The translations under genes were made by a program, and so were the position numbers. The notes beneath the pieces were generated by a model. The model saw only the letters and a list, made by a program, of their open reading frames with translations. It was not told the origin of the DNA and ran no database searches. A stretch of 64,000 nucleotides of DNA. Origin: Halorussus marinus. Its GTDB lineage: Archaea; Halobacteriota; Halobacteria; Halobacteriales; Haladaptataceae. Location: positions 186,001-250,000 of the forward strand of contig NZ_SBIV01000006.1 in the NCBI RefSeq assembly GCF_004765795.1, written 5' to 3'. Positions within the stretch are counted from its first letter, which is position 1, and each line of letters begins with the position of its first letter. Below are positions 1 through 64,000 of the stretch, one piece after another.

Positions 1-143
1 TCGGGCTCGCGGCCCGCCCCGCGGACCGCCGCCAGCACGTCTTCGAGCATCGCCGCCGCGAACGACGCCCGCTCGGCCGGCGAGAGGACGCCCTCCAGAC
101 GGGTCTTTGGCTCGCGGGCGGCGTACGGCACCACGACTCTCAT
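1..143 (-). CDS. cofC: 2-phospho-L-lactate guanylyltransferase CofC (N-terminal part)
   Basis: The gene runs off the left edge, so only the first 47 codons are visible. The reading begins MRVVVPYAAREPKTRLEGVL, the nucleotide-binding start of the CofC family, with the conserved basic stretch (PKTRL) after strand 1. CofC activates 2-phospho-L-lactate with GTP (or a related phosphorylated precursor) in coenzyme F420 biosynthesis in the cytoplasm. The ATG at 143 has a TATA-like TCTTAAG about 27-33 bases upstream, consistent with a leaderless transcript. From memory, cofC, a secreted-protein gene and cetZ1 are also neighbours in Haloferax volcanii, which supports the call. Confidence 0.8.
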   Translation of the reverse strand, partial: MRVVVPYAAREPKTRLEGVLSPAERASFAAAMLEDVLAAVRGAGREP

Positions 144-224
144 GCGTTCGGACTGCGTCGGCCGTCGCTTAAGAGACTACGGAAACGGATCGGAGAGCGG
201 GTCGGAAAACGAAGCTCGCGTCGG

Positions 225-1022
225 TCAGCCCAGTTTGTCGTAGCTGTCCTGCTGGGAGCGGTACCACAGCGCGCCGCCGATGATCGCGACCAGCACGACG
301 AGGCCGATCCCGCCGTACAGCAGCATCTGGGTCTGTTGGTTCGACTCGGCCGCGGAGTTTGCGGTCTCCTCGGCGTCGCCCGCGAGGTCGGTCGCCAGTT
401 CGAAGTTCTCGCCGTCGAACGCCGAGACCGCGCTGTCGAACTGGTCTCGGGCCTCCGAGACGTCGGCGCCCGAGTCCTCGGCGTCCGCGATCGCGGCGTC
501 GGCGTCGTCGAGCGCCGAGCGGGCCTCGTCGCTTTCGGTCGTGTACGGCCGGAACTGCCAGCTCTCGATCGCCTGCGAGGCGCCGCCGTCGCGGGCCTGG
601 TCCAGCTCCGCGAGCAGGGCCTGCTGTGGCGGGGCGTAGCTGAAGTTACCCGGGTTGGCGACGGTTCCCTCGACGGTGACCTCGACTTCGTTGGCGTTCG
701 AGTCGGTCGACAGCGAGTGGTTGAACGACTGACCGTCGTAGGACTCCTGTCCGACCTTGTCGTCGGCCTGATCATAGAGTTTGACCGTCCAGGTCACGCC
801 TTCGAGTTCGGTCGCGCCGTTGAGCGTCCACTCCTCGTACTCGCTGAACGGCTGTTCGAGCGTGAAGGTCGCGGTCACGTCCTCGCCGACCTCCGCCTCG
901 CTCGGGGCGTCGCTGGACGCGACCGACACGACGGCCGCGGCCGGCGCGACTGCCGAGACGACCAGCGTGGTCGCCAGCAGGAGCGTCAGGAGCTTAGAAG
1001 AGTGGTTCGAGTTCATCATCAT
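225..1022 (-). CDS. Exported, C-terminally membrane-anchored protein of unknown function
   Basis: A 265-residue protein. It has a Sec-type signal peptide (hydrophobic LLTLLLATTLVVSAVAPAAA near residues 11-30) and an acidic beta-rich extracellular part (about 35-150). A helical Ala/Asp-rich stretch follows (about 165-225), then one membrane segment near the C terminus (MLLYGGIGLVVLVAIIGGAL) and a short cytoplasmic tail. Three consecutive ATGs (1022, 1019, 1016) are possible starts; all overlap the end of cetZ1 (stop at 994-996), so translational coupling with cetZ1 is likely. I recognise no enzyme domain. It looks like a haloarchaeal surface protein co-transcribed with cetZ1; a role in cell shape would be guesswork. 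Confidence 0.82.
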   Translation of the reverse strand: MMMNSNHSSKLLTLLLATTLVVSAVAPAAAVVSVASSDAPSEAEVGEDVTATFTLEQPFSEYEEWTLNGATELEGVTWTVKLYDQADDKVGQESYDGQSFNHSLSTDSNANEVEVTVEGTVANPGNFSYAPPQQALLAELDQARDGGASQAIESWQFRPYTTESDEARSALDDADAAIADAEDSGADVSEARDQFDSAVSAFDGENFELATDLAGDAEETANSAAESNQQTQMLLYGGIGLVVLVAIIGGALWYRSQQDSYDKLG

Positions 1023-2172
1023 CGTCCTCGACGAGTTCTTCGAGGTTCTCTTCGCTCTCCTGGCGGATGTCGTCGATGTTGTCTTGGGCCTCGATGGCGA
1101 CCTCCTGAAGCTCCTTGATGCGCGGGACGTTGTTCACGCCCGACAGGAGGATGACGCTCGCGACGTAGTCGGAATCGGCGACCGGGTAGTCGCCACCCCG
1201 AACCTCCATCGACCCGGTCTGGTCCTCGAGCCACTTCCGCCCGCGCTCTATGCCTTTCCGATTGAGGTGCTGGGGCGGACCGCTCATCACGAGCAGGGCG
1301 CGCTCGGTGCCCTCGATCTCGCATGGGAGGGTGAGTCGGCCGAGCGCGGCCTTCCGGACGAGGCTGGTGATCCGGTTGGTGGTGTTTGCGGTGTCGGTCG
1401 GCTCCTCGTCGCCGCCGGTGAACCGCGACAGCAGGCCGCTGCCCGAACTGTTGGTCTCGACTTCCTCGGCGGCGTAGCCGATGGTCGAGACGCCGCCGCC
1501 GGCCAGCGTGTTGATGATCTCGCTGGAGTCGACGACGCTCTCGGCGACTTCGTCGTTGCCGCCGATTTCGCCCGCCCCGAACAGGATGCCGAACCGCCGG
1601 ACGATCTCCTCGTTGATCTCTGCGTAGCCGCTCTCGATGGACTCGCCCGACTGGCGCCACGCGTCGTTGTCGAACACCATCAGGTTGTCCACTTCGCGGA
1701 CGAACGTCTGGAACGACCGGGCGGCGTTCAGCGTGTAGATGCCCCCCTCGTCGCTGCCGGGCAGGATGCCCAGCCCGTACACCGGTTCGGTGTAGATGCG
1801 CTTGAGGTGCTTGGCCAGCACCGGGGCACCCCCGGAACCGGTCCCCCCGCCCATCCCTGCGATAATGAGGAACGCGTCGACTTCGTGGACAGGGATGTTG
1901 TCGACCGCACCCTGCACTTCGTCGATGTCCTCCTCGGCGATTTCCGCGCCGAGTTCGTTGTCAGCGCCGACGCCGTGACCCTTGACGCGGGACTGGCCGA
2001 TCAGGACGCGGTTGTCCTGTGGCACGTTATCGAGTCCCATCAGGTCGGCCTTCGCGGAGTTGACCGCGACGGCCGACCTGACGATGTCACTTCCGGTTCG
2101 CTGGTCGTGCTCCAGGAACCTGTCGACTATTTTCCCACCTGCCTGCCCGAAACCAATCATTGCGAGCTTCAT
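994..2172 (-). CDS. cetZ1: CetZ tubulin/FtsZ-superfamily cytoskeletal GTPase, probably CetZ1
   Basis: A 392-residue GTPase. It starts MKLAMIGFGQAGGKIVDRF and carries the tubulin signature loop GMGGGTGSG near residue 105, an NSAKAD loop, and VFDNDAWR further on. Its length and N terminus match CetZ proteins rather than FtsZ, because the N-terminal extension of FtsZ is absent. CetZ1 proteins control cell shape and motility in haloarchaea and act as polymers at the envelope. The ATG at 2172 was chosen over upstream in-frame codons because the family begins exactly at MKL. An A-rich TATA-like element (AAAAACTTATCC) lies roughly 45-55 bases upstream. The assignment as CetZ1 rests on the cofC neighbourhood. 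A second paralog lies at 62202-63365. Confidence 0.9.
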   Translation of the reverse strand: MKLAMIGFGQAGGKIVDRFLEHDQRTGSDIVRSAVAVNSAKADLMGLDNVPQDNRVLIGQSRVKGHGVGADNELGAEIAEEDIDEVQGAVDNIPVHEVDAFLIIAGMGGGTGSGGAPVLAKHLKRIYTEPVYGLGILPGSDEGGIYTLNAARSFQTFVREVDNLMVFDNDAWRQSGESIESGYAEINEEIVRRFGILFGAGEIGGNDEVAESVVDSSEIINTLAGGGVSTIGYAAEEVETNSSGSGLLSRFTGGDEEPTDTANTTNRITSLVRKAALGRLTLPCEIEGTERALLVMSGPPQHLNRKGIERGRKWLEDQTGSMEVRGGDYPVADSDYVASVILLSGVNNVPRIKELQEVAIEAQDNIDDIRQESEENLEELVEDDDDELEPLF

Positions 2173-2397
2173 TTTCCGTACCGTGCTCCGTTGGGAGAAA
2201 CACAGCGTTGATGGGCGGATAAGTTTTTTGGTCCGACTCCCGGCGCGCCGAAACGGCGTATTACGAAAAATCGCAAGACGGTAATCGGTCGTTACGCGGA
2301 ATTTCCGTTCGATACCATCTTGTGGACATGTCCTTTTAACTTTATCGGAAATAAGACCTATTGTCGGCGACAAAAGTCCGACGCGCGTCTGACGCCC

Positions 2398-3279
2398 CTA
2401 TTCGACACCGAGATACGACGCCAGCGTCGTCAGCTCCGACTCCTCGACGCCGAACGACCCGATATCGTTGTCCGCGACGGTGTTGTCGAAGTTAAGCGAC
2501 CGATACTGGTCGCGGCCGAACGGGACGACCGGCACCGGCTCGGCCGCGGTCATGCCGACCTTCGCCAACGCCATCGGGATCGAGAGCACCGTCACCGACT
2601 TGCCCTCCGCGCGGTAGACGAGTCGGGTCACGTCCGCGAGCGTCAACACCTCGGGCCCGCCGAGTTCGTAGGTCTCGCCGTCGCGGTCCTCGTCGACGCA
2701 CTCGGCGAGCATCGGCGCGAGGTCGCCGACCCAGATCGGCTGGAAGCGAGTGCGACCGCCGCCCGGAAGGGCGGTGACGTACGGCGTCGTCAACTGCTTG
2801 GTGAAGCTCACGAACTCCCCGCCCTCGCCGAAGACTACGGACGGCCGGACGATGGTGTACGCGAGGTCCGAGTCCTCGACGACCTGCTCGGCCTGTCCTT
2901 TCGTGCGGATGTACTCGGTCGGTCCCGAGGGGTCCGCGCCGAGCGCGCTCATCTGGACGATCTTTCGGACGTCGTGGCTCTCGGCGGCCTCGACCACGTT
3001 CTGGGTCCCGCCGAGGTGGACGTCCGTGTGGGAGGTGGCGCCGGTCGGCTTGAACAGCGGCGAGAGCGCCACCAGATTCACCACCGCGTCCTGTCCCTCG
3101 AAGGCGGCCTCGATGGAGTCGTAGGCGGTCACGTCGCCCCGAACGCGCTCGACGTCCGACGGGAGGTCCGCCCCGTCGGGATCGCGTGCGAGGACCGTCA
3201 CGTCGTGGTCGCGGTCGAGCAGTTCCTCAACGAGGGCCGTGCCGATGAACCCGGTTCCTCCGGCAACGAGAATGTTCAT
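2398..3279 (-). CDS. NAD(P)-binding atypical SDR, complex I NDUFA9-like
   Basis: A 293-residue Rossmann protein. It starts MNILVAGGTGFIGTALVEEL with the GGTGFIG dinucleotide-binding loop, and has an acidic strand end GDVTAYDS and the region SALGADPSGPTEYIRTKGQAE around residues 110-135. The degenerate active site, where the classical YxxxK becomes YIRTKGQAE, is typical of the NDUFA9-like branch. Such proteins occur in many haloarchaea as predicted epimerase/dehydratase or quinone-oxidoreductase-associated reductases. The start is the only plausible ATG before the nucleotide-binding loop. It is divergent from tmk, with 115 bases between them. The substrate cannot be read from the sequence. Confidence 0.85.
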   Translation of the reverse strand: MNILVAGGTGFIGTALVEELLDRDHDVTVLARDPDGADLPSDVERVRGDVTAYDSIEAAFEGQDAVVNLVALSPLFKPTGATSHTDVHLGGTQNVVEAAESHDVRKIVQMSALGADPSGPTEYIRTKGQAEQVVEDSDLAYTIVRPSVVFGEGGEFVSFTKQLTTPYVTALPGGGRTRFQPIWVGDLAPMLAECVDEDRDGETYELGGPEVLTLADVTRLVYRAEGKSVTVLSIPMALAKVGMTAAEPVPVVPFGRDQYRSLNFDNTVADNDIGSFGVEESELTTLASYLGVE

Positions 3280-3394
3280 ACCCGAGATAGGTATCCCCGG
3301 AAAGTAAATGTACGGGCCACGGCCGCGTTCGCGTTCGGGCGCCGACCCGTCCCGACTCGCAGGTCTTTATACCGAGCCGCGACCACAACCGCGT

Positions 3395-3997
3395 ATGCTC
3401 ATCACGCTGGAGGGGCTCGACGGGAGCGGCAAGACGACGGTGTGGGAGGTCCTGCGCGAGGAGTTTCCGGAGTTCGTCTACACCCGCGAACCGACCGACA
3501 CCTGGTACGGCGAGGCGGTCGACCGGTCGGTCGCCGCCGACGACGCCGACCCCGTGGCCGAGCTGTTCCTCTACACCGCCGACCACGCCGCCCACCTCTC
3601 GGAGACGGTCCGGCCCGCGCTCGCCGACGGCGAGGTCGTCGTCTCCGATCGGTACTCCGACTCGCGGTACGCCTATCAGGCCGTCAGCATCGAGGGCGAA
3701 GTCCGCCGTCCGCTGGAGTACATCCGGGGCGTACACAAGCCGTGGACCCGACCGCCCGACGCCACCATCTACCTCGACGTCGACCCCGAGACGGGCGCGG
3801 CCCGGAGCGGCGCGACGAACAAGTTCGAGCAGGCGGCGTTCCTGAGCCGAGTGCAGGACAACTACGAGCGGCTCATCGACGCCGAGCCCGATCGGTTCGT
3901 CAGGGTCGACGCGACGCGGCCGCCCGAGGACGTGCTCGACGGCGTCGTCGACGTGATCGAACGCCTCCGCGAGGAGGCGGCGACCGGCGACGAGTAG
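3395..3997 (+). CDS. tmk: dTMP (thymidylate) kinase
   Basis: A 200-residue protein that phosphorylates dTMP to dTDP in dTTP synthesis. The P-loop [11 protein letters not shown] lies near residues 4-14, the Asp-Arg motif [12 protein letters not shown] near 85-95, and the nucleotide-contact region [14 protein letters not shown] near 125-138. The start at 3395 places the ATG directly ahead of the P-loop strand. A TATA-like CTTTAT sits about 26-31 bases upstream, which supports a leaderless transcript. The longer in-frame reading from 3308 adds an Arg/Pro-rich N terminus with no counterpart in the family, so I rejected it. The length is normal for the enzyme. Confidence 0.93.
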
Positions 3998-4028
3998 CTC
4001 TTTTGGGCTCGGGGCCGTACCGACCGGC

Positions 4029-4439
4029 ATGGCCGACGAGGACGCCGGCCGACCCCGCGAGGACGACGAGGGGCTCAGCCTCTCGCTCCCGCCGATCTCG
4101 CTCCCGGCGGTCCGGCTCCCCGACCGGATCCGGCTCGTCTTCCCGGTGCCGGACCCGCCCGAGCCGATCGCGCGGCCCCGGCGCGTGCGGACCTCGTGGG
4201 TGTTCGTCGCCGTCGCGCTCGCGGACGCGCTAGACGCCGCGGCGGTGCTGGTCGGCGGTCCGACGGCGCTCCCGTGGGTGCGGGCGACGGCCGGAACGGT
4301 GCTGTCGATCCTGTTCGCTGGCTTGCCGGGCCTGCTCTACTCGTGGGAGCTGTTCGCGGCGCTCGGCGGCCGCGGCTGTCTGTCGGTCGCGCCGACCGCG
4401 ACGCTGTTGGTGGTCGCGGGGCTGTTCGTCGGCGACTGA
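4029..4439 (+). CDS. Small membrane protein, unknown function
   Basis: A 136-residue protein. An acidic, Pro-rich, presumably cytoplasmic N terminus (1-55) is followed by two to three hydrophobic segments (about 56-75, 85-105 and 115-134). The charge pattern and third-position G+C are those of a real haloarchaeal gene. It lies 31 bases downstream of tmk on the same strand and probably shares its transcript. The last segment ends at the stop, so the C terminus may lie in the membrane. I recognise no named family. Confidence 0.7.
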   Translation: MADEDAGRPREDDEGLSLSLPPISLPAVRLPDRIRLVFPVPDPPEPIARPRRVRTSWVFVAVALADALDAAAVLVGGPTALPWVRATAGTVLSILFAGLPGLLYSWELFAALGGRGCLSVAPTATLLVVAGLFVGD

Positions 4440-4452
4440 GCCGCCCGCCGAC

Positions 4453-4776
4453 TCACCCCGCCTTCTCGGGCATCTCGATCTCGTCGGGCGACGGGAGCCA
4501 GAACACGTCAAGCGACACCGCCAGCGTGAACGGCAACACCCACACGAGGATGAGCGCGGTGGCGCGGTCGCCGACGCCGCCCCCGCCGAAGCCGACGAAC
4601 CCCGACAGCAGGATCGTCGTCACGAAGTAGATCAGGGGGACGAACAGCGCGGTGTACAGCGCCGCGCCCCAGGTGGTCGCGAGCCGCAGGCGGAAAAACC
4701 GGATCGCGACCGCCGCGACGACGGTGTTGACGCCGATGATGAGCAGGAATCCGATCGCGGTCGCGGCCGATGACAT
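4453..4776 (-). CDS. Conserved-type small integral membrane protein
   Basis: A 107-residue, three- to four-helix membrane protein. Hydrophobic stretches cover about residues 5-27, 33-58 and 70-95, and a soluble acidic tail ends in PDEIEMPEKAG. It is convergent with the preceding small membrane gene (13 bases between stops) and lies 54 bases upstream of nothing else on its strand, since the oxidoreductase gene at 4831 reads in the same direction and ends just before it. No motif points to a function. Confidence 0.68.
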   Translation of the reverse strand: MSSAATAIGFLLIIGVNTVVAAVAIRFFRLRLATTWGAALYTALFVPLIYFVTTILLSGFVGFGGGGVGDRATALILVWVLPFTLAVSLDVFWLPSPDEIEMPEKAG

Positions 4777-4830
4777 CTCTGGGCGGAGCTTGGGACCGCG
4801 CGCTCTTGTGCGTACCGGATGGCGACGGGC

Positions 4831-5964
4831 TCAGAACCGGTCGATCCCGAACGCAGAGACGTCGGTGGCGGGCTCGTCGCCGACCGCCGCCTGCGCGACG
4901 AGCTTCCCGCTGTAGGGGCCCAGCTGGAGTCCGGTCGCGCCGTGGCCGGTCGCGAGGTACGCGCCCTCGACGTCGGGGACCGCGCCCAGAACCGGGAGCC
5001 GGTCGGCCGAGACCGGCCGGAGGCCGACCCGGATCTCGTCGAGCGCGGCGTTGGCCAGCTCCGGCGCCACCCGGAGACACTCCTCGAGGACCTCCCGGAC
5101 CCCGCCCGCGGTCCGCCGGGGTGCGAACCCGGAGTCGCTCTCGCGGGTCGCGCCCGCGACGACCCGTTCGTCCCCCCACGGTACCACGTAGTGGCCCCGG
5201 AACGGACTCACGATCGGCCAGTCGGCCGTCTCGCGGTCGCCGGCGTCGAGGTGAGCGATCTGCCCGCGGTGGGGTTCGACCGGAATCTCGACCCCGAGCT
5301 GGTCGCCGAACGCGCTCGACCACGCGCCGCCCGCGACGACGACGCGCTCGGCGTCGAGCCGGCCGTCGGCGGTGTCGAGACCGGCCACCGAGTCCTCGTC
5401 GAGCCGGATCCGTCGGGCGTCTGTGTGCTCGATCGCGAGCCCGTGGTTCTCGCCGGCCTGCCGGAGCGCCCGCGTCAGGAGCCGACCGTCCACCCGTCCG
5501 GCGTTCTCGTAGTGGGCCGCGCGTCGGACCGAGTCGGCAAGCGGCGGGAACCGCTCGCGCGCCTCCTCGACGGGGATCTCGGCGAACGCGTCGGGATCGG
5601 GTCGACCCAGCTCCGCCTGCCGGCGCTCGATCCGGTCCAGCCCCGCCTCGAAGTCCTCGACCTCGGCGTCGGTCGCCGCGACGCTGAGCAGTCCGGGCCG
5701 GGCGTAGCCGGGGTCGCCGTCCTGTTCGGCTTCGAGCGCGTCGACGAGTTCGGGGTAGTAGTCGACCGCCTCCACAGCGAACTCGAACCACGCGTCGTCG
5801 GCGGTGCGACTGCTGGTCGCGGGCGAGAGGATGCCCGCGCCCGCGGCGGTGGCCCGCCCGTCGTCCTCCCGATCAACGAGGACCGCGTCGACGCCGTCGC
5901 GCGCCAGATGGTAAGCGACCGACGAGCCGACGATGCCCCCGCCGACGACTGCGACTTCGTACAT
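4831..5964 (-). CDS. FAD-dependent oxidoreductase, DAO/glycine oxidase family
   Basis: A 377-residue flavoenzyme. The FAD-binding motif VVGGGIVGSSVAYHL is at residues 5-19, with the second-strand acidic end DRED about 15 residues later. The ATG (GTVAGLD-type) core is followed by the FAD-contacting C-terminal segment VLGAVPDVEGAYLATGHGAT near residues 320-345. That arrangement is the DAO fold of D-amino-acid dehydrogenases, sarcosine oxidases and ThiO-like glycine oxidases. The substrate is not determinable. The enzyme is cytoplasmic or membrane-associated on the inner face. The ATG at 5964 gives the canonical N terminus MYEVAVVGGG. Confidence 0.85.
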   Translation of the reverse strand: MYEVAVVGGGIVGSSVAYHLARDGVDAVLVDREDDGRATAAGAGILSPATSSRTADDAWFEFAVEAVDYYPELVDALEAEQDGDPGYARPGLLSVAATDAEVEDFEAGLDRIERRQAELGRPDPDAFAEIPVEEARERFPPLADSVRRAAHYENAGRVDGRLLTRALRQAGENHGLAIEHTDARRIRLDEDSVAGLDTADGRLDAERVVVAGGAWSSAFGDQLGVEIPVEPHRGQIAHLDAGDRETADWPIVSPFRGHYVVPWGDERVVAGATRESDSGFAPRRTAGGVREVLEECLRVAPELANAALDEIRVGLRPVSADRLPVLGAVPDVEGAYLATGHGATGLQLGPYSGKLVAQAAVGDEPATDVSAFGIDRF

Positions 5965-6032
5965 GTGTCGGTCTGTCGTTGGTCGGGACGGCCCTAAGAG
6001 GTGGGGTTCGCGGCGATCCGGACGCGTCCGCG

Positions 6033-7253
6033 TCAGGTCGATCGGGGGCCCGTCCCGCCGGCGCTCGCGCCCGTCGTCGACTCCCCGGCGGCTCCGGCCG
6101 CGGTCTCGACGGTTCGGAGCCGATCGGGGCGAGCGAGGACGTAGAGCACGTCGCCCGCCCCGAGGAGTCGGTCGCCGGTCGGGAGGGTCTCGACGCTCCC
6201 CTCGCGTTCGACCGCGACGACGCTCGCGTCCAGCGCCGACACCGGCGTCCCGTCGAGCGGGCTCCCGGCCGCGACCGTGACCGCGCCGACCGTCTCGTCT
6301 GCGGCTCTGAGCCGCGCGCCGAACTCCCGGTCGGCCTGCGGTTCGGTCGGGAGCGTCGCGAGCCGGTACTCGGCGTCCGGGTCGAGGTCGGCGGCGTTAT
6401 CGGCGCCGACCGCGAGGGTCGCCACGTCGCCGACCGCCGCCCGGAGTTCGGCGGTGGCGATCCGCTCGGGGCCACTCGCGGCGGCGCCCGCGTCGGTCGC
6501 TTCGCCCGCCTCCCGGGTGCGCCACACCTGTACGAGGTCGCCGGGGCTCGCGCCGAACGACGGGTCGGCCCGGACCGCCACCGCCACCGTCCCGGCGGGG
6601 AGCGTCGGCCCGACGCCCGCGACTCGGCCCCCGAGCGCGAGGTACGACACCGAGCCCGTCTCGTCGACGTCGGCGTCGACGCGCCCCACGCCGTAGTCGT
6701 CCCGGAGCCGATCGGCGAGGCGCTCGCTGAGCTGGGCGACGGTCAGCCCCCGGGGAAACCGGAGCGTCTTGCCCGCGAGCGCCGCCTTGGTCTCGGCGGC
6801 GACCGGCTCGTAGCCGTCGATGTCGTCGACAGTCTCGGGGAGTTCGACCGTCGTGAACCGCCCGACGGTCCTGACCAGCCGGCTCACCTCGCCGTCGAGC
6901 GCGCTCGCGCCCGAGAGGGCGGCCGCGTCGACGGCGAGCCGTCCGCCGACTCGCGCACCCGCGACCGCCGCCACGCTCCCGAGGCAGAACGCCGCGACGT
7001 TGACGAACGCGACCGCCGGCGAGGGGATCGGGTCGCCGCTCCCGAGGTACTGCTGGAGCGCGGTCGCGGTGTTGAGCCACAGCCCGACGGTCCCCAGTCC
7101 CACGAGCACCGCCAGCCCCGCGGGCATCCGCTGGCGGGCGTACGACTCGTAGAGGAAATCGACGATCGCGGCGACCGCGCCCGCGAGCAACGCGAGTCCG
7201 AACACGCGGACCGCCGACCCCGCGAGGTCGGCGAGCGCGACGAGGAGGCTCAC
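6033..7253 (-). CDS. TrkA-C domain membrane protein (second gene of a pair)
   Basis: A 406-residue protein. Three to four N-terminal hydrophobic segments (about 1-90) are followed by a PhoU-like or linker region, then two TrkA-C (RCK-C) type domains. The last is recognisable as GSPLDGTPVSALDASVV with the ending GDRLLGAGDVLYVLARPDRL. RCK-C domains bind ligands such as nucleotides and gate K+ transport. The GTG start (7253) overlaps the TGA stop of the upstream partner, giving a GTGA junction, so the two are translationally coupled. The longer upstream reading in this frame is a shadow of the partner gene. The partner has the same architecture, so the pair may form a heteromer. Confidence 0.8.
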   Translation of the reverse strand: MSLLVALADLAGSAVRVFGLALLAGAVAAIVDFLYESYARQRMPAGLAVLVGLGTVGLWLNTATALQQYLGSGDPIPSPAVAFVNVAAFCLGSVAAVAGARVGGRLAVDAAALSGASALDGEVSRLVRTVGRFTTVELPETVDDIDGYEPVAAETKAALAGKTLRFPRGLTVAQLSERLADRLRDDYGVGRVDADVDETGSVSYLALGGRVAGVGPTLPAGTVAVAVRADPSFGASPGDLVQVWRTREAGEATDAGAAASGPERIATAELRAAVGDVATLAVGADNAADLDPDAEYRLATLPTEPQADREFGARLRAADETVGAVTVAAGSPLDGTPVSALDASVVAVEREGSVETLPTGDRLLGAGDVLYVLARPDRLRTVETAAGAAGESTTGASAGGTGPRST

Positions 7254-8512
7254 GCGACCACCGCCTCGAACCGGTCGAGCGCGCCCGGCGACCCGACCGC
7301 GTACAGTTGGTCGCCCGCGTCGAGGCCGGTCGTCCCCCGCGGCGCGAACGTCCACGAGTCGCCGCGCCGGATCGCCAGCACCGCGACCTCGTGGGGCGGC
7401 TCTTCCGTCTCCTCGGGGGCCGTCTCGCCCGCCCCGCCGAACCCGGCCGCCGGACGCATGCCGTCGAGCGATCCCGGGCGCCCGACCCGGACCTCGCGGA
7501 GCCGCTTGCCGTCGCGTCTGAGGAGCGCGAGGAGTTCGAACTCGCCGCGAGTCCCCCGGGCGTGGACCCGGACCGCCGCCCGGTCGGCGGCCAGCAGGGC
7601 GGGGGCGTCCCGGGCCGGCACGCCGAGGGTGATCCGCCCGTCGCCGCCCGTCGTTCGGGGCGCGGCCCCCGCGGTCGGGAGCGGGCGGTCCGCGCTCCCC
7701 TCGGCGTCGTCGGCGTCGGCGGGCGCGGCGCTCGCGGGCGGCGACCCGTCGGCGTCGGTCCGGGCGCTCAGGACGGTCCCGGTCACCGCCTCGTCGCCGG
7801 TCGCGACCGTCGCCTCGTCGCCGCGTGCGACCCCGGTCGGGACGAGGGCCTCGACCGACACCGCGCGCTCGCCGGTCGGCACGCGCCGCGAGAGCGCGCC
7901 CACCGGGGGCGCGGCGCTGATCGTCGCCCGCCCGCGGTCGTCGATCGAGGCGGCGACCGCCGCCAGATCGTGGTCGGTCCGGAGGCGCTCTTCGAGCCGG
8001 GTTTCGAGCTCCGACAGCGGGAGGTCTGCCGGAAAGGTCCACTCGCCGTCCCGGATCGTCGCCCGGAGCGCGTCGGGGAGCGGCGGGTACCCCTCGACGT
8101 CGCCCACGTCGCCGGTCGTCCGGACCCGGACCTGACCGAACTGGCCGACGCGCTCGATCGCGTCGGCCGACAGCCCCCGGTCGCGTAGCGTCCGGAGCGT
8201 GATCCGGTGGGGGAACTCCGCGCCCATCCGGTCGCCCTGCGCGTGGGCGTACAGCGTCACCATCATCACGACCAGCGCCGAGACGAGCGCGGTCGGCGAG
8301 CCGAGGATCTGGGCGTCGAGCAGGCCGAGCAGGCCGCCCTGCACGCCGGCGATCGCGACCCCGAGGACGAGCACACCGAACCCGGGGATCGTGACGCCGG
8401 TGACGTACTTGAACGTGAATCCGAGCGTCCACGCGACCAGCGCGGGGACGACCGCGGTGAGCGCCCCGAGATAGAGCCCGAGAAGCGCCTGCACGGGAAG
8501 CGAAGCGTCCAT
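7250..8512 (-). CDS. TrkA-C domain membrane protein (first gene of a pair)
   Basis: A 420-residue protein. Three hydrophobic helices lie in the first 95 residues (VQALLGLYLGALTAVVPALV; GFGVLVLGVAIAGVQGGLLG; ALVSALVVMMVTLYAHA). A soluble part follows, ending in a recognisable RCK-C module (VAVLAIRRGDSWTFAPRG then TGLDAGDQLYAVGSPGALDR). The family is annotated in haloarchaea as TrkA-C domain proteins linked to potassium or cation transport. The stop overlaps the start of the downstream gene. It is divergent from a Kch-like channel gene 73 bases away, so this locus is potassium-related. Confidence 0.8.
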   Translation of the reverse strand: MDASLPVQALLGLYLGALTAVVPALVAWTLGFTFKYVTGVTIPGFGVLVLGVAIAGVQGGLLGLLDAQILGSPTALVSALVVMMVTLYAHAQGDRMGAEFPHRITLRTLRDRGLSADAIERVGQFGQVRVRTTGDVGDVEGYPPLPDALRATIRDGEWTFPADLPLSELETRLEERLRTDHDLAAVAASIDDRGRATISAAPPVGALSRRVPTGERAVSVEALVPTGVARGDEATVATGDEAVTGTVLSARTDADGSPPASAAPADADDAEGSADRPLPTAGAAPRTTGGDGRITLGVPARDAPALLAADRAAVRVHARGTRGEFELLALLRRDGKRLREVRVGRPGSLDGMRPAAGFGGAGETAPEETEEPPHEVAVLAIRRGDSWTFAPRGTTGLDAGDQLYAVGSPGALDRFEAVVA

Positions 8513-8585
8513 TTGTTGCCAGCAGGCACACCGGGCCTAAATCAGTACCGACACTTTATCTACCGCGCCGGGAACACTGGGGTGT

Positions 8586-9743
8586 ATGGAGACCGGCTGG
8601 CGCGACTGGGTCGGCGTCCGCGTCGCGGTCGCGCTCACGTTCGCGGTGGCGGTGCTGTCGATAGCCACGGGCGTCTCCAGCATCGGGTTCACCTCGTCGG
8701 TCGGCCTGTTCGGCGGGACCGTGCCGGTCTGGGTTCGGCAGGCCGCGGGGTTTACCGGCACCGTCACCGGCTTTCTGATGCTCGCCAGCGCGTTCGGGAT
8801 GCGACGGGGGCTCAGGGCGGCGTGGTACTCGGCGCTCGTGTTCTTCCCGCTGACCGCGATTCAGGGTCTGTTCCAGTCGAGCCCCTACTCGGTCCCGCTG
8901 GTGGTCGCGTCGGCGGCGGCGTTCCCGACCGTGGCGCTCGGCCACCGCCACTTCGACCGCCAGACGGATTTCAGCCTCTCCCAGCTCGCGGCGCTGACCG
9001 CGCTCGTCGGCGTGCTGGCCTACGGCACCGTCGGGACGTACGCGCTCGCCGACGAGTTCGCCGGCGTCGAGACCGCCCTCGACGCGTTCTACTACACGCT
9101 GGTCACCGCGAGCACGGTCGGCTACGGCGACGCCACCCCGACGACCCAGACCGCCCGCCTGTTCGCCTCGTCGGTCGTCGTGCTCGGCACCGCGAGCTTC
9201 GCGGTCGCGCTGGCGACCCTGCTCGGACCCGCGATCGAGGCCCGAATCACCCACGCACTCGGAAAAATGACCGAAACACAGCTCGAACTCCTCGAGGACC
9301 ACGTCGTCGTCCTCGGCTACGGCGAACTCACCGAACCGATCCTCTCCGAACTCGACGGCAAGAGCGACTTCGTCGTCGTCACTCCCGACTCCCAGCGAGC
9401 CGGGGAACTCTCGGACCGCGGGATGAAGGTACTGACCGCCGACCCGAGCGACCAGGAACCGCTCGAGCGGGTCGGCATCGACCGCGCCCGGGCGGTTGTC
9501 GCGGCCACCAACAACGACGCCGAGGACGCGCTGGCGGTGCTGACCGCCCGCCAGCTCAACCCCGATATCCGCATCGTCGCGGCCGCGACCGAGCGCGAGA
9601 ACGTCGACAAGCTCAAGCGCGCCGGCGCCGACACCGTGATCAGCCCGGCGACCATCGGCGGCCACCTCCTCGTCCGGTCGGCGCTCGGGAGCGACGGCAT
9701 GGAGGACATCGCCGACAGGCTCACCGGCCACTCCTCGAAGTGA
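8586..9743 (+). CDS. Kch-type potassium channel with RCK (TrkA-N) domain
   Basis: A 385-residue protein. Four hydrophobic segments in the first 130 residues are followed by a pore module. The selectivity filter reads TVGYGD within TLVTASTVGYGDATPTTQTA near residue 180, flanked by two helices. The cytoplasmic RCK domain starts VVVLGYGELTEPILSEL near residue 240 and ends with the strand-helix ISPATIGGHLL. These proteins are homotetrameric K+ channels gated through the RCK ring. The extra N-terminal membrane segments before the two-helix pore are also seen in other haloarchaeal Kch-like channels. The ATG at 8586 follows directly on a divergent promoter region shared with the TrkA-C pair. Confidence 0.9.
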   Translation: METGWRDWVGVRVAVALTFAVAVLSIATGVSSIGFTSSVGLFGGTVPVWVRQAAGFTGTVTGFLMLASAFGMRRGLRAAWYSALVFFPLTAIQGLFQSSPYSVPLVVASAAAFPTVALGHRHFDRQTDFSLSQLAALTALVGVLAYGTVGTYALADEFAGVETALDAFYYTLVTASTVGYGDATPTTQTARLFASSVVVLGTASFAVALATLLGPAIEARITHALGKMTETQLELLEDHVVVLGYGELTEPILSELDGKSDFVVVTPDSQRAGELSDRGMKVLTADPSDQEPLERVGIDRARAVVAATNNDAEDALAVLTARQLNPDIRIVAAATERENVDKLKRAGADTVISPATIGGHLLVRSALGSDGMEDIADRLTGHSSK

Positions 9744-9744
9744 G

Positions 9745-11178
9745 TCAGCGACCGCCCCGGTGGACGATCGCCACGTCGCACTCAAGATCGTGCAACCGCT
9801 CGAAGGTCGGCGGCGAGACGAACCGCGAGGCGGTCGAGCGGTCGGTGCTGGCGCCCATCACCACGAGGTCGTAGTGGGCGTCGTTGGCCGACAGAAACGA
9901 CTCGATCGACGACCGCGACACTCTGGTCTCGAACGACCCCTCGAACGTCTCGACGAGGTTCGCGAGCGTCCGCTCGGTCGACCGGCGCTGGCGCTCGGAG
10001 TCGATGCAGGTACAGACGCTCACGCCGCCCGTCCGTCCGGCGAGCCGCCGCCCGAAGTCGATCATCGCGTGGGCGGTGTCGCCCGCCCGACGGATCGGCA
10101 CCAGCACGCGCTTCCAGCGTTCGCGGACCGTCGACCCCGGTGCCGACCGGAAGGCGACGGTGTCGATATCGCCCCCGAACAGCCCGGCGACGAACGGCGA
10201 CAGCCCGCCGCGCTCCTCCTCGTAGGGCGCGACGATCAGGTCGCAGTTGGTCTCGCGGGCCGCCTTCAACACCGTCGCCGCCGGATCGGGGCCGTCGCCG
10301 ACGACCGCGACCTCGCAGGGGACGCCGACCCGCGTCTCGATGCGGTCGGCCTCGCCCTCCAGTCGCTGTGCGGACTCGCCGGCGGCGCGTTCGGTCGACT
10401 CCTCGTCGGGCGCCCCGTCGGTCACGAAGTCGAGCAACACGACCTTCCCGGCGTCGTGGGCCGCCGCGAGCCGCGCCCCGAAGGTGGCGGCGGCCTGCGG
10501 GTGTTCGCCCCGCATCGGCACCAGAACGTGGTCGTCGCCTTTCGTCGACTGGTAGAGAAACCGGGAGCGTCGCTCGTAGAACTGCCGGCGCCAGACCCCG
10601 AACGCGGCGGCGACGATGGTGCTCGCGACGAACACCGAGCCGGCGTACTGGACGAAAAACGCCCGAAGACCAGCCGTGTCACCGAACGCCGGGGCCACCA
10701 GCGCCAACAGCGCGGTCGAGAACGCCGACGGCTCCTCGAAGTCGAGCGCCCACGTCGCCCCGCCGGTCAGGAAGATGGCGAGGGCGGCCGCCGCCGGCGA
10801 GACGAGCAGGCCCGTCCCGCTCGCGGGACTCCGGAGCCCGGTCACGGCGGCGACCCAGACCGCCGCGGTCCCGCAGACCGCCCCGGTGGTGAGCCCGCCC
10901 ACGAACTTCGCGGGCGACGCGTACTCGCCTTCGGGGTCGGCGAACAGGGTGAACGTGCCCGAGGCCAGCGGCGGAAAGAGAACGAACGGGAGCACGTCCA
11001 CGGCGTTCGAGACCGCGGTGACCCCCGCGATGAGCAACGGGACCAAGAGCAACACCGAGAGGTGGATGAGGTTTGCGGTGTGCTCGATCCACCGCTGGAA
11101 CGCCGCGACCTCGCGGCGCTCGATCCGGCGGAGCCGCCGTAAGACGGCGTGGTATCGCTCGCGGAGCCCGTCCGACAT
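9745..11178 (-). CDS. HPP-family membrane protein fused to two UspA-like domains
   Basis: A 477-residue protein. The N-terminal HPP module has about four to five helices (residues 38-205) and includes the LFPPLASGTFTLFADPEGEYASP signature region, read here as FPPLASGTF plus downstream SPAKFVGG. Two universal-stress-protein domains follow: the first starts HVLVPMRGEHPQ near 223, the second RVLVPIRRAGDTAHA near 365, with the nucleotide-loop-like segment VVMGASTDRST. HPP/Usp fusions are common in haloarchaea and are predicted transport or sensing proteins; the HPP domain alone has been linked to nitrite transport in cyanobacteria and plants. It is convergent with the K+ channel gene, with stops 1 base apart. 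Confidence 0.83.
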   Translation of the reverse strand: MSDGLRERYHAVLRRLRRIERREVAAFQRWIEHTANLIHLSVLLLVPLLIAGVTAVSNAVDVLPFVLFPPLASGTFTLFADPEGEYASPAKFVGGLTTGAVCGTAAVWVAAVTGLRSPASGTGLLVSPAAAALAIFLTGGATWALDFEEPSAFSTALLALVAPAFGDTAGLRAFFVQYAGSVFVASTIVAAAFGVWRRQFYERRSRFLYQSTKGDDHVLVPMRGEHPQAAATFGARLAAAHDAGKVVLLDFVTDGAPDEESTERAAGESAQRLEGEADRIETRVGVPCEVAVVGDGPDPAATVLKAARETNCDLIVAPYEEERGGLSPFVAGLFGGDIDTVAFRSAPGSTVRERWKRVLVPIRRAGDTAHAMIDFGRRLAGRTGGVSVCTCIDSERQRRSTERTLANLVETFEGSFETRVSRSSIESFLSANDAHYDLVVMGASTDRSTASRFVSPPTFERLHDLECDVAIVHRGGR

Positions 11179-11223
11179 TGTCGAAGCGTCTGGCGTCGGG
11201 CCCCAAATGTCTGTCCCTCGACC

Positions 11224-11955
11224 CTACGCCGCGAGGTCGACCACGGCGTCGAGCGTGATGCGGATGGCGCGCTCGACGTTGTTCTTGGCCTTCTCGGGGA
11301 GTTCCTCGTCGTCGGTCTCGCCCTTCTGGGTGCCCTCGACGAGGTTGCCGTCGACGGTGCAGATCGCGCCGGCCTGCATCTCCTTGCGGCGCGCGAGCGA
11401 GAACACCGCGGCGGCCTCCATCTCGACCGAGAGGATGTTGGCGGCCTCCCAGTCCTCGACGTACGCGTCGGTCTCGGCGTAGAAGGCGTCGTCGCTCGCG
11501 ATCGGGCCGACGTGGACGTCCTCGCCGTTGTCCTCGGCGGAGTCGACCAGCGCCGACAGCACGTCGTAGTCCGGCACCGCGGGGTACTCGACGGCCTCGT
11601 AGCGCTCGCTGGTGCCCTCGTTTTTGGCCGCGCCGGTCGCGACGATCATGTCGCCGATCTCGATGCCTTCCTGGAGCGCGCCGGTCGTGCCGACCCGGAT
11701 CACGGTCTCGACGCCGACGGCGTGGAGTTCCTCGACCGCGATGGCCGCCGACGGACAGCCGATCCCGGTCGAGCAGATCGTGAGGTCGGTGCCCTCGTAG
11801 GTGGCGTTGACGATCTTGTACTCGCGGTTCTGAGCGACGACCGTCGAGTCCTCACACAGCCCCGCGATGCGGTCGACCCGGCCGGGGTCGCCCGGGATGA
11901 GCGCGATGTCGTTCACGTCGCCGTCCTCGACGAGGAGGTGCGGTTGTTTCGCCAT
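11224..11955 (-). CDS. udp: Nucleoside phosphorylase, uridine phosphorylase family
   Basis: A 243-residue cytoplasmic enzyme of the NP-1 family. The phosphate loop GDPGRVDRIAG is near residue 22, the central GCPSAAIAVEEL and RVGTTGALQ segments near 88-115, and the purine/pyrimidine-site MEMEAAAVF-like signature (SVEMEAAAVFSLARRK) near 175-190. It cleaves a nucleoside with phosphate to a base and ribose-1-phosphate. In haloarchaea this family feeds ribose-1-phosphate to a pentose-bisphosphate route. A PfkB kinase gene lies just upstream on the same strand and a ribose-1,5-bisphosphate isomerase gene 4.6 kb away. The base preference (uridine or guanosine) cannot be settled from the sequence. 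Confidence 0.88.
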   Translation of the reverse strand: MAKQPHLLVEDGDVNDIALIPGDPGRVDRIAGLCEDSTVVAQNREYKIVNATYEGTDLTICSTGIGCPSAAIAVEELHAVGVETVIRVGTTGALQEGIEIGDMIVATGAAKNEGTSERYEAVEYPAVPDYDVLSALVDSAEDNGEDVHVGPIASDDAFYAETDAYVEDWEAANILSVEMEAAAVFSLARRKEMQAGAICTVDGNLVEGTQKGETDDEELPEKAKNNVERAIRITLDAVVDLAA

Positions 11956-12005
11956 GCCCGTGGGTTCTCGCGACCGGGAGAAAAAGCGTGCGGGTTCGCC
12001 GGCGC

Positions 12006-12914
12006 TCAGAACTGCCCGTCGAGGAACGCCTCGACGTCCTCGAACGACGGCGCGGTCCGGGCGCCCTCCGCGGACGCGGCCAGCGCGCCGCAGGCGTTCG
12101 CGAACTCCAGGGCGCGCTCGTAGTCGGCGTCGGGGCCGAGCGGGTCGCCGGCCCGGAGCAACACCGCGAGGAAGCCGGCGGCGAACGCGTCGCCCGCGCC
12201 GGTGGTGTCGACGACCTCCGCGTCGAAGCCGGGGTGGCTGAACGAGCCCTCTGGCGTGTCGACCTCCGCGCCCGCCTCGCCGTGTTTGATCACGACGACC
12301 CGACCGTGAAGCTCCGAGGAGGGGTGTTCGAGGTCCCGGTCGAGCAGGGTCTCGGCCTCCCGGTCGTTGAGAAAGACGACGTCGGCGTGGGCCAGCGCGG
12401 TCCGGAAGTCCCGCTCGGCGAGTCGCCGACCGGGGTCGAAGCTCACCGTCACGCCCGCCTCGGTGGCGACGCGGGCGAGTTCGGCGGCGGTCTCGGGGCG
12501 CTGGCTCGTCAGGTGGAGGTGGCGGGCCTGTCCGACGGTCGCCGGATCGACGTCGTCGGGACCGACCGCCTCGTTGGCGCCCTCGTTACCGAGCACCATC
12601 ACCTCGCCGTCGGCGTCGACGATGAGGTACTTCGTTGTGGTCTCTGCGTCCGGGACTTCGAGCAGTCGCGAGCAGTCGACCCCCGCCTCCCGGAGTTCCC
12701 GGCGGGCGAGCAGGCCGGTCTCGTCGTCGCCGACGCTCCCGACGATGCCGGCGTCGTACGACAGCCCGGAGAGCGCGACCGCGACGTTGGCGGCGCTACC
12801 GCCGCCCGAGCGCCGCTGGGCGTCGATGCGGGCCTCGCCGTCGGGAGCCGGCAGGGCGTCGACCCGGAGGGTCACGTCCCAGTTGACGTGGCCGGCGGTG
12901 ATCACTTCGACCAT
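12006..12914 (-). CDS. PfkB-family carbohydrate/nucleoside kinase, possible ribose-1-phosphate kinase
   Basis: A 302-residue ribokinase-fold kinase. It has the N-terminal GGGSAANVAVALSGL motif near residues 37-51 and the C-terminal anion-hole signature VVDTTGAGDAFAAGFLAVL near 235-253, with the catalytic Asp in GAGD. It phosphorylates a sugar or nucleoside with ATP or ADP. The ATG at 12914 was chosen because the family begins right at the strand MVEVITAGHVNWD; the 21-codon upstream extension has no family match. Sitting 50 bases upstream of the nucleoside phosphorylase on the same strand, it is a candidate for the ribose-1-phosphate kinase step. Ribokinase or another sugar kinase remains possible. 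Confidence 0.85.
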   Translation of the reverse strand: MVEVITAGHVNWDVTLRVDALPAPDGEARIDAQRRSGGGSAANVAVALSGLSYDAGIVGSVGDDETGLLARRELREAGVDCSRLLEVPDAETTTKYLIVDADGEVMVLGNEGANEAVGPDDVDPATVGQARHLHLTSQRPETAAELARVATEAGVTVSFDPGRRLAERDFRTALAHADVVFLNDREAETLLDRDLEHPSSELHGRVVVIKHGEAGAEVDTPEGSFSHPGFDAEVVDTTGAGDAFAAGFLAVLLRAGDPLGPDADYERALEFANACGALAASAEGARTAPSFEDVEAFLDGQF

Positions 12915-13028
12915 GACTGGCGACCGTGGCGTCGATTTGCGGGCGACATACCGCCACGGTACGAACCCGCCGGTCAAAACGCTGGCGGGTCCGGGGGTCG
13001 ACTCCCGAGGCCCCGGATACGCGGCGGC

Positions 13029-13838
13029 TCAGCCCGCGACGACGAACAGCAGGAGGTTGTGTGCGCCCGGGCCCAGCCCGACCGCGCCGACCGCGCCCAA
13101 AAGCAGGTAGCCCTCGCGGGGGTCCTCGCGGACGAGCTCCGCGAACAGCACCACGACCGCCTCCGCGATGACGAGCTTGACCAGCACGAACAGCCAGCCG
13201 ACGCCGATCACGTCGGCGGTCGGGAGCCCGGCGGCGGCGTCGAGGACGATCTGGGACACCGGGGTGCGCTCGCCGAACCCGAGCACGTCGACCCCGACCG
13301 CCGTCGAGACCGCGTCGAGCGCGTGGCCGAACAGCGCCAGCACGCCGGCGGCCCCGGTCGCGGCCGCCGCGTCCGGATACGTCCGCCGGGTCCCGATCCA
13401 GAGCGCGACCGTCACGCCGACCGCGACCGCCAGCGCGACCGCCGGCCAGAACACCGCGAGCTCGCCCGCTCGGATGCCGCGGGCGAGCGCGTACCCGACG
13501 ACGACGAGCGCGACCGCGGTCCCGGTCGCGGCCAGCGCACGCTCGGCGCTCACGGGCGTCGACGGGGCCGCGAGCCACACCGCGCCGGCGACCGCGAAGG
13601 TCGTCAGATACACCGCGGGCGTCCCGAGCAGGGGCCGGACGGCGCCGGGGACCCACTCGACCACGTAGAGGACGTGGAGGGCGGACCCGACCGCGACCCA
13701 CGGTGCGAGCGCCACCACGGTCCGGTCGGTGACCGACGGGCCCGTCCGGTAGAGCGCCCCGGCGACCAGCGTCACCGCCGCGACCAGCCCGAGGAGGTAC
13801 GGGACCGGCGGGAGCGCAAAGCCCTCTGGGAGTACCAT
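13029..13838 (-). CDS. DUF63-family integral membrane protein
   Basis: A 269-residue polytopic protein with about seven hydrophobic helices spread over the whole length. Features include YLLGLVAAVTLVAGALYR near the N terminus, GHALDAVSTAVGVDVLGFGE near residue 160, and a terminal LGAVGAVGLGPGAHNLLLF. The Asp/His-containing helix HALDAVST and the GPG..R/H ending resemble the archaeal DUF63 family, whose function is unknown. The ATG at 13838 gives an N terminus typical of the family; the reading extends 156 codons further upstream only as low-complexity shadow. The gene is divergent from the histidine kinase region but separated from it by 597 empty bases. Confidence 0.8.
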   Translation of the reverse strand: MVLPEGFALPPVPYLLGLVAAVTLVAGALYRTGPSVTDRTVVALAPWVAVGSALHVLYVVEWVPGAVRPLLGTPAVYLTTFAVAGAVWLAAPSTPVSAERALAATGTAVALVVVGYALARGIRAGELAVFWPAVALAVAVGVTVALWIGTRRTYPDAAAATGAAGVLALFGHALDAVSTAVGVDVLGFGERTPVSQIVLDAAAGLPTADVIGVGWLFVLVKLVIAEAVVVLFAELVREDPREGYLLLGAVGAVGLGPGAHNLLLFVVAG

Positions 13839-14435
13839 GCCCGAAACGGCGGAGCGCGGCGCCGAAAGGCTTGCGATCCGCGGGAGACTGCGTCCCGTCC
13901 CACGATAGAGCGGGCCCGTAGCGACGTCCGTTTCGGCCGTAGTTCGATCCTCCGAACCGACTCCGTCCGATCTGGCCGAGTTCTCCGTCGCCCCTCGACC
14001 GTTTGGGATGTGCTCGGCATCGCAGTTCGCCGCCAACGGCCGATTCCGTATATCGGAAACGGGTTTATTCAGCTCCCGGTCTCTCGGTTTTCGAGCGACG
14101 ACGATCCGGTCGCTCTCGACTCTCGGCGCGCGGGAAAGCGTCGATCCGACACCACACCCACCGGTCCACAGCGTGTCCCGTTCGCGCCGTGCGAACGCCG
14201 GTCCCCGGATCGCGTCGGAGTCGTCTGCAGGCGTAGCGGGTCGGCGCGCGTCGGCCGACCGACCCGTCGCGAGGGAAGAGCCCGACCGGTCGTGCGTAAA
14301 CCGCATCGGACGATAGAAAGTAGCCGCGTCGGAGGGTGAGACAGTTCAGGTCCGGAAGAACTCGGCATCGGGAATCGCCGCCCAGTCTCGACCCGACCGT
14401 CGCAGGGACCGATCGCGAGCCGGCGGGTCCGGAGC
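13839..14435. other. 597-base intergenic region without a convincing gene
   Basis: Short readings on both strands are Arg/Ser/Pro-rich and lack any domain-like pattern. One TATA-like GGTTTATTC occurs near 14060, but no credible start codon follows at a leaderless distance with a sensible frame. I see no tRNA, repeat or hairpin of note. Confidence 0.6.
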
Positions 14436-16418
14436 CTACACCTGCGCGATCGGCTTCTCGACCGGCGTCTCGTAACACTCGATCTCGAACCGCGCGCCGC
14501 CCTCCTCGCCCTCGGTGAGCGAGATCTCCCACCCGTGGGCCTGCACGATGTCCCTGACGATGGCGAGGCCGAACCCCGTCCCGTCCCGGTTCGTGGTGTA
14601 GCCCTGCTCGAACACCTCCTCGCGGTCGTCCGCCGGAATCCCGCCGCCGGTGTCCTCGACGTAGAACCCCGACCGGTCAGACAGGCTTCCGACCCTGACG
14701 GTCAGCTCGGTCGCGTCGTTGTGTTCGACGCTGTTTCGAAACAGGTTCTCGAACGCGCTGAGCAGTCGATTGCGGTCGCTTTCGGGGCAGAGCGCCGTGT
14801 CGACCTCGAGCGTCGCTCCGTCGGTGTCGACGCTCCCCCACGCCTCGCGGGCGACGGTTTCGAGGTCGACCTCCTCGGTCTCCGTGACGGTCTCGCCCGA
14901 CCGGGCCAGCGTGAGCGAGTCGGTGATGATGGCTTCCATCCGGTCGAGTTGGCGCCTGACGTTGTCGATCGACTCCTCGTGCTCGGCGTCGACGTTGGCC
15001 TCGAGGAGGTCTGCCCGACCGATCGCGACGTTCAGCGGGTTCCGGAGGTCGTGGGCGACGATGCTCGCGAACTGATCGAGACGTTCGTTCTGGCGCTCTA
15101 ACTCCCGCTTGCGTCGGCGCTTCTCGGTCACGTCCCGCGCGTTCAGCACGATGCCCTCGACGAAGGGATCGTCGAGCAGGTTCGTCGCCCGAGCCTCGAT
15201 GAAGTGCCAGTCGCCGGCCGCGTCGTCGACTCTCGCGACGTACGTGTCGGTGTAGCCGTACTCGGTGCCGTACTCCGAGAGGTCCGCGAGCAGTTCCGAT
15301 CGATCGTCGGGGTGGACGCGGTCGACGACCCTCTCGCCGACCAGTTCGGTCGGTTCGCACCCGAGCACCCGCTCGACCGACTCGCTGGCGAACGTGACGG
15401 TGCCGGCCTCGTCGAGGACGACCACCATGTCCGAGGACCGTTCGATGAGCCGCTGGAACCGCTCTTCGGCGATGCGGCGTTCGGTCACGTCGCGGTAGAT
15501 GAGCAGGTACCCCATCACCGACCCCGTCCGGTCGGTCAGGGTCGTCCGATTGATGTCGAAGTACCGCGGGCCGTCCTCGGATTCGACGACCACGTCGGCC
15601 TCGGAGCTTTCGCCGCCGCTCTCCAGTGCGTCGTCGGAGGGGACGATCTCGTCGGCGGGCCGGCCGAGCGGTTGTTCGACTCCGTCGAGGAGTTCGGCGC
15701 CCGCGGCGTTCACGTCGACGACCTGATCGCCGAGGTCGACCACGAAGATCGGGTCGGACATCTCCTCGACGAGCGTGTGTCTCGCGATGGGAACCAGATC
15801 GAGGAGGCCAAAGCGGAACAGCGCGACGGCGAAGACACCGCCGGTAATCGTGAACGCGAACGAAGTCGGATCCAGCGTCGCCACCGGATTCCCCCGAGAC
15901 AGCAGTATCGCGCTGGCCGCCAACGGGATGACGCCGCCGAGCAACATCAGCCCGACCTGCACCCGGTAGCGGCCGCTCCTCCGGATACCGACGAGCGCGA
16001 TCAGGACGTACGTCGCCAGTATCAGCGCGTACTGGTAGACGAAGTTCAGCCAGACCACGGGCCCGTCGACTCGGTCGACGCTCGCGATCGGCGGACCGGG
16101 ACTGAACTCGACGACGTTCCACAGCAGGTCGTGCATCGGTGCGGTCCCGACCAGGACGAGGACGAAAATGGGCCAAGCGACCAACAGCGCCCAGTGTCGC
16201 CGACCGAGCAACGACTCCCGCCCGCTGTAGGTCAGCCCGAACCAGAGCTGGGTCGGCCCGAGCCCGAGGATGCCGACGTACTTGACGAAGGTGCCCACCC
16301 GAAAGGTCGCGAGGGTCGTGCTTCCGGTTCGAATCGCGTTTCCGAAGGCGTACAGCGAGACGCAGATCATGATCGCGACGAACGGAACCGCGCCCCGGAC
16401 CCCGGACCCCGGACCCAC
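14436..16418 (-). CDS. Sensor histidine kinase: 7TM-type sensor region, two PAS domains, HisKA, HATPase
   Basis: A 660-residue kinase. Six hydrophobic helices (about residues 10-215) resemble the histidine-kinase 7TM sensor module. A PAS domain follows (about 222-325, with PAC-like GYLLIYRDVTERR), then a second PAS (about 328-445). The HisKA box is FASIVAHDLRNPLNVA with phospho-acceptor His near residue 462. The ATPase has an N box (LFRNSVEHN), a G1 box (EDTGGGIP) and a G2 region (GTGFGLAIVRDI). No response regulator is adjacent. The frame opens at a GTG at 16418; only an Arg/Thr-rich stretch follows upstream to a stop at 16491-16493, so the usual first helix of the module is missing. Confidence 0.88.
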   Translation of the reverse strand: MGPGSGVRGAVPFVAIMICVSLYAFGNAIRTGSTTLATFRVGTFVKYVGILGLGPTQLWFGLTYSGRESLLGRRHWALLVAWPIFVLVLVGTAPMHDLLWNVVEFSPGPPIASVDRVDGPVVWLNFVYQYALILATYVLIALVGIRRSGRYRVQVGLMLLGGVIPLAASAILLSRGNPVATLDPTSFAFTITGGVFAVALFRFGLLDLVPIARHTLVEEMSDPIFVVDLGDQVVDVNAAGAELLDGVEQPLGRPADEIVPSDDALESGGESSEADVVVESEDGPRYFDINRTTLTDRTGSVMGYLLIYRDVTERRIAEERFQRLIERSSDMVVVLDEAGTVTFASESVERVLGCEPTELVGERVVDRVHPDDRSELLADLSEYGTEYGYTDTYVARVDDAAGDWHFIEARATNLLDDPFVEGIVLNARDVTEKRRRKRELERQNERLDQFASIVAHDLRNPLNVAIGRADLLEANVDAEHEESIDNVRRQLDRMEAIITDSLTLARSGETVTETEEVDLETVAREAWGSVDTDGATLEVDTALCPESDRNRLLSAFENLFRNSVEHNDATELTVRVGSLSDRSGFYVEDTGGGIPADDREEVFEQGYTTNRDGTGFGLAIVRDIVQAHGWEISLTEGEEGGARFEIECYETPVEKPIAQV

Positions 16419-16563
16419 GAGGTCGGTTCGGGTCGAGGTCGTCTCCGCCTCGGTCTCGACGATCCGGTCTGCCGTCGGGTCGCTCGGACGTTATTTCGGG
16501 GCGAGCGCTGACGCCTCGCCGACCACCCCGCCGCTTTTGGGTCCCGGCCGCGTACCGACGCGC

Positions 16564-17523
16564 ATGAGCGAGCACTTCGAGATCCATCCGACGGTCGAGG
16601 CGGTCGCCGAGGACATCGCCTCGATGGAGATCCGGGGCGCGGCGACGATCGCGGACGCGGCGGCCGACGCGCTCGCGGTTCAGGCCGCCGAGAGCGACGC
16701 CGACTCGCCCGACCGGTTCCGGGCGGAACTCCGGGCCGCGAGCCGTCGACTGGTCGAGACCCGGCCCACCGCGGTCAGCCTCCCGAACGCGATTCGGTAC
16801 GTCCTCCGAGGGATGGAGGGGTCCGACGTGGCGCGACTGCGCGCGAGCGTCACCGACAGCGCCGCGGAGTTCCGGTCCGAACTCGATCAGGCCCAGGAGA
16901 ACCTCGGGCGGATCGGCGCGAACCGGCTCCGGGACGGCGACACCGTGATGACCCACTGTCACTCGACCGACGCCCTCTCGTGTGTCGAGGCCGCCCTCGA
17001 TCAGGGCAAGGAGATCGAGGCCATCGTCAAGGAGACCCGCCCGCGAAAGCAGGGCCACATCACCGCCCGGTGGCTCCGCGAGATGGACGTGCCGGTCACG
17101 CTCGTCGTCGACAACGCCGCCCGCCGGTACCTCGACGACACCGACCACGTCCTGGTCGGAGCCGACTCCATCGCGGCCGACGGCTCGGTGATCAACAAGA
17201 TCGGCACCTCGGGGCTGGCGGTCAACGCCCGCGAGCGCGGCGTCCCAGTCATGGTCGCCGCCCAGACGCTCAAATTCCACCCCGACACGATGACGGGCCA
17301 CACCGTCGAGATCGAGATGCGCGACGAGCGCGAGGTGCTGGGCGCCGAGGCGGCCGAGGAGATCGGCGACCTCACCGTCGAGAATCCCGCTTTCGACGTG
17401 ACCCCGCCCCGGTACGTCGACGCCATCGTGACCGAGCGGGGCCAGTTCCCGCCCGAGAGCGTCGTGACGCTGATGCGCGAGCTGTTCGGCGACCAGCACG
17501 GCGGCGAGCCCTGGGAGGAGTAG
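16564..17523 (+). CDS. Ribose-1,5-bisphosphate isomerase (eIF2B-alpha/MtnA superfamily)
   Basis: A 319-residue enzyme that isomerises ribose-1,5-bisphosphate to ribulose-1,5-bisphosphate. Signatures are the substrate-binding stretch MTHCHSTDALSCVEAAL (residues about 124-140, catalytic Cys in HCHS), ETRPRKQGHITARWL, then VLVGADSIAADGSVINKIGT with the catalytic Asp near 203, and a C-terminal FDVTPPRYVDAIVTERG. These are diagnostic of the R15P isomerase branch rather than MtnA or translation factors. The ATG at 16564 has a C/G-rich leader preceded by a short A/T element. With the phosphorylase and PfkB kinase nearby it supports a pentose-bisphosphate pathway for nucleoside ribose; no RuBisCO is in the window. 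Confidence 0.92.
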   Translation: MSEHFEIHPTVEAVAEDIASMEIRGAATIADAAADALAVQAAESDADSPDRFRAELRAASRRLVETRPTAVSLPNAIRYVLRGMEGSDVARLRASVTDSAAEFRSELDQAQENLGRIGANRLRDGDTVMTHCHSTDALSCVEAALDQGKEIEAIVKETRPRKQGHITARWLREMDVPVTLVVDNAARRYLDDTDHVLVGADSIAADGSVINKIGTSGLAVNARERGVPVMVAAQTLKFHPDTMTGHTVEIEMRDEREVLGAEAAEEIGDLTVENPAFDVTPPRYVDAIVTERGQFPPESVVTLMRELFGDQHGGEPWEE

Positions 17524-17559
17524 CCGAGTCTTTTTGGGCCGGCGCGCGTACCACCGGCC

Positions 17560-17967
17560 ATGACCCGATTCGACGCCGCGACCCCCGAGGAGCGCCGCAA
17601 GCTGTTCGTAGCGGCCATCGATGCCCACCGCGAGCGCGCGAGCCCGTACGCGACCTTCGAGGCCCACGAGGACGTCCGAGCCGACGACGAAGACGCCGAC
17701 GACCGGCTCCCGCCGTGGGTCCAGTTCGGCGACGGCACCCTCAATCTCGACTGCACCGACAAGGAACTCGACGCCCTGAAATCCCTGCTCGGGGAGTTTC
17801 CGGCGTTCAAGATCGACGACCTCGCCCGCCCCGAGGAGGCCGAGGGCGTCAACGTCCGGGTGTCTGCGCTGGCCGACCCCAACCGGGTCGCCCAGTGTAT
17901 CGACGCGGTCTTCCGGGACGTCTACGGCCAGCCCGAGGAGTTCCGGGCGTGGGTCGCGGCGGTGTGA
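17560..17967 (+). CDS. Small acidic haloarchaeal protein, unknown function
   Basis: A 135-residue soluble protein with alternating helix and strand predictions and highly acidic composition. The central stretch DRLPPWVQFGDGTLNLDC, followed by TDKELDALKSLLGEFPAF, suggests a small compact alpha/beta fold. It lies 36 bases downstream of the ribose-bisphosphate isomerase on the same strand, so co-transcription is likely. I recognise no named domain. Confidence 0.72.
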   Translation: MTRFDAATPEERRKLFVAAIDAHRERASPYATFEAHEDVRADDEDADDRLPPWVQFGDGTLNLDCTDKELDALKSLLGEFPAFKIDDLARPEEAEGVNVRVSALADPNRVAQCIDAVFRDVYGQPEEFRAWVAAV

Positions 17968-18006
17968 GCGGGGCGTCGACCGCCCGAGGCCTCCGATCGC
18001 CGGCGC

Positions 18007-19344
18007 TCAGAGCTTCGCGGTCACGTCGTCGAGTACGCCCGTCTCGACGAACGCCACGACGTGGTCGCCGGGCTCGACCACGGTGTCGCCCCGGGGGACG
18101 ACGTACTCGTGGTCGCGGGTGATCGCCCCGACGACGAACCCGGCCGGGAGGTCGCCGACCGCCTCTCGGATCGGTCGGCCGACGAGCACGCTCTCGTCGT
18201 CGACTTCGATCTCGATGACCTCCGCCCGGTCGTTCTCGATGAGCGAGACGTTTTCGGTGCGGGTCTCGCGGGTGAATCGGGTGATCTCCTCGGCGGTGAC
18301 CTCGCGGGGGTTTACCGCCACGTCGACGCCGACCGTCTCGAAGACGTCGACGTACTCGCCGTTCTCGACCACCGCGACGGTGCGGCTCGCGCCGAGTTGC
18401 TTGGCGAGGATCGACACCAGCAGGTTCTTCTCGTCGCTCTCTAAGGCCGCGACGACCGCGTCGGCCTCGTCGACGTGCTCGCGGGTGAGGAAGTCGGCGT
18501 CGGTCGCGTCGTTCTCCATCACGACCGAGTTCGGGAGGTCTTCGGCGAGCGCGCGTGCGCGGTCGTGATCGCGCTCGATGAGCCGGGGGTTGAGTCCCCG
18601 CTCTTCGAGGAGTCGGGCGGTGTGAAAGCCGATGTTGCTCCCGCCGATTATCACGAGGTCCTCGGTACCCGAGGGGGTCTCGCCCGGCGCGACCTCGACC
18701 GCGAACCCTTGGACGCTCTCGGGGCTCCCGATGACGACCGCCTTGTCGCCGGCTCGGATGACGGTGTCCCCGCGCGGGATCTCGACGTCGCCGTTCCGGA
18801 TGAGGGCCGCGAACGTCAGCGAGTCGAACCGGTCGGCCTCCTGGACCGTCTGGTCGACCACCGGGCTGTCGTCGGCGATCTCGAACTCGGCCATCTGGAC
18901 CGCCCCGCCGGCGAAGGGGTCGACGTCGCGGGCCGCGGGTAGGCCGATCACCCGGACGATGTCCTCGGCGGTCAGCAGGTTCGTACACACCATGAAGTCG
19001 ACCCCGAACGCGCGCTCGGTCTGGCGCCACGTCTCGAGGTAGTCGGTGCTCTTGACCCGCGCGATGGTGAACGGGTCGTCGATGGTCTTTGCCGTGCCGC
19101 AGGTCACTAAGTTCGTCTCGTCGTCGTCGGCGCTGGCGATGATCATGTCGGCCTCCGCGATGCCGGCCTCTTCGAGCGTCGCCAGCGACGTGCCGTCGCC
19201 CTGAATCGCGAGCACGTCGTGTGAATACGTCAGTGCGTCGACGCGCTCGCCGTCGATGTCTATGACGACGACCTCGTGGCTGGTCGCGAGGCTCGCGGCG
19301 ATCGAGGAGCCGACCTCGCCCGCCCCGACGATGATAATACGCAT
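18007..19344 (-). CDS. trkA: Trk potassium uptake regulatory protein TrkA
   Basis: A 445-residue cytoplasmic regulator with the duplicated RCK arrangement. The first RCK-N is MRIIIVGAGEVGSSIAASL (GAGEVG NAD loop, acidic end VIDID), followed by an RCK-C near 130-215. The second RCK-N is LVIIGGSNIGFHTARLLEE near residue 228, and the second RCK-C ends GDTVVEPGDHVVAFVETG. TrkA binds NAD(H) or nucleotides and gates the TrkH/KtrB membrane subunit. No TrkH is in the window, so the partner is elsewhere. The ATG at 19344 begins the canonical Rossmann strand. Confidence 0.92.
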   Translation of the reverse strand: MRIIIVGAGEVGSSIAASLATSHEVVVIDIDGERVDALTYSHDVLAIQGDGTSLATLEEAGIAEADMIIASADDDETNLVTCGTAKTIDDPFTIARVKSTDYLETWRQTERAFGVDFMVCTNLLTAEDIVRVIGLPAARDVDPFAGGAVQMAEFEIADDSPVVDQTVQEADRFDSLTFAALIRNGDVEIPRGDTVIRAGDKAVVIGSPESVQGFAVEVAPGETPSGTEDLVIIGGSNIGFHTARLLEERGLNPRLIERDHDRARALAEDLPNSVVMENDATDADFLTREHVDEADAVVAALESDEKNLLVSILAKQLGASRTVAVVENGEYVDVFETVGVDVAVNPREVTAEEITRFTRETRTENVSLIENDRAEVIEIEVDDESVLVGRPIREAVGDLPAGFVVGAITRDHEYVVPRGDTVVEPGDHVVAFVETGVLDDVTAKL

Positions 19345-19425
19345 TAGTAACCCTCCCTCGTCATTACGAACAGCGTAGCCAGTCGCGCCCTAAGATGATT
19401 TCCCTTCGGTCTCGGCGCCGAGGTC

Positions 19426-20196
19426 TCAGGAGGGGTTCTCGCCGGCCCGTCGCTGGGCCACCGCCGCCGGGAACCGGTAAGTCCGGTCGCCCACGACCGC
19501 CGCGCCGTACGATGCGTCGAGCGCCACCGGATCGACGCCGTCGCCGCGGCCGACCCCGAACCGGACGATGCGCGCGTCGGGGCCGAACCGCTCGACGGCG
19601 TCGTCGAACGTCCGGCCGTCGGCGTCGCCATCGACCGACGTGTACTCGAACCACCCGCTCGTCCCGCCGGTGTCGCCGGTCGCCCGCGCCAGCACGTCGT
19701 GGGTGCGCCACTCCCCGCCGGCGTCGCCGTCGTGGTAGGTGAGATACATCCCGTGGCGGCCCGAATCGGTCTCGACGACGAGGAACGTCTCGTCGGGGAC
19801 GCCGCCGTCGTCCGGCCCCGCGTAGTAGTCGTACGAGAGGGCGTCGAGGTCGCCGAGCGCGGGGGCGCCGTCGGGTCGGAGGACCGAAGCCGCGTAGTCG
19901 ACCGTCTCGCGACCGTCGGAGGTGATCCGTACCGGCCGGGGGTGGGCGTCGTCGGCCACCGGTTCGGCGGCTCGCTCGACGGTCGCGCCGTACTCGCCGT
20001 CGTCGTCGAGGTCGAAGAGGACCGCGCCCGGCGGGAGCGACGCGTCGACTCGCTGTCGGACCGCGTTCGCCACGGGCTCTCGTCCGTCCGAAGACGCCGT
20101 CGCGACCCCACTCCCCGTGCCCCTCGCTGTCAGCCACCCGCCCGTGACCGCGGTGGCGGCCGCGGCCTTCAGTACCTCCCGTCTGGACCAGTCCAT
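19426..20196 (-). CDS. Tat-exported protein of unknown function
   Basis: A 256-residue protein with a twin-arginine signal (SRREVLKAAAATAVTGGWLT at residues 4-23). The mature part is acidic and beta-rich, with segments such as AVLFDLDDDGEYGATVERA. I see no catalytic motif or membrane anchor, so it is probably released or surface-associated. The neighbouring gene at 20239 also encodes a Tat protein, reads in the same direction and ends 43 bases upstream of this start, so the two may be co-expressed. Confidence 0.78.
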   Translation of the reverse strand: MDWSRREVLKAAAATAVTGGWLTARGTGSGVATASSDGREPVANAVRQRVDASLPPGAVLFDLDDDGEYGATVERAAEPVADDAHPRPVRITSDGRETVDYAASVLRPDGAPALGDLDALSYDYYAGPDDGGVPDETFLVVETDSGRHGMYLTYHDGDAGGEWRTHDVLARATGDTGGTSGWFEYTSVDGDADGRTFDDAVERFGPDARIVRFGVGRGDGVDPVALDASYGAAVVGDRTYRFPAAVAQRRAGENPS

Positions 20197-20238
20197 ATCG
20201 GTGTCACGCCGGAGATCGTGTTATGTCTTCGTGCCGAT

Positions 20239-20847
20239 TCAGCCCCGATTCAGTTCGAGGGTCACGGTCACCGGGTCGTCGGTCGCGTCGAACGCGATCG
20301 CGCCCGAGTACCGGTAGTCGTCGCGGCCGCCGCCGGCCACGGCTCCCCGGACCACGTTGCCGTCGACGGTGTCGCCCCGGTCGGCGTGGTCGCCTTTCTG
20401 CACGCGACCGCTCACGCGGAACTCGTAGTCCGCGTCCCGACCGGTGGATCTGATCTCGACGCGGTTGGGGAGCCGTCCCGTGTTGTCCCGGATCAGATCG
20501 CCGTTCACGAACACTTTCCCCGGGCCGGTGAGGTCGAGTTCGCGTATCTCCCCGGAGAACCGGAAGCTGTCGGCCCGGCCCTCGCTGGCCGCGCCCTCGA
20601 CGGTCCGGGCGTCGAGGAACTCGTCGCCGCTGTCGCTCTCGTAGGGGCCGCCGCGCCGGATCTCGCCGCTCACGCGGATCCGGTATCGAAACACTTCCTC
20701 GCTGGTCGAGCGGAACGTGACGACGTTCGGCGTCGCGCTCGCGCTCCCGGCGAACGCCGCGCCGGCGACGCCCGCGGCCGCCCCGCTCAGCATCGTTCGT
20801 CGGGCGATACCCCGGTCGCTCGCGTCGGTCGTCGTGTCGTCGGGCAT
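20239..20847 (-). CDS. Tat-exported beta-rich protein of unknown function
   Basis: A 202-residue protein. The twin-arginine signal reads ARRTMLSGAAAGVAGAAFAG at about residues 15-34, with a likely cleavage near SASA. The mature part is two similar beta-rich halves: FRYRIRVSGEIRRGGPYE... and YEFRVSGRVQKGDHADRGD..., each followed by a D-F/Y-R-F/Y-S-G segment (DSFRFSGEI; DDYRYSGAI). This internal repeat suggests a tandem duplication of a small beta domain. The ATG at 20847 was chosen because it puts the Tat motif close to the N terminus; a start at 20904 would add 19 basic residues. Confidence 0.78.
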   Translation of the reverse strand: MPDDTTTDASDRGIARRTMLSGAAAGVAGAAFAGSASATPNVVTFRSTSEEVFRYRIRVSGEIRRGGPYESDSGDEFLDARTVEGAASEGRADSFRFSGEIRELDLTGPGKVFVNGDLIRDNTGRLPNRVEIRSTGRDADYEFRVSGRVQKGDHADRGDTVDGNVVRGAVAGGGRDDYRYSGAIAFDATDDPVTVTLELNRG

Positions 20848-21127
20848 CTCTCTCCCCCGGTCGGGGCGTCGGGCGCCGCGCGCTTCAAACCGGTCGGCGC
20901 TCAAGCCGACTCAACCCGGATCAATCGGTGTTCCCGCCGAATCAAACGGCGTTCACGAACGCAACGACTGATTGTCAACTGACAACGTATGTCAGTAGTT
21001 CTCGCGGCGACAGGTCGGGGCGCCGACCGAGTCGCGCGAAACCCCGGCGTTCGGGTCGGCTCGCCGTCACGTTCGGGCGACGCGAGGGTCCGGGAGGTTT
21101 TAGTGACCGGGGTCGAAGGCCCGAGGC

Positions 21128-21865
21128 ATGTCCGCCCAGGTTACGACCGCCCCGGCCGAGCCGGTCTCGGTCGCCATCGACCCGCACGTCCACTCGCAGG
21201 CCTCCTACGACGGACACGAGCCGGTCGAACTCCTCTTGGAGCAGGCCGCGGACGTGGGTCTCGACGGGATCGTGATCACCGACCACGACGAGATCGGCGC
21301 GTCGCTCAGGGCGGCCGAGATCGCGCCCGACTACGGTCTGCTCGGGATCCCGGGCGTCGAGGTCTCGACGGCCGCGGGCCACCTCCTCGCGATCGGCGTC
21401 GAGGAGCGCCCGGCCCCGGGCCGACCGCTCGACGAGACCGTCGAGACCGTCCGGGACCTCGGCGGGGTCGCGGTCGTCCCCCATCCGTTCCAGCGGACCC
21501 GCCACGGCGTCCCCAAGCGACATCTCCGGGACTGTGACGCCATCGAGGTGTTCAACTCGTGGGTGTTCACCGGCTATCGCAACCGTCGGGCAAAGCGGTT
21601 CGCCCGCGAACACGACTACCCCGGCGTCGCGGCAAGCGACGCCCACTCGGCGGGGTACATCGGCCGGGCGTACACCGAACTGGCGGTCGACGACGCGGCC
21701 TCGAAGGCAGACCTCGACGGCGATCGGGTGGTCGAGGCCATCCGCGAGGGCGAGGCCGAGATCCGCGGGCGGCGCCAGCCGATCCACCGGAGCGCCCGCC
21801 ACTATCTGGCCGGCGCGGGCCGGAAGGTCGGCTGGGCGGTCCGGCCTCACGTTCCCGGGCTGTGA
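21128..21865 (+). CDS. PHP-domain metal-dependent phosphoesterase
   Basis: A 245-residue protein with the PHP fold. Metal ligands are visible as DPHVHSQASYDG near residues 20-31, ITDHDE near 50, GVEVST near 77, a His pair PHPFQRTRHG near 121, and a C-terminal DAHSAGYIGRAYT near 177 (Asp-x-His). The set of ligands is complete for hydrolysis of phosphoester bonds by trinuclear metal PHP enzymes. The substrate is unknown; related archaeal proteins are annotated as PHP-associated or histidinol-phosphatase-like. The start at 21128 is the only ATG upstream of the first motif. Confidence 0.85.
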   Translation: MSAQVTTAPAEPVSVAIDPHVHSQASYDGHEPVELLLEQAADVGLDGIVITDHDEIGASLRAAEIAPDYGLLGIPGVEVSTAAGHLLAIGVEERPAPGRPLDETVETVRDLGGVAVVPHPFQRTRHGVPKRHLRDCDAIEVFNSWVFTGYRNRRAKRFAREHDYPGVAASDAHSAGYIGRAYTELAVDDAASKADLDGDRVVEAIREGEAEIRGRRQPIHRSARHYLAGAGRKVGWAVRPHVPGL

Positions 21866-21904
21866 CGGCCCAGCCGCCACGACCGCGGGAAGTCGGTCGT
21901 TCGG

Positions 21905-23191
21905 TTACGCCGTCCGCCGGAGGTAGACGCCGCCGCCGACGAACCCGAGCGCGACGAGCGTCAGTCCCAGTTCCGCCCCGGCGAACCAGTAGGGGAGCCA
22001 CGGCGCCGCACCCCGCGCCAGACTCACCGCGGGGTCGAGGACGGGGAGCCTATCGGCGCCGGCGCCCGCCGCGGCGTTGTACCGCTCGCCGGTCGGGCGC
22101 TCGCCCTCGGGGAGTCGCTCGGCCTCGTAGGGGATGTGTTCGGTGGTCGCGCTCCAGACGACGGTCCCGTTGGGCGTGACCTCCAGAAGTCGCTTGTTGA
22201 GCGTGTCGGTCACGAGGGTGTTGCCGTTCGCCAGCCGGTCGGCGTCTCGGGGCCAGTCGAACGGGATCCCGCCGGCCGAGTCCAGCTCCCAGGCGACCGT
22301 CCACTCGCCGGTCGACTCCTCGCGGTGCAACTCGACCACGCGGTTGTTGTCGCTGTCGGCGACGAGGACCGCGCCCTCGCCGAGCCACTGGGGGTTGTGC
22401 TGGTGGTTCAGCAGGCCGGGGTCGCCACACTGCACGTCGCCATCGCCGTCCGCGTCGCTCAGCTGGCCGCGCTGTGTGCAGGTGGCGTCGTCGCCGCCGT
22501 CGTCCTCGTTGATGACCTCGACGACGCCCTCGCCGCGCTCGACGACGAGGACCTGATTGGCGTTGCGCAGTGACACCAGATAGCGCCCCTCGTCGATCAC
22601 GTCGACGTCGTTGATGTGGAGCCAGTCGGTCCGGGTGGGATCGTCGGGCGCGTCGTAGAACGACGACCCGCGCCACTCCCAGACGGTCTGGTTGCCCGAG
22701 ACGATCGCGATCCGCTCGTGCTCCATGTCGGTGACGAGATACTCGCCGTCGCCGACGCGCTCGACGTCGTGGACCTCGCTGTTCGTCGGGGTCCGGACCG
22801 GGAACGAGTACTCGGAGACGACCTCGGGGGTCGGTTCGGGGTCGATGATCCGGAACCCGGTGTGCGTGCACGGCGACTCGTAGGGGCCACAGTCGTCGTA
22901 CCCCCCGTGCATGAACCCCGCCATCACGCTCCCGTTGTCGAGCATCGTCACGTCGAAGTAGCTGTCGGCGCTCCCCTCGTGCCAGACGACCTCGCTCCGC
23001 TCGAAGAGCGTGACGCCCCCGTAGTCGTGCCACCCCGCGCCCCCGCCCTGTACGCCGACGAGCGTCCGGCGGTCCTCGTCGGCCGCGACGCTCCGATCGG
23101 GGGTGGTGAGCCCGCTGACCGCGAGGGTCCCGATCAGGAGCGCGACGCCGATCGCGAGAACGACCGTACTGCGCGTCTTCCTATCCATCAC
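21905..23191 (-). CDS. Arylsulfotransferase-like membrane-anchored beta-propeller protein
   Basis: A 428-residue protein. An N-terminal signal anchor (STVVLAIGVALLIGTLAVSG, about 7-26) is followed by a large extracellular domain with propeller-like repeats: HDVERVGDGEYLVTDMEHER, DWLHINDVDVIDEGRYLVSL, HNPQWLGEGAVLVADSDNNR, DADRLANGNTLVTDT. A C-terminal helix (LGLTLVALGFVGGGVYL) and basic tail end it. The repeats and the HxND/W patterns fit the arylsulfotransferase (ASST-like) family found in haloarchaea. Whether it is an active sulfotransferase is not known. It is the last host gene before the integrated element, ending its 5' side 108 bases from the attL repeat. Confidence 0.8.
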   Translation of the reverse strand: MMDRKTRSTVVLAIGVALLIGTLAVSGLTTPDRSVAADEDRRTLVGVQGGGAGWHDYGGVTLFERSEVVWHEGSADSYFDVTMLDNGSVMAGFMHGGYDDCGPYESPCTHTGFRIIDPEPTPEVVSEYSFPVRTPTNSEVHDVERVGDGEYLVTDMEHERIAIVSGNQTVWEWRGSSFYDAPDDPTRTDWLHINDVDVIDEGRYLVSLRNANQVLVVERGEGVVEVINEDDGGDDATCTQRGQLSDADGDGDVQCGDPGLLNHQHNPQWLGEGAVLVADSDNNRVVELHREESTGEWTVAWELDSAGGIPFDWPRDADRLANGNTLVTDTLNKRLLEVTPNGTVVWSATTEHIPYEAERLPEGERPTGERYNAAAGAGADRLPVLDPAVSLARGAAPWLPYWFAGAELGLTLVALGFVGGGVYLRRTA

Positions 23192-23299
23192 GGAACCACT
23201 CGACGCGGACGCGGGAAAAGGCTTCGAACGTTCGAGTTGTCGGGGATCCGACCGGCGCTACTGACGCGGAGCCGTCGCTCGTCGTCGCGAAATGCGGGA

Positions 23300-23327
23300 A
23301 GAAGTGGGCCGGCGCGAATTCGAATCG
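23300..23327. repeat. attL: displaced 3' end of tRNA-Pro
   Basis: These 28 bases are identical to 60758-60785 and correspond to the last 23 bases of the tRNA plus 5 bases of downstream sequence. Homology would continue for 9 more bases (CGGTTACGG, 23384-23392 matching 60786-60794) but is interrupted by a 56-bp palindromic insert. Confidence 0.92.
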
Positions 23328-23383
23328 AGCGAGACTCGCTACGCTCGTCTCGCGTACTCTCGTTCGCTTCGCTCACGAGAACG
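23328..23383. repeat. 56-bp palindromic mini-element inside attL
   Basis: Two adjacent imperfect stem-loops are visible: GCGAGAC (23329-23335) pairs with GTCTCGC (23347-23353), and TCTCGT (23358-23363) pairs with ACGAGA (23375-23380). Both loops are TCGCT-rich. Similar GAGCGAAGCGAACGAG-type palindromes are common in haloarchaeal intergenic regions. It splits the tRNA-derived sequence, so it arrived after, or together with, the formation of attL. Confidence 0.75.
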
Positions 23384-23557
23384 CGGTTACGGATCGAGCG
23401 TTCCAAACGATTTCGCGGGTCCTGCCGGGCATGCGGCCCTCCGGGCCGTTCCGGGCGGGCTTCCACCGTCCAAGGCCGACGGACCTCACCCCGGACTTCA
23501 CCGGCAGGGTGCGCTCAATCCAATCCCGGCCCGCAAACTCGCCCGTGCCCCAGAACA

Positions 23558-24586
23558 ATGGCACGAAACTCTCCCGACAACAGGCTTGAACCCCTCACAC
23601 CACGCGACGCAGTGGATCTGTACAAACAAGACCGTGAACGCGAACTCTCAGACGCGACCCTGCAGTCACACGGATACAGACTACAACGCTTCGTGGAATG
23701 GTGCGACCAAGAAGAGATTGACAACTTGAACGACATCACCGGCCGCGATGTTCAACGCTTCAAAATATTCCGGAAACAGAAGGTGAGCGATGTCACGCTT
23801 AAATCTAACCTGGACACACTCCGTGTCTTCCTCAGATTCGCTGTCAGCATCAACGCGTGTATCGACGGCCTCGATGAAACGGTCAACTCCCCCAGTTTAG
23901 CTGACCCGGGCGCGCAAGGCACCGACACGGTCCCCCGACAGAAGGCCGAGCAGATCCTGAAGTACCTCGATAAGTACCAGTACGCGTCCCTACAACACGT
24001 CATCTTCCGGATCCTCTGGGAGACCGGGATGCGGATGGGCGCAGCACGAGCAATCGACCTGCAACACTACCACCCGCGAGACGAATACATCGAACTCCGA
24101 CACAACCCAGACACCGACACCCCACTGAAGAACAAGCGAAAAGGGGAGCGGGCAGTCGCAATCAGCACGCGGACCTGCAGGATCATCGATGACCACATCG
24201 AACACCACCGTCACGACGTACAGGACGACCACCGCAGAGACCCGCTTTTAACAACGAAACACGGTAGAATCACGAAGAACACGATCCGACTCAACGTGTA
24301 CCGAGTCACCCGGCCGTGTACGTTTAACGGCGGTGACTGTCCGCATGACCGCGACACGGACGAGTGCGAAGCAATGGATAACATGGCTGCGAGCAAATGC
24401 CCGTCTAGCACTGCTCCGCACTCGATTCGACACGGAGCGATTACTGACTACTTATCGTCAGATGTCGCTGCAGACGTCGTCAGCGACCGGATGAACGTCG
24501 GTACGGACATTATTGAGGAGAGATACGATCACCGTGATTCGCGGTCGAAAATGCGGCAGCGGAGAGAACGCATCGACTGGCTGTAA
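23558..24586 (+). CDS. int: Tyrosine site-specific integrase
   Basis: A 342-residue integrase. The N-terminal SAM-like DNA-binding domain (about 10-110, ending FLRFAVSINACID) precedes a catalytic domain. Its motifs are ETGMRMGAARAIDL (first Arg, about residue 158), a KGERAVAI beta-strand Lys, APHSIRHGAITDYL (His-x-x-Arg, about 288), and the nucleophile Tyr in EERYDHRDSR near residue 326. It probably excises and integrates the element at tRNA-Pro. The ATG at 23558 is preceded by non-coding palindromic sequence; the longer upstream reading crosses attL and is not credible. A Cys/His-rich insertion (CTFNGGDCPHDRDTDECEA) before the His-x-x-Arg box resembles a zinc-binding loop, common in haloarchaeal integrases. 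Confidence 0.92.
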   Translation: MARNSPDNRLEPLTPRDAVDLYKQDRERELSDATLQSHGYRLQRFVEWCDQEEIDNLNDITGRDVQRFKIFRKQKVSDVTLKSNLDTLRVFLRFAVSINACIDGLDETVNSPSLADPGAQGTDTVPRQKAEQILKYLDKYQYASLQHVIFRILWETGMRMGAARAIDLQHYHPRDEYIELRHNPDTDTPLKNKRKGERAVAISTRTCRIIDDHIEHHRHDVQDDHRRDPLLTTKHGRITKNTIRLNVYRVTRPCTFNGGDCPHDRDTDECEAMDNMAASKCPSSTAPHSIRHGAITDYLSSDVAADVVSDRMNVGTDIIEERYDHRDSRSKMRQRRERIDWL

Positions 24587-24621
24587 CCCGCGGGTGAGAG
24601 GGCAGGCACCCCAAACCGCGC

Positions 24622-25455
24622 TCACTTCCCAGTGTCCTCTTCGAGCACGTACCGATCCAGATTATCCAACGCCCGACCAACAGTCCGCGGAGCGACACCC
24701 AATCGCTCCGCACCTTTTCGCTTCGATAACGAATCCGGGTGGTCATCATGAACCATCGATAGTACAGCTCGCACCTCATCGTAGTCATCCCCAGGAACGA
24801 CTTTCCCCGAGTCGTCGTAGGTGAAGCCGAGCGGAGCCCGCCCGCGGTCACGATCGAGCCCATCACACCACCTTCGAACGTCACGAATCGCAGCCTCACG
24901 CTGCAACTCCGGACCACTCTTATCGAGCGATTCCAGCACCCCCAGCACCGCGTCCGCGGAATCACTATCGATCTCTGCAGCGACATCGTTCAGGTGGAGT
25001 GTCACACCAGAGTTGATCAGCGTTTCAACGCGGTCACGAATCTCTTCATGACCCTTACCGAGCGTTTCGATACTGTCAACGACGACGTGACGAATGTCGT
25101 CAGTCTTCTCGCTCACGCTCACACCATTCACGACGTGCCGCCGTTCGGGATCGATCCCCATCGCAATTCCACCAACGTCGATGGGGAACGCGCGGTCGGG
25201 GAGTTCGATCTTCCCGCTCGCAATTTGGTGTCCGTAGTCAGCGCGCGTTGCAGAGTCGATGTCTCCCGTGTCCACAATCTGGTTGGCGTGCGCTAAGCAC
25301 GACCGTACCGACTGTGCGAGTTCCTTCCGGGTTGGTTGGTGAACGATTACGCAGCACTTGTCAACCTCGCTGTCACCGTCAGTGTCACTGTCACCGAGCG
25401 AGTCGATGTCAGTCAACTGTAACTGATCCTCGTCGTCTAACTCTGCCTCTGTCAT
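24622..25455 (-). CDS. Recombinase-derived DNA-binding protein, candidate repressor or replication regulator
   Basis: A 277-residue protein. Its C-terminal half (about 125-270) resembles the tail of haloarchaeal serine recombinases: ETLGKGHEEIRDRVETLIN (the long E-helix region), RGRAPLGFTYDDSGKVVPGD, then an HTH reading DSLSKRKGAERLGVAPRTVG. The N-terminal third lacks the YxRVSTxxQ catalytic serine motif, so strand cleavage is unlikely and a DNA-binding role is inferred. It is convergent with the integrase (35 bases apart) and divergent from the next gene. The start abuts a region with three iteron-like repeats (25513-25600), its likely target. This fold assignment is by eye only. Confidence 0.65.
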   Translation of the reverse strand: MTEAELDDEDQLQLTDIDSLGDSDTDGDSEVDKCCVIVHQPTRKELAQSVRSCLAHANQIVDTGDIDSATRADYGHQIASGKIELPDRAFPIDVGGIAMGIDPERRHVVNGVSVSEKTDDIRHVVVDSIETLGKGHEEIRDRVETLINSGVTLHLNDVAAEIDSDSADAVLGVLESLDKSGPELQREAAIRDVRRWCDGLDRDRGRAPLGFTYDDSGKVVPGDDYDEVRAVLSMVHDDHPDSLSKRKGAERLGVAPRTVGRALDNLDRYVLEEDTGK

Positions 25456-25512
25456 TACATGTCAAGGTAGTCCCGTCACGACCATAAGTTTTCACAGGGG
25501 GTTTCCGCACCT

Positions 25513-25600
25513 GTGCGAAAACCATACGCGGAATAGGCGAACCCGTGGCGGAAACCCTACGCGAAAACGAAACAATGGGGTGCGAAAACCATGCGCGAAA
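25513..25600. repeat. Three iteron- or operator-like direct repeats at 33-34 bp spacing
   Basis: Copies occur at 25513-25533, 25546-25566 and 25580-25600, with consensus GTGCGRAAACCMTRCGCGRAA. The spacing of 33 and 34 bases puts them on the same helical face. An inverted half-site (TTTCCGCAC, 25502-25510) lies just before the first. They sit between the start of the recombinase-derived regulator and the next operon, fitting either an operator array or replication iterons. Confidence 0.82.
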
Positions 25601-25820
25601 CCCATTCAGAGCAGCCATCTCAAACTATTGAGGTTTGAAAACACCGCGCGGTAGCTAAGGTGTTTATAGATGCTACAAAGAAATCTGAGGCTGCGGATGG
25701 GGTTTGGCCAGGGTGTAATATCGCCTCTCACACCCGGATATGTGTGTTGATGTAGAGGGTGTGGAGGATTTACCCCCCAAGAGTTTGAGACGTTCGCCCA
25801 CTGGGGTGGCGGGCGCTCAT

Positions 25821-25856
25821 GCGCCACTGGGCTTCGAGACAGTGACCGCGGTCAGG
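25821..25856. repeat. Direct-repeat copy 1 flanking the HTH/nuclease-like gene
   Basis: The stretch GCGCCACTGGGCTTCGAG, then GTGACCGCGGTCAG, recurs with small changes at 26849-26891 (GCGCCGCTGGGCTTCGAG, then CCGCGGTCAG). The two copies bracket the 291-residue gene. Shorter relatives (CTCACACGCCGCT) occur at 26973-26985 and 27128-27140, and CCGCGGTCAG at 27148-27157. Confidence 0.7.
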
Positions 25857-25934
25857 GTGAGTGTAACCCCCTCTGAAAACCACACGAAGAACCCCACGGC
25901 AAGGAGACATTATACCAGAACCAGAAAATAACAT

Positions 25935-26810
25935 ATGCGCGAGCACCCTCCAGATCCACGTGACCCGCACGACCCGAGACGACAATCCAGTAACAACGCG
26001 CCTGCCCCGCTCACCCGAGTTGATACTGGCGGGTTCACCGATCGGCACTTAGAGACATACGGGATCACGAGCGATGAAGCCGCATTCCTGAAGGCTGTCG
26101 TGAAAGCGATGAACGGCGAGTTGGCCGGATACAACCTCACAGAGTCGATGTCATCCACAATCAAAACACTGTACGACATTGACGACGACAAACTCCAAGA
26201 GCTGGGGTATCTGAAACTCCATACAGGAGTCGCACGAAGACGCTATTACACCGTCACATCGGAAGGACAGAGAGCATGTAGGATGACGAAGAAACACGGG
26301 TTCGACATCGGCGATCCCGGTGATGACACCCCGCATCGAGTCGGTGTTGCGCTCACACGGCAGTACTACGCAGCGCGCGACGACGTCACCCGGGTCGAAG
26401 TCTCACCACGCGAGGGCGGGAACCGGACTGACTTAGTCGTCGTGGATACTGACTTCAATCGTATCGCTACGGTTGAGGTGGAAGGCGGACGCGTCAGTTC
26501 GGATCCTGGGGTGCCTGACGATGCGAGCCCCGGAATTAACGACTATTCGAGCCTCCGTCACGATTATCGTGTCCTGGCGGATGCTGATGGGGAGTCCGTG
26601 TGGGTCGTTCGTAACCACGAAGTCGCAGTTAACGTGTTACGGGCGTTGACTGCTGGCGAGTCGATCCCGGTTCACATCGACCGGGAGACACTCAAGGGGA
26701 TTGAGACTGGGCGGGTGAAGATTGGGGAGTTCAACGACGAACTCGATACGTTCGATGCACCAGGGCTCGATAGAGTGCTGACGTTCCAGCAGATCCGTAA
26801 CCGACTCTAA
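25935..26810 (+). CDS. Winged-helix protein with a possible PD-(D/E)XK-like C-terminal domain
   Basis: A 291-residue soluble protein. A disordered Pro/Arg-rich N terminus (1-30) is followed by a winged-helix-like stretch (about 40-120, ending GVARRRYYTVTSEGQRACR). Residues about 135-200 read TRQYYAARDDVTRVEVSP, then RTDLVVVDTDFNRIATVEVEG. The D-x10-E-x-E pattern resembles the core of restriction-endonuclease-fold proteins, though no clear Lys follows. A role in element replication or maintenance is inferred from its place next to the iterons and upstream of the replication operon. I do not recognise the family, and a purely DNA-binding role is equally possible. Confidence 0.6.
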   Translation: MREHPPDPRDPHDPRRQSSNNAPAPLTRVDTGGFTDRHLETYGITSDEAAFLKAVVKAMNGELAGYNLTESMSSTIKTLYDIDDDKLQELGYLKLHTGVARRRYYTVTSEGQRACRMTKKHGFDIGDPGDDTPHRVGVALTRQYYAARDDVTRVEVSPREGGNRTDLVVVDTDFNRIATVEVEGGRVSSDPGVPDDASPGINDYSSLRHDYRVLADADGESVWVVRNHEVAVNVLRALTAGESIPVHIDRETLKGIETGRVKIGEFNDELDTFDAPGLDRVLTFQQIRNRL

Positions 26811-26848
26811 TCTGTTTCTGAAGGAGGTTCCCCCGCCAATCACACTCA

Positions 26849-26891
26849 CGCGCCGCTGGGCTTCGAGGAAAGTGTCACGACCCGCGGTCAG
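26849..26891. repeat. Direct-repeat copy 2 flanking the HTH/nuclease-like gene
   Basis: GCGCCGCTGGGCTTCGAG and CCGCGGTCAG match the copy at 25821-25856. This copy lies 38 bases after the stop of the 291-residue gene. Confidence 0.7.
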
Positions 26892-27924
26892 TCACAGTGT
26901 CACGCACACCCTGGGGTGCCAGGCGACGACGACGCGCGACAGTCACGATCGACACGCGCGAACCTGTCAACGCTCACACGCCGCTAGTGCTCAGTCAAAA
27001 CGAAGAAACCTATAACGACAACCCAGAGACCATCCGAGGCAGCGCACCACCGCTGCCACGCGGGTCACACACTCTCTCTCTCTTCGAGCCCATCCACCAC
27101 CGGGCTCACGCTTCCACACAGAGACCGCTCACACGCCGCTCCAGCTGCCGCGGTCAGGACACGTCACGCCCCTCATCGAGCCAGCACACCCCGCCAACAC
27201 GCGCACGCGACAGCAGGAGCAACGTGACCATCGATCCAGACGCTGACGCTCACCCGTCCACAACGAGCGCGGCAGCCGCCGCGCCCTCCCCATCGATACC
27301 TCCAACTTCTTCCCTACTATATTGGGGGTCATTTCGCTGGGAGAGCGCGCCCAAACTATCAGATAATTTAGGACCAATTGTTATAGTGGAGTTGATGTGA
27401 ATTGGTGGTCAGATATTTGATGATTTGGGGAGAGTGGCTCAGCAAAATGACCCACAACATAATCGCGCGCGGAGGAACAACGGGCTCACTGACAATCTGT
27501 TAACGATTACTGTCTCATCCAGTGACCCCCGGGGGTATCGGCACTCTACGAGGTTTAAGCGTGACAGAGGGTTGTAAGTCGTTGCCAGCAATTGATGCAG
27601 TCCACCTCACCCCTACAGCCAGCGTCAGAAGCCACCTCGATCCTCTGATCGCCCGAGGGTGGCGTGTTATGGAATTTTGAGAACTGCGAGGTGGCGCGGG
27701 GGTGCCCTCGAAAACTCATTGTTATAGGTTTCGATGACTACAATCACGTTGCGGGTAGTCATCGGTTAGAAGGCTCGAAACCCCCGAATCCTATACCCAC
27801 TTGAACGTTAGCGCGAGCGTTTATTAGTCCCCCATTCATACATGATGATAAGCTCACTCGGGGCGATCAACGTCGCCACTACACAGATCTCACATCCATC
27901 TCTCGGATGATGGAAAGTACACCA

Positions 27925-27943
27925 GGAGGCGTAGAACGCCTCC
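27925..27943 (+). promoter_or_regulatory. Leader hairpin upstream of the replication operon
   Basis: A perfect 7-bp stem GGAGGCG-TAGAA-CGCCTCC, extendable by CC/GG across one mismatch, ends 34 bases before the ATG at 27978. It contains an AGGAGG like a Shine-Dalgarno, while a second free GGAGG (27965-27969) lies 8 bases before the ATG. An RNA-level control of the operon is possible. Confidence 0.5.
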
Positions 27944-27977
27944 CGGGTGAGTGACCTCTCAAGAGGAGGTACCCAGA

Positions 27978-28145
27978 ATGACATACGACTCACAAGGTAA
28001 TAAGAGTGGTTGCATCGAAGCCGAAACTGACGTCGGATCAGACCGTGAGGAATTGGTTGCTGACGGTGGTCGTGACGTCGAAGAACACCACAGTAACGAT
28101 GACCGTCTCCAGCTCCGTGACCCAGTAAACGGGGGTGAAGAGTAG
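27978..28145 (+). CDS. Small acidic protein, first gene of the replication operon
   Basis: A 55-residue hydrophilic, acidic protein (starting MTYDSQGNKSGC) without recognisable domains. The ATG at 27978 is favoured over an upstream in-frame codon at 27951 because a strong GGAGG ribosome-binding site lies 8 bases before it, unusual for haloarchaeal first genes, which are often leaderless. Its TAG stop shares one base with the GTG start of the next gene, so the two are translationally coupled. Confidence 0.62.
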   Translation: MTYDSQGNKSGCIEAETDVGSDREELVADGGRDVEEHHSNDDRLQLRDPVNGGEE

Positions 28146-29413
28146 TGGCAACGGAGAGTCAGCCGGACGACATCAGCATGCCGGACACGGACACACCAAC
28201 CGCCCGGCTCAACGCAGCATTCGAGACGTACCTGAACGACGTGAAAGACGCGGACAACGCAGGGACCGCGATGAAGTTGTGTCTCGATGCTGCAGAGGAC
28301 TTCGCCGAGTTAGAAGTCGAAGCCAGTGACGACAACACCGGCAGTATCCACGCGATGGCGAAAGCCTACCTGAACCAGCTGTCAGATTCGAAGAACGGTG
28401 TTGCGCGGAAGAACGTGCGGAAACACTGGTTGGACAAGATTGACGAGTTGGAAAAGAAGCAAAAGCTCGCAGACGGTGAAGACGTCTGGTTCAGTCAGAT
28501 CATCAGCAACCACCTAGTTGCTGTGACGAAGAAGGTGAACACGGACCGGTCAAGCACGGAAGAGACCGAGTACGTATTGGAATTCGATGCCGGCCCGAAC
28601 CTCACCGTCACGCAGTCAGTGCTGTTCGATCGGCGGAAGCTGTGGAAGGCGTACACGAGTTCGCGGGAAGGTGAGTATCCGGATCGGCGTGACGATGACG
28701 ACGACGATCGTGATGCCTGGGATAACCTGATGGGGAGCATCATCGAGCAGATCGGTGAAGACGTCGAACGCGAACACGGGCCGCGGACAGCAGCACTGCA
28801 GAGCTTAGAAGACTACGTGTCCAACACGACCGCGTACGGGAACCGGCAGGACACGGTTGAGAACGGTGGCGTGTACGTCGATACAGAACCGCCAGGGCAC
28901 GATGAGGTAGTGGTGCCCCGCGAAGCGATTGCATCGATCACGAACACGCACGAGATCACTGACCGTGCGCTGCAGTCGGAGATTGCAGCGCGTGGCCTGT
29001 CAGGACCATCGACCGCTGGGAAGACAGTGTCGCAGTCAACGACGGTGCACGGGAACTGGCAGACGTTCTGGTACCTCGATGGAGACCATTTCGACGAGGT
29101 TGGTGACTACAAGGAAGAAGCCGATGACCCCATCGACCGGATGCCCGATGCTCCCGGTGACGACGACAACGATGACGACAGTGCCGGTGATGCGAACGCG
29201 TCCGGTGGCAACGACGATGATGACAGCAGTGACGGCGGGTCAGTTGCAGACACGACCACCAGCAACACCGGTGACACTGACGGTGGTAGTGAAGTTGTAA
29301 ACGACACCACCAGCCAGTCCAACACGGGGTCTGACGGGGGTAGCGACGATGACGGTGACAGTGAACCCGGGAAAATCGGCTCTTACGGCCCCGACACGGG
29401 GGGTGATGCGTGA
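28145..29413 (+). CDS. Operon protein with long acidic C-terminal tail, replication-associated, unknown fold
   Basis: A 422-residue protein with a GTG start overlapping the previous stop. The N-terminal two thirds are mixed helix/strand with no motif I recognise (for example DVWFSQIISNHLVAVTKKVN and EYVLEFDAGPNLTVTQSVLF near 120-165). From about residue 325 the chain is an Asp/Gly/Ser-rich low-complexity tail, like the flexible acidic tails of single-stranded-DNA-binding or scaffold proteins. The stop overlaps the helicase start (TGATG). Its position between a small protein and a helicase/primase pair suggests a replication accessory role; that is inference. Confidence 0.68.
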   Translation: MATESQPDDISMPDTDTPTARLNAAFETYLNDVKDADNAGTAMKLCLDAAEDFAELEVEASDDNTGSIHAMAKAYLNQLSDSKNGVARKNVRKHWLDKIDELEKKQKLADGEDVWFSQIISNHLVAVTKKVNTDRSSTEETEYVLEFDAGPNLTVTQSVLFDRRKLWKAYTSSREGEYPDRRDDDDDDRDAWDNLMGSIIEQIGEDVEREHGPRTAALQSLEDYVSNTTAYGNRQDTVENGGVYVDTEPPGHDEVVVPREAIASITNTHEITDRALQSEIAARGLSGPSTAGKTVSQSTTVHGNWQTFWYLDGDHFDEVGDYKEEADDPIDRMPDAPGDDDNDDDSAGDANASGGNDDDDSSDGGSVADTTTSNTGDTDGGSEVVNDTTSQSNTGSDGGSDDDGDSEPGKIGSYGPDTGGDA

Positions 29414-31575
29414 TGCCCCGGGAAGCAACCAACTACGATGCAGCGACGGACTACGAGGACGCGAAGCCCCCAGCAGCTGTCCGCGAAGGACTACCAGACG
29501 AACTCAAGGACGCCCGCATCAAAGGCGCGGAGACGCACCCGGTCACTGACAGTGTCCGCCTCAACGGCCCGCCTGGCGTGGGGAAGACCACGCAGGTGTG
29601 CCTGCGGCTCGCAGTGCTCATCGAGACCCACGATGTCGATCCCGGCGATATTACAATCGTGACGTACCGTCGGTCACTCGCCGGAGAAATCACAGAACGG
29701 CTCCAGTCGTGGGGAATCCTCGATGACGACACTGACCCGGAGATGTGGACGACAGCGCACGCAGTCGCAAACCGCGTTACCGGGCTGCTGTCCCGTGATA
29801 AAGCCGACTACAAGCAGAACAGCGGCCGCGGACTCGGGCCTGCAGTCACGGCATTCGAACAGTCGTGCTTCTGCCGCGAGGTGCTCAACGTTCAGTACTG
29901 GGCCCCGCAGCCGTGGGAGACAACGCGCGGACAGTTACTGTTCGACGTGTTCGAGTACGCTGCGAACAACCTGTTAGACGTTCACGACGAAAGTGACCTG
30001 TTCGATATCCCGGCGTACGAAGACCTCCGCGAGGAGTGGCCCGGGGTGGACGTCGGCACACTGCATGACCGGTGGGAGGAGTTCAAAGACAGTCAGGACT
30101 TAGTTGAGTTCTCAGAGCTCCTCGATGCCGCCGTTGACGGTCCGCTGCCACCGAGTGAGGTAGTTGTCGTGGACGAGTACCACGACGCGTACCCAGCGCT
30201 CGCACGAGTCGCTGAACGGTGGGTTGACGCGGCCAACACGGCAATCGTGGCAGGCGACCCGTTGCAGGTTGTTAACGCCTACGCTGGCGCGGACCCCCGG
30301 TTCTTCACGGATCGGATGGACCACCTGCCGGAGGTGCTCCTCGATAAGTCGTGGCGGGTGCCGGAAGAACACTGGCAGGCGGCGACGCGGATGCTGCAGA
30401 AGGAGTTCGAAACCCCTCCAATCGACCGTCACGGACGTGGAGAGATTCACGAGTACGAGTCGCCGGAGTTCCAGTACGCACAGGGTGCTGGGTGGACCGC
30501 CCCGTCGGCGAATCAGCCCGGGTCACCGGGCGCGTTAGTAGACGAGTACATCGCCGGTACCGACAGTGACATGCTGTTGCTGGCGAGGACGCAGAAACAA
30601 GCGCAGGGCGTCAGCGCCGCCCTCGACCGCGACGGTATCGTGCACGAGACACAGGACGTGGACGACGTCGGCGGATGGACAGAACACCGTCTCAACACGC
30701 TGAACGCGGTCCTGAAGCTGGCTGTCGTGCCCGGGTCGTACGGGCAGGACAGTAGCCAGTACGGTCTGCAGAAGTACGGTGATGCAGCTGCAGAGCTCCG
30801 GCTCACGACTGACGGGACGGCAGCGATCCTTCAGCACGCGCACGGCGGGACGCTTGACTTGACGTCGGACGAGGTTGACCAGAGGATTGAGTCGCTCCGT
30901 GACGACGACACGGACCGAACAGTGACTGCAGACGACCTTGATGGCCTTGTCACCCCGGCGTTCTGGCGGAAGTACACGGACGGGTCGGCATCGGTGAAAC
31001 GGCTCACGAAGGCCGGTGAATTCGAGGATGAAGACCTGAAAGCACTGCAGAACGCCGCCGTCAGGTACGACGACCCCGTGCCGGCGGATGCGTTGAAGAA
31101 CGTCCGTGTGCTCACCATTCACGCCAGCAAAGGCAGTGAAGCGACGGACGTCGTGATTTACGATGGGATCACATCCACGATCGCCACCGAGATGGAACGG
31201 TCACGGGAGACACGGGAGAATGAAGCCCGGACGTGGTATGTCGGTCTCACACGGTCGAGCGAACGGTTGCACATCATGCGCGGAGGTTTCTCGTGGATGC
31301 AGCCGCACCTCCCGCGAGACATCGCGCCCGTGGCAGCGGCAGCTGCCGAACGCGCCACCACGGATGATACCGGCACGGACTCCGGCACTGACACGGTCGG
31401 GAGCACTGACGAGCCGGTTGACCCCGTGGAGCTGTACGCGGCTCAGTACGACGGTGAGGGCGCGGTGTCAGTTGCAGGACGCGTGTCCCGGGCAGTCAGT
31501 GGAGACGTGAACGTATCGGACCTGAAGGCGCGCGTTGAAGCTGCCCGTTCGGACGGGGGTGGTGCCGATGCGTGA
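29413..31575 (+). CDS. SF1 (UvrD/Rep-type) DNA helicase
   Basis: A 720-residue helicase. Walker A reads LNGPPGVGKTTQ (about residue 52) and the Walker B variant VVVDEYHDAYPAL (about 255). Motif III is AGDPLQVVNAYAGADPRFF (about 285), motif V TIHASKGSEATDVVIYDG (about 565) and motif VI WYVGLTRSSERLHIM (about 610). The DEYHD box replaces the usual DExQD. It unwinds DNA with ATP, probably in element replication. A GTG at 29410 is an alternative start; ATG 29413 overlaps the upstream stop. The 3' end overlaps the primase gene by 8 bases. The Asp/Thr-rich linker near 640 is element-specific. Confidence 0.9.
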   Translation: MPREATNYDAATDYEDAKPPAAVREGLPDELKDARIKGAETHPVTDSVRLNGPPGVGKTTQVCLRLAVLIETHDVDPGDITIVTYRRSLAGEITERLQSWGILDDDTDPEMWTTAHAVANRVTGLLSRDKADYKQNSGRGLGPAVTAFEQSCFCREVLNVQYWAPQPWETTRGQLLFDVFEYAANNLLDVHDESDLFDIPAYEDLREEWPGVDVGTLHDRWEEFKDSQDLVEFSELLDAAVDGPLPPSEVVVVDEYHDAYPALARVAERWVDAANTAIVAGDPLQVVNAYAGADPRFFTDRMDHLPEVLLDKSWRVPEEHWQAATRMLQKEFETPPIDRHGRGEIHEYESPEFQYAQGAGWTAPSANQPGSPGALVDEYIAGTDSDMLLLARTQKQAQGVSAALDRDGIVHETQDVDDVGGWTEHRLNTLNAVLKLAVVPGSYGQDSSQYGLQKYGDAAAELRLTTDGTAAILQHAHGGTLDLTSDEVDQRIESLRDDDTDRTVTADDLDGLVTPAFWRKYTDGSASVKRLTKAGEFEDEDLKALQNAAVRYDDPVPADALKNVRVLTIHASKGSEATDVVIYDGITSTIATEMERSRETRENEARTWYVGLTRSSERLHIMRGGFSWMQPHLPRDIAPVAAAAAERATTDDTGTDSGTDTVGSTDEPVDPVELYAAQYDGEGAVSVAGRVSRAVSGDVNVSDLKARVEAARSDGGGADA

Positions 31576-32920
31576 AATGTTCCGCGAACTGGAACGCGCG
31601 GAGAGCGCGGTTGAAGTCGTTGAGGTGGGCAAAGAGTACGTCACACTGGATGTCCCTGAGTCAGTGCACGATGCGCCGCGAGCGGTGCCGTACGAACTGG
31701 TAGAGTTCGGGCAAGACGCCCGGAACTGGTTCGTGTGGGACATGGCGGAGAAGCAGCCGCGCGCCCCGCACAACGGCGGCTACGCTGGGAAAGTACAGTG
31801 GGGGCGACCGAATGTGGCCTGGGATAACCGCGCCGGAGGGACGTTCGAGAACGTGATGGACGCCCTTGACGGGAATATAAACGGACACGTCGCTGACAGT
31901 TGGCGGTGGGGAACCGTGGAAGACGAACACGGGAACGAGGTTCCGGAGGAACCCCGTGAACTGTACCCGATGGCGATTGTTCCGCACGCGGACTTCAGCC
32001 CGGAGCCGGGGTTGATGTTCTTCGACTTCGACGACGTCGTCGAACTGCAGGGCGACGGGACGGCGGTGATGACACGGGAAGTGTGGGGCATCATTCAGCG
32101 GCTTGATTGCTACGCTGAACTAAGCACGTCGTTGTCGGGCGTTCACTGCTTTGCGCTCGGTGAAATGCCGGCGCGGGTTGATGGGAAGAAGGTCCTGAAA
32201 GACCTGAGTCAGTCGCTCCCGGGCGGGGAAGTCGGTCACATCGAGATCTACGGGTACCCCGCGAACGGTCGTGTGATGGGGACGACGTGGATGCATATCG
32301 ATGCTACTCCCCGTCACACTGTTACGGAGCGGCAGGAGACGATCGACGCGCTTGCCGACGAACTGTTGGATGAAGAAGACACGATCACTGACGGTGAGCA
32401 GGCTCAACAGGCGTTTGACGAACGGACGGACGTGGACCACGGTAACACCGGTGGCGGGTCGAAGTCGGCGTACTACGGGCTCAATCCGGAGGTTATCGCT
32501 GACACGGGCCCGTTCAGCAGGCATGGTCGGAACGGGCAGGGCCCGCACCCAACCCACGGTGGCACCAGCACCCCGGATTCGGAGTCTACGAACTTCGGCG
32601 TGGACGCCGATGACGGGTGGAAGTGCTGGGCTCACGACGACGGTGGCGGTGCCCTGCAACTCATTGCAGTCATCGAAGACATCCGGCAGTGTGGAAATGC
32701 GTCTGACGTGATGGGCGACCCGATCGATGCGTTTCGAGTATGCTTGGCGGCGCGGGACAAGCACGCCAGCGCTGCATTGGAGGGTGAGAACCCGCCAACC
32801 CAGGCGCTCCGGGGTGTGTTGGAGGTTCAGGGCGTGGACTACAACGAAGACGGGCGGTTGTCGAAGGCGAACTATGCGTTAGCGATTGGGCTGTTCGAGG
32901 AAATGGAGTACACGGGGTGA
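31568..32920 (+). CDS. Archaeo-eukaryotic primase (PrimPol)-like protein
   Basis: A 450-residue protein. The primase-polymerase core is suggested by the metal motif GLMFFDFDDVVEL (hDhD, about residue 145), followed by STSLSGVHCFALGEMPA (the SxGxH-like motif, about 185) and GHIEIYGYPANGRVMGTTW (about 225). The C-terminal part (GWKCWAHDDGGGALQL near 355) resembles a zinc-stem or primase C-terminal segment. It would make primers for replication of the element and works with the helicase upstream, whose stop it overlaps by 8 bases. ATG 31568 is preferred to an in-frame upstream codon at 31535 on that basis. Distinct from the host PriS; close relatives occur on haloarchaeal plasmids and viruses. 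Confidence 0.78.
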   Translation: MREMFRELERAESAVEVVEVGKEYVTLDVPESVHDAPRAVPYELVEFGQDARNWFVWDMAEKQPRAPHNGGYAGKVQWGRPNVAWDNRAGGTFENVMDALDGNINGHVADSWRWGTVEDEHGNEVPEEPRELYPMAIVPHADFSPEPGLMFFDFDDVVELQGDGTAVMTREVWGIIQRLDCYAELSTSLSGVHCFALGEMPARVDGKKVLKDLSQSLPGGEVGHIEIYGYPANGRVMGTTWMHIDATPRHTVTERQETIDALADELLDEEDTITDGEQAQQAFDERTDVDHGNTGGGSKSAYYGLNPEVIADTGPFSRHGRNGQGPHPTHGGTSTPDSESTNFGVDADDGWKCWAHDDGGGALQLIAVIEDIRQCGNASDVMGDPIDAFRVCLAARDKHASAALEGENPPTQALRGVLEVQGVDYNEDGRLSKANYALAIGLFEEMEYTG

Positions 32921-32926
32921 ACGAGA

Positions 32927-33562
32927 TTGTCAACAACTGATTCAACGACGACGACGGCGACGTGGCAGTCGAACCGCGCGAGAGACTTGACGCGGTCAGA
33001 GGCTGCGCTCATCAGCTCGCACTGGAGCGAGGTAACGCAGTATCTCGTCCCGCCAGGAATCGCGTGGCAGTGGGGTGAATGCGCAATCTCGCATAAGGTG
33101 AAGTACAACTGGAAAGAAGACGGGCTCATCCGACGCGCGCCGGGCGGCAGACGGTGGTTGACGACGGAGACGCTGTGGCTGCATGTGATCGCCCGCGCGG
33201 ACGACGACGAAGTCGTTGGTGCGCGTGCACAGGGACAGCAGGTTCTCGATGCCCCGGCGAAGACAGGGAGTTCGCGTGTCCTCGCTGACGACACGTCGAT
33301 TCCGTCCCGGCGGGTGCAATCGACGCTGACGGGTGACACCGCGGACCGGCAGACTGTTCGGTCACAGCATGAGCCGGATTGGACGGTTGTCAATGCTCGG
33401 AAGGGCATGCACGGTGAAGACGACGGTCGTGAGGATGCCGCTCGGCACCCGGGTCAGTCGCGCTTGTCAACCTTCGAGGACTACGACCGATCGAACTGGG
33501 ATGTGACGACGCCGTGGTTCCGTTCGAGTGCAGTGACGGTTCCGGCCGGTCAGGTGTACTGA
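32927..33562 (+). CDS. Small DNA-binding-type protein with a TTG start
   Basis: A 211-residue protein, last gene of the replication operon. Residues about 20-90 (SHWSEVTQYLVPPGIAWQ, then KVKYNWKEDGLIRRAPGGR with a wing-like WLTTETLWLH) look like a winged helix; the C-terminal half is disordered and Asp/Arg-rich. The frame opens only at a TTG (32927) because a stop sits at 32918-32920, the stop of the primase gene. A TTG start would be rare in haloarchaea, but no ATG or GTG exists before the fold begins. A fold starting later, or a sequencing error, is possible. Confidence 0.62.
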   Translation: MSTTDSTTTTATWQSNRARDLTRSEAALISSHWSEVTQYLVPPGIAWQWGECAISHKVKYNWKEDGLIRRAPGGRRWLTTETLWLHVIARADDDEVVGARAQGQQVLDAPAKTGSSRVLADDTSIPSRRVQSTLTGDTADRQTVRSQHEPDWTVVNARKGMHGEDDGREDAARHPGQSRLSTFEDYDRSNWDVTTPWFRSSAVTVPAGQVY

Positions 33563-33593
33563 CCCGAGGCACTGTTTTTCGCGCCGGGTTCAT

Positions 33594-33873
33594 TTACATT
33601 GATTGCTGATTCGGGTGTTACGGAGGGTTGTACCGCGTGTTTTCCGCAGATGCACACTTTCTGCATAACACTACTGCAGAGGGTGTTATGTTATTGCAAG
33701 GGCGTTCAGGGACGTGTTTGACCCCCGTGACACTCCGAATCAATGCAATTCCAGTCGTTGCAAGAGACTTCACAGTCCAGATCCGCCCCGTCCTGTTACA
33801 TTGATCCAGGATTTAGGTGTTACGCGGCTTGATGTCGGTGTTTTCGGGATAATCACACTTTCTTCAGTGCTGT
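33594..33873. repeat. Pair of diverged ~79-base direct repeats
   Basis: Copies at 33594-33672 and 33795-33873 share TTACATTGAT, GGTGTTACG, GTGTTTTC and CACACTTTCT in the same order and spacing; by eye about two thirds of positions agree. The offset is 201 bases. They follow the replication operon directly and may be old duplications of a control or origin segment. Confidence 0.6.
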
Positions 33874-34078
33874 TTCACAGTGTTCTGGGGGTAACACTGA
33901 TCCTGACCGCGACCCGCCCGGTGTTGTCAATCGAAGAACTCTCTGACGGTGTCGATGCGACACTCCCGCGTGGCGCGCTAAAGGAGAGTGTTGGTGTATA
34001 GTGTGCGCGCGACCGATCGAGCGACCGGGCAGCGGGTAAGATTCCGATCAATGAAGTGGGTATAACACGTAGACTGAA

Positions 34079-34175
<97 letters not shown>

Positions 34176-34648
34176 CTCATTCGGACCGCCGGAGGTACGG
34201 CGGTCCATACATTCGGACGGGCAAACAGACGCACACCCGACCGTACACGGAGACGGACGTAAGTACGTACACGAGCACGTACACTGCGGTGTACACGACT
34301 ACGAACACAGACACTCAATGGCGGACGCGTCTACGTACCGGGGGGACGATGGGTGTGCTTCCACTCGCATACGTTTTTACCGCCACGTACGCCGGTTTTC
34401 ATTTGGTATCCGCGCGAACGGTGTTACCTCTCTTATCTGTGTAATCCCCCTACCTGAGAGTATAGCGTGTCATAGAAATAGCCACAGCCGACTCGATGCG
34501 GTGCAAACGGATGGGGCGATATGTTGGACTGAGTATGATTACAGAAGGCAGTGCAAGATATAGAGAATCTATTCAGCAGATGTCAGCACTCGTTTCTCCG
34601 CTAATCAAATGAATTAACTGGCAACACAGACTGTGGAAGTGAAAACCT

Positions 34649-34798
34649 CTACTCGCCGCCGACAATTTCCTCAAGTTCCTCTCGCAGCGCTTCTAACTCC
34701 TTATGGCTTGAGTCGCTAATCTCTGAATTCGACGAACTCTCTTGGAATTGCGGCGTGTAGTCTGGGTCGTCCTCGGACGGCCAGTTTGGGGAAACCAT
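34649..34798 (-). CDS. 49-residue acidic protein with Pup-like Gly-Gly-Glu C terminus
   Basis: A small gene 5 bases downstream of the Ntn-hydrolase stop, on the same strand. The protein begins MVSPNWPSEDDPDYTPQF, continues as a Ser/Glu-rich disordered stretch, then one predicted helix (KELEALREELEEI, residues 33-45), and ends VGGE. A disordered N terminus, a C-terminal helix and a terminal Gly-Gly-Glu are the visible features of bacterial Pup, the proteasome-targeting modifier, although length and sequence otherwise differ and Pup is not expected in haloarchaea. Being coupled to a proteasome-like gene, it may be a substrate, modifier or regulator of that enzyme. No Pup ligase or Mpa-like ATPase is visible in the window. 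Confidence 0.72.
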   Translation of the reverse strand: MVSPNWPSEDDPDYTPQFQESSSNSEISDSSHKELEALREELEEIVGGE

Positions 34799-34803
34799 AT
34801 CTT

Positions 34804-35613
34804 TCACCTAAGTGGATCTATGTCGGCATCGTTGATAGTATTTTCCCGAGCGGTACGTTCTGCCTCACGAACGTCTTCGATTACATTTTGGATGGTTTTG
34901 ATACGGTCGGTGTCAAGGAAACTAACCTTATCGCCAACTACCGCAATGTCCATTTTGTCGCCTACACCCTGCGCTTCACCGGCCTGATTCTTTGCATCAG
35001 CTGCCAGCATTAGTGCATCCTCAAGATTTTCGGGATCGTATCCATTCCGCATGAACGTCAGACTCGCAGAGCCGGCACCCGAACCAATACACTGAAATCC
35101 GAGTGAACGGTGTCGGGTAAGACTCCCGTCTCGAAGTTCGAGTATCTGAGCGCCATGATCGTCATCGACGCCTGCGATGAGCATATTTGTTCCTCCCTGA
35201 ATGTCCTGCTTAAGATCACTGATCTGTGACATAAATTCAGTGACCATATCGTCGCTCAGTGGAACACCTTGATTCGTTAATTGATTTAGGGTCAGGTCGT
35301 AGTCTGCCAGAATCTTATTGTTCGCCTCGTCACGAACAATCGCGTGAATCTCGTCAACGAAGAGTTCACCAACTGCTTGAACTGTATCAGGCGATTCCTC
35401 AATGATTCGATTCCCTACTCGATAGTAAAGTTCGTCTGCGTATGAGAGCGTTCCTGCAGCGACAGCTGCCACAGCGGGGTTTCCAGCGGACACCATCTCA
35501 AGTTTGCCGTCAGAATGTTCGTGCTCAACCGCCCCTGTCGTTACCATTCGGTCTGCTATTAATACTACAGCTGGATCATCGCCGTTGTATGCGGCACCAA
35601 TTCCAACAGTCAT
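34804..35613 (-). CDS. Proteasome beta/HslV-like Ntn hydrolase
   Basis: A 269-residue protein beginning MTVGIGAAYNGDDPAVVLIADR. Removal of Met would expose Thr1 without a propeptide, as in HslV. Further Ntn-hydrolase features are ADR (Asp/Arg near 20-22), GKLEMVS (the Lys33-equivalent near 36), the turn QCIGSGAGSASLTF near 172 and the acidic GVGDKMDIAVVGD near 216. A C-terminal helical extension (about 225-269) is longer than in HslV. It could be a self-compartmentalised protease, or a ligase or transpeptidase like connectase. It differs from host proteasome beta subunits, which carry propeptides. A TATA-like ATATTTAAC lies about 25-33 bases upstream of the ATG. Confidence 0.82.
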   Translation of the reverse strand: MTVGIGAAYNGDDPAVVLIADRMVTTGAVEHEHSDGKLEMVSAGNPAVAAVAAGTLSYADELYYRVGNRIIEESPDTVQAVGELFVDEIHAIVRDEANNKILADYDLTLNQLTNQGVPLSDDMVTEFMSQISDLKQDIQGGTNMLIAGVDDDHGAQILELRDGSLTRHRSLGFQCIGSGAGSASLTFMRNGYDPENLEDALMLAADAKNQAGEAQGVGDKMDIAVVGDKVSFLDTDRIKTIQNVIEDVREAERTARENTINDADIDPLR

Positions 35614-35635
35614 TGTATATTATGTAAAAGCCAAC

Positions 35636-35648
35636 TTAGTTAAATATG
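35636..35648 (-). promoter_or_regulatory. Probable promoter of the Ntn hydrolase gene
   Basis: On the minus strand ATATTTAACTAAG precedes the ATG (35613) by roughly 25-35 bases, the spacing expected for a haloarchaeal TATA box with a very short leader. Confidence 0.55.
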
Positions 35649-35757
35649 GCTTCTGAATTAACCGATTAACTTGTCCTCGGTACTGACCGATACGCGCCCT
35701 GTATCTTGCACGCGAGTCCTAACAAGACTGGGACAGGAACTGCGTGCGAAGCTTTCT

Positions 35758-35964
35758 ATGACACGCTATGAGAGTATGCAACCAGGGTTCATTGGGGGAA
35801 TCCCCGGGAGAATTGAAATAGGAGGAGTGTTGATTCTCGGAATATTACTCTTCGGTGCAGATCGAATCCCACGGCTCGCTCGCAGTGTAGGCGAATCGAT
35901 AGGCGAGCTCCGATGCGGGCGGGAGACGATTGAGGATGAACTGCAGGACGATGACGAAGACTGA
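35758..35964 (+). CDS. TatA/Hcf106-like membrane protein
   Basis: A 68-residue protein. A short N terminus and Gly-Pro hinge (FIGGIPGRIE) are followed by one membrane helix (IGGVLILGILLFGADRIPRL, about 20-39), an amphipathic helix (ARSVGESIGELRCGRETIE) and an acidic tail. The LLFGADRIPRLARSVGE stretch matches the TatA core, in which FG-x-x-x-hP-x-hAR is conserved. TatA forms the protein-translocating assembly of the twin-arginine system. An extra TatA-like gene in a mobile cargo block is unusual; pore or membrane-stress functions are possible. The ATG at 35758 (or 35776) is preferred to the longer upstream reading from 35671. Confidence 0.75.
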   Translation: MTRYESMQPGFIGGIPGRIEIGGVLILGILLFGADRIPRLARSVGESIGELRCGRETIEDELQDDDED

Positions 35965-36127
35965 GGCACCGGTGTTGTTGTATCTGGAGAATACTGACGG
36001 GAGAGCGACGACTGGCGATATCGTTGATAACCTCCCCATCAACAAGCTCACACTACACTCGATCCTCCCCCACATGGAAACTGACGGTAAAGTGGGATGG
36101 CAGGGAGACTACGTGCGCCTGCAGTGA
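35951..36127 (+). CDS. Small winged-helix protein
   Basis: A 58-residue protein starting MTKTEAPVLLYLENTDGRAT; residues 18-50 (TGDIVDNLPINKLTLHSILP) read as a compact helix-turn-helix with a short wing (GKVGWQGDYVRL). The ATG lies inside the end of the TatA-like gene (14-base overlap), so the two are coupled. It probably regulates the block. A dyad GTAACACG/CGTGTTAC lies just downstream, before the recombinase gene. Confidence 0.65.
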   Translation: MTKTEAPVLLYLENTDGRATTGDIVDNLPINKLTLHSILPHMETDGKVGWQGDYVRLQ

Positions 36128-36280
36128 GGCGCGTAACACGTAATATGACCGCGGTCCGGATTCGTGTTACCCCTTTCGGAGTTCCGGACACACCCCCTCC
36201 CTGAGACAAGGAAAACTAATCTATTCCATACCGGCAAGGAAAGTGCCCTCTTTGATAAGAGCACACCGGTTAGATTGGGT

Positions 36281-37000
36281 ATGGCCGAAACACCCTCCCA
36301 GAACACTGCAGCCTACGTCCGAGTCAGCACAGCTGACCAAGACGCCGAACGCCAACGCGAATCAATCCTCAACGAATACGACGAAGACACGATCGACTGG
36401 TTCGTGGACATCGAGTCCGGGGCGTCACTCTCCCGTGACCAATACAACGACATGCGCGAGTCCATCGATGACTACGACGTCATCACCGCAACTGAGATCG
36501 ACCGGCTCGGCCGATCGTTCAGCGAGCTCGCATCTTTTGTGGAAGAGCTCCGGCAGAAAGACATCGGGCTCAACCTCACACAGCAACCCATCGACACGAC
36601 TAACGAAGACGACTGGATGGCTGATATGTTGTTGAACATGCTGATAGTGCTGGCAGACGCTGAACGCAAGATGATTCAGGACCGCGTGCAGCAGGGTGTG
36701 GATAAGGCGATGCGAGATGGGAAGCGCGTTGGCCGCCCACCGTTCGGGTACGACGTCGAAGACGGGTTTATGTACCAGGACCCAGCAGAATACAACCGCG
36801 CCCAGAACTTCATCAGGGAAGTCAAGAAAGGACGTGCGAAGAGCACGACAGCGGATTATTTCGAAATTCCCCAGTCCGCGGTACAGTCCATCTTGAAGCG
36901 TTCACATCAAAACTACGAAATCCCGTTCGACAACGACTTGTGGACGATCGAACGAGCGAAGGTCGAAGCCGGGGAGAAACTGTTAGAACCGCTCGAATAG
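36281..37000 (+). CDS. Serine recombinase (resolvase/invertase family)
   Basis: A 239-residue enzyme. The catalytic N-terminal domain reads AAYVRVSTADQDAERQ (active Ser near residue 17), DIESGASLSRDQYNDM (second Arg), TATEIDRLGRSFSEL (Arg pair near 73) and the E-helix MLIVLADAERKMIQDRVQQG (about 115-135). A short C-terminal HTH follows (GRPPFGYDVEDG, then STTADYFEIPQSAVQSILK). All catalytic residues appear present, in contrast to the relative at 24622. It may move or invert the surrounding block, whose repeats (34079, 37493) and a GTAC-rich palindromic tract (37165-37235) lie near. The ATG at 36281 is the only start ahead of the catalytic motif. Confidence 0.88.
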   Translation: MAETPSQNTAAYVRVSTADQDAERQRESILNEYDEDTIDWFVDIESGASLSRDQYNDMRESIDDYDVITATEIDRLGRSFSELASFVEELRQKDIGLNLTQQPIDTTNEDDWMADMLLNMLIVLADAERKMIQDRVQQGVDKAMRDGKRVGRPPFGYDVEDGFMYQDPAEYNRAQNFIREVKKGRAKSTTADYFEIPQSAVQSILKRSHQNYEIPFDNDLWTIERAKVEAGEKLLEPLE

Positions 37001-37164
37001 GACGACGACTCAGGCCAGGATCCACTTCTATGTGGAGACGAAGGGCCCGTGCCCGTAGATAATATAACACGAGGCCGGCCCGTCAACAAGCTTACTCTGG
37101 CCCCATTTCTCACTAATATGGTCGATGACGTGCCCGTCCATCCGTTAGTCCGACATCCATGGCT

Positions 37165-37235
37165 GACACACGCACGTACGTAAGGACGCGCGTACGTGAT
37201 GATGTACGTGATCACGTACGTACCTGAGTACGTAT
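37165..37235. repeat. GTAC-rich palindromic tract downstream of the serine recombinase
   Basis: ACGT/GTAC words recur about every 8-12 bases. GTACGTGATCACGTAC (37204-37219) is a perfect palindrome. A similar GTAC-rich stretch lies at 34255-34345, at the other end of the same block. Such tracts are candidate crossover or accessory sites for the recombinase. Confidence 0.6.
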
Positions 37236-37492
37236 GTCGATCTACCCGGACGAACCTACCTGTCTCGGTATTTACGAACACAAAAGAACAATCGAGTCTG
37301 TGCGTAACAGACACTGTACCGCAGCTACCCTGTTGAGTACGACGGAGAAAGCATGCCAGTTTGATGTGTCGAGGTACGTCAGTCTCATAAATCCAAGACT
37401 GGCCGTCGTGGTATGTAGTGTACGCTGAACCTATCGACCCACTAAGCAACTGAATATGCTACCTTTGAAGGCAGTAGGAGCGCGTCGACAAA

Positions 37493-37582
37493 CTGCCGCC
37501 CGTAGGGGCGGCGTTCCCGGAAAGAGAGAAAGAGAGAGAGAGAGAGAGAGAGTGAACGGGTTCCGGTCCGTGGTGGGGCCGT
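37493..37582. repeat. Right hairpin-(AG)n module
   Basis: A hairpin (GCCGCCC-GTAG-GGGCGGC) is followed by GTTCCCGGAAAGAGAGAA, a pure (AG)11 run at 37531-37552, then GTGAACGGGTTCCGGTCCGTGG. The order of parts is the same as at 34079-34175, in the same orientation. Confidence 0.8.
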
Positions 37583-37644
37583 GACCCACTCCCGGCCGTA
37601 ATGGCGTGCGGCCAGTCACTCATCACTGCTCTCGAAGCAATCCG

Positions 37645-37764
37645 TATGGTTGGGACTGGATCACCTACCGTGAAGTGGAGGACGAACTGGATATTGCCCC
37701 ATCAACGATGTCTGGTATAATCGACAGGAGGGAGCAATATCTCAGCGTCAATAAGAACGGTTAG
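37645..37764 (+). pseudogene. Remnant of a helix-turn-helix gene
   Basis: A 40-codon stretch without a start codon reads WDWITYREVEDELDIAPSTM, then SGIIDRREQYL before a stop. This looks like an HTH core that has lost its 5' part. It lies just after the right (AG)n module, as if the repeat cut an older gene. Confidence 0.4.
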
Positions 37765-37817
37765 ATGAATATTGGCACCTGCGGGCCAATAGGAATCTGC
37801 GTGGCTCTTAAACGGGA

Positions 37818-37826
37818 TTTTATATA
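37818..37826 (+). promoter_or_regulatory. TATA box of the McrBC-type operon
   Basis: TTTTATATA is centred about 28 bases before the ATG at 37850, implying a leaderless transcript. Confidence 0.65.
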
Positions 37827-37849
37827 CTCAGGACTACCTGTATCCGATA

Positions 37850-39079
37850 ATGAGTGACTCGTCGGACGACTATACGCTTGAGGATGCACAAGACGAAGTC
37901 GGAATTCTTCGCCGTGTAACCGACGACGTCGTCGAAGCGATCCAGAATGCAGAGAACGAAGACGTACTGGAGTTCCTGATCGAAGACGAGAAACTCGACG
38001 TGATCCACGACGGGAAGCGTGGGCTGGGTCGGGTTCGATGTGCTGTGCTTGAGTCCCCACTGGCTTCAGACCGCCTCAAGCGCGTCGTGAGCCTCCGGGG
38101 TGACGAAACACCTGCAGAGATACTCGTCCCAAACGACGTTGAGCGGAACGCGAAAGTCGCGCTGGAAGCGGGCAAGCCAGTCGTCCTGTATGGGCCAACC
38201 GGGACAGGGAAGACGACGTTTGCTAAGCAACTCGCTCGTGAAACCGGAATCGGATACACCCTCAACACTGCCACTCCCTCGTGGACGCCGTCGGACATCA
38301 TCGGTGGAATTAGTCCGGATTACACCGGCGACTCGCTAAGCTACCGGACGAAACTCGGTTGCGTGTCCGAAGCCGTTCAGCGTGCTCGCCGGTTCGATGT
38401 CGAATACGGCGTCATCCTTGATGAGATTACGCGAGCAGACATATCGAAGATATTTGGTCCACTGTACACCGCCATCGAGAACCCACACCAAACCATCTTT
38501 GAGACCGACGAAGGTGAGACTATTGAGCTGGACGAGCGGGTGAACATCATCTGTACGATGAACATGTCCGACCGGACGGTGAACGAACTCGATAACGCCA
38601 TCACCCGCCGGTTCGCCATGATTGAGGTTAACGAGTACGAGGAAGACAAGCGCCGACAGCTGTTCAAAGATTGGATCACCACGCACGTTACCGACCACAC
38701 GGACCTCGGTGAAAGCGAGATCCTCCGCCTGTTCGAGCGGGACTACCAGGGAATCAATCACGGCCACGAATCGACGTCGCAAGGATCGATTATGCGGTTC
38801 GGTCCGATGCACTACCGCGACGTCGCCGTCTTCCTCGGCGTCGGCTGTCGGGAAGGTGGAGAGTACGAGTACGACCAGACAGACGCAGTCGGACAGGCAT
38901 TCCGGACATACATCGTGCCGCGACTCCTGAACGCCGCCGCATTCCCACAGATCGAGCGGATCGCGGAACACTACCGCGCGATGAATGGCGAGTTCGAGGA
39001 GTTCGATCTCGCCCCTGCTGCCGAGCTCGCTGAACGGGAACTCGAACAGGAACGACGTCAGATGGGCTCCTACGAGTAA
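37850..39079 (+). CDS. mcrB: McrB-type AAA+ motor of a modification-dependent restriction system
   Basis: A 409-residue AAA+ ATPase. An N-terminal helical, acidic region (1-85) that lacks any obvious 5mC-reading domain precedes Walker A (LYGPTGTGKTTFAKQL, about residue 117). Walker B is YGVILDEITRADISKIFGP (about 185), the McrB-type sensor segment CTMNMSDRTVNELD (about 240) is followed by the Arg pair ITRRFAM, and a C-terminal lid ends the protein. In McrBC systems a ring of this protein translocates DNA and activates McrC. The stop shares one base with the mcrC start. The short N-terminal region suggests that target recognition differs from E. coli McrB or is delegated to a partner. Confidence 0.85.
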   Translation: MSDSSDDYTLEDAQDEVGILRRVTDDVVEAIQNAENEDVLEFLIEDEKLDVIHDGKRGLGRVRCAVLESPLASDRLKRVVSLRGDETPAEILVPNDVERNAKVALEAGKPVVLYGPTGTGKTTFAKQLARETGIGYTLNTATPSWTPSDIIGGISPDYTGDSLSYRTKLGCVSEAVQRARRFDVEYGVILDEITRADISKIFGPLYTAIENPHQTIFETDEGETIELDERVNIICTMNMSDRTVNELDNAITRRFAMIEVNEYEEDKRRQLFKDWITTHVTDHTDLGESEILRLFERDYQGINHGHESTSQGSIMRFGPMHYRDVAVFLGVGCREGGEYEYDQTDAVGQAFRTYIVPRLLNAAAFPQIERIAEHYRAMNGEFEEFDLAPAAELAERELEQERRQMGSYE

Positions 39080-40836
39080 TGAGCACCGTTGACGAAGTCT
39101 ACGAGTACGGGCAGGACACCTTCAACGTCCCCGAACGCGGGGAGATCCGCATAGAAGGCTGTCCGTCGTCCATCGGGGACCAACTTCGTCGCGCGTCCTT
39201 CACACAGGAAAGTCCCGGCGTCTTCACGAAGAGCCAAGCAGCACTCGATGGCGAGCAAGAGTACGAGGTCGTCACGGTCACCGTAGACGGCGACCAAAAC
39301 GAAGTACTCCACGTTGAAGCGACAGACATCATCGGCGTCGTGAGTCTCACGCCGTCGTCGAAGGTACAGGTCGATCCAAAAATCGACTGGGAGCACATCT
39401 TCGACATGCTGCTGGCCGTCTACGACCAGAACCGTTCCATCGAGTATCACGGGATTCCGCTTCAGGACTTCCTCTCCGACGACATCCATCTCGACGACGT
39501 CTTCGTGGTGCTGGCGATCAACTACCTCGACGGGTTAGAAACGATTCACCGGCAGGGGTACATCCGCGACCTGGTGATCCGTCGGCTCGACAGTCTCGAT
39601 GGGCGTGGGGAGATCGACGTCGAACAAACGCTGTTGAACCACGGGCGTGGGACGTTGGAGCCACACTGGATCCGAAACGAGACCGAGTACGACAACGCTG
39701 CGAACTCGCTCCTCCATTACGCAGGGAAGACACTCCTTCGACTCTTCCGACAGAACTCCCACGAGAACGACCACCCTGCATACGATCGAATCTTCTCCGA
39801 AGTACACCGCGAAGTGGAGCGTCTGGAGAGTATGGGTGTCAGCAGCGGGTTGGATCGGATGGAAGAGTATCGACGCCTCTCGCTCAGCGACCTTCCGAAG
39901 CAGCGACGGTACTACCAGAAGGCGTTCGATGTCGCCAAGGCGGTGATGTCATCGTCGCTCGGCCAGCAACTCCGTGACGGCCCACGAGAGCTGGTCGTGG
40001 ACTACGTCCTGAATATGGAGTCGCTGTTCGAGCAATACTCCCAGGTCGTCATCGAGCGCGAACTCTCGTACATCAAGTCCTACGACCACCTCGGCGACCT
40101 CGACGACGTGACACCCGTCCGGTCACCATCGGTGAACCCGTTCGAGGGTGAAGGGCAAATATACCACGAACCGGACCACGCGCTACAGGAAGGTGACGAG
40201 ACACTGGCTGTACTGGATTCGAAATACTACGCAGAGGGTCACGATCCCGTGAAGGAATCGCCGTCCAGATCACGGCTCTTCAGTTACGCGTATCTGCTCC
40301 ACTCCGATCGACTCGCGTTCCTGTGTCCGCTTCTCGAACCGAAGCGTCGGCGAGTCACACAGACAGATGCCGAGCTGCAGATCGTTTCGCCCGAGCAGGA
40401 GTTTACGTTGAGTGGGTACGGCGACGTCGTCCACGACTATCTGCACGACGTACTCGTTCGCAAGTCTGCTGAACTCGAAGCCTTCCGGGCTGTCGCGGAA
40501 AACCGACTGTGTCTCGATGGCGTCGAAGAGACGGACCTGAGCGACGCGAAGTCGATGAGCGGTCCGTTCACGTTCAAGGATGCTCGGGATTTCTCCTTGC
40601 GTGTGCTCAAGGCTGCTGCCGACGAACACTCCTGGGAGGTCCGAAACCGGTACGACCTAGAGCAAGATGGCGACTGGACACGAGAGCAGATCGAAACGCG
40701 GTGTGAACAGCGCTACGAGCATACGACGACGTGCGTACCGGTGTTCTGTCGTGAACAGGGACAAGAGTGGATTGACCTCTACTTCCTAGGCGGAGGAGGA
40801 GACGTTGAGAAGGAAGGCCCATTGAAGCTTTTATAG
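39079..40836 (+). CDS. mcrC: McrC-type nuclease subunit
   Basis: A 585-residue protein. A beta-rich N-terminal half (about 1-260; IIGVVSLTPSSKVQVDPKID is the typical McrC strand pattern) stimulates McrB. The PD-(D/E)XK nuclease core reads IYHEPDHALQEGDETLAVLD then SKYYAEG (about residues 355-385), giving the P-D...D-x-K triad. The C-terminal part beyond about 450 (TFKDARDFSLRVLKAAADEH) is an extension not present in short McrC proteins. It cuts DNA when driven by the McrB ring. Coupled to mcrB by a one-base overlap and followed after 7 bases by a cysteine-rich gene. Confidence 0.85.
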   Translation: MSTVDEVYEYGQDTFNVPERGEIRIEGCPSSIGDQLRRASFTQESPGVFTKSQAALDGEQEYEVVTVTVDGDQNEVLHVEATDIIGVVSLTPSSKVQVDPKIDWEHIFDMLLAVYDQNRSIEYHGIPLQDFLSDDIHLDDVFVVLAINYLDGLETIHRQGYIRDLVIRRLDSLDGRGEIDVEQTLLNHGRGTLEPHWIRNETEYDNAANSLLHYAGKTLLRLFRQNSHENDHPAYDRIFSEVHREVERLESMGVSSGLDRMEEYRRLSLSDLPKQRRYYQKAFDVAKAVMSSSLGQQLRDGPRELVVDYVLNMESLFEQYSQVVIERELSYIKSYDHLGDLDDVTPVRSPSVNPFEGEGQIYHEPDHALQEGDETLAVLDSKYYAEGHDPVKESPSRSRLFSYAYLLHSDRLAFLCPLLEPKRRRVTQTDAELQIVSPEQEFTLSGYGDVVHDYLHDVLVRKSAELEAFRAVAENRLCLDGVEETDLSDAKSMSGPFTFKDARDFSLRVLKAAADEHSWEVRNRYDLEQDGDWTREQIETRCEQRYEHTTTCVPVFCREQGQEWIDLYFLGGGGDVEKEGPLKLL

Positions 40837-40843
40837 AGATAGT

Positions 40844-41482
40844 ATGTACCAAACACCGTACCGGTGGACGACCAACGAAGGAACGACACACGTCTTCTAC
40901 GACAATAATCTGCCTCCGAGCGAAGGATTCGGCTGGAATAGTCTCTGTGGTGAAGAGAGAATTCCCATTGAAGGAGAGCACTTCGAACTCCAAGAGGAGG
41001 TTACAGAGGAGTCGATAACGTGCGAACGTTGCCGTGACCAGCTCGGCAAATCGTACGTAGGTCTTGGTGACGATGATATCTCAGGTATGCGAAGTTGCTT
41101 GCTTAGAATTCGCCGGGATGGTGAGGGGGAACTCATCGGGGCTCGCCGTCTCTGTCAGGGGAGACCTCTCCACTATGAAATCTCGTTCGAGCCTACGTCA
41201 TTTACTGGTGACCTTCAGACAGAGATGGACGAGGTTTGCGAAGACTGCTGGCAGAACTACGTTGATCGCCAGTGGAGCGGCGATGTCGAAGGAGGAGAGC
41301 TTCAAGTCGAATGCTGGGTAGATGGTGAGAAAGAATCCTACTATGCAGCATCCGTTGAAGCAGTTAATACGGGCCCGAAAGCGAAGCTTCGACTGACCAG
41401 TGAGAACGGTCTCAAACAGGAACTTGCCAGAGAGGACATCGACTCAATCACACTAACGCCAGCACAAATCGTGGACTACTGA
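40844..41482 (+). CDS. Cysteine-rich third gene of the McrBC operon, unknown function
   Basis: A 212-residue protein. It has two CxxC pairs (ITCERCRDQLG near residue 60 and EVCEDCWQNYVDR near 127) plus single Cys residues (SLCGEER, RRLCQGR), consistent with one or two zinc sites. The C-terminal third is beta-rich and small-barrel-like (ELQVECWVDGEKESYYAASV, then KAKLRLTS), similar in pattern to Tudor/SH3-like readers. Seven bases after mcrC, it is almost certainly part of the operon. A DNA- or modification-recognition role would compensate for the short McrB N terminus, but that is inference. Confidence 0.65.
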   Translation: MYQTPYRWTTNEGTTHVFYDNNLPPSEGFGWNSLCGEERIPIEGEHFELQEEVTEESITCERCRDQLGKSYVGLGDDDISGMRSCLLRIRRDGEGELIGARRLCQGRPLHYEISFEPTSFTGDLQTEMDEVCEDCWQNYVDRQWSGDVEGGELQVECWVDGEKESYYAASVEAVNTGPKAKLRLTSENGLKQELAREDIDSITLTPAQIVDY

Positions 41483-41542
41483 TTCCGTCAGTCGGTCAGT
41501 TTCTTCAGAGAGGCTATTGGTTCTGTGGTTCAGGGTTTCTGG

Positions 41543-41980
41543 TCAGAAGGGTGCCACGAGCCACTTGCCATCTTCTTTCCGTTCAAGTTGGGGGCCGAAA
41601 ACCTGCTGGAGAGAGTGAAGCCCGTCCTCGTACCGGAGATCGTACGTTTTTCCACTTCGATGGAACGAACCTTCGACGACGAACTGCACTGTCGGACTTT
41701 GGTACTCTAAATCGTTTGCGCGTCGATCCATTTCATGGGCCAACTCATTCGCCAGATCCTCATCAGCCAAGGCATCTGCGAGACCAACAACACTCACACT
41801 ATCCGGAACATCGTCTTCTTGGAGTCGCTGTACAAACTCTTCCACAGGAATCTGATGCTCGAAGGTCTCATACGCACCCTCGATAACAAGATTGTAGCGT
41901 CCGGGTATCTGTCCGGGGCCTGCCATTACGGATACAACGTCTCCGAAGGGACAAAAATGGATACGGTAGCGTGAGCTCAC
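41543..41980 (-). CDS. Small protein of unknown function
   Basis: A 145-residue soluble protein with a GTG start. The N-terminal strand-rich half (NLVIEGAYETFEHQIPVEEF) is followed by a helical stretch (ALADEDLANELAHEMDRRAN) and a strand-rich end (TVQFVVEGSFHRSGKTYDLR). A later ATG at about 41922 (MAGPGQIPGRYN) is an alternative start. It lies 13 bases downstream of a zinc-binding-type gene on the same strand, forming a two-gene unit convergent with the McrBC operon. No family recognised. Confidence 0.6.
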   Translation of the reverse strand: MSSRYRIHFCPFGDVVSVMAGPGQIPGRYNLVIEGAYETFEHQIPVEEFVQRLQEDDVPDSVSVVGLADALADEDLANELAHEMDRRANDLEYQSPTVQFVVEGSFHRSGKTYDLRYEDGLHSLQQVFGPQLERKEDGKWLVAPF

Positions 41981-41993
41981 TCGTGGTCAGCGA

Positions 41994-42530
41994 TTAGTCC
42001 GAAGTGGTGAACTGTAACAAGGTGGACTGTTGTTCGCTTGTTCCTTGGTGGGTGGATCCATCCTGACAGTCGATTGTCGTCGCAGGAGTGATCGTGGGAT
42101 CGAGATCCTCTAGAAGATGGTGGCCATCCGGCGAATCAATCGTTGCGAGGCACTCGCTACAGACCAATACGAGATAGTAGTCATGGAAATCGAGCTGCCG
42201 GTCGGCAGAATCGCCACACCAGTGACACTCAGGAGTCGCCGCCCGGAATCGATCCAAGAGATCGTCTGAGTCCATCACCTGGGTAAGGAGGGTGGACAGA
42301 TTCGAGTGGTCCGATATATCAAGCTGAAGTATCGAAACGGGCTTCTCAATCACGGGCCGCAGGTTTTGCAACCACGTCGCTACACTGTCCCTGGTCGGAT
42401 CTGAACGTTGCTTGTCCATCTCTCTGGTCACATTCCGAAGGAGGGTATCTCGTTCATTCTGAGAGATCGGGAACGTGCAGTACGGTTGGATGGACTCCAC
42501 AAATATGACGCGATGATCAGTGTCACTCAT
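41994..42530 (-). CDS. Small zinc-finger-type protein of unknown function
   Basis: A 178-residue protein. The N-terminal part is helical (ERDTLLRNVTREMDKQRS). A likely treble-clef or HNH-like finger follows at about 100-135: ECHWCGDSADRQLDFHDYYL, then LVCSECLATIDSPDGH, which has two CxxC pairs and several His. An HNH nuclease would need a conserved His-Asn pair, which I do not see clearly. The ATG at 42530 is preferred to GTGs up to 42542. First gene of a two-gene unit. Confidence 0.6.
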   Translation of the reverse strand: MSDTDHRVIFVESIQPYCTFPISQNERDTLLRNVTREMDKQRSDPTRDSVATWLQNLRPVIEKPVSILQLDISDHSNLSTLLTQVMDSDDLLDRFRAATPECHWCGDSADRQLDFHDYYLVLVCSECLATIDSPDGHHLLEDLDPTITPATTIDCQDGSTHQGTSEQQSTLLQFTTSD

Positions 42531-42922
42531 CACAACCACCACTCCTTACGCGCGAGAAAACGACTGATCGAGCTCTTCGATTCAGAAGGCGGGCAGAGTC
42601 AATTCTTGACCACATTCGCGGACGGCCCGCCGTTGCGAGGTGTTGTTTTGCTACCATTCTGGGAATGGGTCAAATAACCAGGTGCGTAAAAACCTCTGCC
42701 CAGAGAACACCATGGTATCGCCCCAATAGCGCCTATATGGCCAGTATTCGGATTGAAAGACCGGGGAGTAGACTCACAGCACGACCATATCGCCGACTCG
42801 CCATAGACAGACCGTAGGGGGATGGGCTACCGCAAGCAACGGAGGCACTCTCAGCAAGAGTCTCGAAATGGATTGTCGAAAATCGCCACCTGGAGTTGTC
42901 TTCGCGTTCAGCTTCGGGGTTC
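42531..42922. other. Intergenic region, nothing recognised
   Basis: About 390 bases with no plausible gene, tRNA or strong hairpin. Readings here are shadows or too short to support. Confidence 0.6.
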
Positions 42923-45589
42923 CTATTCGCCGTAGCTCGTGATGTCCCGATCCCCGAGCACGCGCGTGTACGTGTCGTCGCCGGTCACGTCGGCGAGCCG
43001 GCCGGCGAGTTCGCGCAGGTCGTCATCGACGTCCCACTTTTCGACGTAGTTCTGGACCGCCTGCCCCTTCTCGTAGCGATACCGCAGGAACTGGAGCTTA
43101 TCGAGGTTCGAGAGGTGGTCGCCGCCGTCGCCGTTGACGCGCTCCTGGATGTAGGCCCGACGTTTCTCATTGTCCCACGTTCCGAGTTCGAAGCCGTCGT
43201 CCTGGTTGTAAAGGCACGTCTCTTTGAGGTCGTCTGGGGAAGCGTTAGTCCCGCGACAGAGCTTGTTGACGTCATCAAAGGAGGGATTCGACGTGTCGAG
43301 CAGGTCGATGAACACGTCCTCGACGCCGATGTCGCTGGCCTCTTGGATGATGCCGTAGATCTCCTGGACGACTTCCTTCGCGCTCATGATCTCGCCGTCG
43401 CGCTGCACCTTCCCATGGTGTTTCGAGTACTCGCGGAAACACGCGCCCATCTCCATCACACCGATGTCGCCGCGCGAGAGATCACGGTTCTCTTCGAGTT
43501 GCTGGCGGGTACGGCGGGCGGTGCGGTAGATGTCACGACGGAGTGAGTTCCACGAAGCTGATCTGGTCTCACTCAGGGGGCGTGCGACCACAACAATGTC
43601 GAAGGAGACTGCTTCACCGGTGATGAATTTGTTAATGTCCGCACTGATGGGGTACGTCGCAGTTACTTCGAACCCAACGTCACATAGTGATTCCAGTAGT
43701 TCCCCCCACGACTCGGAGTCGGAATGATGGTACGTGAACGTGAGTGACCCGTCATCTTTGAGCGCTCGTTTGATTACCGAAAATGATTCTTCAAGCTCCG
43801 ATTCGAAATCCTCGGTGGTCTTGTCCAGGAATGGATTCGTGACGATGGATTCAGCGCGCGGGGTTTTTTCTTGGTCAAATCCAGGGTATTCGTCTTCAAG
43901 TAGAATCTTCTGCCAGACGTAAAAGTAGTCTGCCACCTCCGAATACATGATGTTGTCATAGTATGGAGGATCGGTAATGACAGCGTCAAACTCATTCTCA
44001 GCATCTATTTGGCGAGCATCACCGTAGAGGACTTCAGAATCTTCGCCAATTGGCTTGCTGAATGCCTCTGTTTCTACGGTCTCCCCATCCGATACATAAC
44101 GCTCTGTAGGTGCATTTCCGTATTTGACTCCACGTTTAATTAGGTCAAACATCGACTCAAATGTTCCCCGACCAAATTCGGCACCCCAAACATTACCTTC
44201 CGTAGGTTGGCTCGGTGGATCAAACGAATTCGATTTGAAGAGGTGCTGTATCTTATTGTAGGAGTGATCGTAGCCAGTATAGGAGTTGTTTGTGCAGAGT
44301 GTATTGCTGAACGCGAGAAGGAAATGCTCCCTAATGTTCTTATTTTCAATATCACCTATCCGCTTGAGAAGAGTGGATAGAGTAAGCAACTGCCTCTGGT
44401 TGAACATATCTGTCCACTCCTCATAACCGTGATCGAACACCGGATTACGTTCGGAGGTCATATGTCCCGGCGGAATTTCCTCATCTGGGACATATTCGTG
44501 GAGGTCTTCACTCTCTTCCCACTCACGCTTGGCCTCACGGAATAACTCGTGATCTACCTCTTCTGCTTGTTTGTACCCTTTGTGCTTGGATTTGGGCTCT
44601 CCGGCGTCGTCGCATTCTTCACAGTAGTACTCAAGAGCATAGAGTCGAAGATCGTACCCGCCCTGTTCCTGAATTGCGTCCGTGATTGCGTACTTCTGCC
44701 CACAGTCGGGACAGTTGTACTTCCCACCCCGTGAGACGTTCCCCTCTTTCGGTACGAAGCCATTCCCACAGTCGTTACAGACGCTCTCTGACTGCCAGTC
44801 GTCCACCAGCGTCACCGCGCCGCAGTCCGGACATAGGACATTGTACTTATCGTCGTTCTCGTAACGACCAGCAGCAACACGGTAATCCTTGAACAACGGA
44901 ACCGTGTTCCCGCAGGAGACGCAGTCCAACTCCTTCACCCAGAAGTTGTACATCACGTCGGCGTCGTGGTCGCCGTTCGGGCAGGACGTCTTGTAGTACT
45001 GCATAATCTCGTCGGCGACATCCTCTTTCACCTGCTCGAAGGATTTCTCAAGCTCTTCGACGTCAGTCTGGCCGGCTTCGAGTTCCTTCTTCGTGACGAA
45101 CCACGCAACAGGGTTCAGATCGTTGCCGACGACTTCAGCGCCGAACCGTGACGCCTCGACGAGTGACGTGCCGCCCCCCATAAACGGGTCGAGGATCTTC
45201 TTATCCTCAACGCGAACGTCCTTTGGGTAGAGCTCCCAGAGGCTCTCCGGATCAGTCATGTCCACGCGTTCGAGCAGCGACGCAACGTCGAGATCGGATT
45301 CACCGTCGGCGTCGTCGCCGTAGGACGCGAGCGTGCTGCCCTCGTGGCCAGGCTCGAACACCGAGACCTTCTCCGGGTCGTCCAGCAACGTGTAGAGCGA
45401 GATAGTGCGGAAAACACAGCCGAGGCGTCGCGCCCACCACTTGTGCATCGTGTAAATCGGGCGGTAGTGCATCTTCGCCCGGCCCTCTTTGGCGGCGATC
45501 TCGTTCACGCGCTCGATGGGGAACCCGCGTTCGATAGGGAGTTCGGTCCGCTCCTGCCGGCCCTGTGAAGATCCAGATTGTTCAGACAT
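42923..45589 (-). CDS. DUF1156-type adenine-specific DNA methyltransferase with zinc ribbons
   Basis: An 888-residue methylase. The N terminus RGFPIERVNEIAAKEGRAKM then HYRPIYTMHKWWARRLG is the DUF1156 signature. The SAM motif is LDPFMGGGTSLVEASRFGAE (about residue 134), followed by four CxxC pairs in a zinc-ribbon insert (about 215-330: CVSCG, CPDCG, CNDCG, CPDCG). The catalytic motif DPPYYDNIMYSEVADYFYVW lies near 560, typical of N6-adenine or N4-cytosine methylases. Such genes occur in defence islands with DUF499 ATPases and helicases, as here. It would mark host DNA. It is not preceded by another gene in its operon; a 93-residue gene lies upstream on the same strand. Confidence 0.88.
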   Translation of the reverse strand: MSEQSGSSQGRQERTELPIERGFPIERVNEIAAKEGRAKMHYRPIYTMHKWWARRLGCVFRTISLYTLLDDPEKVSVFEPGHEGSTLASYGDDADGESDLDVASLLERVDMTDPESLWELYPKDVRVEDKKILDPFMGGGTSLVEASRFGAEVVGNDLNPVAWFVTKKELEAGQTDVEELEKSFEQVKEDVADEIMQYYKTSCPNGDHDADVMYNFWVKELDCVSCGNTVPLFKDYRVAAGRYENDDKYNVLCPDCGAVTLVDDWQSESVCNDCGNGFVPKEGNVSRGGKYNCPDCGQKYAITDAIQEQGGYDLRLYALEYYCEECDDAGEPKSKHKGYKQAEEVDHELFREAKREWEESEDLHEYVPDEEIPPGHMTSERNPVFDHGYEEWTDMFNQRQLLTLSTLLKRIGDIENKNIREHFLLAFSNTLCTNNSYTGYDHSYNKIQHLFKSNSFDPPSQPTEGNVWGAEFGRGTFESMFDLIKRGVKYGNAPTERYVSDGETVETEAFSKPIGEDSEVLYGDARQIDAENEFDAVITDPPYYDNIMYSEVADYFYVWQKILLEDEYPGFDQEKTPRAESIVTNPFLDKTTEDFESELEESFSVIKRALKDDGSLTFTYHHSDSESWGELLESLCDVGFEVTATYPISADINKFITGEAVSFDIVVVARPLSETRSASWNSLRRDIYRTARRTRQQLEENRDLSRGDIGVMEMGACFREYSKHHGKVQRDGEIMSAKEVVQEIYGIIQEASDIGVEDVFIDLLDTSNPSFDDVNKLCRGTNASPDDLKETCLYNQDDGFELGTWDNEKRRAYIQERVNGDGGDHLSNLDKLQFLRYRYEKGQAVQNYVEKWDVDDDLRELAGRLADVTGDDTYTRVLGDRDITSYGE

Positions 45590-45710
45590 TATTCAGTATG
45601 TAGAAGCGATACGCCACGAGCCACATAAGTGTGCGTTCTTCGCAGTAACATCTCAGTGAAGCGAGCTTCGTTGGGTGTCTCGAAAGGAGACGGAACGTCG
45701 AAGAAGTTGC

Positions 45711-45992
45711 CTACTCGTCGTCAGAGACGAGCGTTTCGAGGTCAGTCACGTTCTGGATGGCGTCGGATGCCAGGTCGTCATGGCCTGTCTCAATGGCGAA
45801 GCCGGCCGCCTCAGTCATTGCTTGTACCATCTGTTCCACGAACATCGAGTCATCCGTGACGTACTCTCCAGCCACCTGTAGGGCTCGCCGGCTGTCTGTC
45901 AGCGGTATTCCGACCACGTCTTCGATCTTAGCGATTATCTCTAGCGATTCGTCGATCTTCTTCGCGCGGTTGATCGTTTTTTCTGTCTGCAT
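45711..45992 (-). CDS. Small helical protein in the methylase/ATPase cluster
   Basis: A 93-residue protein, mostly helical (TINRAKKIDESLEIIAKIED near the N terminus, ALQVAGEYVTDDSMFVEQMV in the middle), acidic, with no known motif. It lies 121 bases upstream of the methylase gene on the same strand and may share its transcript. The ATG at 45992 gives MQTEKT; a GTG at 46025 would add 11 hydrophobic residues. Confidence 0.6.
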   Translation of the reverse strand: MQTEKTINRAKKIDESLEIIAKIEDVVGIPLTDSRRALQVAGEYVTDDSMFVEQMVQAMTEAAGFAIETGHDDLASDAIQNVTDLETLVSDDE

Positions 45993-46501
45993 AGTGGATT
46001 GGACCCGAACAACTACAACCGCCACCCGGTTTTAAAGGTAAGCCCCGGAGAGGATGGGATTAGTTTGGTACTCGTTTCCCGAATCGCTACGGCCCGGCAA
46101 AGTGCTCAGAGATACATTGCTTTGCGGGATAAGACGACTGTGCGCTCCAGAAGAGGTGGACAAGAAGACACACAGAGTTCTGAAATCGTCCCTGTTTCTA
46201 ACAGTGGTGCGAAGCTGTTCGACGCTATATCTTGATGGGCTCTCAATGAATTGTCTGTGAATACACGACGGAGCGGAGGTTTGCCTCCAAAGCGTATCAA
46301 CGCGAGCCATGCCACGGATTCATTAGAGAATCGCACGATTGCTGAGCGTGGCAAGTGGCTCGCAGAGCAAGCGAGTGAGGGATGGCCCGCACCGGGTTCA
46401 GAGAACTGGGACAGGTAGAATCGCACCACCACCGTTTCCCACCGAACACTGAGTTAGGCGGCAATCGAACAGGCTATCCAGCGTGCTGAGGATGGTTCGA
46501 T
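45993..46501. other. Intergenic region, nothing recognised
   Basis: About 510 bases between two small divergent genes. Readings on both strands lack acidic haloarchaeal composition. No repeat or RNA was identified. Confidence 0.55.
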
Positions 46502-46714
46502 ATGGCCGATTTGCTGGAAGTACGAGAAGATGGAGACTCCGTGATTTCTGGAACAGTAAGCAGAGATGAGCTTGAAGCGGAACTAACACCGCTGAACCCA
46601 CGCAGTTTGTTCGATAGACGACTGAAGACCGCTCTGAGGGATATGCTGGATGAGGCGGACGGTGACGAAATTGTCGTCGAAGCCTTAGTCAGAAACGCGG
46701 ACGCCGACCAGTAG
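46502..46714 (+). CDS. Small acidic protein in the methylase/ATPase cluster
   Basis: A 70-residue protein starting MADLLEVREDGDSVISGTVS, strand-rich at first, then helical (SLFDRRLKTALRDMLDEADG). Composition is clearly haloarchaeal. It is convergent with the DUF499 gene, 11 bases between stops. Small partner, toxin-antitoxin member or regulator are all possible; no evidence separates them. Confidence 0.55.
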   Translation: MADLLEVREDGDSVISGTVSRDELEAELTPLNPRSLFDRRLKTALRDMLDEADGDEIVVEALVRNADADQ

Positions 46715-46725
46715 AAGAAGCGGAA

Positions 46726-49700
46726 CTACTTCTGGAAGGTAATCTCGATCTTCAGGCTTGACGCCTCCTCGGGCATCCGCTCGAACAGGTCCTGGACCTT
46801 CGTGTAGTCCTGTCCGGATCGCAGCGTCAGGCTGACTTGCGTCCGCTCGACGTCGGCGGTCCCCTGAAGAGCACCGGGAACACCCTCCCGGTCGGGCAGC
46901 ATGAACGTGACGTCGCCGTAATCGACACTTCCCGTCTGGTGGTTGTTCCGCCACTTGCTCCGCATCGCGGCGACGTCGTCGCCGTTGTACTCGAAGCGCC
47001 ACGTGGGAATCTCCGTGTCGGCCTTCCGGAACGGGTACCCGGGAACCCAGTCGGAGGCTTTCTCCGAGCCGGTCGTATTGACGACGTACTCGGGTTCTTC
47101 GTCCTTTCCGATGTTCTCCAGCAGGTACGTCCGCACCATGTACTCGGTAACACTGCTGTCGAACCGATCCGTGACCTTGTTCACCGTGAACTGGTCTCCC
47201 GGTTCTAAGTCCTCGATGTACTCCAGGATCTGGTCGCCGATCCGTTCGGGTACCGTCGGAACGATCTTTACCGTCGTCGGGTCGCGGTCGCCGAGCGATC
47301 CAAGATACCGACCGCCGGCTTCCAGAACGTAGTCGTCTACGAGGAATTCATTGACTGCTTCGCGGGCGACAGACTCGGTCTCGTCCGGCGGGAGGAACAC
47401 CGACTCCTCGGCACGGACCTCGCCGATAATTGTGTCGAGGTTCGCGTAGCCGTCGTCGTCGATGTGCGTCTCGATGCGGTCTACGAGGGACGATGCACCG
47501 ACAACCTCCGCGCCGCCGACGTCTCGGACCGTTGCGTCGGATTGTGGTTTATCGAGGATCTCGTTCCCTTTGACAATGACGTACTGCTCCTCACGAGCGA
47601 GCCGACCGATGGCCCGCATCACGACGTCGTGGCTGTCGCCGTCGATCCAGATCTCGCCGTCTTCGACGAGTTCCAGTTCGAAGTCACCGATATCGAGCGC
47701 GGTCGTTCCGCTCCCGAACCGCTGACGCAGTTCCTGTTCGACGTCATCGACGCCCCATACGTCCACATCGTCTTGCTGGACGAGGACGGTGTCCAGCGAA
47801 CTGCCGGAGAGGTCGTCGCGGAACCCACCAGTGTCACGGGCGAGCACCGGTTTGTCCGAGAGCGCTTTCACCGTCGCATTTAGCACGTCGTTCGCACTGC
47901 CGGGGATCGGAAGCTCCGGGTCGCGGAGGAATTGCTCGTAGATGTCCTCAACCGAGATCTCCCCGCGTCGCTCCAGAAGGTCCTCAGCGATAGCCCAGAC
48001 GTCCGACTGAAGGTCAAACGGATCGGCAGATGCTGAGTCCGCGATGTTCGACGCACTCAGCTCTGCCTCATCGTGAACGTAGACGTCGAGTTCCATCGGC
48101 GTCATCTGTCCCCAGTCGTTGAGCAGGTCGTTCCCGTCAAGCACCTCTCCGTACAGGAGCTGGAGTTCTTCGCGGAGTTCGTTTTCCTCCTGCTCCCGCA
48201 TACCCTTGATCGACGTCCGGATTTCGTCATCGAGAGATTCGTCGGCGAGGACCTGCCGTGCGCCCTCGATGTACCGCGCCTTATCGATGTACCGTGTCCC
48301 AGACTCGATGGCCTTGTCGCCCGAGGGTTGGACGAACACGAGGGTGTTACGCCACTCCCGGCCACGCCCATCGTTCGTGATGACTTTCTCGACCTCCTCG
48401 TTCGTCCACTGGTCGTCTTTCACGACGACCTTGACCTCGCGGTCGTCCGGGATGTCCCGCATATCGTTCGTCCGGAATCCGACCGGGTGTGCGTTCGACC
48501 CGAAGATATCGGTGATGAAATCCGCGACTTCAGCCTTCGCCGATGTCTCGGAGACGTCTACGGCCGCGTTTCGGATGAGCGCGTTCGGGTTCTGCCGGTC
48601 GCGGATCGCGTACTTTCCGTTCAGCTTGTGGAGATGCCACGCGACACCGTGGAGACGTTCGAGGTTGAGGACAACGTCTGAGACGAGATCGCCTGTCTGG
48701 TAGGCACCCATGACGATCTCCGAGACCTCCGCGCCCTCGCCCTCGCTCGGCTTCAGCGAGTACAGGAGGATCGTGTTCAGAATACGTCGGCCGTGGGGAA
48801 CATCGTCTTCATCGATGCGGCTTTTGATGTCGCCCGTCGCCGCGTTCAACCGCTCGTAGTTAATCTTCGCCAGTTCGTCCTCGAACTCGATAGCATCGAT
48901 ATCACCGTGCGTGATCAGATCCGTCTGATCCTGCATCTCCAGGAGAACCTTCGAGAAGAGGTAGATCATCCCTCGCGTGTTCTGGTTATCCTCGTCAGCG
49001 TAGTACCGCGTCTCAAGCGCGTCCAGAAGCACAGGGTGGAACGGATACAGATCGTGCATCTCCGACAGCAGATCATCGGGAATGGAGACGTGATCGGACT
49101 GGTCGTACGCGTCGTAGTACCCATTGACGATCTCGCGGGCGGCGTTCTCGTTCACTGAATCGATCAGGCGGTGACGAAGGACCTCGCGTTTGTCCACCTG
49201 ATTGTTCATGTTGACCTCAACCGCCTGTTCCCGGTTCAGGATGTCGTGGACCTCGGAGCCCTCTCGGAGTACCGAGACGATGGTGTATAGTTCGAGATCC
49301 GAGAGCGCGGTCGATTCAAGGAGCGACTGGAGGAAGGCTTTGTTTGCGCTCTTGCGGTCGCCCTGGAGTGTGTCGAACCAGTCTTCGAGTTCGTCCACGA
49401 AGAACGCGACCGTGTCGTCGCCGACGGCCTCCTGAATCGTCTGCATGTCGGGATATCCACCCGAGCTGTACGTTCCAGGGTCGTAATCGAGCGCTTCGAA
49501 GAACGGCTCCCAGAGGTACTCGTACTGCTCGTTCTGCATGGCGACCGTAATCGGCGTCGCCGATTCCGGGAGGGACGTCTCGAACCCTTCGACCGAGTCG
49601 CTTGCCCACGTCCCTGCTGCGTCGGGGTCGTCGAAGCAGTGGTACAGCGCCACCATCTGGTGGGACTTCCCACTGCCGTACGGACCGTAGAGGATGTGCG

Positions 49701-49932
49701 TCCCGCGCGGGTCATCGCCCGTGAGAGAATCGCGGAGAATCGAAATCGCCTCACGGAGCCCCTGGGTCATCAGGGTTCGCTCGAAGAAGAGTTCCGCGTC
49801 TGACTCGAACTCGTCATCGTCATCGACGTTGTAGAGCTTTACCTGACCGTCAATTTGCCCTTCTTCTCGAAGCTCACGGCTGAGGGTCACCGTGTCTTCG
49901 AGGGTATTCGACAGGGATCCAGACTGTGCCAT
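46726..49932 (-). CDS. DUF499-type large P-loop ATPase
   Basis: A 1068-residue protein. Walker A is THILYGPYGSGKSHQMVALY (about residue 77) and Walker B VAFFVDELEDWFDTLQGDRK (about 170). A sensor-like LYTIVSVLREGSEVHDILN follows near 210 and a long C-terminal region has several winged-helix-like parts. This is the DUF499 family, related in role and broad architecture to BrxC/PglY ATPases of phage-resistance systems. It probably acts with the methylase and helicases as a motor or switch. The ATG at 49932 was chosen over 49965 because the family-like N terminus starts after it. It is divergent from the SNF2 helicase, 142 bases apart, so the promoters face each other. Confidence 0.86.
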   Translation of the reverse strand: MAQSGSLSNTLEDTVTLSRELREEGQIDGQVKLYNVDDDDEFESDAELFFERTLMTQGLREAISILRDSLTGDDPRGTHILYGPYGSGKSHQMVALYHCFDDPDAAGTWASDSVEGFETSLPESATPITVAMQNEQYEYLWEPFFEALDYDPGTYSSGGYPDMQTIQEAVGDDTVAFFVDELEDWFDTLQGDRKSANKAFLQSLLESTALSDLELYTIVSVLREGSEVHDILNREQAVEVNMNNQVDKREVLRHRLIDSVNENAAREIVNGYYDAYDQSDHVSIPDDLLSEMHDLYPFHPVLLDALETRYYADEDNQNTRGMIYLFSKVLLEMQDQTDLITHGDIDAIEFEDELAKINYERLNAATGDIKSRIDEDDVPHGRRILNTILLYSLKPSEGEGAEVSEIVMGAYQTGDLVSDVVLNLERLHGVAWHLHKLNGKYAIRDRQNPNALIRNAAVDVSETSAKAEVADFITDIFGSNAHPVGFRTNDMRDIPDDREVKVVVKDDQWTNEEVEKVITNDGRGREWRNTLVFVQPSGDKAIESGTRYIDKARYIEGARQVLADESLDDEIRTSIKGMREQEENELREELQLLYGEVLDGNDLLNDWGQMTPMELDVYVHDEAELSASNIADSASADPFDLQSDVWAIAEDLLERRGEISVEDIYEQFLRDPELPIPGSANDVLNATVKALSDKPVLARDTGGFRDDLSGSSLDTVLVQQDDVDVWGVDDVEQELRQRFGSGTTALDIGDFELELVEDGEIWIDGDSHDVVMRAIGRLAREEQYVIVKGNEILDKPQSDATVRDVGGAEVVGASSLVDRIETHIDDDGYANLDTIIGEVRAEESVFLPPDETESVAREAVNEFLVDDYVLEAGGRYLGSLGDRDPTTVKIVPTVPERIGDQILEYIEDLEPGDQFTVNKVTDRFDSSVTEYMVRTYLLENIGKDEEPEYVVNTTGSEKASDWVPGYPFRKADTEIPTWRFEYNGDDVAAMRSKWRNNHQTGSVDYGDVTFMLPDREGVPGALQGTADVERTQVSLTLRSGQDYTKVQDLFERMPEEASSLKIEITFQK

Positions 49933-50074
49933 CTTGATACTTAAACACACCTCTTGGCCACCCAATAAACACTATGGTCTTGCGAATACCTCCTCCCTCG
50001 GAGCCAAGCAGACGGATCGTCCAGTGTTTTCCGGTCACCAAACGTATTTGACGCGAACATGTCTCTACGAAACC

Positions 50075-51829
50075 ATGGGAAGCTACGACCTCGTTGATGT
50101 TGAGGTCACACACGAGTCTGCGGACGATATTCTCGATTCATTGTCTGGAGATGGTGCAGAGGAGGATCATTTACAAACCATCCAAGCCGTTCGTCTCCAA
50201 GCGGGCCAGCCGGACTCCGAACTTCGGTCGCTGAAAGAACTAGACGAAAACTCCGTCAAGCTACTCGAACATCAGGTGGACGCCGCCTATCGGGCCCTCT
50301 TCGAGATGGACGGGAAAGCCCTTCTCGCGGACGAAGTCGGCCTCGGAAAGACCATCGAGGTCGGGATGATTCTCAAGGAGATGCACTTCCGAGAGACGGA
50401 CGAGTCCGTCCTCATCCTCACTCCTGCACAACTGGCGAAACAGTGGCAGGCCGAACTCCGTGAGAAGTTCGGGCTCAACTTCGTCTGCAACTACGACGAC
50501 GAGTTCGAAGACTTCGACGCCCACGACTACATCATCGCAAGTATCGACACTGCGAAGAGCGAGCGACACCGTCAGACCGTCCTCAACCGCGACTGGGACG
50601 TTCTGGTCCTCGACGAAGCCCACTACGTCAAAAACGAGGAGACGGACCGCTACGACCTGATTGACCGGCTCTCCTACAACTACGCGTTCTTTCTCACGGC
50701 GACGCCGATTCAGAACGAGCTGACCGACCTATACAACGTCGTCTCGCTACTCCGACCCGGACTGTTCGGCACACGCGACGTCTTCCACCAGTACTTCGTC
50801 AACAGCAATCAGGAGACGCTGGTGAATCGAGACGAACTACAGGACCGCCTAAACAAGGTTATGATCCGAAACCGACGGGAGGACACGGATATTGACTTCA
50901 CGGACCGGACGATCGACACACGGACGTTCAATCCAACCCCGAAGGAACGCGAACTCTATCAGGCGGTTTCTGACTATGTGAAAGGTGCCTATAGCCAAGA
51001 CCAGGGGCAGAAGCTCGTACTGATGCTCTTGCAGAAGGAGGTCGTCAGCAGCCCGGTCGCACTCAAGAAGACCATCGAGAAGCGACTCTACGACCAGTCG
51101 GAGCTCACGCACGCGGACGAACTGGAGTCCATTTTAGATCTGATCGATGAGATCGATACGGTCACCAAACAGGAACGACTTCTGGACATTGTCGAAGAAG
51201 CCCGTGACAACGTCGAGATGGGGCGAGTCATCGTCTTCACGCAGTTCCGAGCAACTCAACAGGATATTCTCGATAGGCTCGCTGCGGAGGGGTACACGGT
51301 ACACGCGTTCCACGGTGGCCACTCCAGTAGCGAGAAGGAACTGATTATTGAGGACTTCGAGGAGGAGGGTGGGGTCCTCGTTTCAACTGACTCAATGAGC
51401 GAAGGCCGAAACTTACAGTTTTGTAACATGTTAGTTAATTTAGACTTGCCGTGGAATCCGATGCGCGTCGAACAACGTATTGGACGTGTACACCGGATTG
51501 GACAGAAACGGGATGTCTTCATCTTCAACATGGCGCTAAAGGATACTGTTGAAGAATACGTACTGGAGCGTCTCTACCACAAAATCGATTTGTTCCAACA
51601 AAGTGTGGGCGAGCTAAGTTCCATCTTGAGTCGGTTAGAAGAGTCAGGGACAAGCTTCGAGGACCAGATTTTCGACCGACTCGTCAATGCTGATTCAGAG
51701 GTTGATCTGGAGAACGACTTCGAAGCGATGGCCGTCGATCTGCAAGAACAGCGCGAGCTCGCTGACAAACTGGAGCAGTTCAACAACGGCGTCTTCGAAG
51801 GATTCGACTTGGGGGAAGGCGATGACTGA
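50075..51829 (+). CDS. SNF2-family helicase/translocase
   Basis: A 584-residue SF2 ATPase. Motifs: LLADEVGLGKTIEVGMIL (I), LILTPAQLAKQW (Ia), LVLDEAHYVKN (II, DEAH), FLTATPIQNELTDLYN (III), VIVFTQFRATQQDIL (IV), LVSTDSMSEGRNLQFCNMLV (V) and RVEQRIGRVHRIGQKRDV (VI). This is the HepA/RapA-like branch that moves along double-stranded DNA without unwinding. DrmD of class 1 DISARM is also an SNF2 protein. The ATG at 50075 begins MGSYDLVDV; the longer upstream reading crosses the promoter region. The stop overlaps the next gene by 8 bases. Confidence 0.9.
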   Translation: MGSYDLVDVEVTHESADDILDSLSGDGAEEDHLQTIQAVRLQAGQPDSELRSLKELDENSVKLLEHQVDAAYRALFEMDGKALLADEVGLGKTIEVGMILKEMHFRETDESVLILTPAQLAKQWQAELREKFGLNFVCNYDDEFEDFDAHDYIIASIDTAKSERHRQTVLNRDWDVLVLDEAHYVKNEETDRYDLIDRLSYNYAFFLTATPIQNELTDLYNVVSLLRPGLFGTRDVFHQYFVNSNQETLVNRDELQDRLNKVMIRNRREDTDIDFTDRTIDTRTFNPTPKERELYQAVSDYVKGAYSQDQGQKLVLMLLQKEVVSSPVALKKTIEKRLYDQSELTHADELESILDLIDEIDTVTKQERLLDIVEEARDNVEMGRVIVFTQFRATQQDILDRLAAEGYTVHAFHGGHSSSEKELIIEDFEEEGGVLVSTDSMSEGRNLQFCNMLVNLDLPWNPMRVEQRIGRVHRIGQKRDVFIFNMALKDTVEEYVLERLYHKIDLFQQSVGELSSILSRLEESGTSFEDQIFDRLVNADSEVDLENDFEAMAVDLQEQRELADKLEQFNNGVFEGFDLGEGDD

Positions 51830-52988
51830 CGAAGCACTCGCGGTCACGCAGTCCCTCGTGGAGGACTTCGCCGAACGCTACTTAGAGTCACTCGGCGGGA
51901 CCATCGAGAAACGAGGGGATACCTGGGAAGTTACGATCCCAGACAATAACGATACAGAATTGCCGGCAGGCAGCCTATCGTTGCTTTCTGATGCGGGCAG
52001 AGACAAAGATAGTGCTGGAGAGCCTCTTCATCCAGAAAGTGAGTTTTTCCAGCGGATCCTCAGAGAGGCAGCTGAGCGTCGTCCTACCGGGAAAATACCA
52101 ATAGAAGCCGATCGGGACGACGTAGCGATTCCACAGTGGATTAAAGAAGGCGACGTCGAAGTAAGTGAAATACAGTTCACGCCGTACTACGACCGTACCG
52201 CGATTGTGGTCCTTTTCGAGGTGAGTATCGAGACAGTCAGTGAATACCAACAAGAACTCCTTCGCGCCATCGCTATCGATCACCGCTCGGAACAGAGACT
52301 TCCGGCGTTAGAGGAGACGTTTCTTCAAATGACGTCGATACCTACGAACAGTTCTCCCACTACCACGGAACTCTCATTATCGAGATCAGACGCACGATCG
52401 CTTCTCGGCACAGCCCAAGATCAGCTGATGCAGAGCATCCAGAACGAAATTGATGAGGTTCATAATGAGGCATCCAGAGCAGCGGACGCAGAGGTCGAAG
52501 AGTACCGGCAGCTGCAACAACAACGGATCCAAGAGTTGGAGGAGGAACGTTCCAAGCTGTCCTCGAAGATTGATGAGCTGAGTGAAGCGATCAATAGCAG
52601 TGATCAGAACGATCGCGTGGAGGCACTGAAGAAACGGAAAGAGGCAAAAGCTGAGTATGAAGAGGTTGATTCCGAATTGAGAACTCTGCACGAACGGCGA
52701 GACCAGGGGTTTCCCCAAAAGCAGGAAGAAATCCGAAAGCGGCATGCGTTGGATATTCGAGTGACTCCTCTCACGGTAACACAGGTAGAGTACGAACGGG
52801 GAGAACTCGATATCGAACTGGTCGAACAAGGAGTTTCCCGAACGGTGACTCTCGGATACGGGAGCGGGATCGGAACTACGGACACCGTCCAGTGTTCTTC
52901 ATGTGATAGTGTGTTGAGCGTAGATAACCCTCTGAAGACGGTCAAAGGCTCTCTTCAATGCAGAGCCTGCAGTTCTTCCAACGAATAG
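51822..52988 (+). CDS. Coiled-coil protein with C-terminal zinc ribbon, SNF2 partner
   Basis: A 388-residue protein translated from inside the end of the SNF2 gene. The N-terminal part (about 1-200) is mixed alpha/beta. A long coiled coil follows (about 205-310; EEYRQLQQQRIQELEEERSK, then heptads through EALKKRKEAKAEYEEVDSEL). A strand-rich region and a four-Cys ribbon end it (VQCSSCDSVLSVDNP...LQCRACSS, about 360-384). SNF2 helicases in archaeal defence loci often have such a partner. The likely role is DNA grip or substrate sensing for the translocase; that is inference from architecture. Confidence 0.72.
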   Translation: MTDEALAVTQSLVEDFAERYLESLGGTIEKRGDTWEVTIPDNNDTELPAGSLSLLSDAGRDKDSAGEPLHPESEFFQRILREAAERRPTGKIPIEADRDDVAIPQWIKEGDVEVSEIQFTPYYDRTAIVVLFEVSIETVSEYQQELLRAIAIDHRSEQRLPALEETFLQMTSIPTNSSPTTTELSLSRSDARSLLGTAQDQLMQSIQNEIDEVHNEASRAADAEVEEYRQLQQQRIQELEEERSKLSSKIDELSEAINSSDQNDRVEALKKRKEAKAEYEEVDSELRTLHERRDQGFPQKQEEIRKRHALDIRVTPLTVTQVEYERGELDIELVEQGVSRTVTLGYGSGIGTTDTVQCSSCDSVLSVDNPLKTVKGSLQCRACSSSNE

Positions 52989-53152
52989 AGTACGACACGA
53001 ATTGCAACTCAGACATCGGGAACCGGGTTTTCGAGGCCGACCCCACGGACTGGGCATTCAGAATTCGGAAAGACGTTCCACCCTGGGTAATGAAACTCAT
53101 TTTGATCGTCGCCATCCTGATTGCCGGTCTTCAGTACTTCAACATCCTCTAA
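52958..53152 (+). CDS. Tail-anchored 64-residue membrane protein overlapping the coiled-coil gene
   Basis: A small frame starting 31 bases before the previous stop. Residues 1-42 are soluble (FEADPTDWAFRIRKDVPPWV) and 43-64 form one hydrophobic helix at the extreme C terminus (MKLILIVAILIAGLQYFNIL). The overlap argues for coupling; the clean membrane helix argues against chance. Membrane tethering is an unusual feature in a DNA-processing cluster. Confidence 0.55.
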   Translation: MQSLQFFQRIEYDTNCNSDIGNRVFEADPTDWAFRIRKDVPPWVMKLILIVAILIAGLQYFNIL

Positions 53153-53294
53153 TCACCATTATGCGGCCGTTTTGACGGTGATGAATTCGGTGGCTTCTCA
53201 TCTGTTCCTCCAGGGAAGGTGTCTAACAAAGAGAGTTTCAACAGAGCCCTTGAATCGCAAAAGTTCACAAGTATCAATCTCCAAGAACCAACAG

Positions 53295-55835
53295 ATGAAG
53301 GATCGACCCGGAATTGAAGACACCATCGAATGGTTGCGGGGTCGAGGTTATTACGAGGGACAGATCGCTCATCAGCAGATCGTAAAGGGCCAATCTGCGC
53401 AGACTGACGATCTCGCTGTTTCTGCCCCGCTCTCGTCTGCACTACAACAGGAAGAGATCACAAGCCTGTATTCACATCAGGTGGACGCTATTCAGGCGGT
53501 TCAGTCCGGGTCGAACGTTGTGGTGGCCACACCGACAGCATCTGGCAAAACCCTCACGTACGTCGTACCCGGTATTGAGAGAGCGATCGAAAACGCCGGG
53601 AAAACACTCTATATCGCACCGTATCGTGCGCTCATCAACGATCAGGCAGACACATTTGAGGTGTTTGATGATGAGTTGGGGTTCGATACTTCGATTGATA
53701 TCGGCGTTCAAACAGGGGAAACATCCAAACCAGATCGAAAGGAAATCAGACAGACACAGCCCGATATTCTTCTCACAACGATCGACCAACTCCATCTTAG
53801 TCTCCTCCCGTACGCTCATGGGAAGAATCACTGGCGGTGGTTGTTCCAGCAATTGGATACCGTAGTTATCGATGAGGTCCACATGTACCGTGGAGTCTTT
53901 GGAAGCCATGCATCGCTGATCTTCCGACGGCTCAACCGGTTGTGTGACTACTACGATTCGTCGCCACAGTACATCTGTTGTTCAGCGACGATCGGAAACC
54001 CTGTTGAGCATGCGTCAACCGTTACGGGACAGAAGGAACCTACGTTCGAACTTGTGGATGATGACGGTAGTGCGTCGGGAGATCGACACTGGCTATTCTG
54101 GAACCCGCCACTCAAGCAGGACGCTGACCAGGATCAGTCGATTCCGGATCCAGCTGTCAGCCCGGACGGCACTGTCCGTGCTGGCCATGACGAACATCCG
54201 CCCGAGAAGAATGCAGCGGCTATCGATACCGAATCGAGTTCGACGACTGATACACAATCTGAAACAAGTGAGTCCTCGGATTCCCCTGACGAGGTTGCGC
54301 TCCCCTCTCATCAGGAAGTAGTCGGCGGAGAACGACGCTCACACCACGTTGAATCGGTGCGTTTGTTCTGTGATCTCGTAACCAGAGGATATCAGACGCT
54401 GGTCTTCACTGCTGCCAGACAGGGAACAGAGCAGTATGTGGATTGGGCGGACAGAATGCTGCGTAACCGGGGACAAGATGATCTCGCAGACAGCACCCAC
54501 GCGTATCATGCCGCGCTGAATACCGGTCGTCGCCTCAAACTTGAAGAGGAACTTCGCAGCGGGGATGCTCGTGGTGTCTGGAGTACGAACGCGCTTGAAC
54601 TTGGAATCGATATCGGGACACTCGATGTTGTTTTGCTTGATGGGTATCCCGGAACGTCAATGAGTACGTTCCAACGGGCAGGCCGAGCTGGGCGTGGCGA
54701 AGACACCTGTCTCGTTGTTCTTGTCGGAGCTGATGATCCACTTGACCAGTATACGATCCGGGATCCAGACGAACTGTTTGAGGGAGGTGCTGAACAGGCT
54801 GCCGTCAACCCTTCAAATAACTCAATTCGTCCGGACCACGTCGTCTGTGCAGCAAGTGATCACTTCTTATCGCCTCGTGATGAGGACTATTTCGGTGCCG
54901 ACCTACCGGATATCGTCACAGAAGCAGAAGTGAATGATCGTCTTCGCCGTGTAGAGAGTGGCGACCGGATTCAGTGGCGCGCCACGGACTCTGACGTGCA
55001 ATGGAATACAAATATTCGAGCGATCGATGACCGCGAGATCGATCTTATCGATCGAAACCGGGACGAGAAGCTCGCATCGCTTGAATTCGGTGCTGCAGTA
55101 CGGGATGCACATCCGGATGCAATCTATCGCCACCAGAAACAAACATACCAAGTAGTCGAATTAGACCTCGAATCGGACCGAGCACTGCTGGAATCGACAC
55201 CGACAGCAGCGTACACACGAGCACTCCGAGAAAAGTCCATTACTATCGAAGACACGTATGAGAGTTCGTCCGCTGAAACGCATGAGATGACCGTACAAGC
55301 TACACTAGGAGAATTTACAGTGGAGGATACGGTTACAGGGTACTTGCGGTACAGCGACCCCAGCGATGACACCCCTCAGGAGTGTGAGTTTGAGGAGCCG
55401 CTGGAGTCACAATCGATCAAGACAACAGGCCTGTTCATCACCGTCCCAGATGATGTTGAAGCTATGATTGTTGATCAGGCGGAGTCACAAGAGGAATATC
55501 TGAGTGCTCTCCACGCTATCGAACATGCATTGATATCGCTGTTCCCTATGGAGGTTTTGTGCGACCGAGGCGACATTGGTGGTCTTTCGACGCCAAGCCA
55601 TGGCCAGACGTCTGGCGGGACGGTTTTCATTCACGATGGTCATCCTGGAGGTGCTGGACTTACACGTCAGGCTTTCGAGCAACTCGATGATCTTCTTGTG
55701 AAGACGCTCACGTTGCTTCAGGACTGTGGCTGTCAAGATGGGTGCCCGTCCTGTATTCACTCGCCCCACTGTGGGAATGCGAACCGAAGCCTCAACAAGC
55801 AGTTAGCAATACAGCTATTGGAAGAGCTACAATAG
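53295..55835 (+). CDS. DEAD/DEAH helicase with C-terminal DUF1998 cysteine cluster (MrfA/YprA-like)
   Basis: An 846-residue SF2 helicase. Motif I is VVVATPTASGKTLTYVVPGI (about residue 76), motif II VVIDEVHMYRGVFG (about 195) and motif III CSATIGNP. A Ser/Asp-rich insert (about 280-345) is followed by motifs IV-VI (LVFTAARQGTEQ; WSTNALELGIDIGTLDVVLL; QRAGRAGR). The C-terminal DUF1998 segment is HDGHPGGAGLTRQAFEQ then CGCQDGCPSCIHSPHCGN (four-Cys cluster, near 805-825). MrfA repairs mitomycin lesions in Bacillus, and in DISARM the DrmA/DrmB pair supplies similar parts on two proteins. ATG 53295 is favoured; the upstream extension has no family match. Confidence 0.88.
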   Translation: MKDRPGIEDTIEWLRGRGYYEGQIAHQQIVKGQSAQTDDLAVSAPLSSALQQEEITSLYSHQVDAIQAVQSGSNVVVATPTASGKTLTYVVPGIERAIENAGKTLYIAPYRALINDQADTFEVFDDELGFDTSIDIGVQTGETSKPDRKEIRQTQPDILLTTIDQLHLSLLPYAHGKNHWRWLFQQLDTVVIDEVHMYRGVFGSHASLIFRRLNRLCDYYDSSPQYICCSATIGNPVEHASTVTGQKEPTFELVDDDGSASGDRHWLFWNPPLKQDADQDQSIPDPAVSPDGTVRAGHDEHPPEKNAAAIDTESSSTTDTQSETSESSDSPDEVALPSHQEVVGGERRSHHVESVRLFCDLVTRGYQTLVFTAARQGTEQYVDWADRMLRNRGQDDLADSTHAYHAALNTGRRLKLEEELRSGDARGVWSTNALELGIDIGTLDVVLLDGYPGTSMSTFQRAGRAGRGEDTCLVVLVGADDPLDQYTIRDPDELFEGGAEQAAVNPSNNSIRPDHVVCAASDHFLSPRDEDYFGADLPDIVTEAEVNDRLRRVESGDRIQWRATDSDVQWNTNIRAIDDREIDLIDRNRDEKLASLEFGAAVRDAHPDAIYRHQKQTYQVVELDLESDRALLESTPTAAYTRALREKSITIEDTYESSSAETHEMTVQATLGEFTVEDTVTGYLRYSDPSDDTPQECEFEEPLESQSIKTTGLFITVPDDVEAMIVDQAESQEEYLSALHAIEHALISLFPMEVLCDRGDIGGLSTPSHGQTSGGTVFIHDGHPGGAGLTRQAFEQLDDLLVKTLTLLQDCGCQDGCPSCIHSPHCGNANRSLNKQLAIQLLEELQ

Positions 55836-55982
55836 AAATTCGATTCTGGTCTGCTTGTATCGCAGATCTGTCTGATGATGTCTCTGGTTTTCAGTCAGCT
55901 AGCCATTCGTATTGCCAACAACATTCAAATAGCCAAAATTGGGAATTAAATAGAGATGGATGGCAACTATTGGCTTAGTAAG

Positions 55983-56795
55983 TTAGTTGGTGTTTGGACT
56001 GGATTCGGTGGTTGTATCCGTATTTCTATTCGTCTCCATGCGACTGTCTTCTTTCTCAGCAGCATCTGCGTTTGCTTGAATCACGCCTTGATTCCATAGA
56101 ACAGCTAACGCCCCACCAAGGTACGTCGTGTTGAGAAACACGAGGGATCCAGCAATCACAGCTAATTCCGATCCCAGCAACTCTGGAAGGGGCAAGACAA
56201 TGTTCAGAGAGACATTGAAGGCACTGGTGATGAGACCAGCTGACATCGGTGAAAGAAGTGCGATGACATAGAATGGACCACGTGGCGAATGTAGTAATAA
56301 CTTGAAACTTCGATATGGGAAGTGAAACAGTTCATAGGCACCGTACAGCAACAGAAGTGCTACAACTAGCCCAATTACCATCTCGATCAGACCATTCGGT
56401 TCTGGGAAGGCATCATAAGCACCAGTTAGGAACATGATATTAACTGAAGACACAGCCCAGAACGCGTATGGGCCAAATGAGAGGTTGTCTTCAGTTCCGT
56501 TAAGGAAGGCGTCTGTCTTCTCAGTAGAATATGGGCTGAGCCAGGTAAACGGCCATCCTAAAAGTGCAACTGCCAGTGGGATGGTAACTGGGGGAAACAC
56601 CATCAGGATCGGTCGAACGATACCGTAGATAAGGTTCCACACAAAGGAGAAGACTGAGAAAATAGCCCAGATAACACCGATAATTCCGACTATAACAGCG
56701 AATATAAGTACGAAGCCAGAGCCGCCACTACCTCCGCCACCACCGCGACCACCGGTCACCCATCGAAACGCTGCGTATTTGCCAAGAAATCCCAT
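55983..56795 (-). CDS. Polytopic membrane protein, partner of the exported hydrolase
   Basis: A 270-residue protein with six or so helices: a Gly-rich N-terminal stretch (GGRGGGGGSGGSG at 15-27), helices near 30-60, 68-85, 110-130, 138-158, 175-200 and 205-225, then a Thr/Asn-rich soluble tail. It lies 48 bases downstream of the exported hydrolase gene on the same strand. I do not recognise the family. Composition and lower G+C match the element. Confidence 0.72.
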   Translation of the reverse strand: MGFLGKYAAFRWVTGGRGGGGGSGGSGFVLIFAVIVGIIGVIWAIFSVFSFVWNLIYGIVRPILMVFPPVTIPLAVALLGWPFTWLSPYSTEKTDAFLNGTEDNLSFGPYAFWAVSSVNIMFLTGAYDAFPEPNGLIEMVIGLVVALLLLYGAYELFHFPYRSFKLLLHSPRGPFYVIALLSPMSAGLITSAFNVSLNIVLPLPELLGSELAVIAGSLVFLNTTYLGGALAVLWNQGVIQANADAAEKEDSRMETNRNTDTTTESSPNTN

Positions 56796-56843
56796 GTGTC
56801 TATTGTGTTTTTAAATTAGTTTGAAAACACTACGTGAGCTGGA

Positions 56844-58535
56844 TTAGTCTTGTAACCGGTTTTTGAGTGAGTAGAGGCCTCCAGCAGCACTTGTCACAGC
56901 CACACCGACTCCAACGCCGGGTAACGTAATTCGTAGATCAGTGATGGTTTGTTGGTCAGCTTGTTTTCCCACAGTAAGTGTTGTCTCTGTTGTAGCTGTC
57001 CGTCCGTTATTATCGACTACACTGAGATTGACGCTGTGTTGACCTGGTTCTTCAAACCGGTGTGTTACCGTTTTACCCGCCGAAGTTTCGCCATTTGGGA
57101 ACTCCCACGTGTACGCGAGGATTTGTCCACGACTGACTTCTGTAGAACTCGCATCAAACTCAATTGGCTCTCCAACCTCAGGTTGCTCAGTCGTATATCC
57201 AATTGTTGGTTCAATGCCAAGATCTTGGTTGAAGCTACTCACGTCCTCTCCATTGAGACTCCGCTGATGAAACTCCACGATATCCTCTACTGCTGGGCGA
57301 GGACTATGGGCAACCCCTTCGTATATTTTGAACTGTGCGTCAACACCGGCTTGCTCGTATGCAGACTGACAGTATGGGAATCGCTCCGCAACCATCTTTT
57401 CTCCATAGACCTCAAGAGCGATTTCCCGCATCTCTTCACTCCATGCATCATCGTACGGGATCGTATCGTTTGAATCCTCACCGCCCATAAAGAGGAACTG
57501 ATTGACTTCACTGAGCGCATCTAAGTCAACCGGCTCTCCAGTAAGTTCCTCAACGTCTGCGATTCCGATATGGAAATTCAGCGTATGGCCCTTTGCTTCC
57601 TCAAGCGGAAGCATCGCCATCCCGTTCAATCCGCCAGCAGTGACAGATCGAACACGATCTGGATGAAGAACAGCAAAGCGATCAACAAAGTTTCCTGCAG
57701 CAGAAAATCCGTTCAGTAGAATCTGATCGTCAACGGTGTAGGACTGATCGGATAGCATCTCCTGTGCGTGATCCACCATCCGTAAGAGTTGAAGATCAAC
57801 TCGTTCGAGAGGGCCATCCGAAATTTGCATCGTCTGGCGATCTAACGCATGGACGTAGTGTCGCCAGTCCACCGGATCTGTTTGCGGTCGGGGGAACACA
57901 GGAATAAGTAACGGCACAGATAGCCGTTCACTGACCGTTCGTGAGATTCCGTTTTCAATCCGGTTTCGTGCAGACTGCTTATGGGTATCGAAGTTGTCAG
58001 TTGTTTGACCGCTGTTATTGGGTTGAACGAGGATTGAACCGGGACTGCTATCGGTTGGTCGTGATGGTGCGTAGAGGAAGTATGGATAATTGAAACCCGC
58101 AGCAGGGTCTGCTTCAACAAGCGTGGGGCCGATCCCAGAAGCGAACTCTCCCGGATCTCCAACAGTGATTCTCGCGGTATCACGCGCAATATTTGAGCCG
58201 CTTGAGTCATAGAGATTCGCCGAAAGCGTTTCTGCTTCTGTGAGTTCCGTTGAGAGGTCTACTTCATATTCTTCAACGGCAGTTCCTGCGTCAAATGTAA
58301 CCTGGCCGCCAATTCCATTCGAGTCTTGATCACGGATTATAAAACGTGCCTCGACCTCGGTTTCGATTTTCCCGACTGTGACTGAACTACCGTCTGATAT
58401 CTGGTCATTGAATGTTATGGAAGCCTCCGGGTCCTCTTGCCCAGCAGATGTGCCAGCGGTACCGAGCATTGCCATCCCTACGATTCCTGTGCCAGTACGA
58501 CGTAGTAGTCCACGTCGGCTCCAAAACGTGTTCAT
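56844..58535 (-). CDS. Tat-exported alpha/beta hydrolase with PKD-like domain and C-terminal anchor
   Basis: A 563-residue protein. The Tat signal reads NTFWSRRGLLRRTGTGIVGM. A beta domain (about 35-125) is followed by a hydrolase domain with the nucleophile elbow LNGFSAAGNFVDRFAVL (Ser near residue 283), a candidate acid in HIGIADVEELTG and the catalytic His in YEGVAHSPRPAVED (near 400). A PKD-like domain (YTWEFPNGETSAGKTVTHRF, near 460-530) and a terminal helix with basic ending (GVGVAVTSAAGGLYSLKNRL) complete it. It probably hydrolyses an ester or polymer outside the cell. The start is set by the Tat motif; an upstream ATG (58625) would displace it. Confidence 0.8.
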   Translation of the reverse strand: MNTFWSRRGLLRRTGTGIVGMAMLGTAGTSAGQEDPEASITFNDQISDGSSVTVGKIETEVEARFIIRDQDSNGIGGQVTFDAGTAVEEYEVDLSTELTEAETLSANLYDSSGSNIARDTARITVGDPGEFASGIGPTLVEADPAAGFNYPYFLYAPSRPTDSSPGSILVQPNNSGQTTDNFDTHKQSARNRIENGISRTVSERLSVPLLIPVFPRPQTDPVDWRHYVHALDRQTMQISDGPLERVDLQLLRMVDHAQEMLSDQSYTVDDQILLNGFSAAGNFVDRFAVLHPDRVRSVTAGGLNGMAMLPLEEAKGHTLNFHIGIADVEELTGEPVDLDALSEVNQFLFMGGEDSNDTIPYDDAWSEEMREIALEVYGEKMVAERFPYCQSAYEQAGVDAQFKIYEGVAHSPRPAVEDIVEFHQRSLNGEDVSSFNQDLGIEPTIGYTTEQPEVGEPIEFDASSTEVSRGQILAYTWEFPNGETSAGKTVTHRFEEPGQHSVNLSVVDNNGRTATTETTLTVGKQADQQTITDLRITLPGVGVGVAVTSAAGGLYSLKNRLQD

Positions 58536-58715
58536 CTTAGCACTCACTCCCCTTCGAGCAGTAACGTAGGGTCCAAACTTCGTCCATTTCGTATGGCGAT
58601 TGTGATATCTACAGTGTAAATGCATTCACTGGGAAAGTGACCATGTTCTGGATGTTCTCTCAGGTACTGGAAGAGAATAATCAGCCCTAAAAAGGCCAAT
58701 TTGGTTTAGTACGGT

Positions 58716-59489
58716 ATGACAGGTACGGAGGGAGAACAGTTGCGTGATGTATTTTCGAAGAGATACTGGCTCGTTGAAGCACTTTCTGGGGAGCCCAAAA
58801 CGAAACCCGAGCTAGTGGAGGAACTGGAGTATTCCAGATCAACGATCAACCGGGCAATGGATGAGCTTCTCGATGTCAGGTGTGTCGAACCAACTCAACC
58901 AGCAGGACAGCAGTTCCAATTAACAGTGGCAGGACAGGCAGCTCTTCAATTTCACCGAGATTACCGGACGGACACTAAGCAGGTTCAAAGCAATACTGCA
59001 TTGTTAAACACCCTGCCCTTAGATTCGCTCGATAAAGCGTTCCTCGCTGATGCAGACGTCTATTCATCAGTCCGTACGCCAGATATAGCTCATCAGCCTG
59101 GCACAGAATTACTGGAAGAGGCAAGCAGCATGATTGGAACTGCACCCGTTGTCCAACGCGAATATTTCGACTACCTTCTGGAACGTCTACGAGATGATGA
59201 CTTCGAATTGGAGCTAATTCTCGAAAGTGACCTTCTGGAAGCGATAGAGCAGAATTATGAAAACGAATTCGAATCCCTCATAGAATCAGACACAATCCAG
59301 ATATATGTTATAGATGAGCCGTTTCCCTATGCGCTCTGGCTGATTGAACACGGGACATGTGAATACGCAGGGATCACACTGTACGAAAATGGGGGAGTGA
59401 ACGGTACAATTGTCAACGACACGGCTTCTGCGATTACGTGGGCGAAGGCCCAGTACTCTGAGTACCGCGAATCAGCCTCGGAACTATAA
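58716..59489 (+). CDS. HTH transcriptional regulator, DUF1724/FilR1-type
   Basis: A 257-residue protein. The winged helix (about 10-85) contains SGEPKTKPELVEELEYSRST then INRAMDELLD (recognition helix), with a wing ending QFQLTVAGQAAL. The C-terminal domain (about 110-250), with DAFLE-type helices and strands such as IQIYVIDEPFPYALWLIEHG then CEYAGITLYENGGVNG, matches the haloarchaeal DUF1724 ligand-binding domain. It is divergent from the exported hydrolase with 180 bases between them, so it is likely the regulator of that gene pair. A CTAAAAAG TATA-like element lies about 25-30 bases before its ATG. Confidence 0.82.
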   Translation: MTGTEGEQLRDVFSKRYWLVEALSGEPKTKPELVEELEYSRSTINRAMDELLDVRCVEPTQPAGQQFQLTVAGQAALQFHRDYRTDTKQVQSNTALLNTLPLDSLDKAFLADADVYSSVRTPDIAHQPGTELLEEASSMIGTAPVVQREYFDYLLERLRDDDFELELILESDLLEAIEQNYENEFESLIESDTIQIYVIDEPFPYALWLIEHGTCEYAGITLYENGGVNGTIVNDTASAITWAKAQYSEYRESASEL

Positions 59490-59898
59490 CGGTCTATCTG
59501 ACGGCAGCGGTACTCATTCTCAAATTCCCCGGAATCTTTCTATGACACCTTCTTCCTGCTTACCCTTCCAATCATGAAGGATATATTATACTCGGGGCTC
59601 GCGCGCTGAAACGCTGTTTTATGTTGGGTTATCGTCTGGGAAACGCGCACTGTAACGGGGGGTGTCCGGAACTTTTTCGCGGGCATGAGGGTGAGCCTGG
59701 TACTCTATCCTTGAGGTATCCATTGGGTGTCCCGTTTTTCTGATGTCGCGCCAGATGTCCAGACCGTGAATCGCGGGCACGCGCCGGCAACCCCAGCGAG
59801 GTGAAGCTCCCGGTACAGACTGTTAGCGACACGAGAAGCCGAGTGGTTGAATACTGACGACGCACGCTTTCTTGTCACCGAGAGACGTACGGTTCTAC
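59490..59898. other. Intergenic region with a probable transposase 3' remnant
   Basis: About 400 bases. A 37-codon stretch in the plus frame (59744-59857) ends ARAGNPSEVKLPVQTVSDTR then SRVVEY, resembling the extreme C terminus of haloarchaeal TnpB/OrfB proteins of IS200/IS605 elements. No start codon or further transposase sequence is present. The rest is without recognisable features. Confidence 0.5.
59744..59857 (+). pseudogene. Possible IS200/IS605 TnpB C-terminal fragment
   Basis: The frame lies between a stop at 59741-59743 and TGA at 59855-59857. The NPSEVKLPVQT...SRVVEY pattern recalls the tails of haloarchaeal TnpB-type proteins. From memory only; confidence is low. Confidence 0.35.
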
Positions 59899-60087
59899 AT
59901 GGACGACGACAGGCGCGAACCGACCGACGAGGACCTCCGACGACGACACGCCGCCAGTCTCGCCCAGCTCAAACGGATGTTAGACCACGCAGAGGGTGAG
60001 TGTCACGCGGAGGGCGAGTGTCACGCTGACCCGATAGATGAGGAAGCCCTTGACGCCGAACTCGATGAACTGGAAGAGGAGCAGTAA
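59899..60087 (+). CDS. Small acidic protein with duplicated AEGECH motif
   Basis: A 62-residue hydrophilic protein starting MDDDRREPTDEDLRRRHAAS. A helix is followed by two copies of AEGECH in a row (an 18-bp tandem duplication at about 59990-60028) and an acidic helix. The His/Cys pairs could bind metal if the repeat is functional. The ATG at 59899 is chosen over a reading from 59872. Last gene before the right end of the element. Confidence 0.55.
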   Translation: MDDDRREPTDEDLRRRHAASLAQLKRMLDHAEGECHAEGECHADPIDEEALDAELDELEEEQ

Positions 60088-60757
60088 CACCCAGTAACGA
60101 TACTATCGATCCTGTCAACGCCAGCGGACAGGAACAGTGTCACCCCAGTAACCTTGATCACCCACTGTTGCCTCTCACAGCGGTCAAGAAGTGTGATTGC
60201 TCACAGTGGCCGCGCAGTGTTACCGTACGGTGTTATCGCCCAGAGCCAACACGATAAGTGACCACGAACACAGGGAACCACTGTCCACACGACCATACTA
60301 CCCGGTAACGCAAAGCAGCAACCCTGTACCCCCAACCACTGCGGTCAGGATCTGTGTTCTCCCCAGCCACCCACGGTGAGCAACCACGGTGACCGGAAAG
60401 TGTTATTGCCCACAGTGGCCGCGCAGTGTTACCGCGCAATGTTATCGCCCCGAGTTAACACGATGAATGAGCGCGAACACAGGACACTAACAGAACGAAT
60501 CACGGACTGCCAGCACGACCATACCGCCATTAACGCAGAGTAGCAGCCCTGCACCCCATGCCCGCGGTCAGGTTCAGTGTTACCCACTTCTCAACAACCA
60601 CCGAACCCCCACTTTCACTACGCCGACTCTCTGAAAACCGCCAGCAAGCGCCACCCGCAACATGAGTCATGTTCGACTCTCCCAGCCCAAACCGGTGATC
60701 GAACACCTGAACCCCAAGCTATACGGGGATTATCCTCGACTCTCAGAAAACACGGGC
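60088..60757. other. 670-base non-coding right end with a ~209-bp tandem repeat
   Basis: No gene is visible. Two long similar copies (60190-60358 and 60389-60580) dominate; each has GTGTTAC/TAACAC words and ends in GCGGTCAGG. A partial third copy may precede them (GCGGTCAAGAAGTGTG near 60180). Structure rather than coding seems to be the content. Confidence 0.65.
60190..60580. repeat. Two ~170-190-base direct repeats, period about 209 bp
   Basis: The copies start AGTGTGATTGCTCACAGTGG (60190) and AGTGTTATTGCCCACAGTGG (60389); both continue CCGCGCAGTGTTACCG, then TGTTATCGCCC, AACACGAT, CGAACACAGG, CACGACCATAC, TAACGCA, AGCAGC, CCCTG and GCGGTCAGG in the same order. Multiple TGTTA/TAACA dyads per copy resemble protein-binding arrays such as partition or replication sites. 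Confidence 0.8.
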
Positions 60758-60785
60758 AGAAGTGGGCCGGCGCGAATTCGAATCG
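60758..60785. repeat. attR: element-donated 3' end of tRNA-Pro
   Basis: Identical to 23300-23327. It covers the last 23 bases of the tRNA (T-loop to discriminator) and 5 bases beyond, so the tRNA remains functional. Confidence 0.92.
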
Positions 60786-60835
60786 CGGTTACGGCCACCC
60801 GAAGGCCGAAGGATACCAAGCTACCCCACCGGCCC
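60763..60835 (-). tRNA. tRNA-Pro (anticodon CGG)
   Basis: On the minus strand the molecule folds as a full cloverleaf. The acceptor stem is GGGCCGG/CCGGCCC (60829-60835 with 60764-60770). A D-arm contains AGCTTGGTA. The anticodon stem CGGCC/GGCCG has loop TTCGGGT, placing CGG at 60799-60801. The T-arm is CGCGA-TTCGAAT-TCGCG, and the discriminator is A at 60763. No CCA is encoded and no intron is present. It reads CCG proline codons, abundant in this genome. Its 3' end is the integration site of the element. Confidence 0.95.
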
Positions 60836-60882
60836 GCAGGTGAATCGTGGGGCGCGCCGCGTTTAATAGTTCCGAAATAGGG

Positions 60883-61329
60883 TCACTTCTCGGTCGCGGA
60901 TTCGACGTACTCCACGGCGTCGCGCGGGGTCTCGACCGGCTCGACGCCCGGGGCGTCGTGGGTGCCCAGCCCCGCGATCGGGCGGTCGAAGACGCCCGCG
61001 AACCCCAGTTCCGAGAGCGTGCCCGAGCCGCCGTCGATCGCGACGACCGCGTCGCCGTTCAACACGACCAGCCCGTTGCGTGCGTGGCCCAGTCCGGTGG
61101 CGACGGCCACGTCGACGTCGGGGTTCGCGCTCGCGCGGTCTTCGCCCGGGAGGATGCCGATCGTCGTGGCGCCGGCCTCGCTGGCGCCCCGGCAGGCGGC
61201 CGCCATCACGCCGCCAAGCCCGCCACAGACCAGCGTGTGCCCGCGCTCGCCCAGCAGTCGGCCGACGCGCTCGGCCCGCTCGGCGGTCGCGTCGGGGACC
61301 GCGCTCCCGCCGATGACGCTGACCCGCAC
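60883..61329 (-). CDS. TIGR00725-family Rossmann protein (LOG/DprA-like fold)
   Basis: A 148-residue protein with a GTG start at 61329, two bases after the trmY stop. VSVIGGSAVPDATAERAERV opens a nucleotide-binding fold; LVCGGLGGVMAAACRGASEA near 35-55 is the PGGxGT-like glycine-rich loop region, and VVAIDGGSGTLSELGFAGVF near 100-120 is the second conserved loop. The TIGR00725 family resembles LOG phosphoribohydrolases and molybdenum-cofactor carrier proteins, but its own function is unsettled. The longer reading into trmY is a shadow. Operon with trmY. Confidence 0.83.
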   Translation of the reverse strand: MRVSVIGGSAVPDATAERAERVGRLLGERGHTLVCGGLGGVMAAACRGASEAGATTIGILPGEDRASANPDVDVAVATGLGHARNGLVVLNGDAVVAIDGGSGTLSELGFAGVFDRPIAGLGTHDAPGVEPVETPRDAVEYVESATEK

Positions 61330-61331
61330 CG

Positions 61332-61928
61332 TCAGTACCTCTCGAATCCGTCGGTGTCGAGGTAGTTGTGCGCGACCGTGATCGCGTGGTCGGCGTGGAG
61401 CAGCGCCGGCCCGAGCCGGACCCGTTCGTCGGCGGTCTCGTCGAGCAGTGCCGACTCGTCCGCGGTGAAATCGCGGTGGTCCGAGAGGACGAACACCGGA
61501 TCCTCGGGCGGCCTCACGTCGGCGACCGGGTCGCCGTCCTCGTGGAGCTGGACGACCGTCCCCGAGCGAGCGGCCTCCGTCAAGACGGGCTCGACGCCGC
61601 GCTTCGAGAGGTGGACGCCCGGCGAGCTCTCGACCGCCATGTGGCCGACGGCCTCGTCTCTCTGTTCGAGCGCGTTCCGGATCAGGGCGGCCGTCGAGCG
61701 CTCGTCGGGGTTGAGCCGCCGGAGCTCGCTCCCCTCGAACCGGATCGCCACCTCGTCGCTCAACACGAGGACGACCCGCACGTCCTCGCGGATGTCGTGC
61801 GAGAGGAAAAACGCGGAGTTGACACACCGACAGAGCACGTCGAGGCGCCCCGCGGCGCCCGCCAGATCGTCGAGCGAGAACTCCGGGCTCGTCGGCGCGT
61901 CGTGGCCGAGCACGATGAACTGTCGCAT
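61332..61928 (-). CDS. trmY: tRNA (pseudouridine(54)-N1)-methyltransferase TrmY
   Basis: A 198-residue SPOUT methyltransferase. The N terminus [20 protein letters not shown] is characteristic. The chain continues with [20 protein letters not shown] and [20 protein letters not shown]. The SAM-binding trefoil-knot region lies at [20 protein letters not shown] near residue 145-165 and the C-terminal [14 protein letters not shown] near 180. TrmY makes 1-methylpseudouridine at position 54 of archaeal tRNAs, which replaces the T of bacterial T-loops. An A/T-rich GTAAATTCC precedes the ATG by about 20 bases. Confidence 0.93.
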
Positions 61929-62201
61929 GCCTCGGCGTTCGTCGGTGAGGAATTTACGCCCGTCGAACCGGCCCGATCGCCGGGTTCGCGGTCGGACTCG
62001 CCGCCCGCCCGCGGTTTCCGAGCGTTACAATCGGCGTCTGACTCTCCGAGGCGCGGTTCGTGGGTCGGCCTGAACGCTCGTGTGCCGGCGCATAACAATG
62101 TGTGTGTCCGCCTACGGTTGGTGGTACGAGCCGATAACGCGACGCTAACCCGCGGATCGAGCGAGGTAGCGTCGACGTATCGGCAGTAGGACTACACAAA
62201 C
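61929..62201. promoter_or_regulatory. Divergent region between trmY and the second cetZ
   Basis: 273 bases without a gene. It must hold both promoters. The trmY side has GTAAATTCC; the cetZ side has no clear TATA box at leaderless distance, although CCGATAACGCG lies about 70 bases upstream. Confidence 0.45.
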
Positions 62202-63365
62202 ATGAAGCTCGCAATGATCGGCTTCGGGCAAGCAGGCGGGAAGATCGTGGACAAGTTCGTCGAGTACGACCGCCAGACCGGGAGCGACGTCGTCCGGTCG
62301 GCGATCGCGGTCAACACCGCGGAGGCCGACCTCGCGGGGCTCGAGGAGATCCCCGAACGCAACCGCGTACTCATCGGTCAGGCCCGCGTGAAGGGCCACG
62401 GCGTCGGCGCCGACAACGAACTCGGCGCGGAGATCGCCGAGGCGGACGCCGGCGAGATACAGGGGGCGATCGACGACGTCCCGGTCCACGAGATCGACGC
62501 GTTTCTCGTGGTCGCGGGGCTGGGCGGTGGCACCGGGTCGGGCGGCGCGCCCGTCCTCGCGAACCACCTCAAACGGATCTACACCGAACCCGTCTACGGG
62601 CTGGGCGTCCTGCCCGCACAGGACGAGGGCGGCATCTACACCCTGAACGCCGCCCGGTCGTTCAAGACGTTCGTCGACGAAGTCGACAATCTGTTGGTGT
62701 TCGACAACGACGCGTGGCGCGAGACCGGCGAGTCGGTCCGGGGCGGCTACGACCGGCTCAACGAGGAGATCGTCCGGCGGTTCGGCGTCCTGTTCGGCGC
62801 CGGCGAGGTCGGGCGCGACGACGCGATCGCAGAGAGCGTCGTCGATTCGAGCGAGATCATCAACACGCTCGCCTGCGGCGGCGTCTCGACCATCGGCTAC
62901 GCCGCCGAGGAAGTCGCGGCGACCGACGGCGGACTCCTCGGGCGCTTCACCGACGACGAGATCGACGCCACCGAGACCACCAACCGGCTCACCAGCCTCG
63001 TCCGGAAGGCCACGCTCGGTCGGCTCACCCTCCCGTGTAACGTCGAGAGCACCGAGCGCTCGCTGGTGGTCACCAGCGGGCCGCCCGAACACCTCAACCG
63101 GAAGGGCATCGAGCGCGGGCGCAAGTGGCTCGAATCCGAGACCGAGTCGATGGAGGTCCGGGGCGGCGACTACCCCATCCGGGACGCCGGCCGGGTCGGC
63201 GCGGTGGCGTTGCTGTCGGGCGTGAGCGACGTGCCACGGGTGAAAGAGCTTCAGGGCGTCGCGGTCGAGACCCGGGACAACATCGAGTCGATGCGCGAGG
63301 AGAGCGACCGGAACCTCCAGCGACTCGTACACGACGAGGCCGAAGAACTGGAAGCGCTGTTCTGA
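62202..63365 (+). CDS. CetZ tubulin-like GTPase, second paralog
   Basis: A 387-residue CetZ protein. The start MKLAMIGFGQAGGKIVDKFV, the tubulin signature GLGGGTGSG, LFGAGEVGRDDAIAESVVDS and GRLTLPCNVESTERSLVV are all close to the copy at 994-2172. The C-terminal ends are alike (EELEALF here, DELEPLF there). The insert between helices around residue 240 is shorter than in the first copy. CetZ paralogs act in cell shape and envelope organisation; which subgroup this one belongs to needs a tree. It lies on the opposite strand 60 kb away, in host sequence beyond the element. Confidence 0.92.
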   Translation: MKLAMIGFGQAGGKIVDKFVEYDRQTGSDVVRSAIAVNTAEADLAGLEEIPERNRVLIGQARVKGHGVGADNELGAEIAEADAGEIQGAIDDVPVHEIDAFLVVAGLGGGTGSGGAPVLANHLKRIYTEPVYGLGVLPAQDEGGIYTLNAARSFKTFVDEVDNLLVFDNDAWRETGESVRGGYDRLNEEIVRRFGVLFGAGEVGRDDAIAESVVDSSEIINTLACGGVSTIGYAAEEVAATDGGLLGRFTDDEIDATETTNRLTSLVRKATLGRLTLPCNVESTERSLVVTSGPPEHLNRKGIERGRKWLESETESMEVRGGDYPIRDAGRVGAVALLSGVSDVPRVKELQGVAVETRDNIESMREESDRNLQRLVHDEAEELEALF

Positions 63366-63471
63366 CGGCACGCGGTCGGGTCGCTCGGAGGGACCGACCG
63401 CCGTCCGGTCGGCGGTGTTTTCGGAGAGCGACGCGACGAGTGGGCGAGACCGACCGAACCGTTCCGAGGGC

Positions 63472-63636
63472 TCACCAGACGCGGACCGCGGGGGTCTCGC
63501 AGTCTTCGCACACCACGGCGTCGTCTCCCTTGAATCGCCCGCGGACGAGCGTCCCGGAACTACACCAGTCGCAGTCGTCGCCCGCGAGGGTCGCCAGCAC
63601 CGAGTCGGTCGCGTGTCGAGCGGAGGATCGCTGCAT
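63472..63636 (-). CDS. Small zinc-finger protein, HVO_A0556-like
   Basis: A 54-residue protein with two CxxC pairs: DDCDWCSSGTLVRGRFKGDD then VVCEDCETPAVRVW, forming one zinc site. The N-terminal helix reads ATDSVLATLAGDD. The terminal VRVW and the spacing of the pairs match a family of haloarchaeal mini zinc-finger proteins. The ATG at 63636 gives MQRSSAR. The role is unknown; such proteins are often regulators or RNA-binding. Convergent with the second cetZ. Confidence 0.75.
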   Translation of the reverse strand: MQRSSARHATDSVLATLAGDDCDWCSSGTLVRGRFKGDDAVVCEDCETPAVRVW

Positions 63637-63709
63637 CGTTTCGAACCCTACGGCGTCGGCGTATGAAAGTGTCGGTTCGGGAAGTGATCCCGGAGGCGCG
63701 CCCGTCGGC

Positions 63710-64000
63710 TCACATCTGGATCTTCCACGTCCACCGCGAGTCGAGGTAGTACCGGTAGATGCCGCTGAGGAAGATCGCGATGCCGTTGCCGAGCAGGTAC
63801 ATGAGCCCGCCCCACGTCACGAACGCGTAGAGGAGTCCGACCTGCAGGGGGATCGCGGTCCCACGGACGATGTTCGTCCGGACAAGCCCCACTAGATACT
63901 GGACCCGGGAGGTGTGCTGGGCGTGCTGGAACGTCCAGGCGTTGTTGACGACGTACTGGAGGAGGATGGTGGTCTCGATCGAGAGCGTCGCCGCGACCAG
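63710..64000 (-). CDS. GtrA-family membrane protein (C-terminal part)
   Basis: The gene continues beyond the right edge; 96 C-terminal residues are visible. Three hydrophobic helices and the GtrA-type motifs VVNNAWTFQ (near the cut end) and YLDSRWTWK (just before the stop) are seen. GtrA-like proteins are flippases or carriers in cell-surface glycosylation, sometimes fused to a glycosyltransferase, which could lie outside the window. Confidence 0.8.
   Translation of the reverse strand: MVAATLSIETTILLQYVVNNAWTFQHAQHTSRVQYLVGLVRTNIVRGTAIPLQVGLLYAFVTWGGLMYLLGNGIAIFLSGIYRYYLDSRWTWKIQM

Follow-up and report, generated by a model that had tools for sequence, protein, structure and literature searches.

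Gene pair and mobile element at the locus

The window analysed here, a stretch of 64,000 nucleotides from Halorussus marinus, carries two adjacent minus-strand genes enclosed in a short element (Table 1). The first gene opens with ATG-ACT, which makes Thr residue 2 of a protein beginning MTVGIGAAYNG, and its product matches PF00227 (Proteasome) at 24.8 bits, above the curated Pfam cut-off of 22.4 bits; sequence searches further returned weak matches to proteasome alpha models and chains. The second gene starts with ATG 5 nt after the first, and its product ends in EEIVGGE (LEALREELEEIVGGE). A preliminary description of this DNA had reported a proteasome-like Ntn hydrolase in which Thr comes immediately after Met and, 5 bases further on, an acidic gene of 49 residues ending VGGE, and both points are confirmed by the profile match and the reading-frame coordinates. 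The profile searches that it proposed for both proteins placed the hydrolase, but for the small protein none of Pfam, NCBIfam, PHROGs and PADLOC gave a significant match.

Table 1. Positions of the two genes and of the element parts within the window
Feature	Position	Strand	Remarks
Ntn hydrolase, proteasome-like family	34804..35613	-	269 aa, Met-Thr start
Acidic partner protein, 49 aa	34649..34798	-	Unstructured N-terminal part, one likely C-terminal helix
Transposase-less element carrying the pair, 1,305 bp	34464..35768		Congeners G019 (L097) and G012 (L099) have the exact empty site CCTACCTGAGAGTATGCAACC
Target-site duplication TGAGAGTAT, left copy, 9 bp	34455..34463		Empty-site comparison
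Target-site duplication TGAGAGTAT, right copy, 9 bp	35769..35777		Empty-site comparison
Left end of element, terminal AGCGTGTCATAGAAA	34464..34578	+	Recurs in haloarchaeal plasmids, beside other genes
Right end of element, same terminal repeat inverted	35677..35768	-	Recurs in haloarchaeal plasmids

The pair had also been described as a mobile two-gene unit, which is borne out by the 9-bp target duplication and the exact empty sites in two congeners. The 1,305-bp element contains no transposase; with its terminal inverted repeats, target duplication and empty site, it has the features of a transposase-less (MITE-like) element with cargo. Elsewhere in the genome, related terminal repeats flank a fragment of a DDE transposase (PF01609) and a ~150-bp MITE-like piece, and the left (~115 bp) and right (~92 bp) ends recur beside unrelated genes on plasmids of other haloarchaea. 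On plasmid NZ_CP098520.1 of Haloplanus sp. HW8-1, for example, both ends enclose a single hypothetical gene of ~114 aa (L156, 8494-9079). Judged from these sequences, the element is one of a family of cargo carriers that lack a transposase and are probably moved in trans. The end family was also seen in L148, L149, L150, L151 and L152, and viral contigs contained 28 scattered single matches to the terminal repeat.

Several other genes lie beyond the element. A TatA-like gene (PF02416; 35776-35964) starts 8 nt past the end of the element, whose insertion has pushed the gene's own upstream region 1.3 kb away; that region is intact in two congeners. Further along are a serine recombinase (PF00239 resolvase; 36164-37000) and a McrB-like AAA ATPase followed by a McrC-like protein (PF10117; 37850-40836), the latter two likely forming a restriction system.

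Catalytic residues and predicted fold of the hydrolase

Numbered from the Thr, the conserved positions of the hydrolase comprise Thr1, Asp20, Arg21, Lys36, GSG (176-178) and GVGxxxD (215-221). Across 16 aligned sequences, Asp20, Thr24, Glu29, Glu31, Lys36, Gly53, Gly176, Gly178 and the GVGxxxD motif are invariant (16/16), and Thr1 is present in every sequence with an intact N terminus. The sole exception is L008 (G250:C1), which lacks its N terminus, apparently because the reading frame is broken there, while its small gene is intact; a sequencing error or decay of the copy would account for this. Loss of the Thr1/Lys active site among homologs had been named beforehand as evidence against the proposed interpretation, and the opposite was observed, since the catalytic residues (Thr1, Asp20 and Lys36) are kept. 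The missing propeptide is nothing special: Fuchs et al. 2021 (PMC8665760) report that, proteasome beta and HslV apart, the proteasome-like homologs have no propeptide.

An AlphaFold2 model of the hydrolase (pLDDT 87.9, pTM 0.83) matched beta and alpha proteasome subunits across the PDB in Foldseek (E 1e-11). As modelled, the protein is a proteasome fold with an additional helical insertion, in which two helices (108-112 and 120-139) come after H2 (77-104) and before the strand that follows it (142-149). H3 (179-188) and H4 (196-210) are joined by a short loop of 7 residues (189-195), and a long C-terminal helix spans residues 234-261.

Fuchs, Alva and Lupas (2021) described 22 uncharacterised proteasome-like families, for which no genomic context or co-occurrence pattern hinted at function (PMC8665760). 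Set against those published descriptions by structural features alone, the modelled hydrolase fits PHI best, sharing the proteasome fold, Thr1/Asp/Lys, the lack of a propeptide, the helical insertion after H1/H2 and the long C-terminal helix with a family that occurs in Euryarchaeota and lies close to the proteasome clusters. In contrast to the gene pair described here, no small downstream partner has been reported for PHI (PMC8665760). PMI-1 to PMI-4 are Group II proteasome-like homologs that occur in Euryarchaeota (PMC8665760), and PMI-3/4 have an insertion after H1/H2 as in our model, but PMI-2 to PMI-6 carry an extra H3/H4 insertion where the model has only the short loop. The alpha and beta subunits of the 20S proteasome and HslV share the fold and catalytic residues, although the hydrolase is only ~16-21% identical to them in structural alignments and differs in its extra helical insertion, its lack of a propeptide and the absence of a linked unfoldase. 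Separate canonical proteasome genes are also present in the haloarchaeal relatives, where they were seen as partial matches.

Distribution of the hydrolase

The clade of the window hydrolase comprises 11 copies in 10 of the 469 genomes searched in four haloarchaeal families; for the window's own family the query was the single protein only, and the other genome searches were made within the same phylum. The nearest copy (L003), from Haloarcula argentinensis, encodes a hydrolase 93% identical to that of the window, with ~91% DNA identity over 1,155 bases. Because the two genomes belong to different families, one or both acquired their copy recently. The Haloarcula copy retains inner parts of both element ends, so an element of this kind was probably the source of its pair. 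The remaining nine haloarchaeal copies, recovered by protein and profile searches, are 27-36% identical to the window hydrolase, and identity among these distant copies reaches up to 52% when the L018/L008 pair is excluded. More relatives were found elsewhere in the phylum.

No relatives turned up in the viral contigs, phages or plasmids searched, and an origin of the hydrolase from viruses or plasmids was rejected on this ground; phage proteins in the structure library matched the general proteasome fold only (query-normalised TM 0.3-0.5). A second hydrolase clade is represented by L118 (6331-7706) and L117 (7384-8767), which are 51% identical to each other. Their partner is an upstream putative membrane protein of 184-195 aa (36% identical between the two, no Pfam match), and neither has a small downstream gene.

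Linkage of the hydrolase to a small downstream gene

Of the 11 haloarchaeal copies, 10 have an ATG-started ORF of 41-69 aa whose start lies -14 to +9 nt relative to the stop codon of the hydrolase. Such an ORF follows 4 of 76 control genes, a set of other long genes taken from three sources: the window, the Haloarcula contig and the proteasome-alpha loci (Fisher p = 3e-9). Merging near-identical copies gave a similar result (8/9, p = 9e-8), and the ORF is acidic in 8/11 copies versus 1/76 controls. The linkage of the two genes is real and exceeds chance. It is not universal, since no small downstream ORF was found at the haloarchaeal copy L027 or in the group L057/L058/L061, and thus the partner may not always be needed or may sometimes be encoded elsewhere. 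The preliminary description had asked whether a small gene with a GG[E/Q] end always follows the hydrolase: among the haloarchaeal copies adjacency holds except at L027, but the ending does not.

Comparison of the neighbourhoods of the hydrolase copies revealed no third gene common to them, which points to the pair as the unit; a conserved third partner was accordingly rejected. Integrases, a ParA-like gene, DNA methylases and a PIN-domain gene occur near some copies, as do the McrB/McrC-like genes in the window. Such neighbours fit accessory DNA, without proving a defence role.

The small proteins themselves evolve rapidly. Between the window and Haloarcula, 43 of 49 residues are identical and six differ, with LEALREELEEIV unchanged while the tail varies (GGE to DEE). 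The reading frame is free of frameshifts in both close pairs (window/L003 and L018/L008), and dN/dS for window/L003 is ~0.3-0.6 over 49 codons, a weak sign of constraint. More generally, the small proteins have little sequence in common beyond one short helix-like stretch, such as LSDEQRDELLSEL / LSQQEREKLLDELL, for which a shuffle test gave p<0.001 for this pair and 0.001-0.02 for a few others. In other Halobacteriota, a tiny ORF likewise lies behind each of three more distant relatives (L060, +5; L064, -4; L063, +22). Their products are basic and those of haloarchaea acidic, a contrast that adaptation to different salinity would lead one to expect. In a read-through fusion model of the L028 pair, the last helix block of the partner reached pLDDT ~73 versus 48-66 in the preceding segment, suggesting that the partner is helical, with its last helix slightly better defined than the segment before it.

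Alternative explanations for the pair

Readings of the small protein as an inhibitor or regulator, as a dedicated substrate, or as the substrate of a ligase need no Gly-Gly motif and are all possible. A protease with a dedicated substrate would cleave the small protein and set free a peptide with a signalling function or an effect elsewhere, with the helix as recognition element. Translational coupling of the two genes and a small protein that is disordered, evolves fast and has one short conserved helix are consistent with this arrangement, but inspection of the small proteins revealed no common cleavage-like motif or export signal, and we regard it as unlikely.

We also consider it unlikely that the pair is a toxin-like protease with its inhibitor, serving addiction or abortive infection, in which the small protein silences the hydrolase until its loss or titration sets the enzyme free. 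A two-gene cassette carried as transposon cargo, its patchy distribution (10/469 genomes, four families) and the McrBC, DNA methylase, integrase and PIN-domain genes near some loci would suit such a system. However, neither protein matched in PADLOC, the order of hydrolase then inhibitor is the less usual one, and the defence neighbours are inconsistent from locus to locus.

Connectase, an archaeal proteasome relative without a propeptide, is a member of the proteasome family that ligates (PMC8665760), so that the hydrolase might similarly form an acyl-enzyme with a peptide and attach this peptide to a second protein, with the small protein as donor or acceptor. Connectase lacks helices H1-H2 and carries a two-helix insertion at S3/S4 (PMC8665760), whereas the window model has H1/H2 and its insertion follows them; moreover, the small proteins share no common terminal motif and several lack lysine. 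A connectase-like ligase is therefore improbable.

A chance ORF beside a hydrolase that functions alone would explain the missing ORF at L027 and the quick divergence of the small sequences, but is highly improbable given the excess over controls (10/11 vs 4/76 overall, p = 3e-9, and 8/11 vs 1/76 for acidic ORFs) and the intact frames in window/L003 and L018/L008.

The least credible reading is the analogy with Pup put forward in the preliminary description, in which the small protein is a modifier acting with its protease. The window protein ends in GGE, and its general plan, a tiny and probably disordered chain with one C-terminal helix, resembles Pup (PMC3511204), as does its linkage to a gene of the proteasome-like family. 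Nevertheless, the C-terminal Gly-Gly-[E/Q] of Pup occurs in the window copy only: its homologs end in VDEE (Haloarcula, with the 93% identical hydrolase), ELGE, VDEP, IEDL, TGDE, ADDE, AQDR, ESED and KLDG. The Pup ligase family PafA/Dop (PF03136) had no match in the whole window genome, with a positive control in Corynebacterium glutamicum. Homologs lacking the Gly-Gly-Glu end had been named beforehand as refuting this idea, and it was rejected on both the missing motif and the missing ligase. What survives of the earlier interpretation is thus the Ntn hydrolase with intact catalytic residues, the linked tiny helical gene and the mobility, without the Pup analogy.

A candidate two-component module

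Our preferred reading, to which we assign a probability of about 0.45, is a self-contained module in which a proteasome-like Ntn hydrolase is bound and controlled by a helical small protein. It draws on the predicted fold, the catalytic residues, the linkage across relatives, the insertion event and the family of element ends. In particular, the catalytic residues are invariant in full-length homologs, and the small ORF is adjacent far more often than behind controls. The common helix-like stretch, the retention of LEALREELEEIV, the pLDDT of ~73 in the last helix and the ORFs at L060, L064 and L063 argue in the same direction. Against the module stand L027 and L057/L058/L061, which have no small gene, the weak similarity among the small proteins, the slight pLDDT difference in the fusion model and the weak dN/dS constraint.

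Under the module reading, the hydrolase would mature by losing Met1, which exposes Thr1, and would go on to cut or transfer peptides. The small protein, co-translated with the hydrolase, would most likely dock through its single amphipathic helix and assemble, gate or inhibit the enzyme, with its disordered remainder acting as a tether. For movement in trans, the element itself would probably rely on a DDE transposase that has matching ends.

At the same tentative probability, these genes may represent an overlooked archaeal two-component system that has spread partly as transposon cargo and joins a proteasome-like enzyme to its own tiny helical protein, which is encoded just downstream and would either control the enzyme or be acted on by it. 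More than twenty proteasome-like families have no known function or reported gene context (PMC8665760), and the accessible text of a 2026 review citing Fuchs et al. adds nothing on gene context; within this open-access literature, the linked tiny gene thus appears unreported. If the module reading is true, the small protein would be the first conserved gene partner for these uncharacterised proteasome homologs. A conserved tiny partner would provide a direct experimental handle on such families, requiring two proteins and simple assays, and would mean that a proteasome-like enzyme moves between haloarchaeal families as a self-contained cassette.
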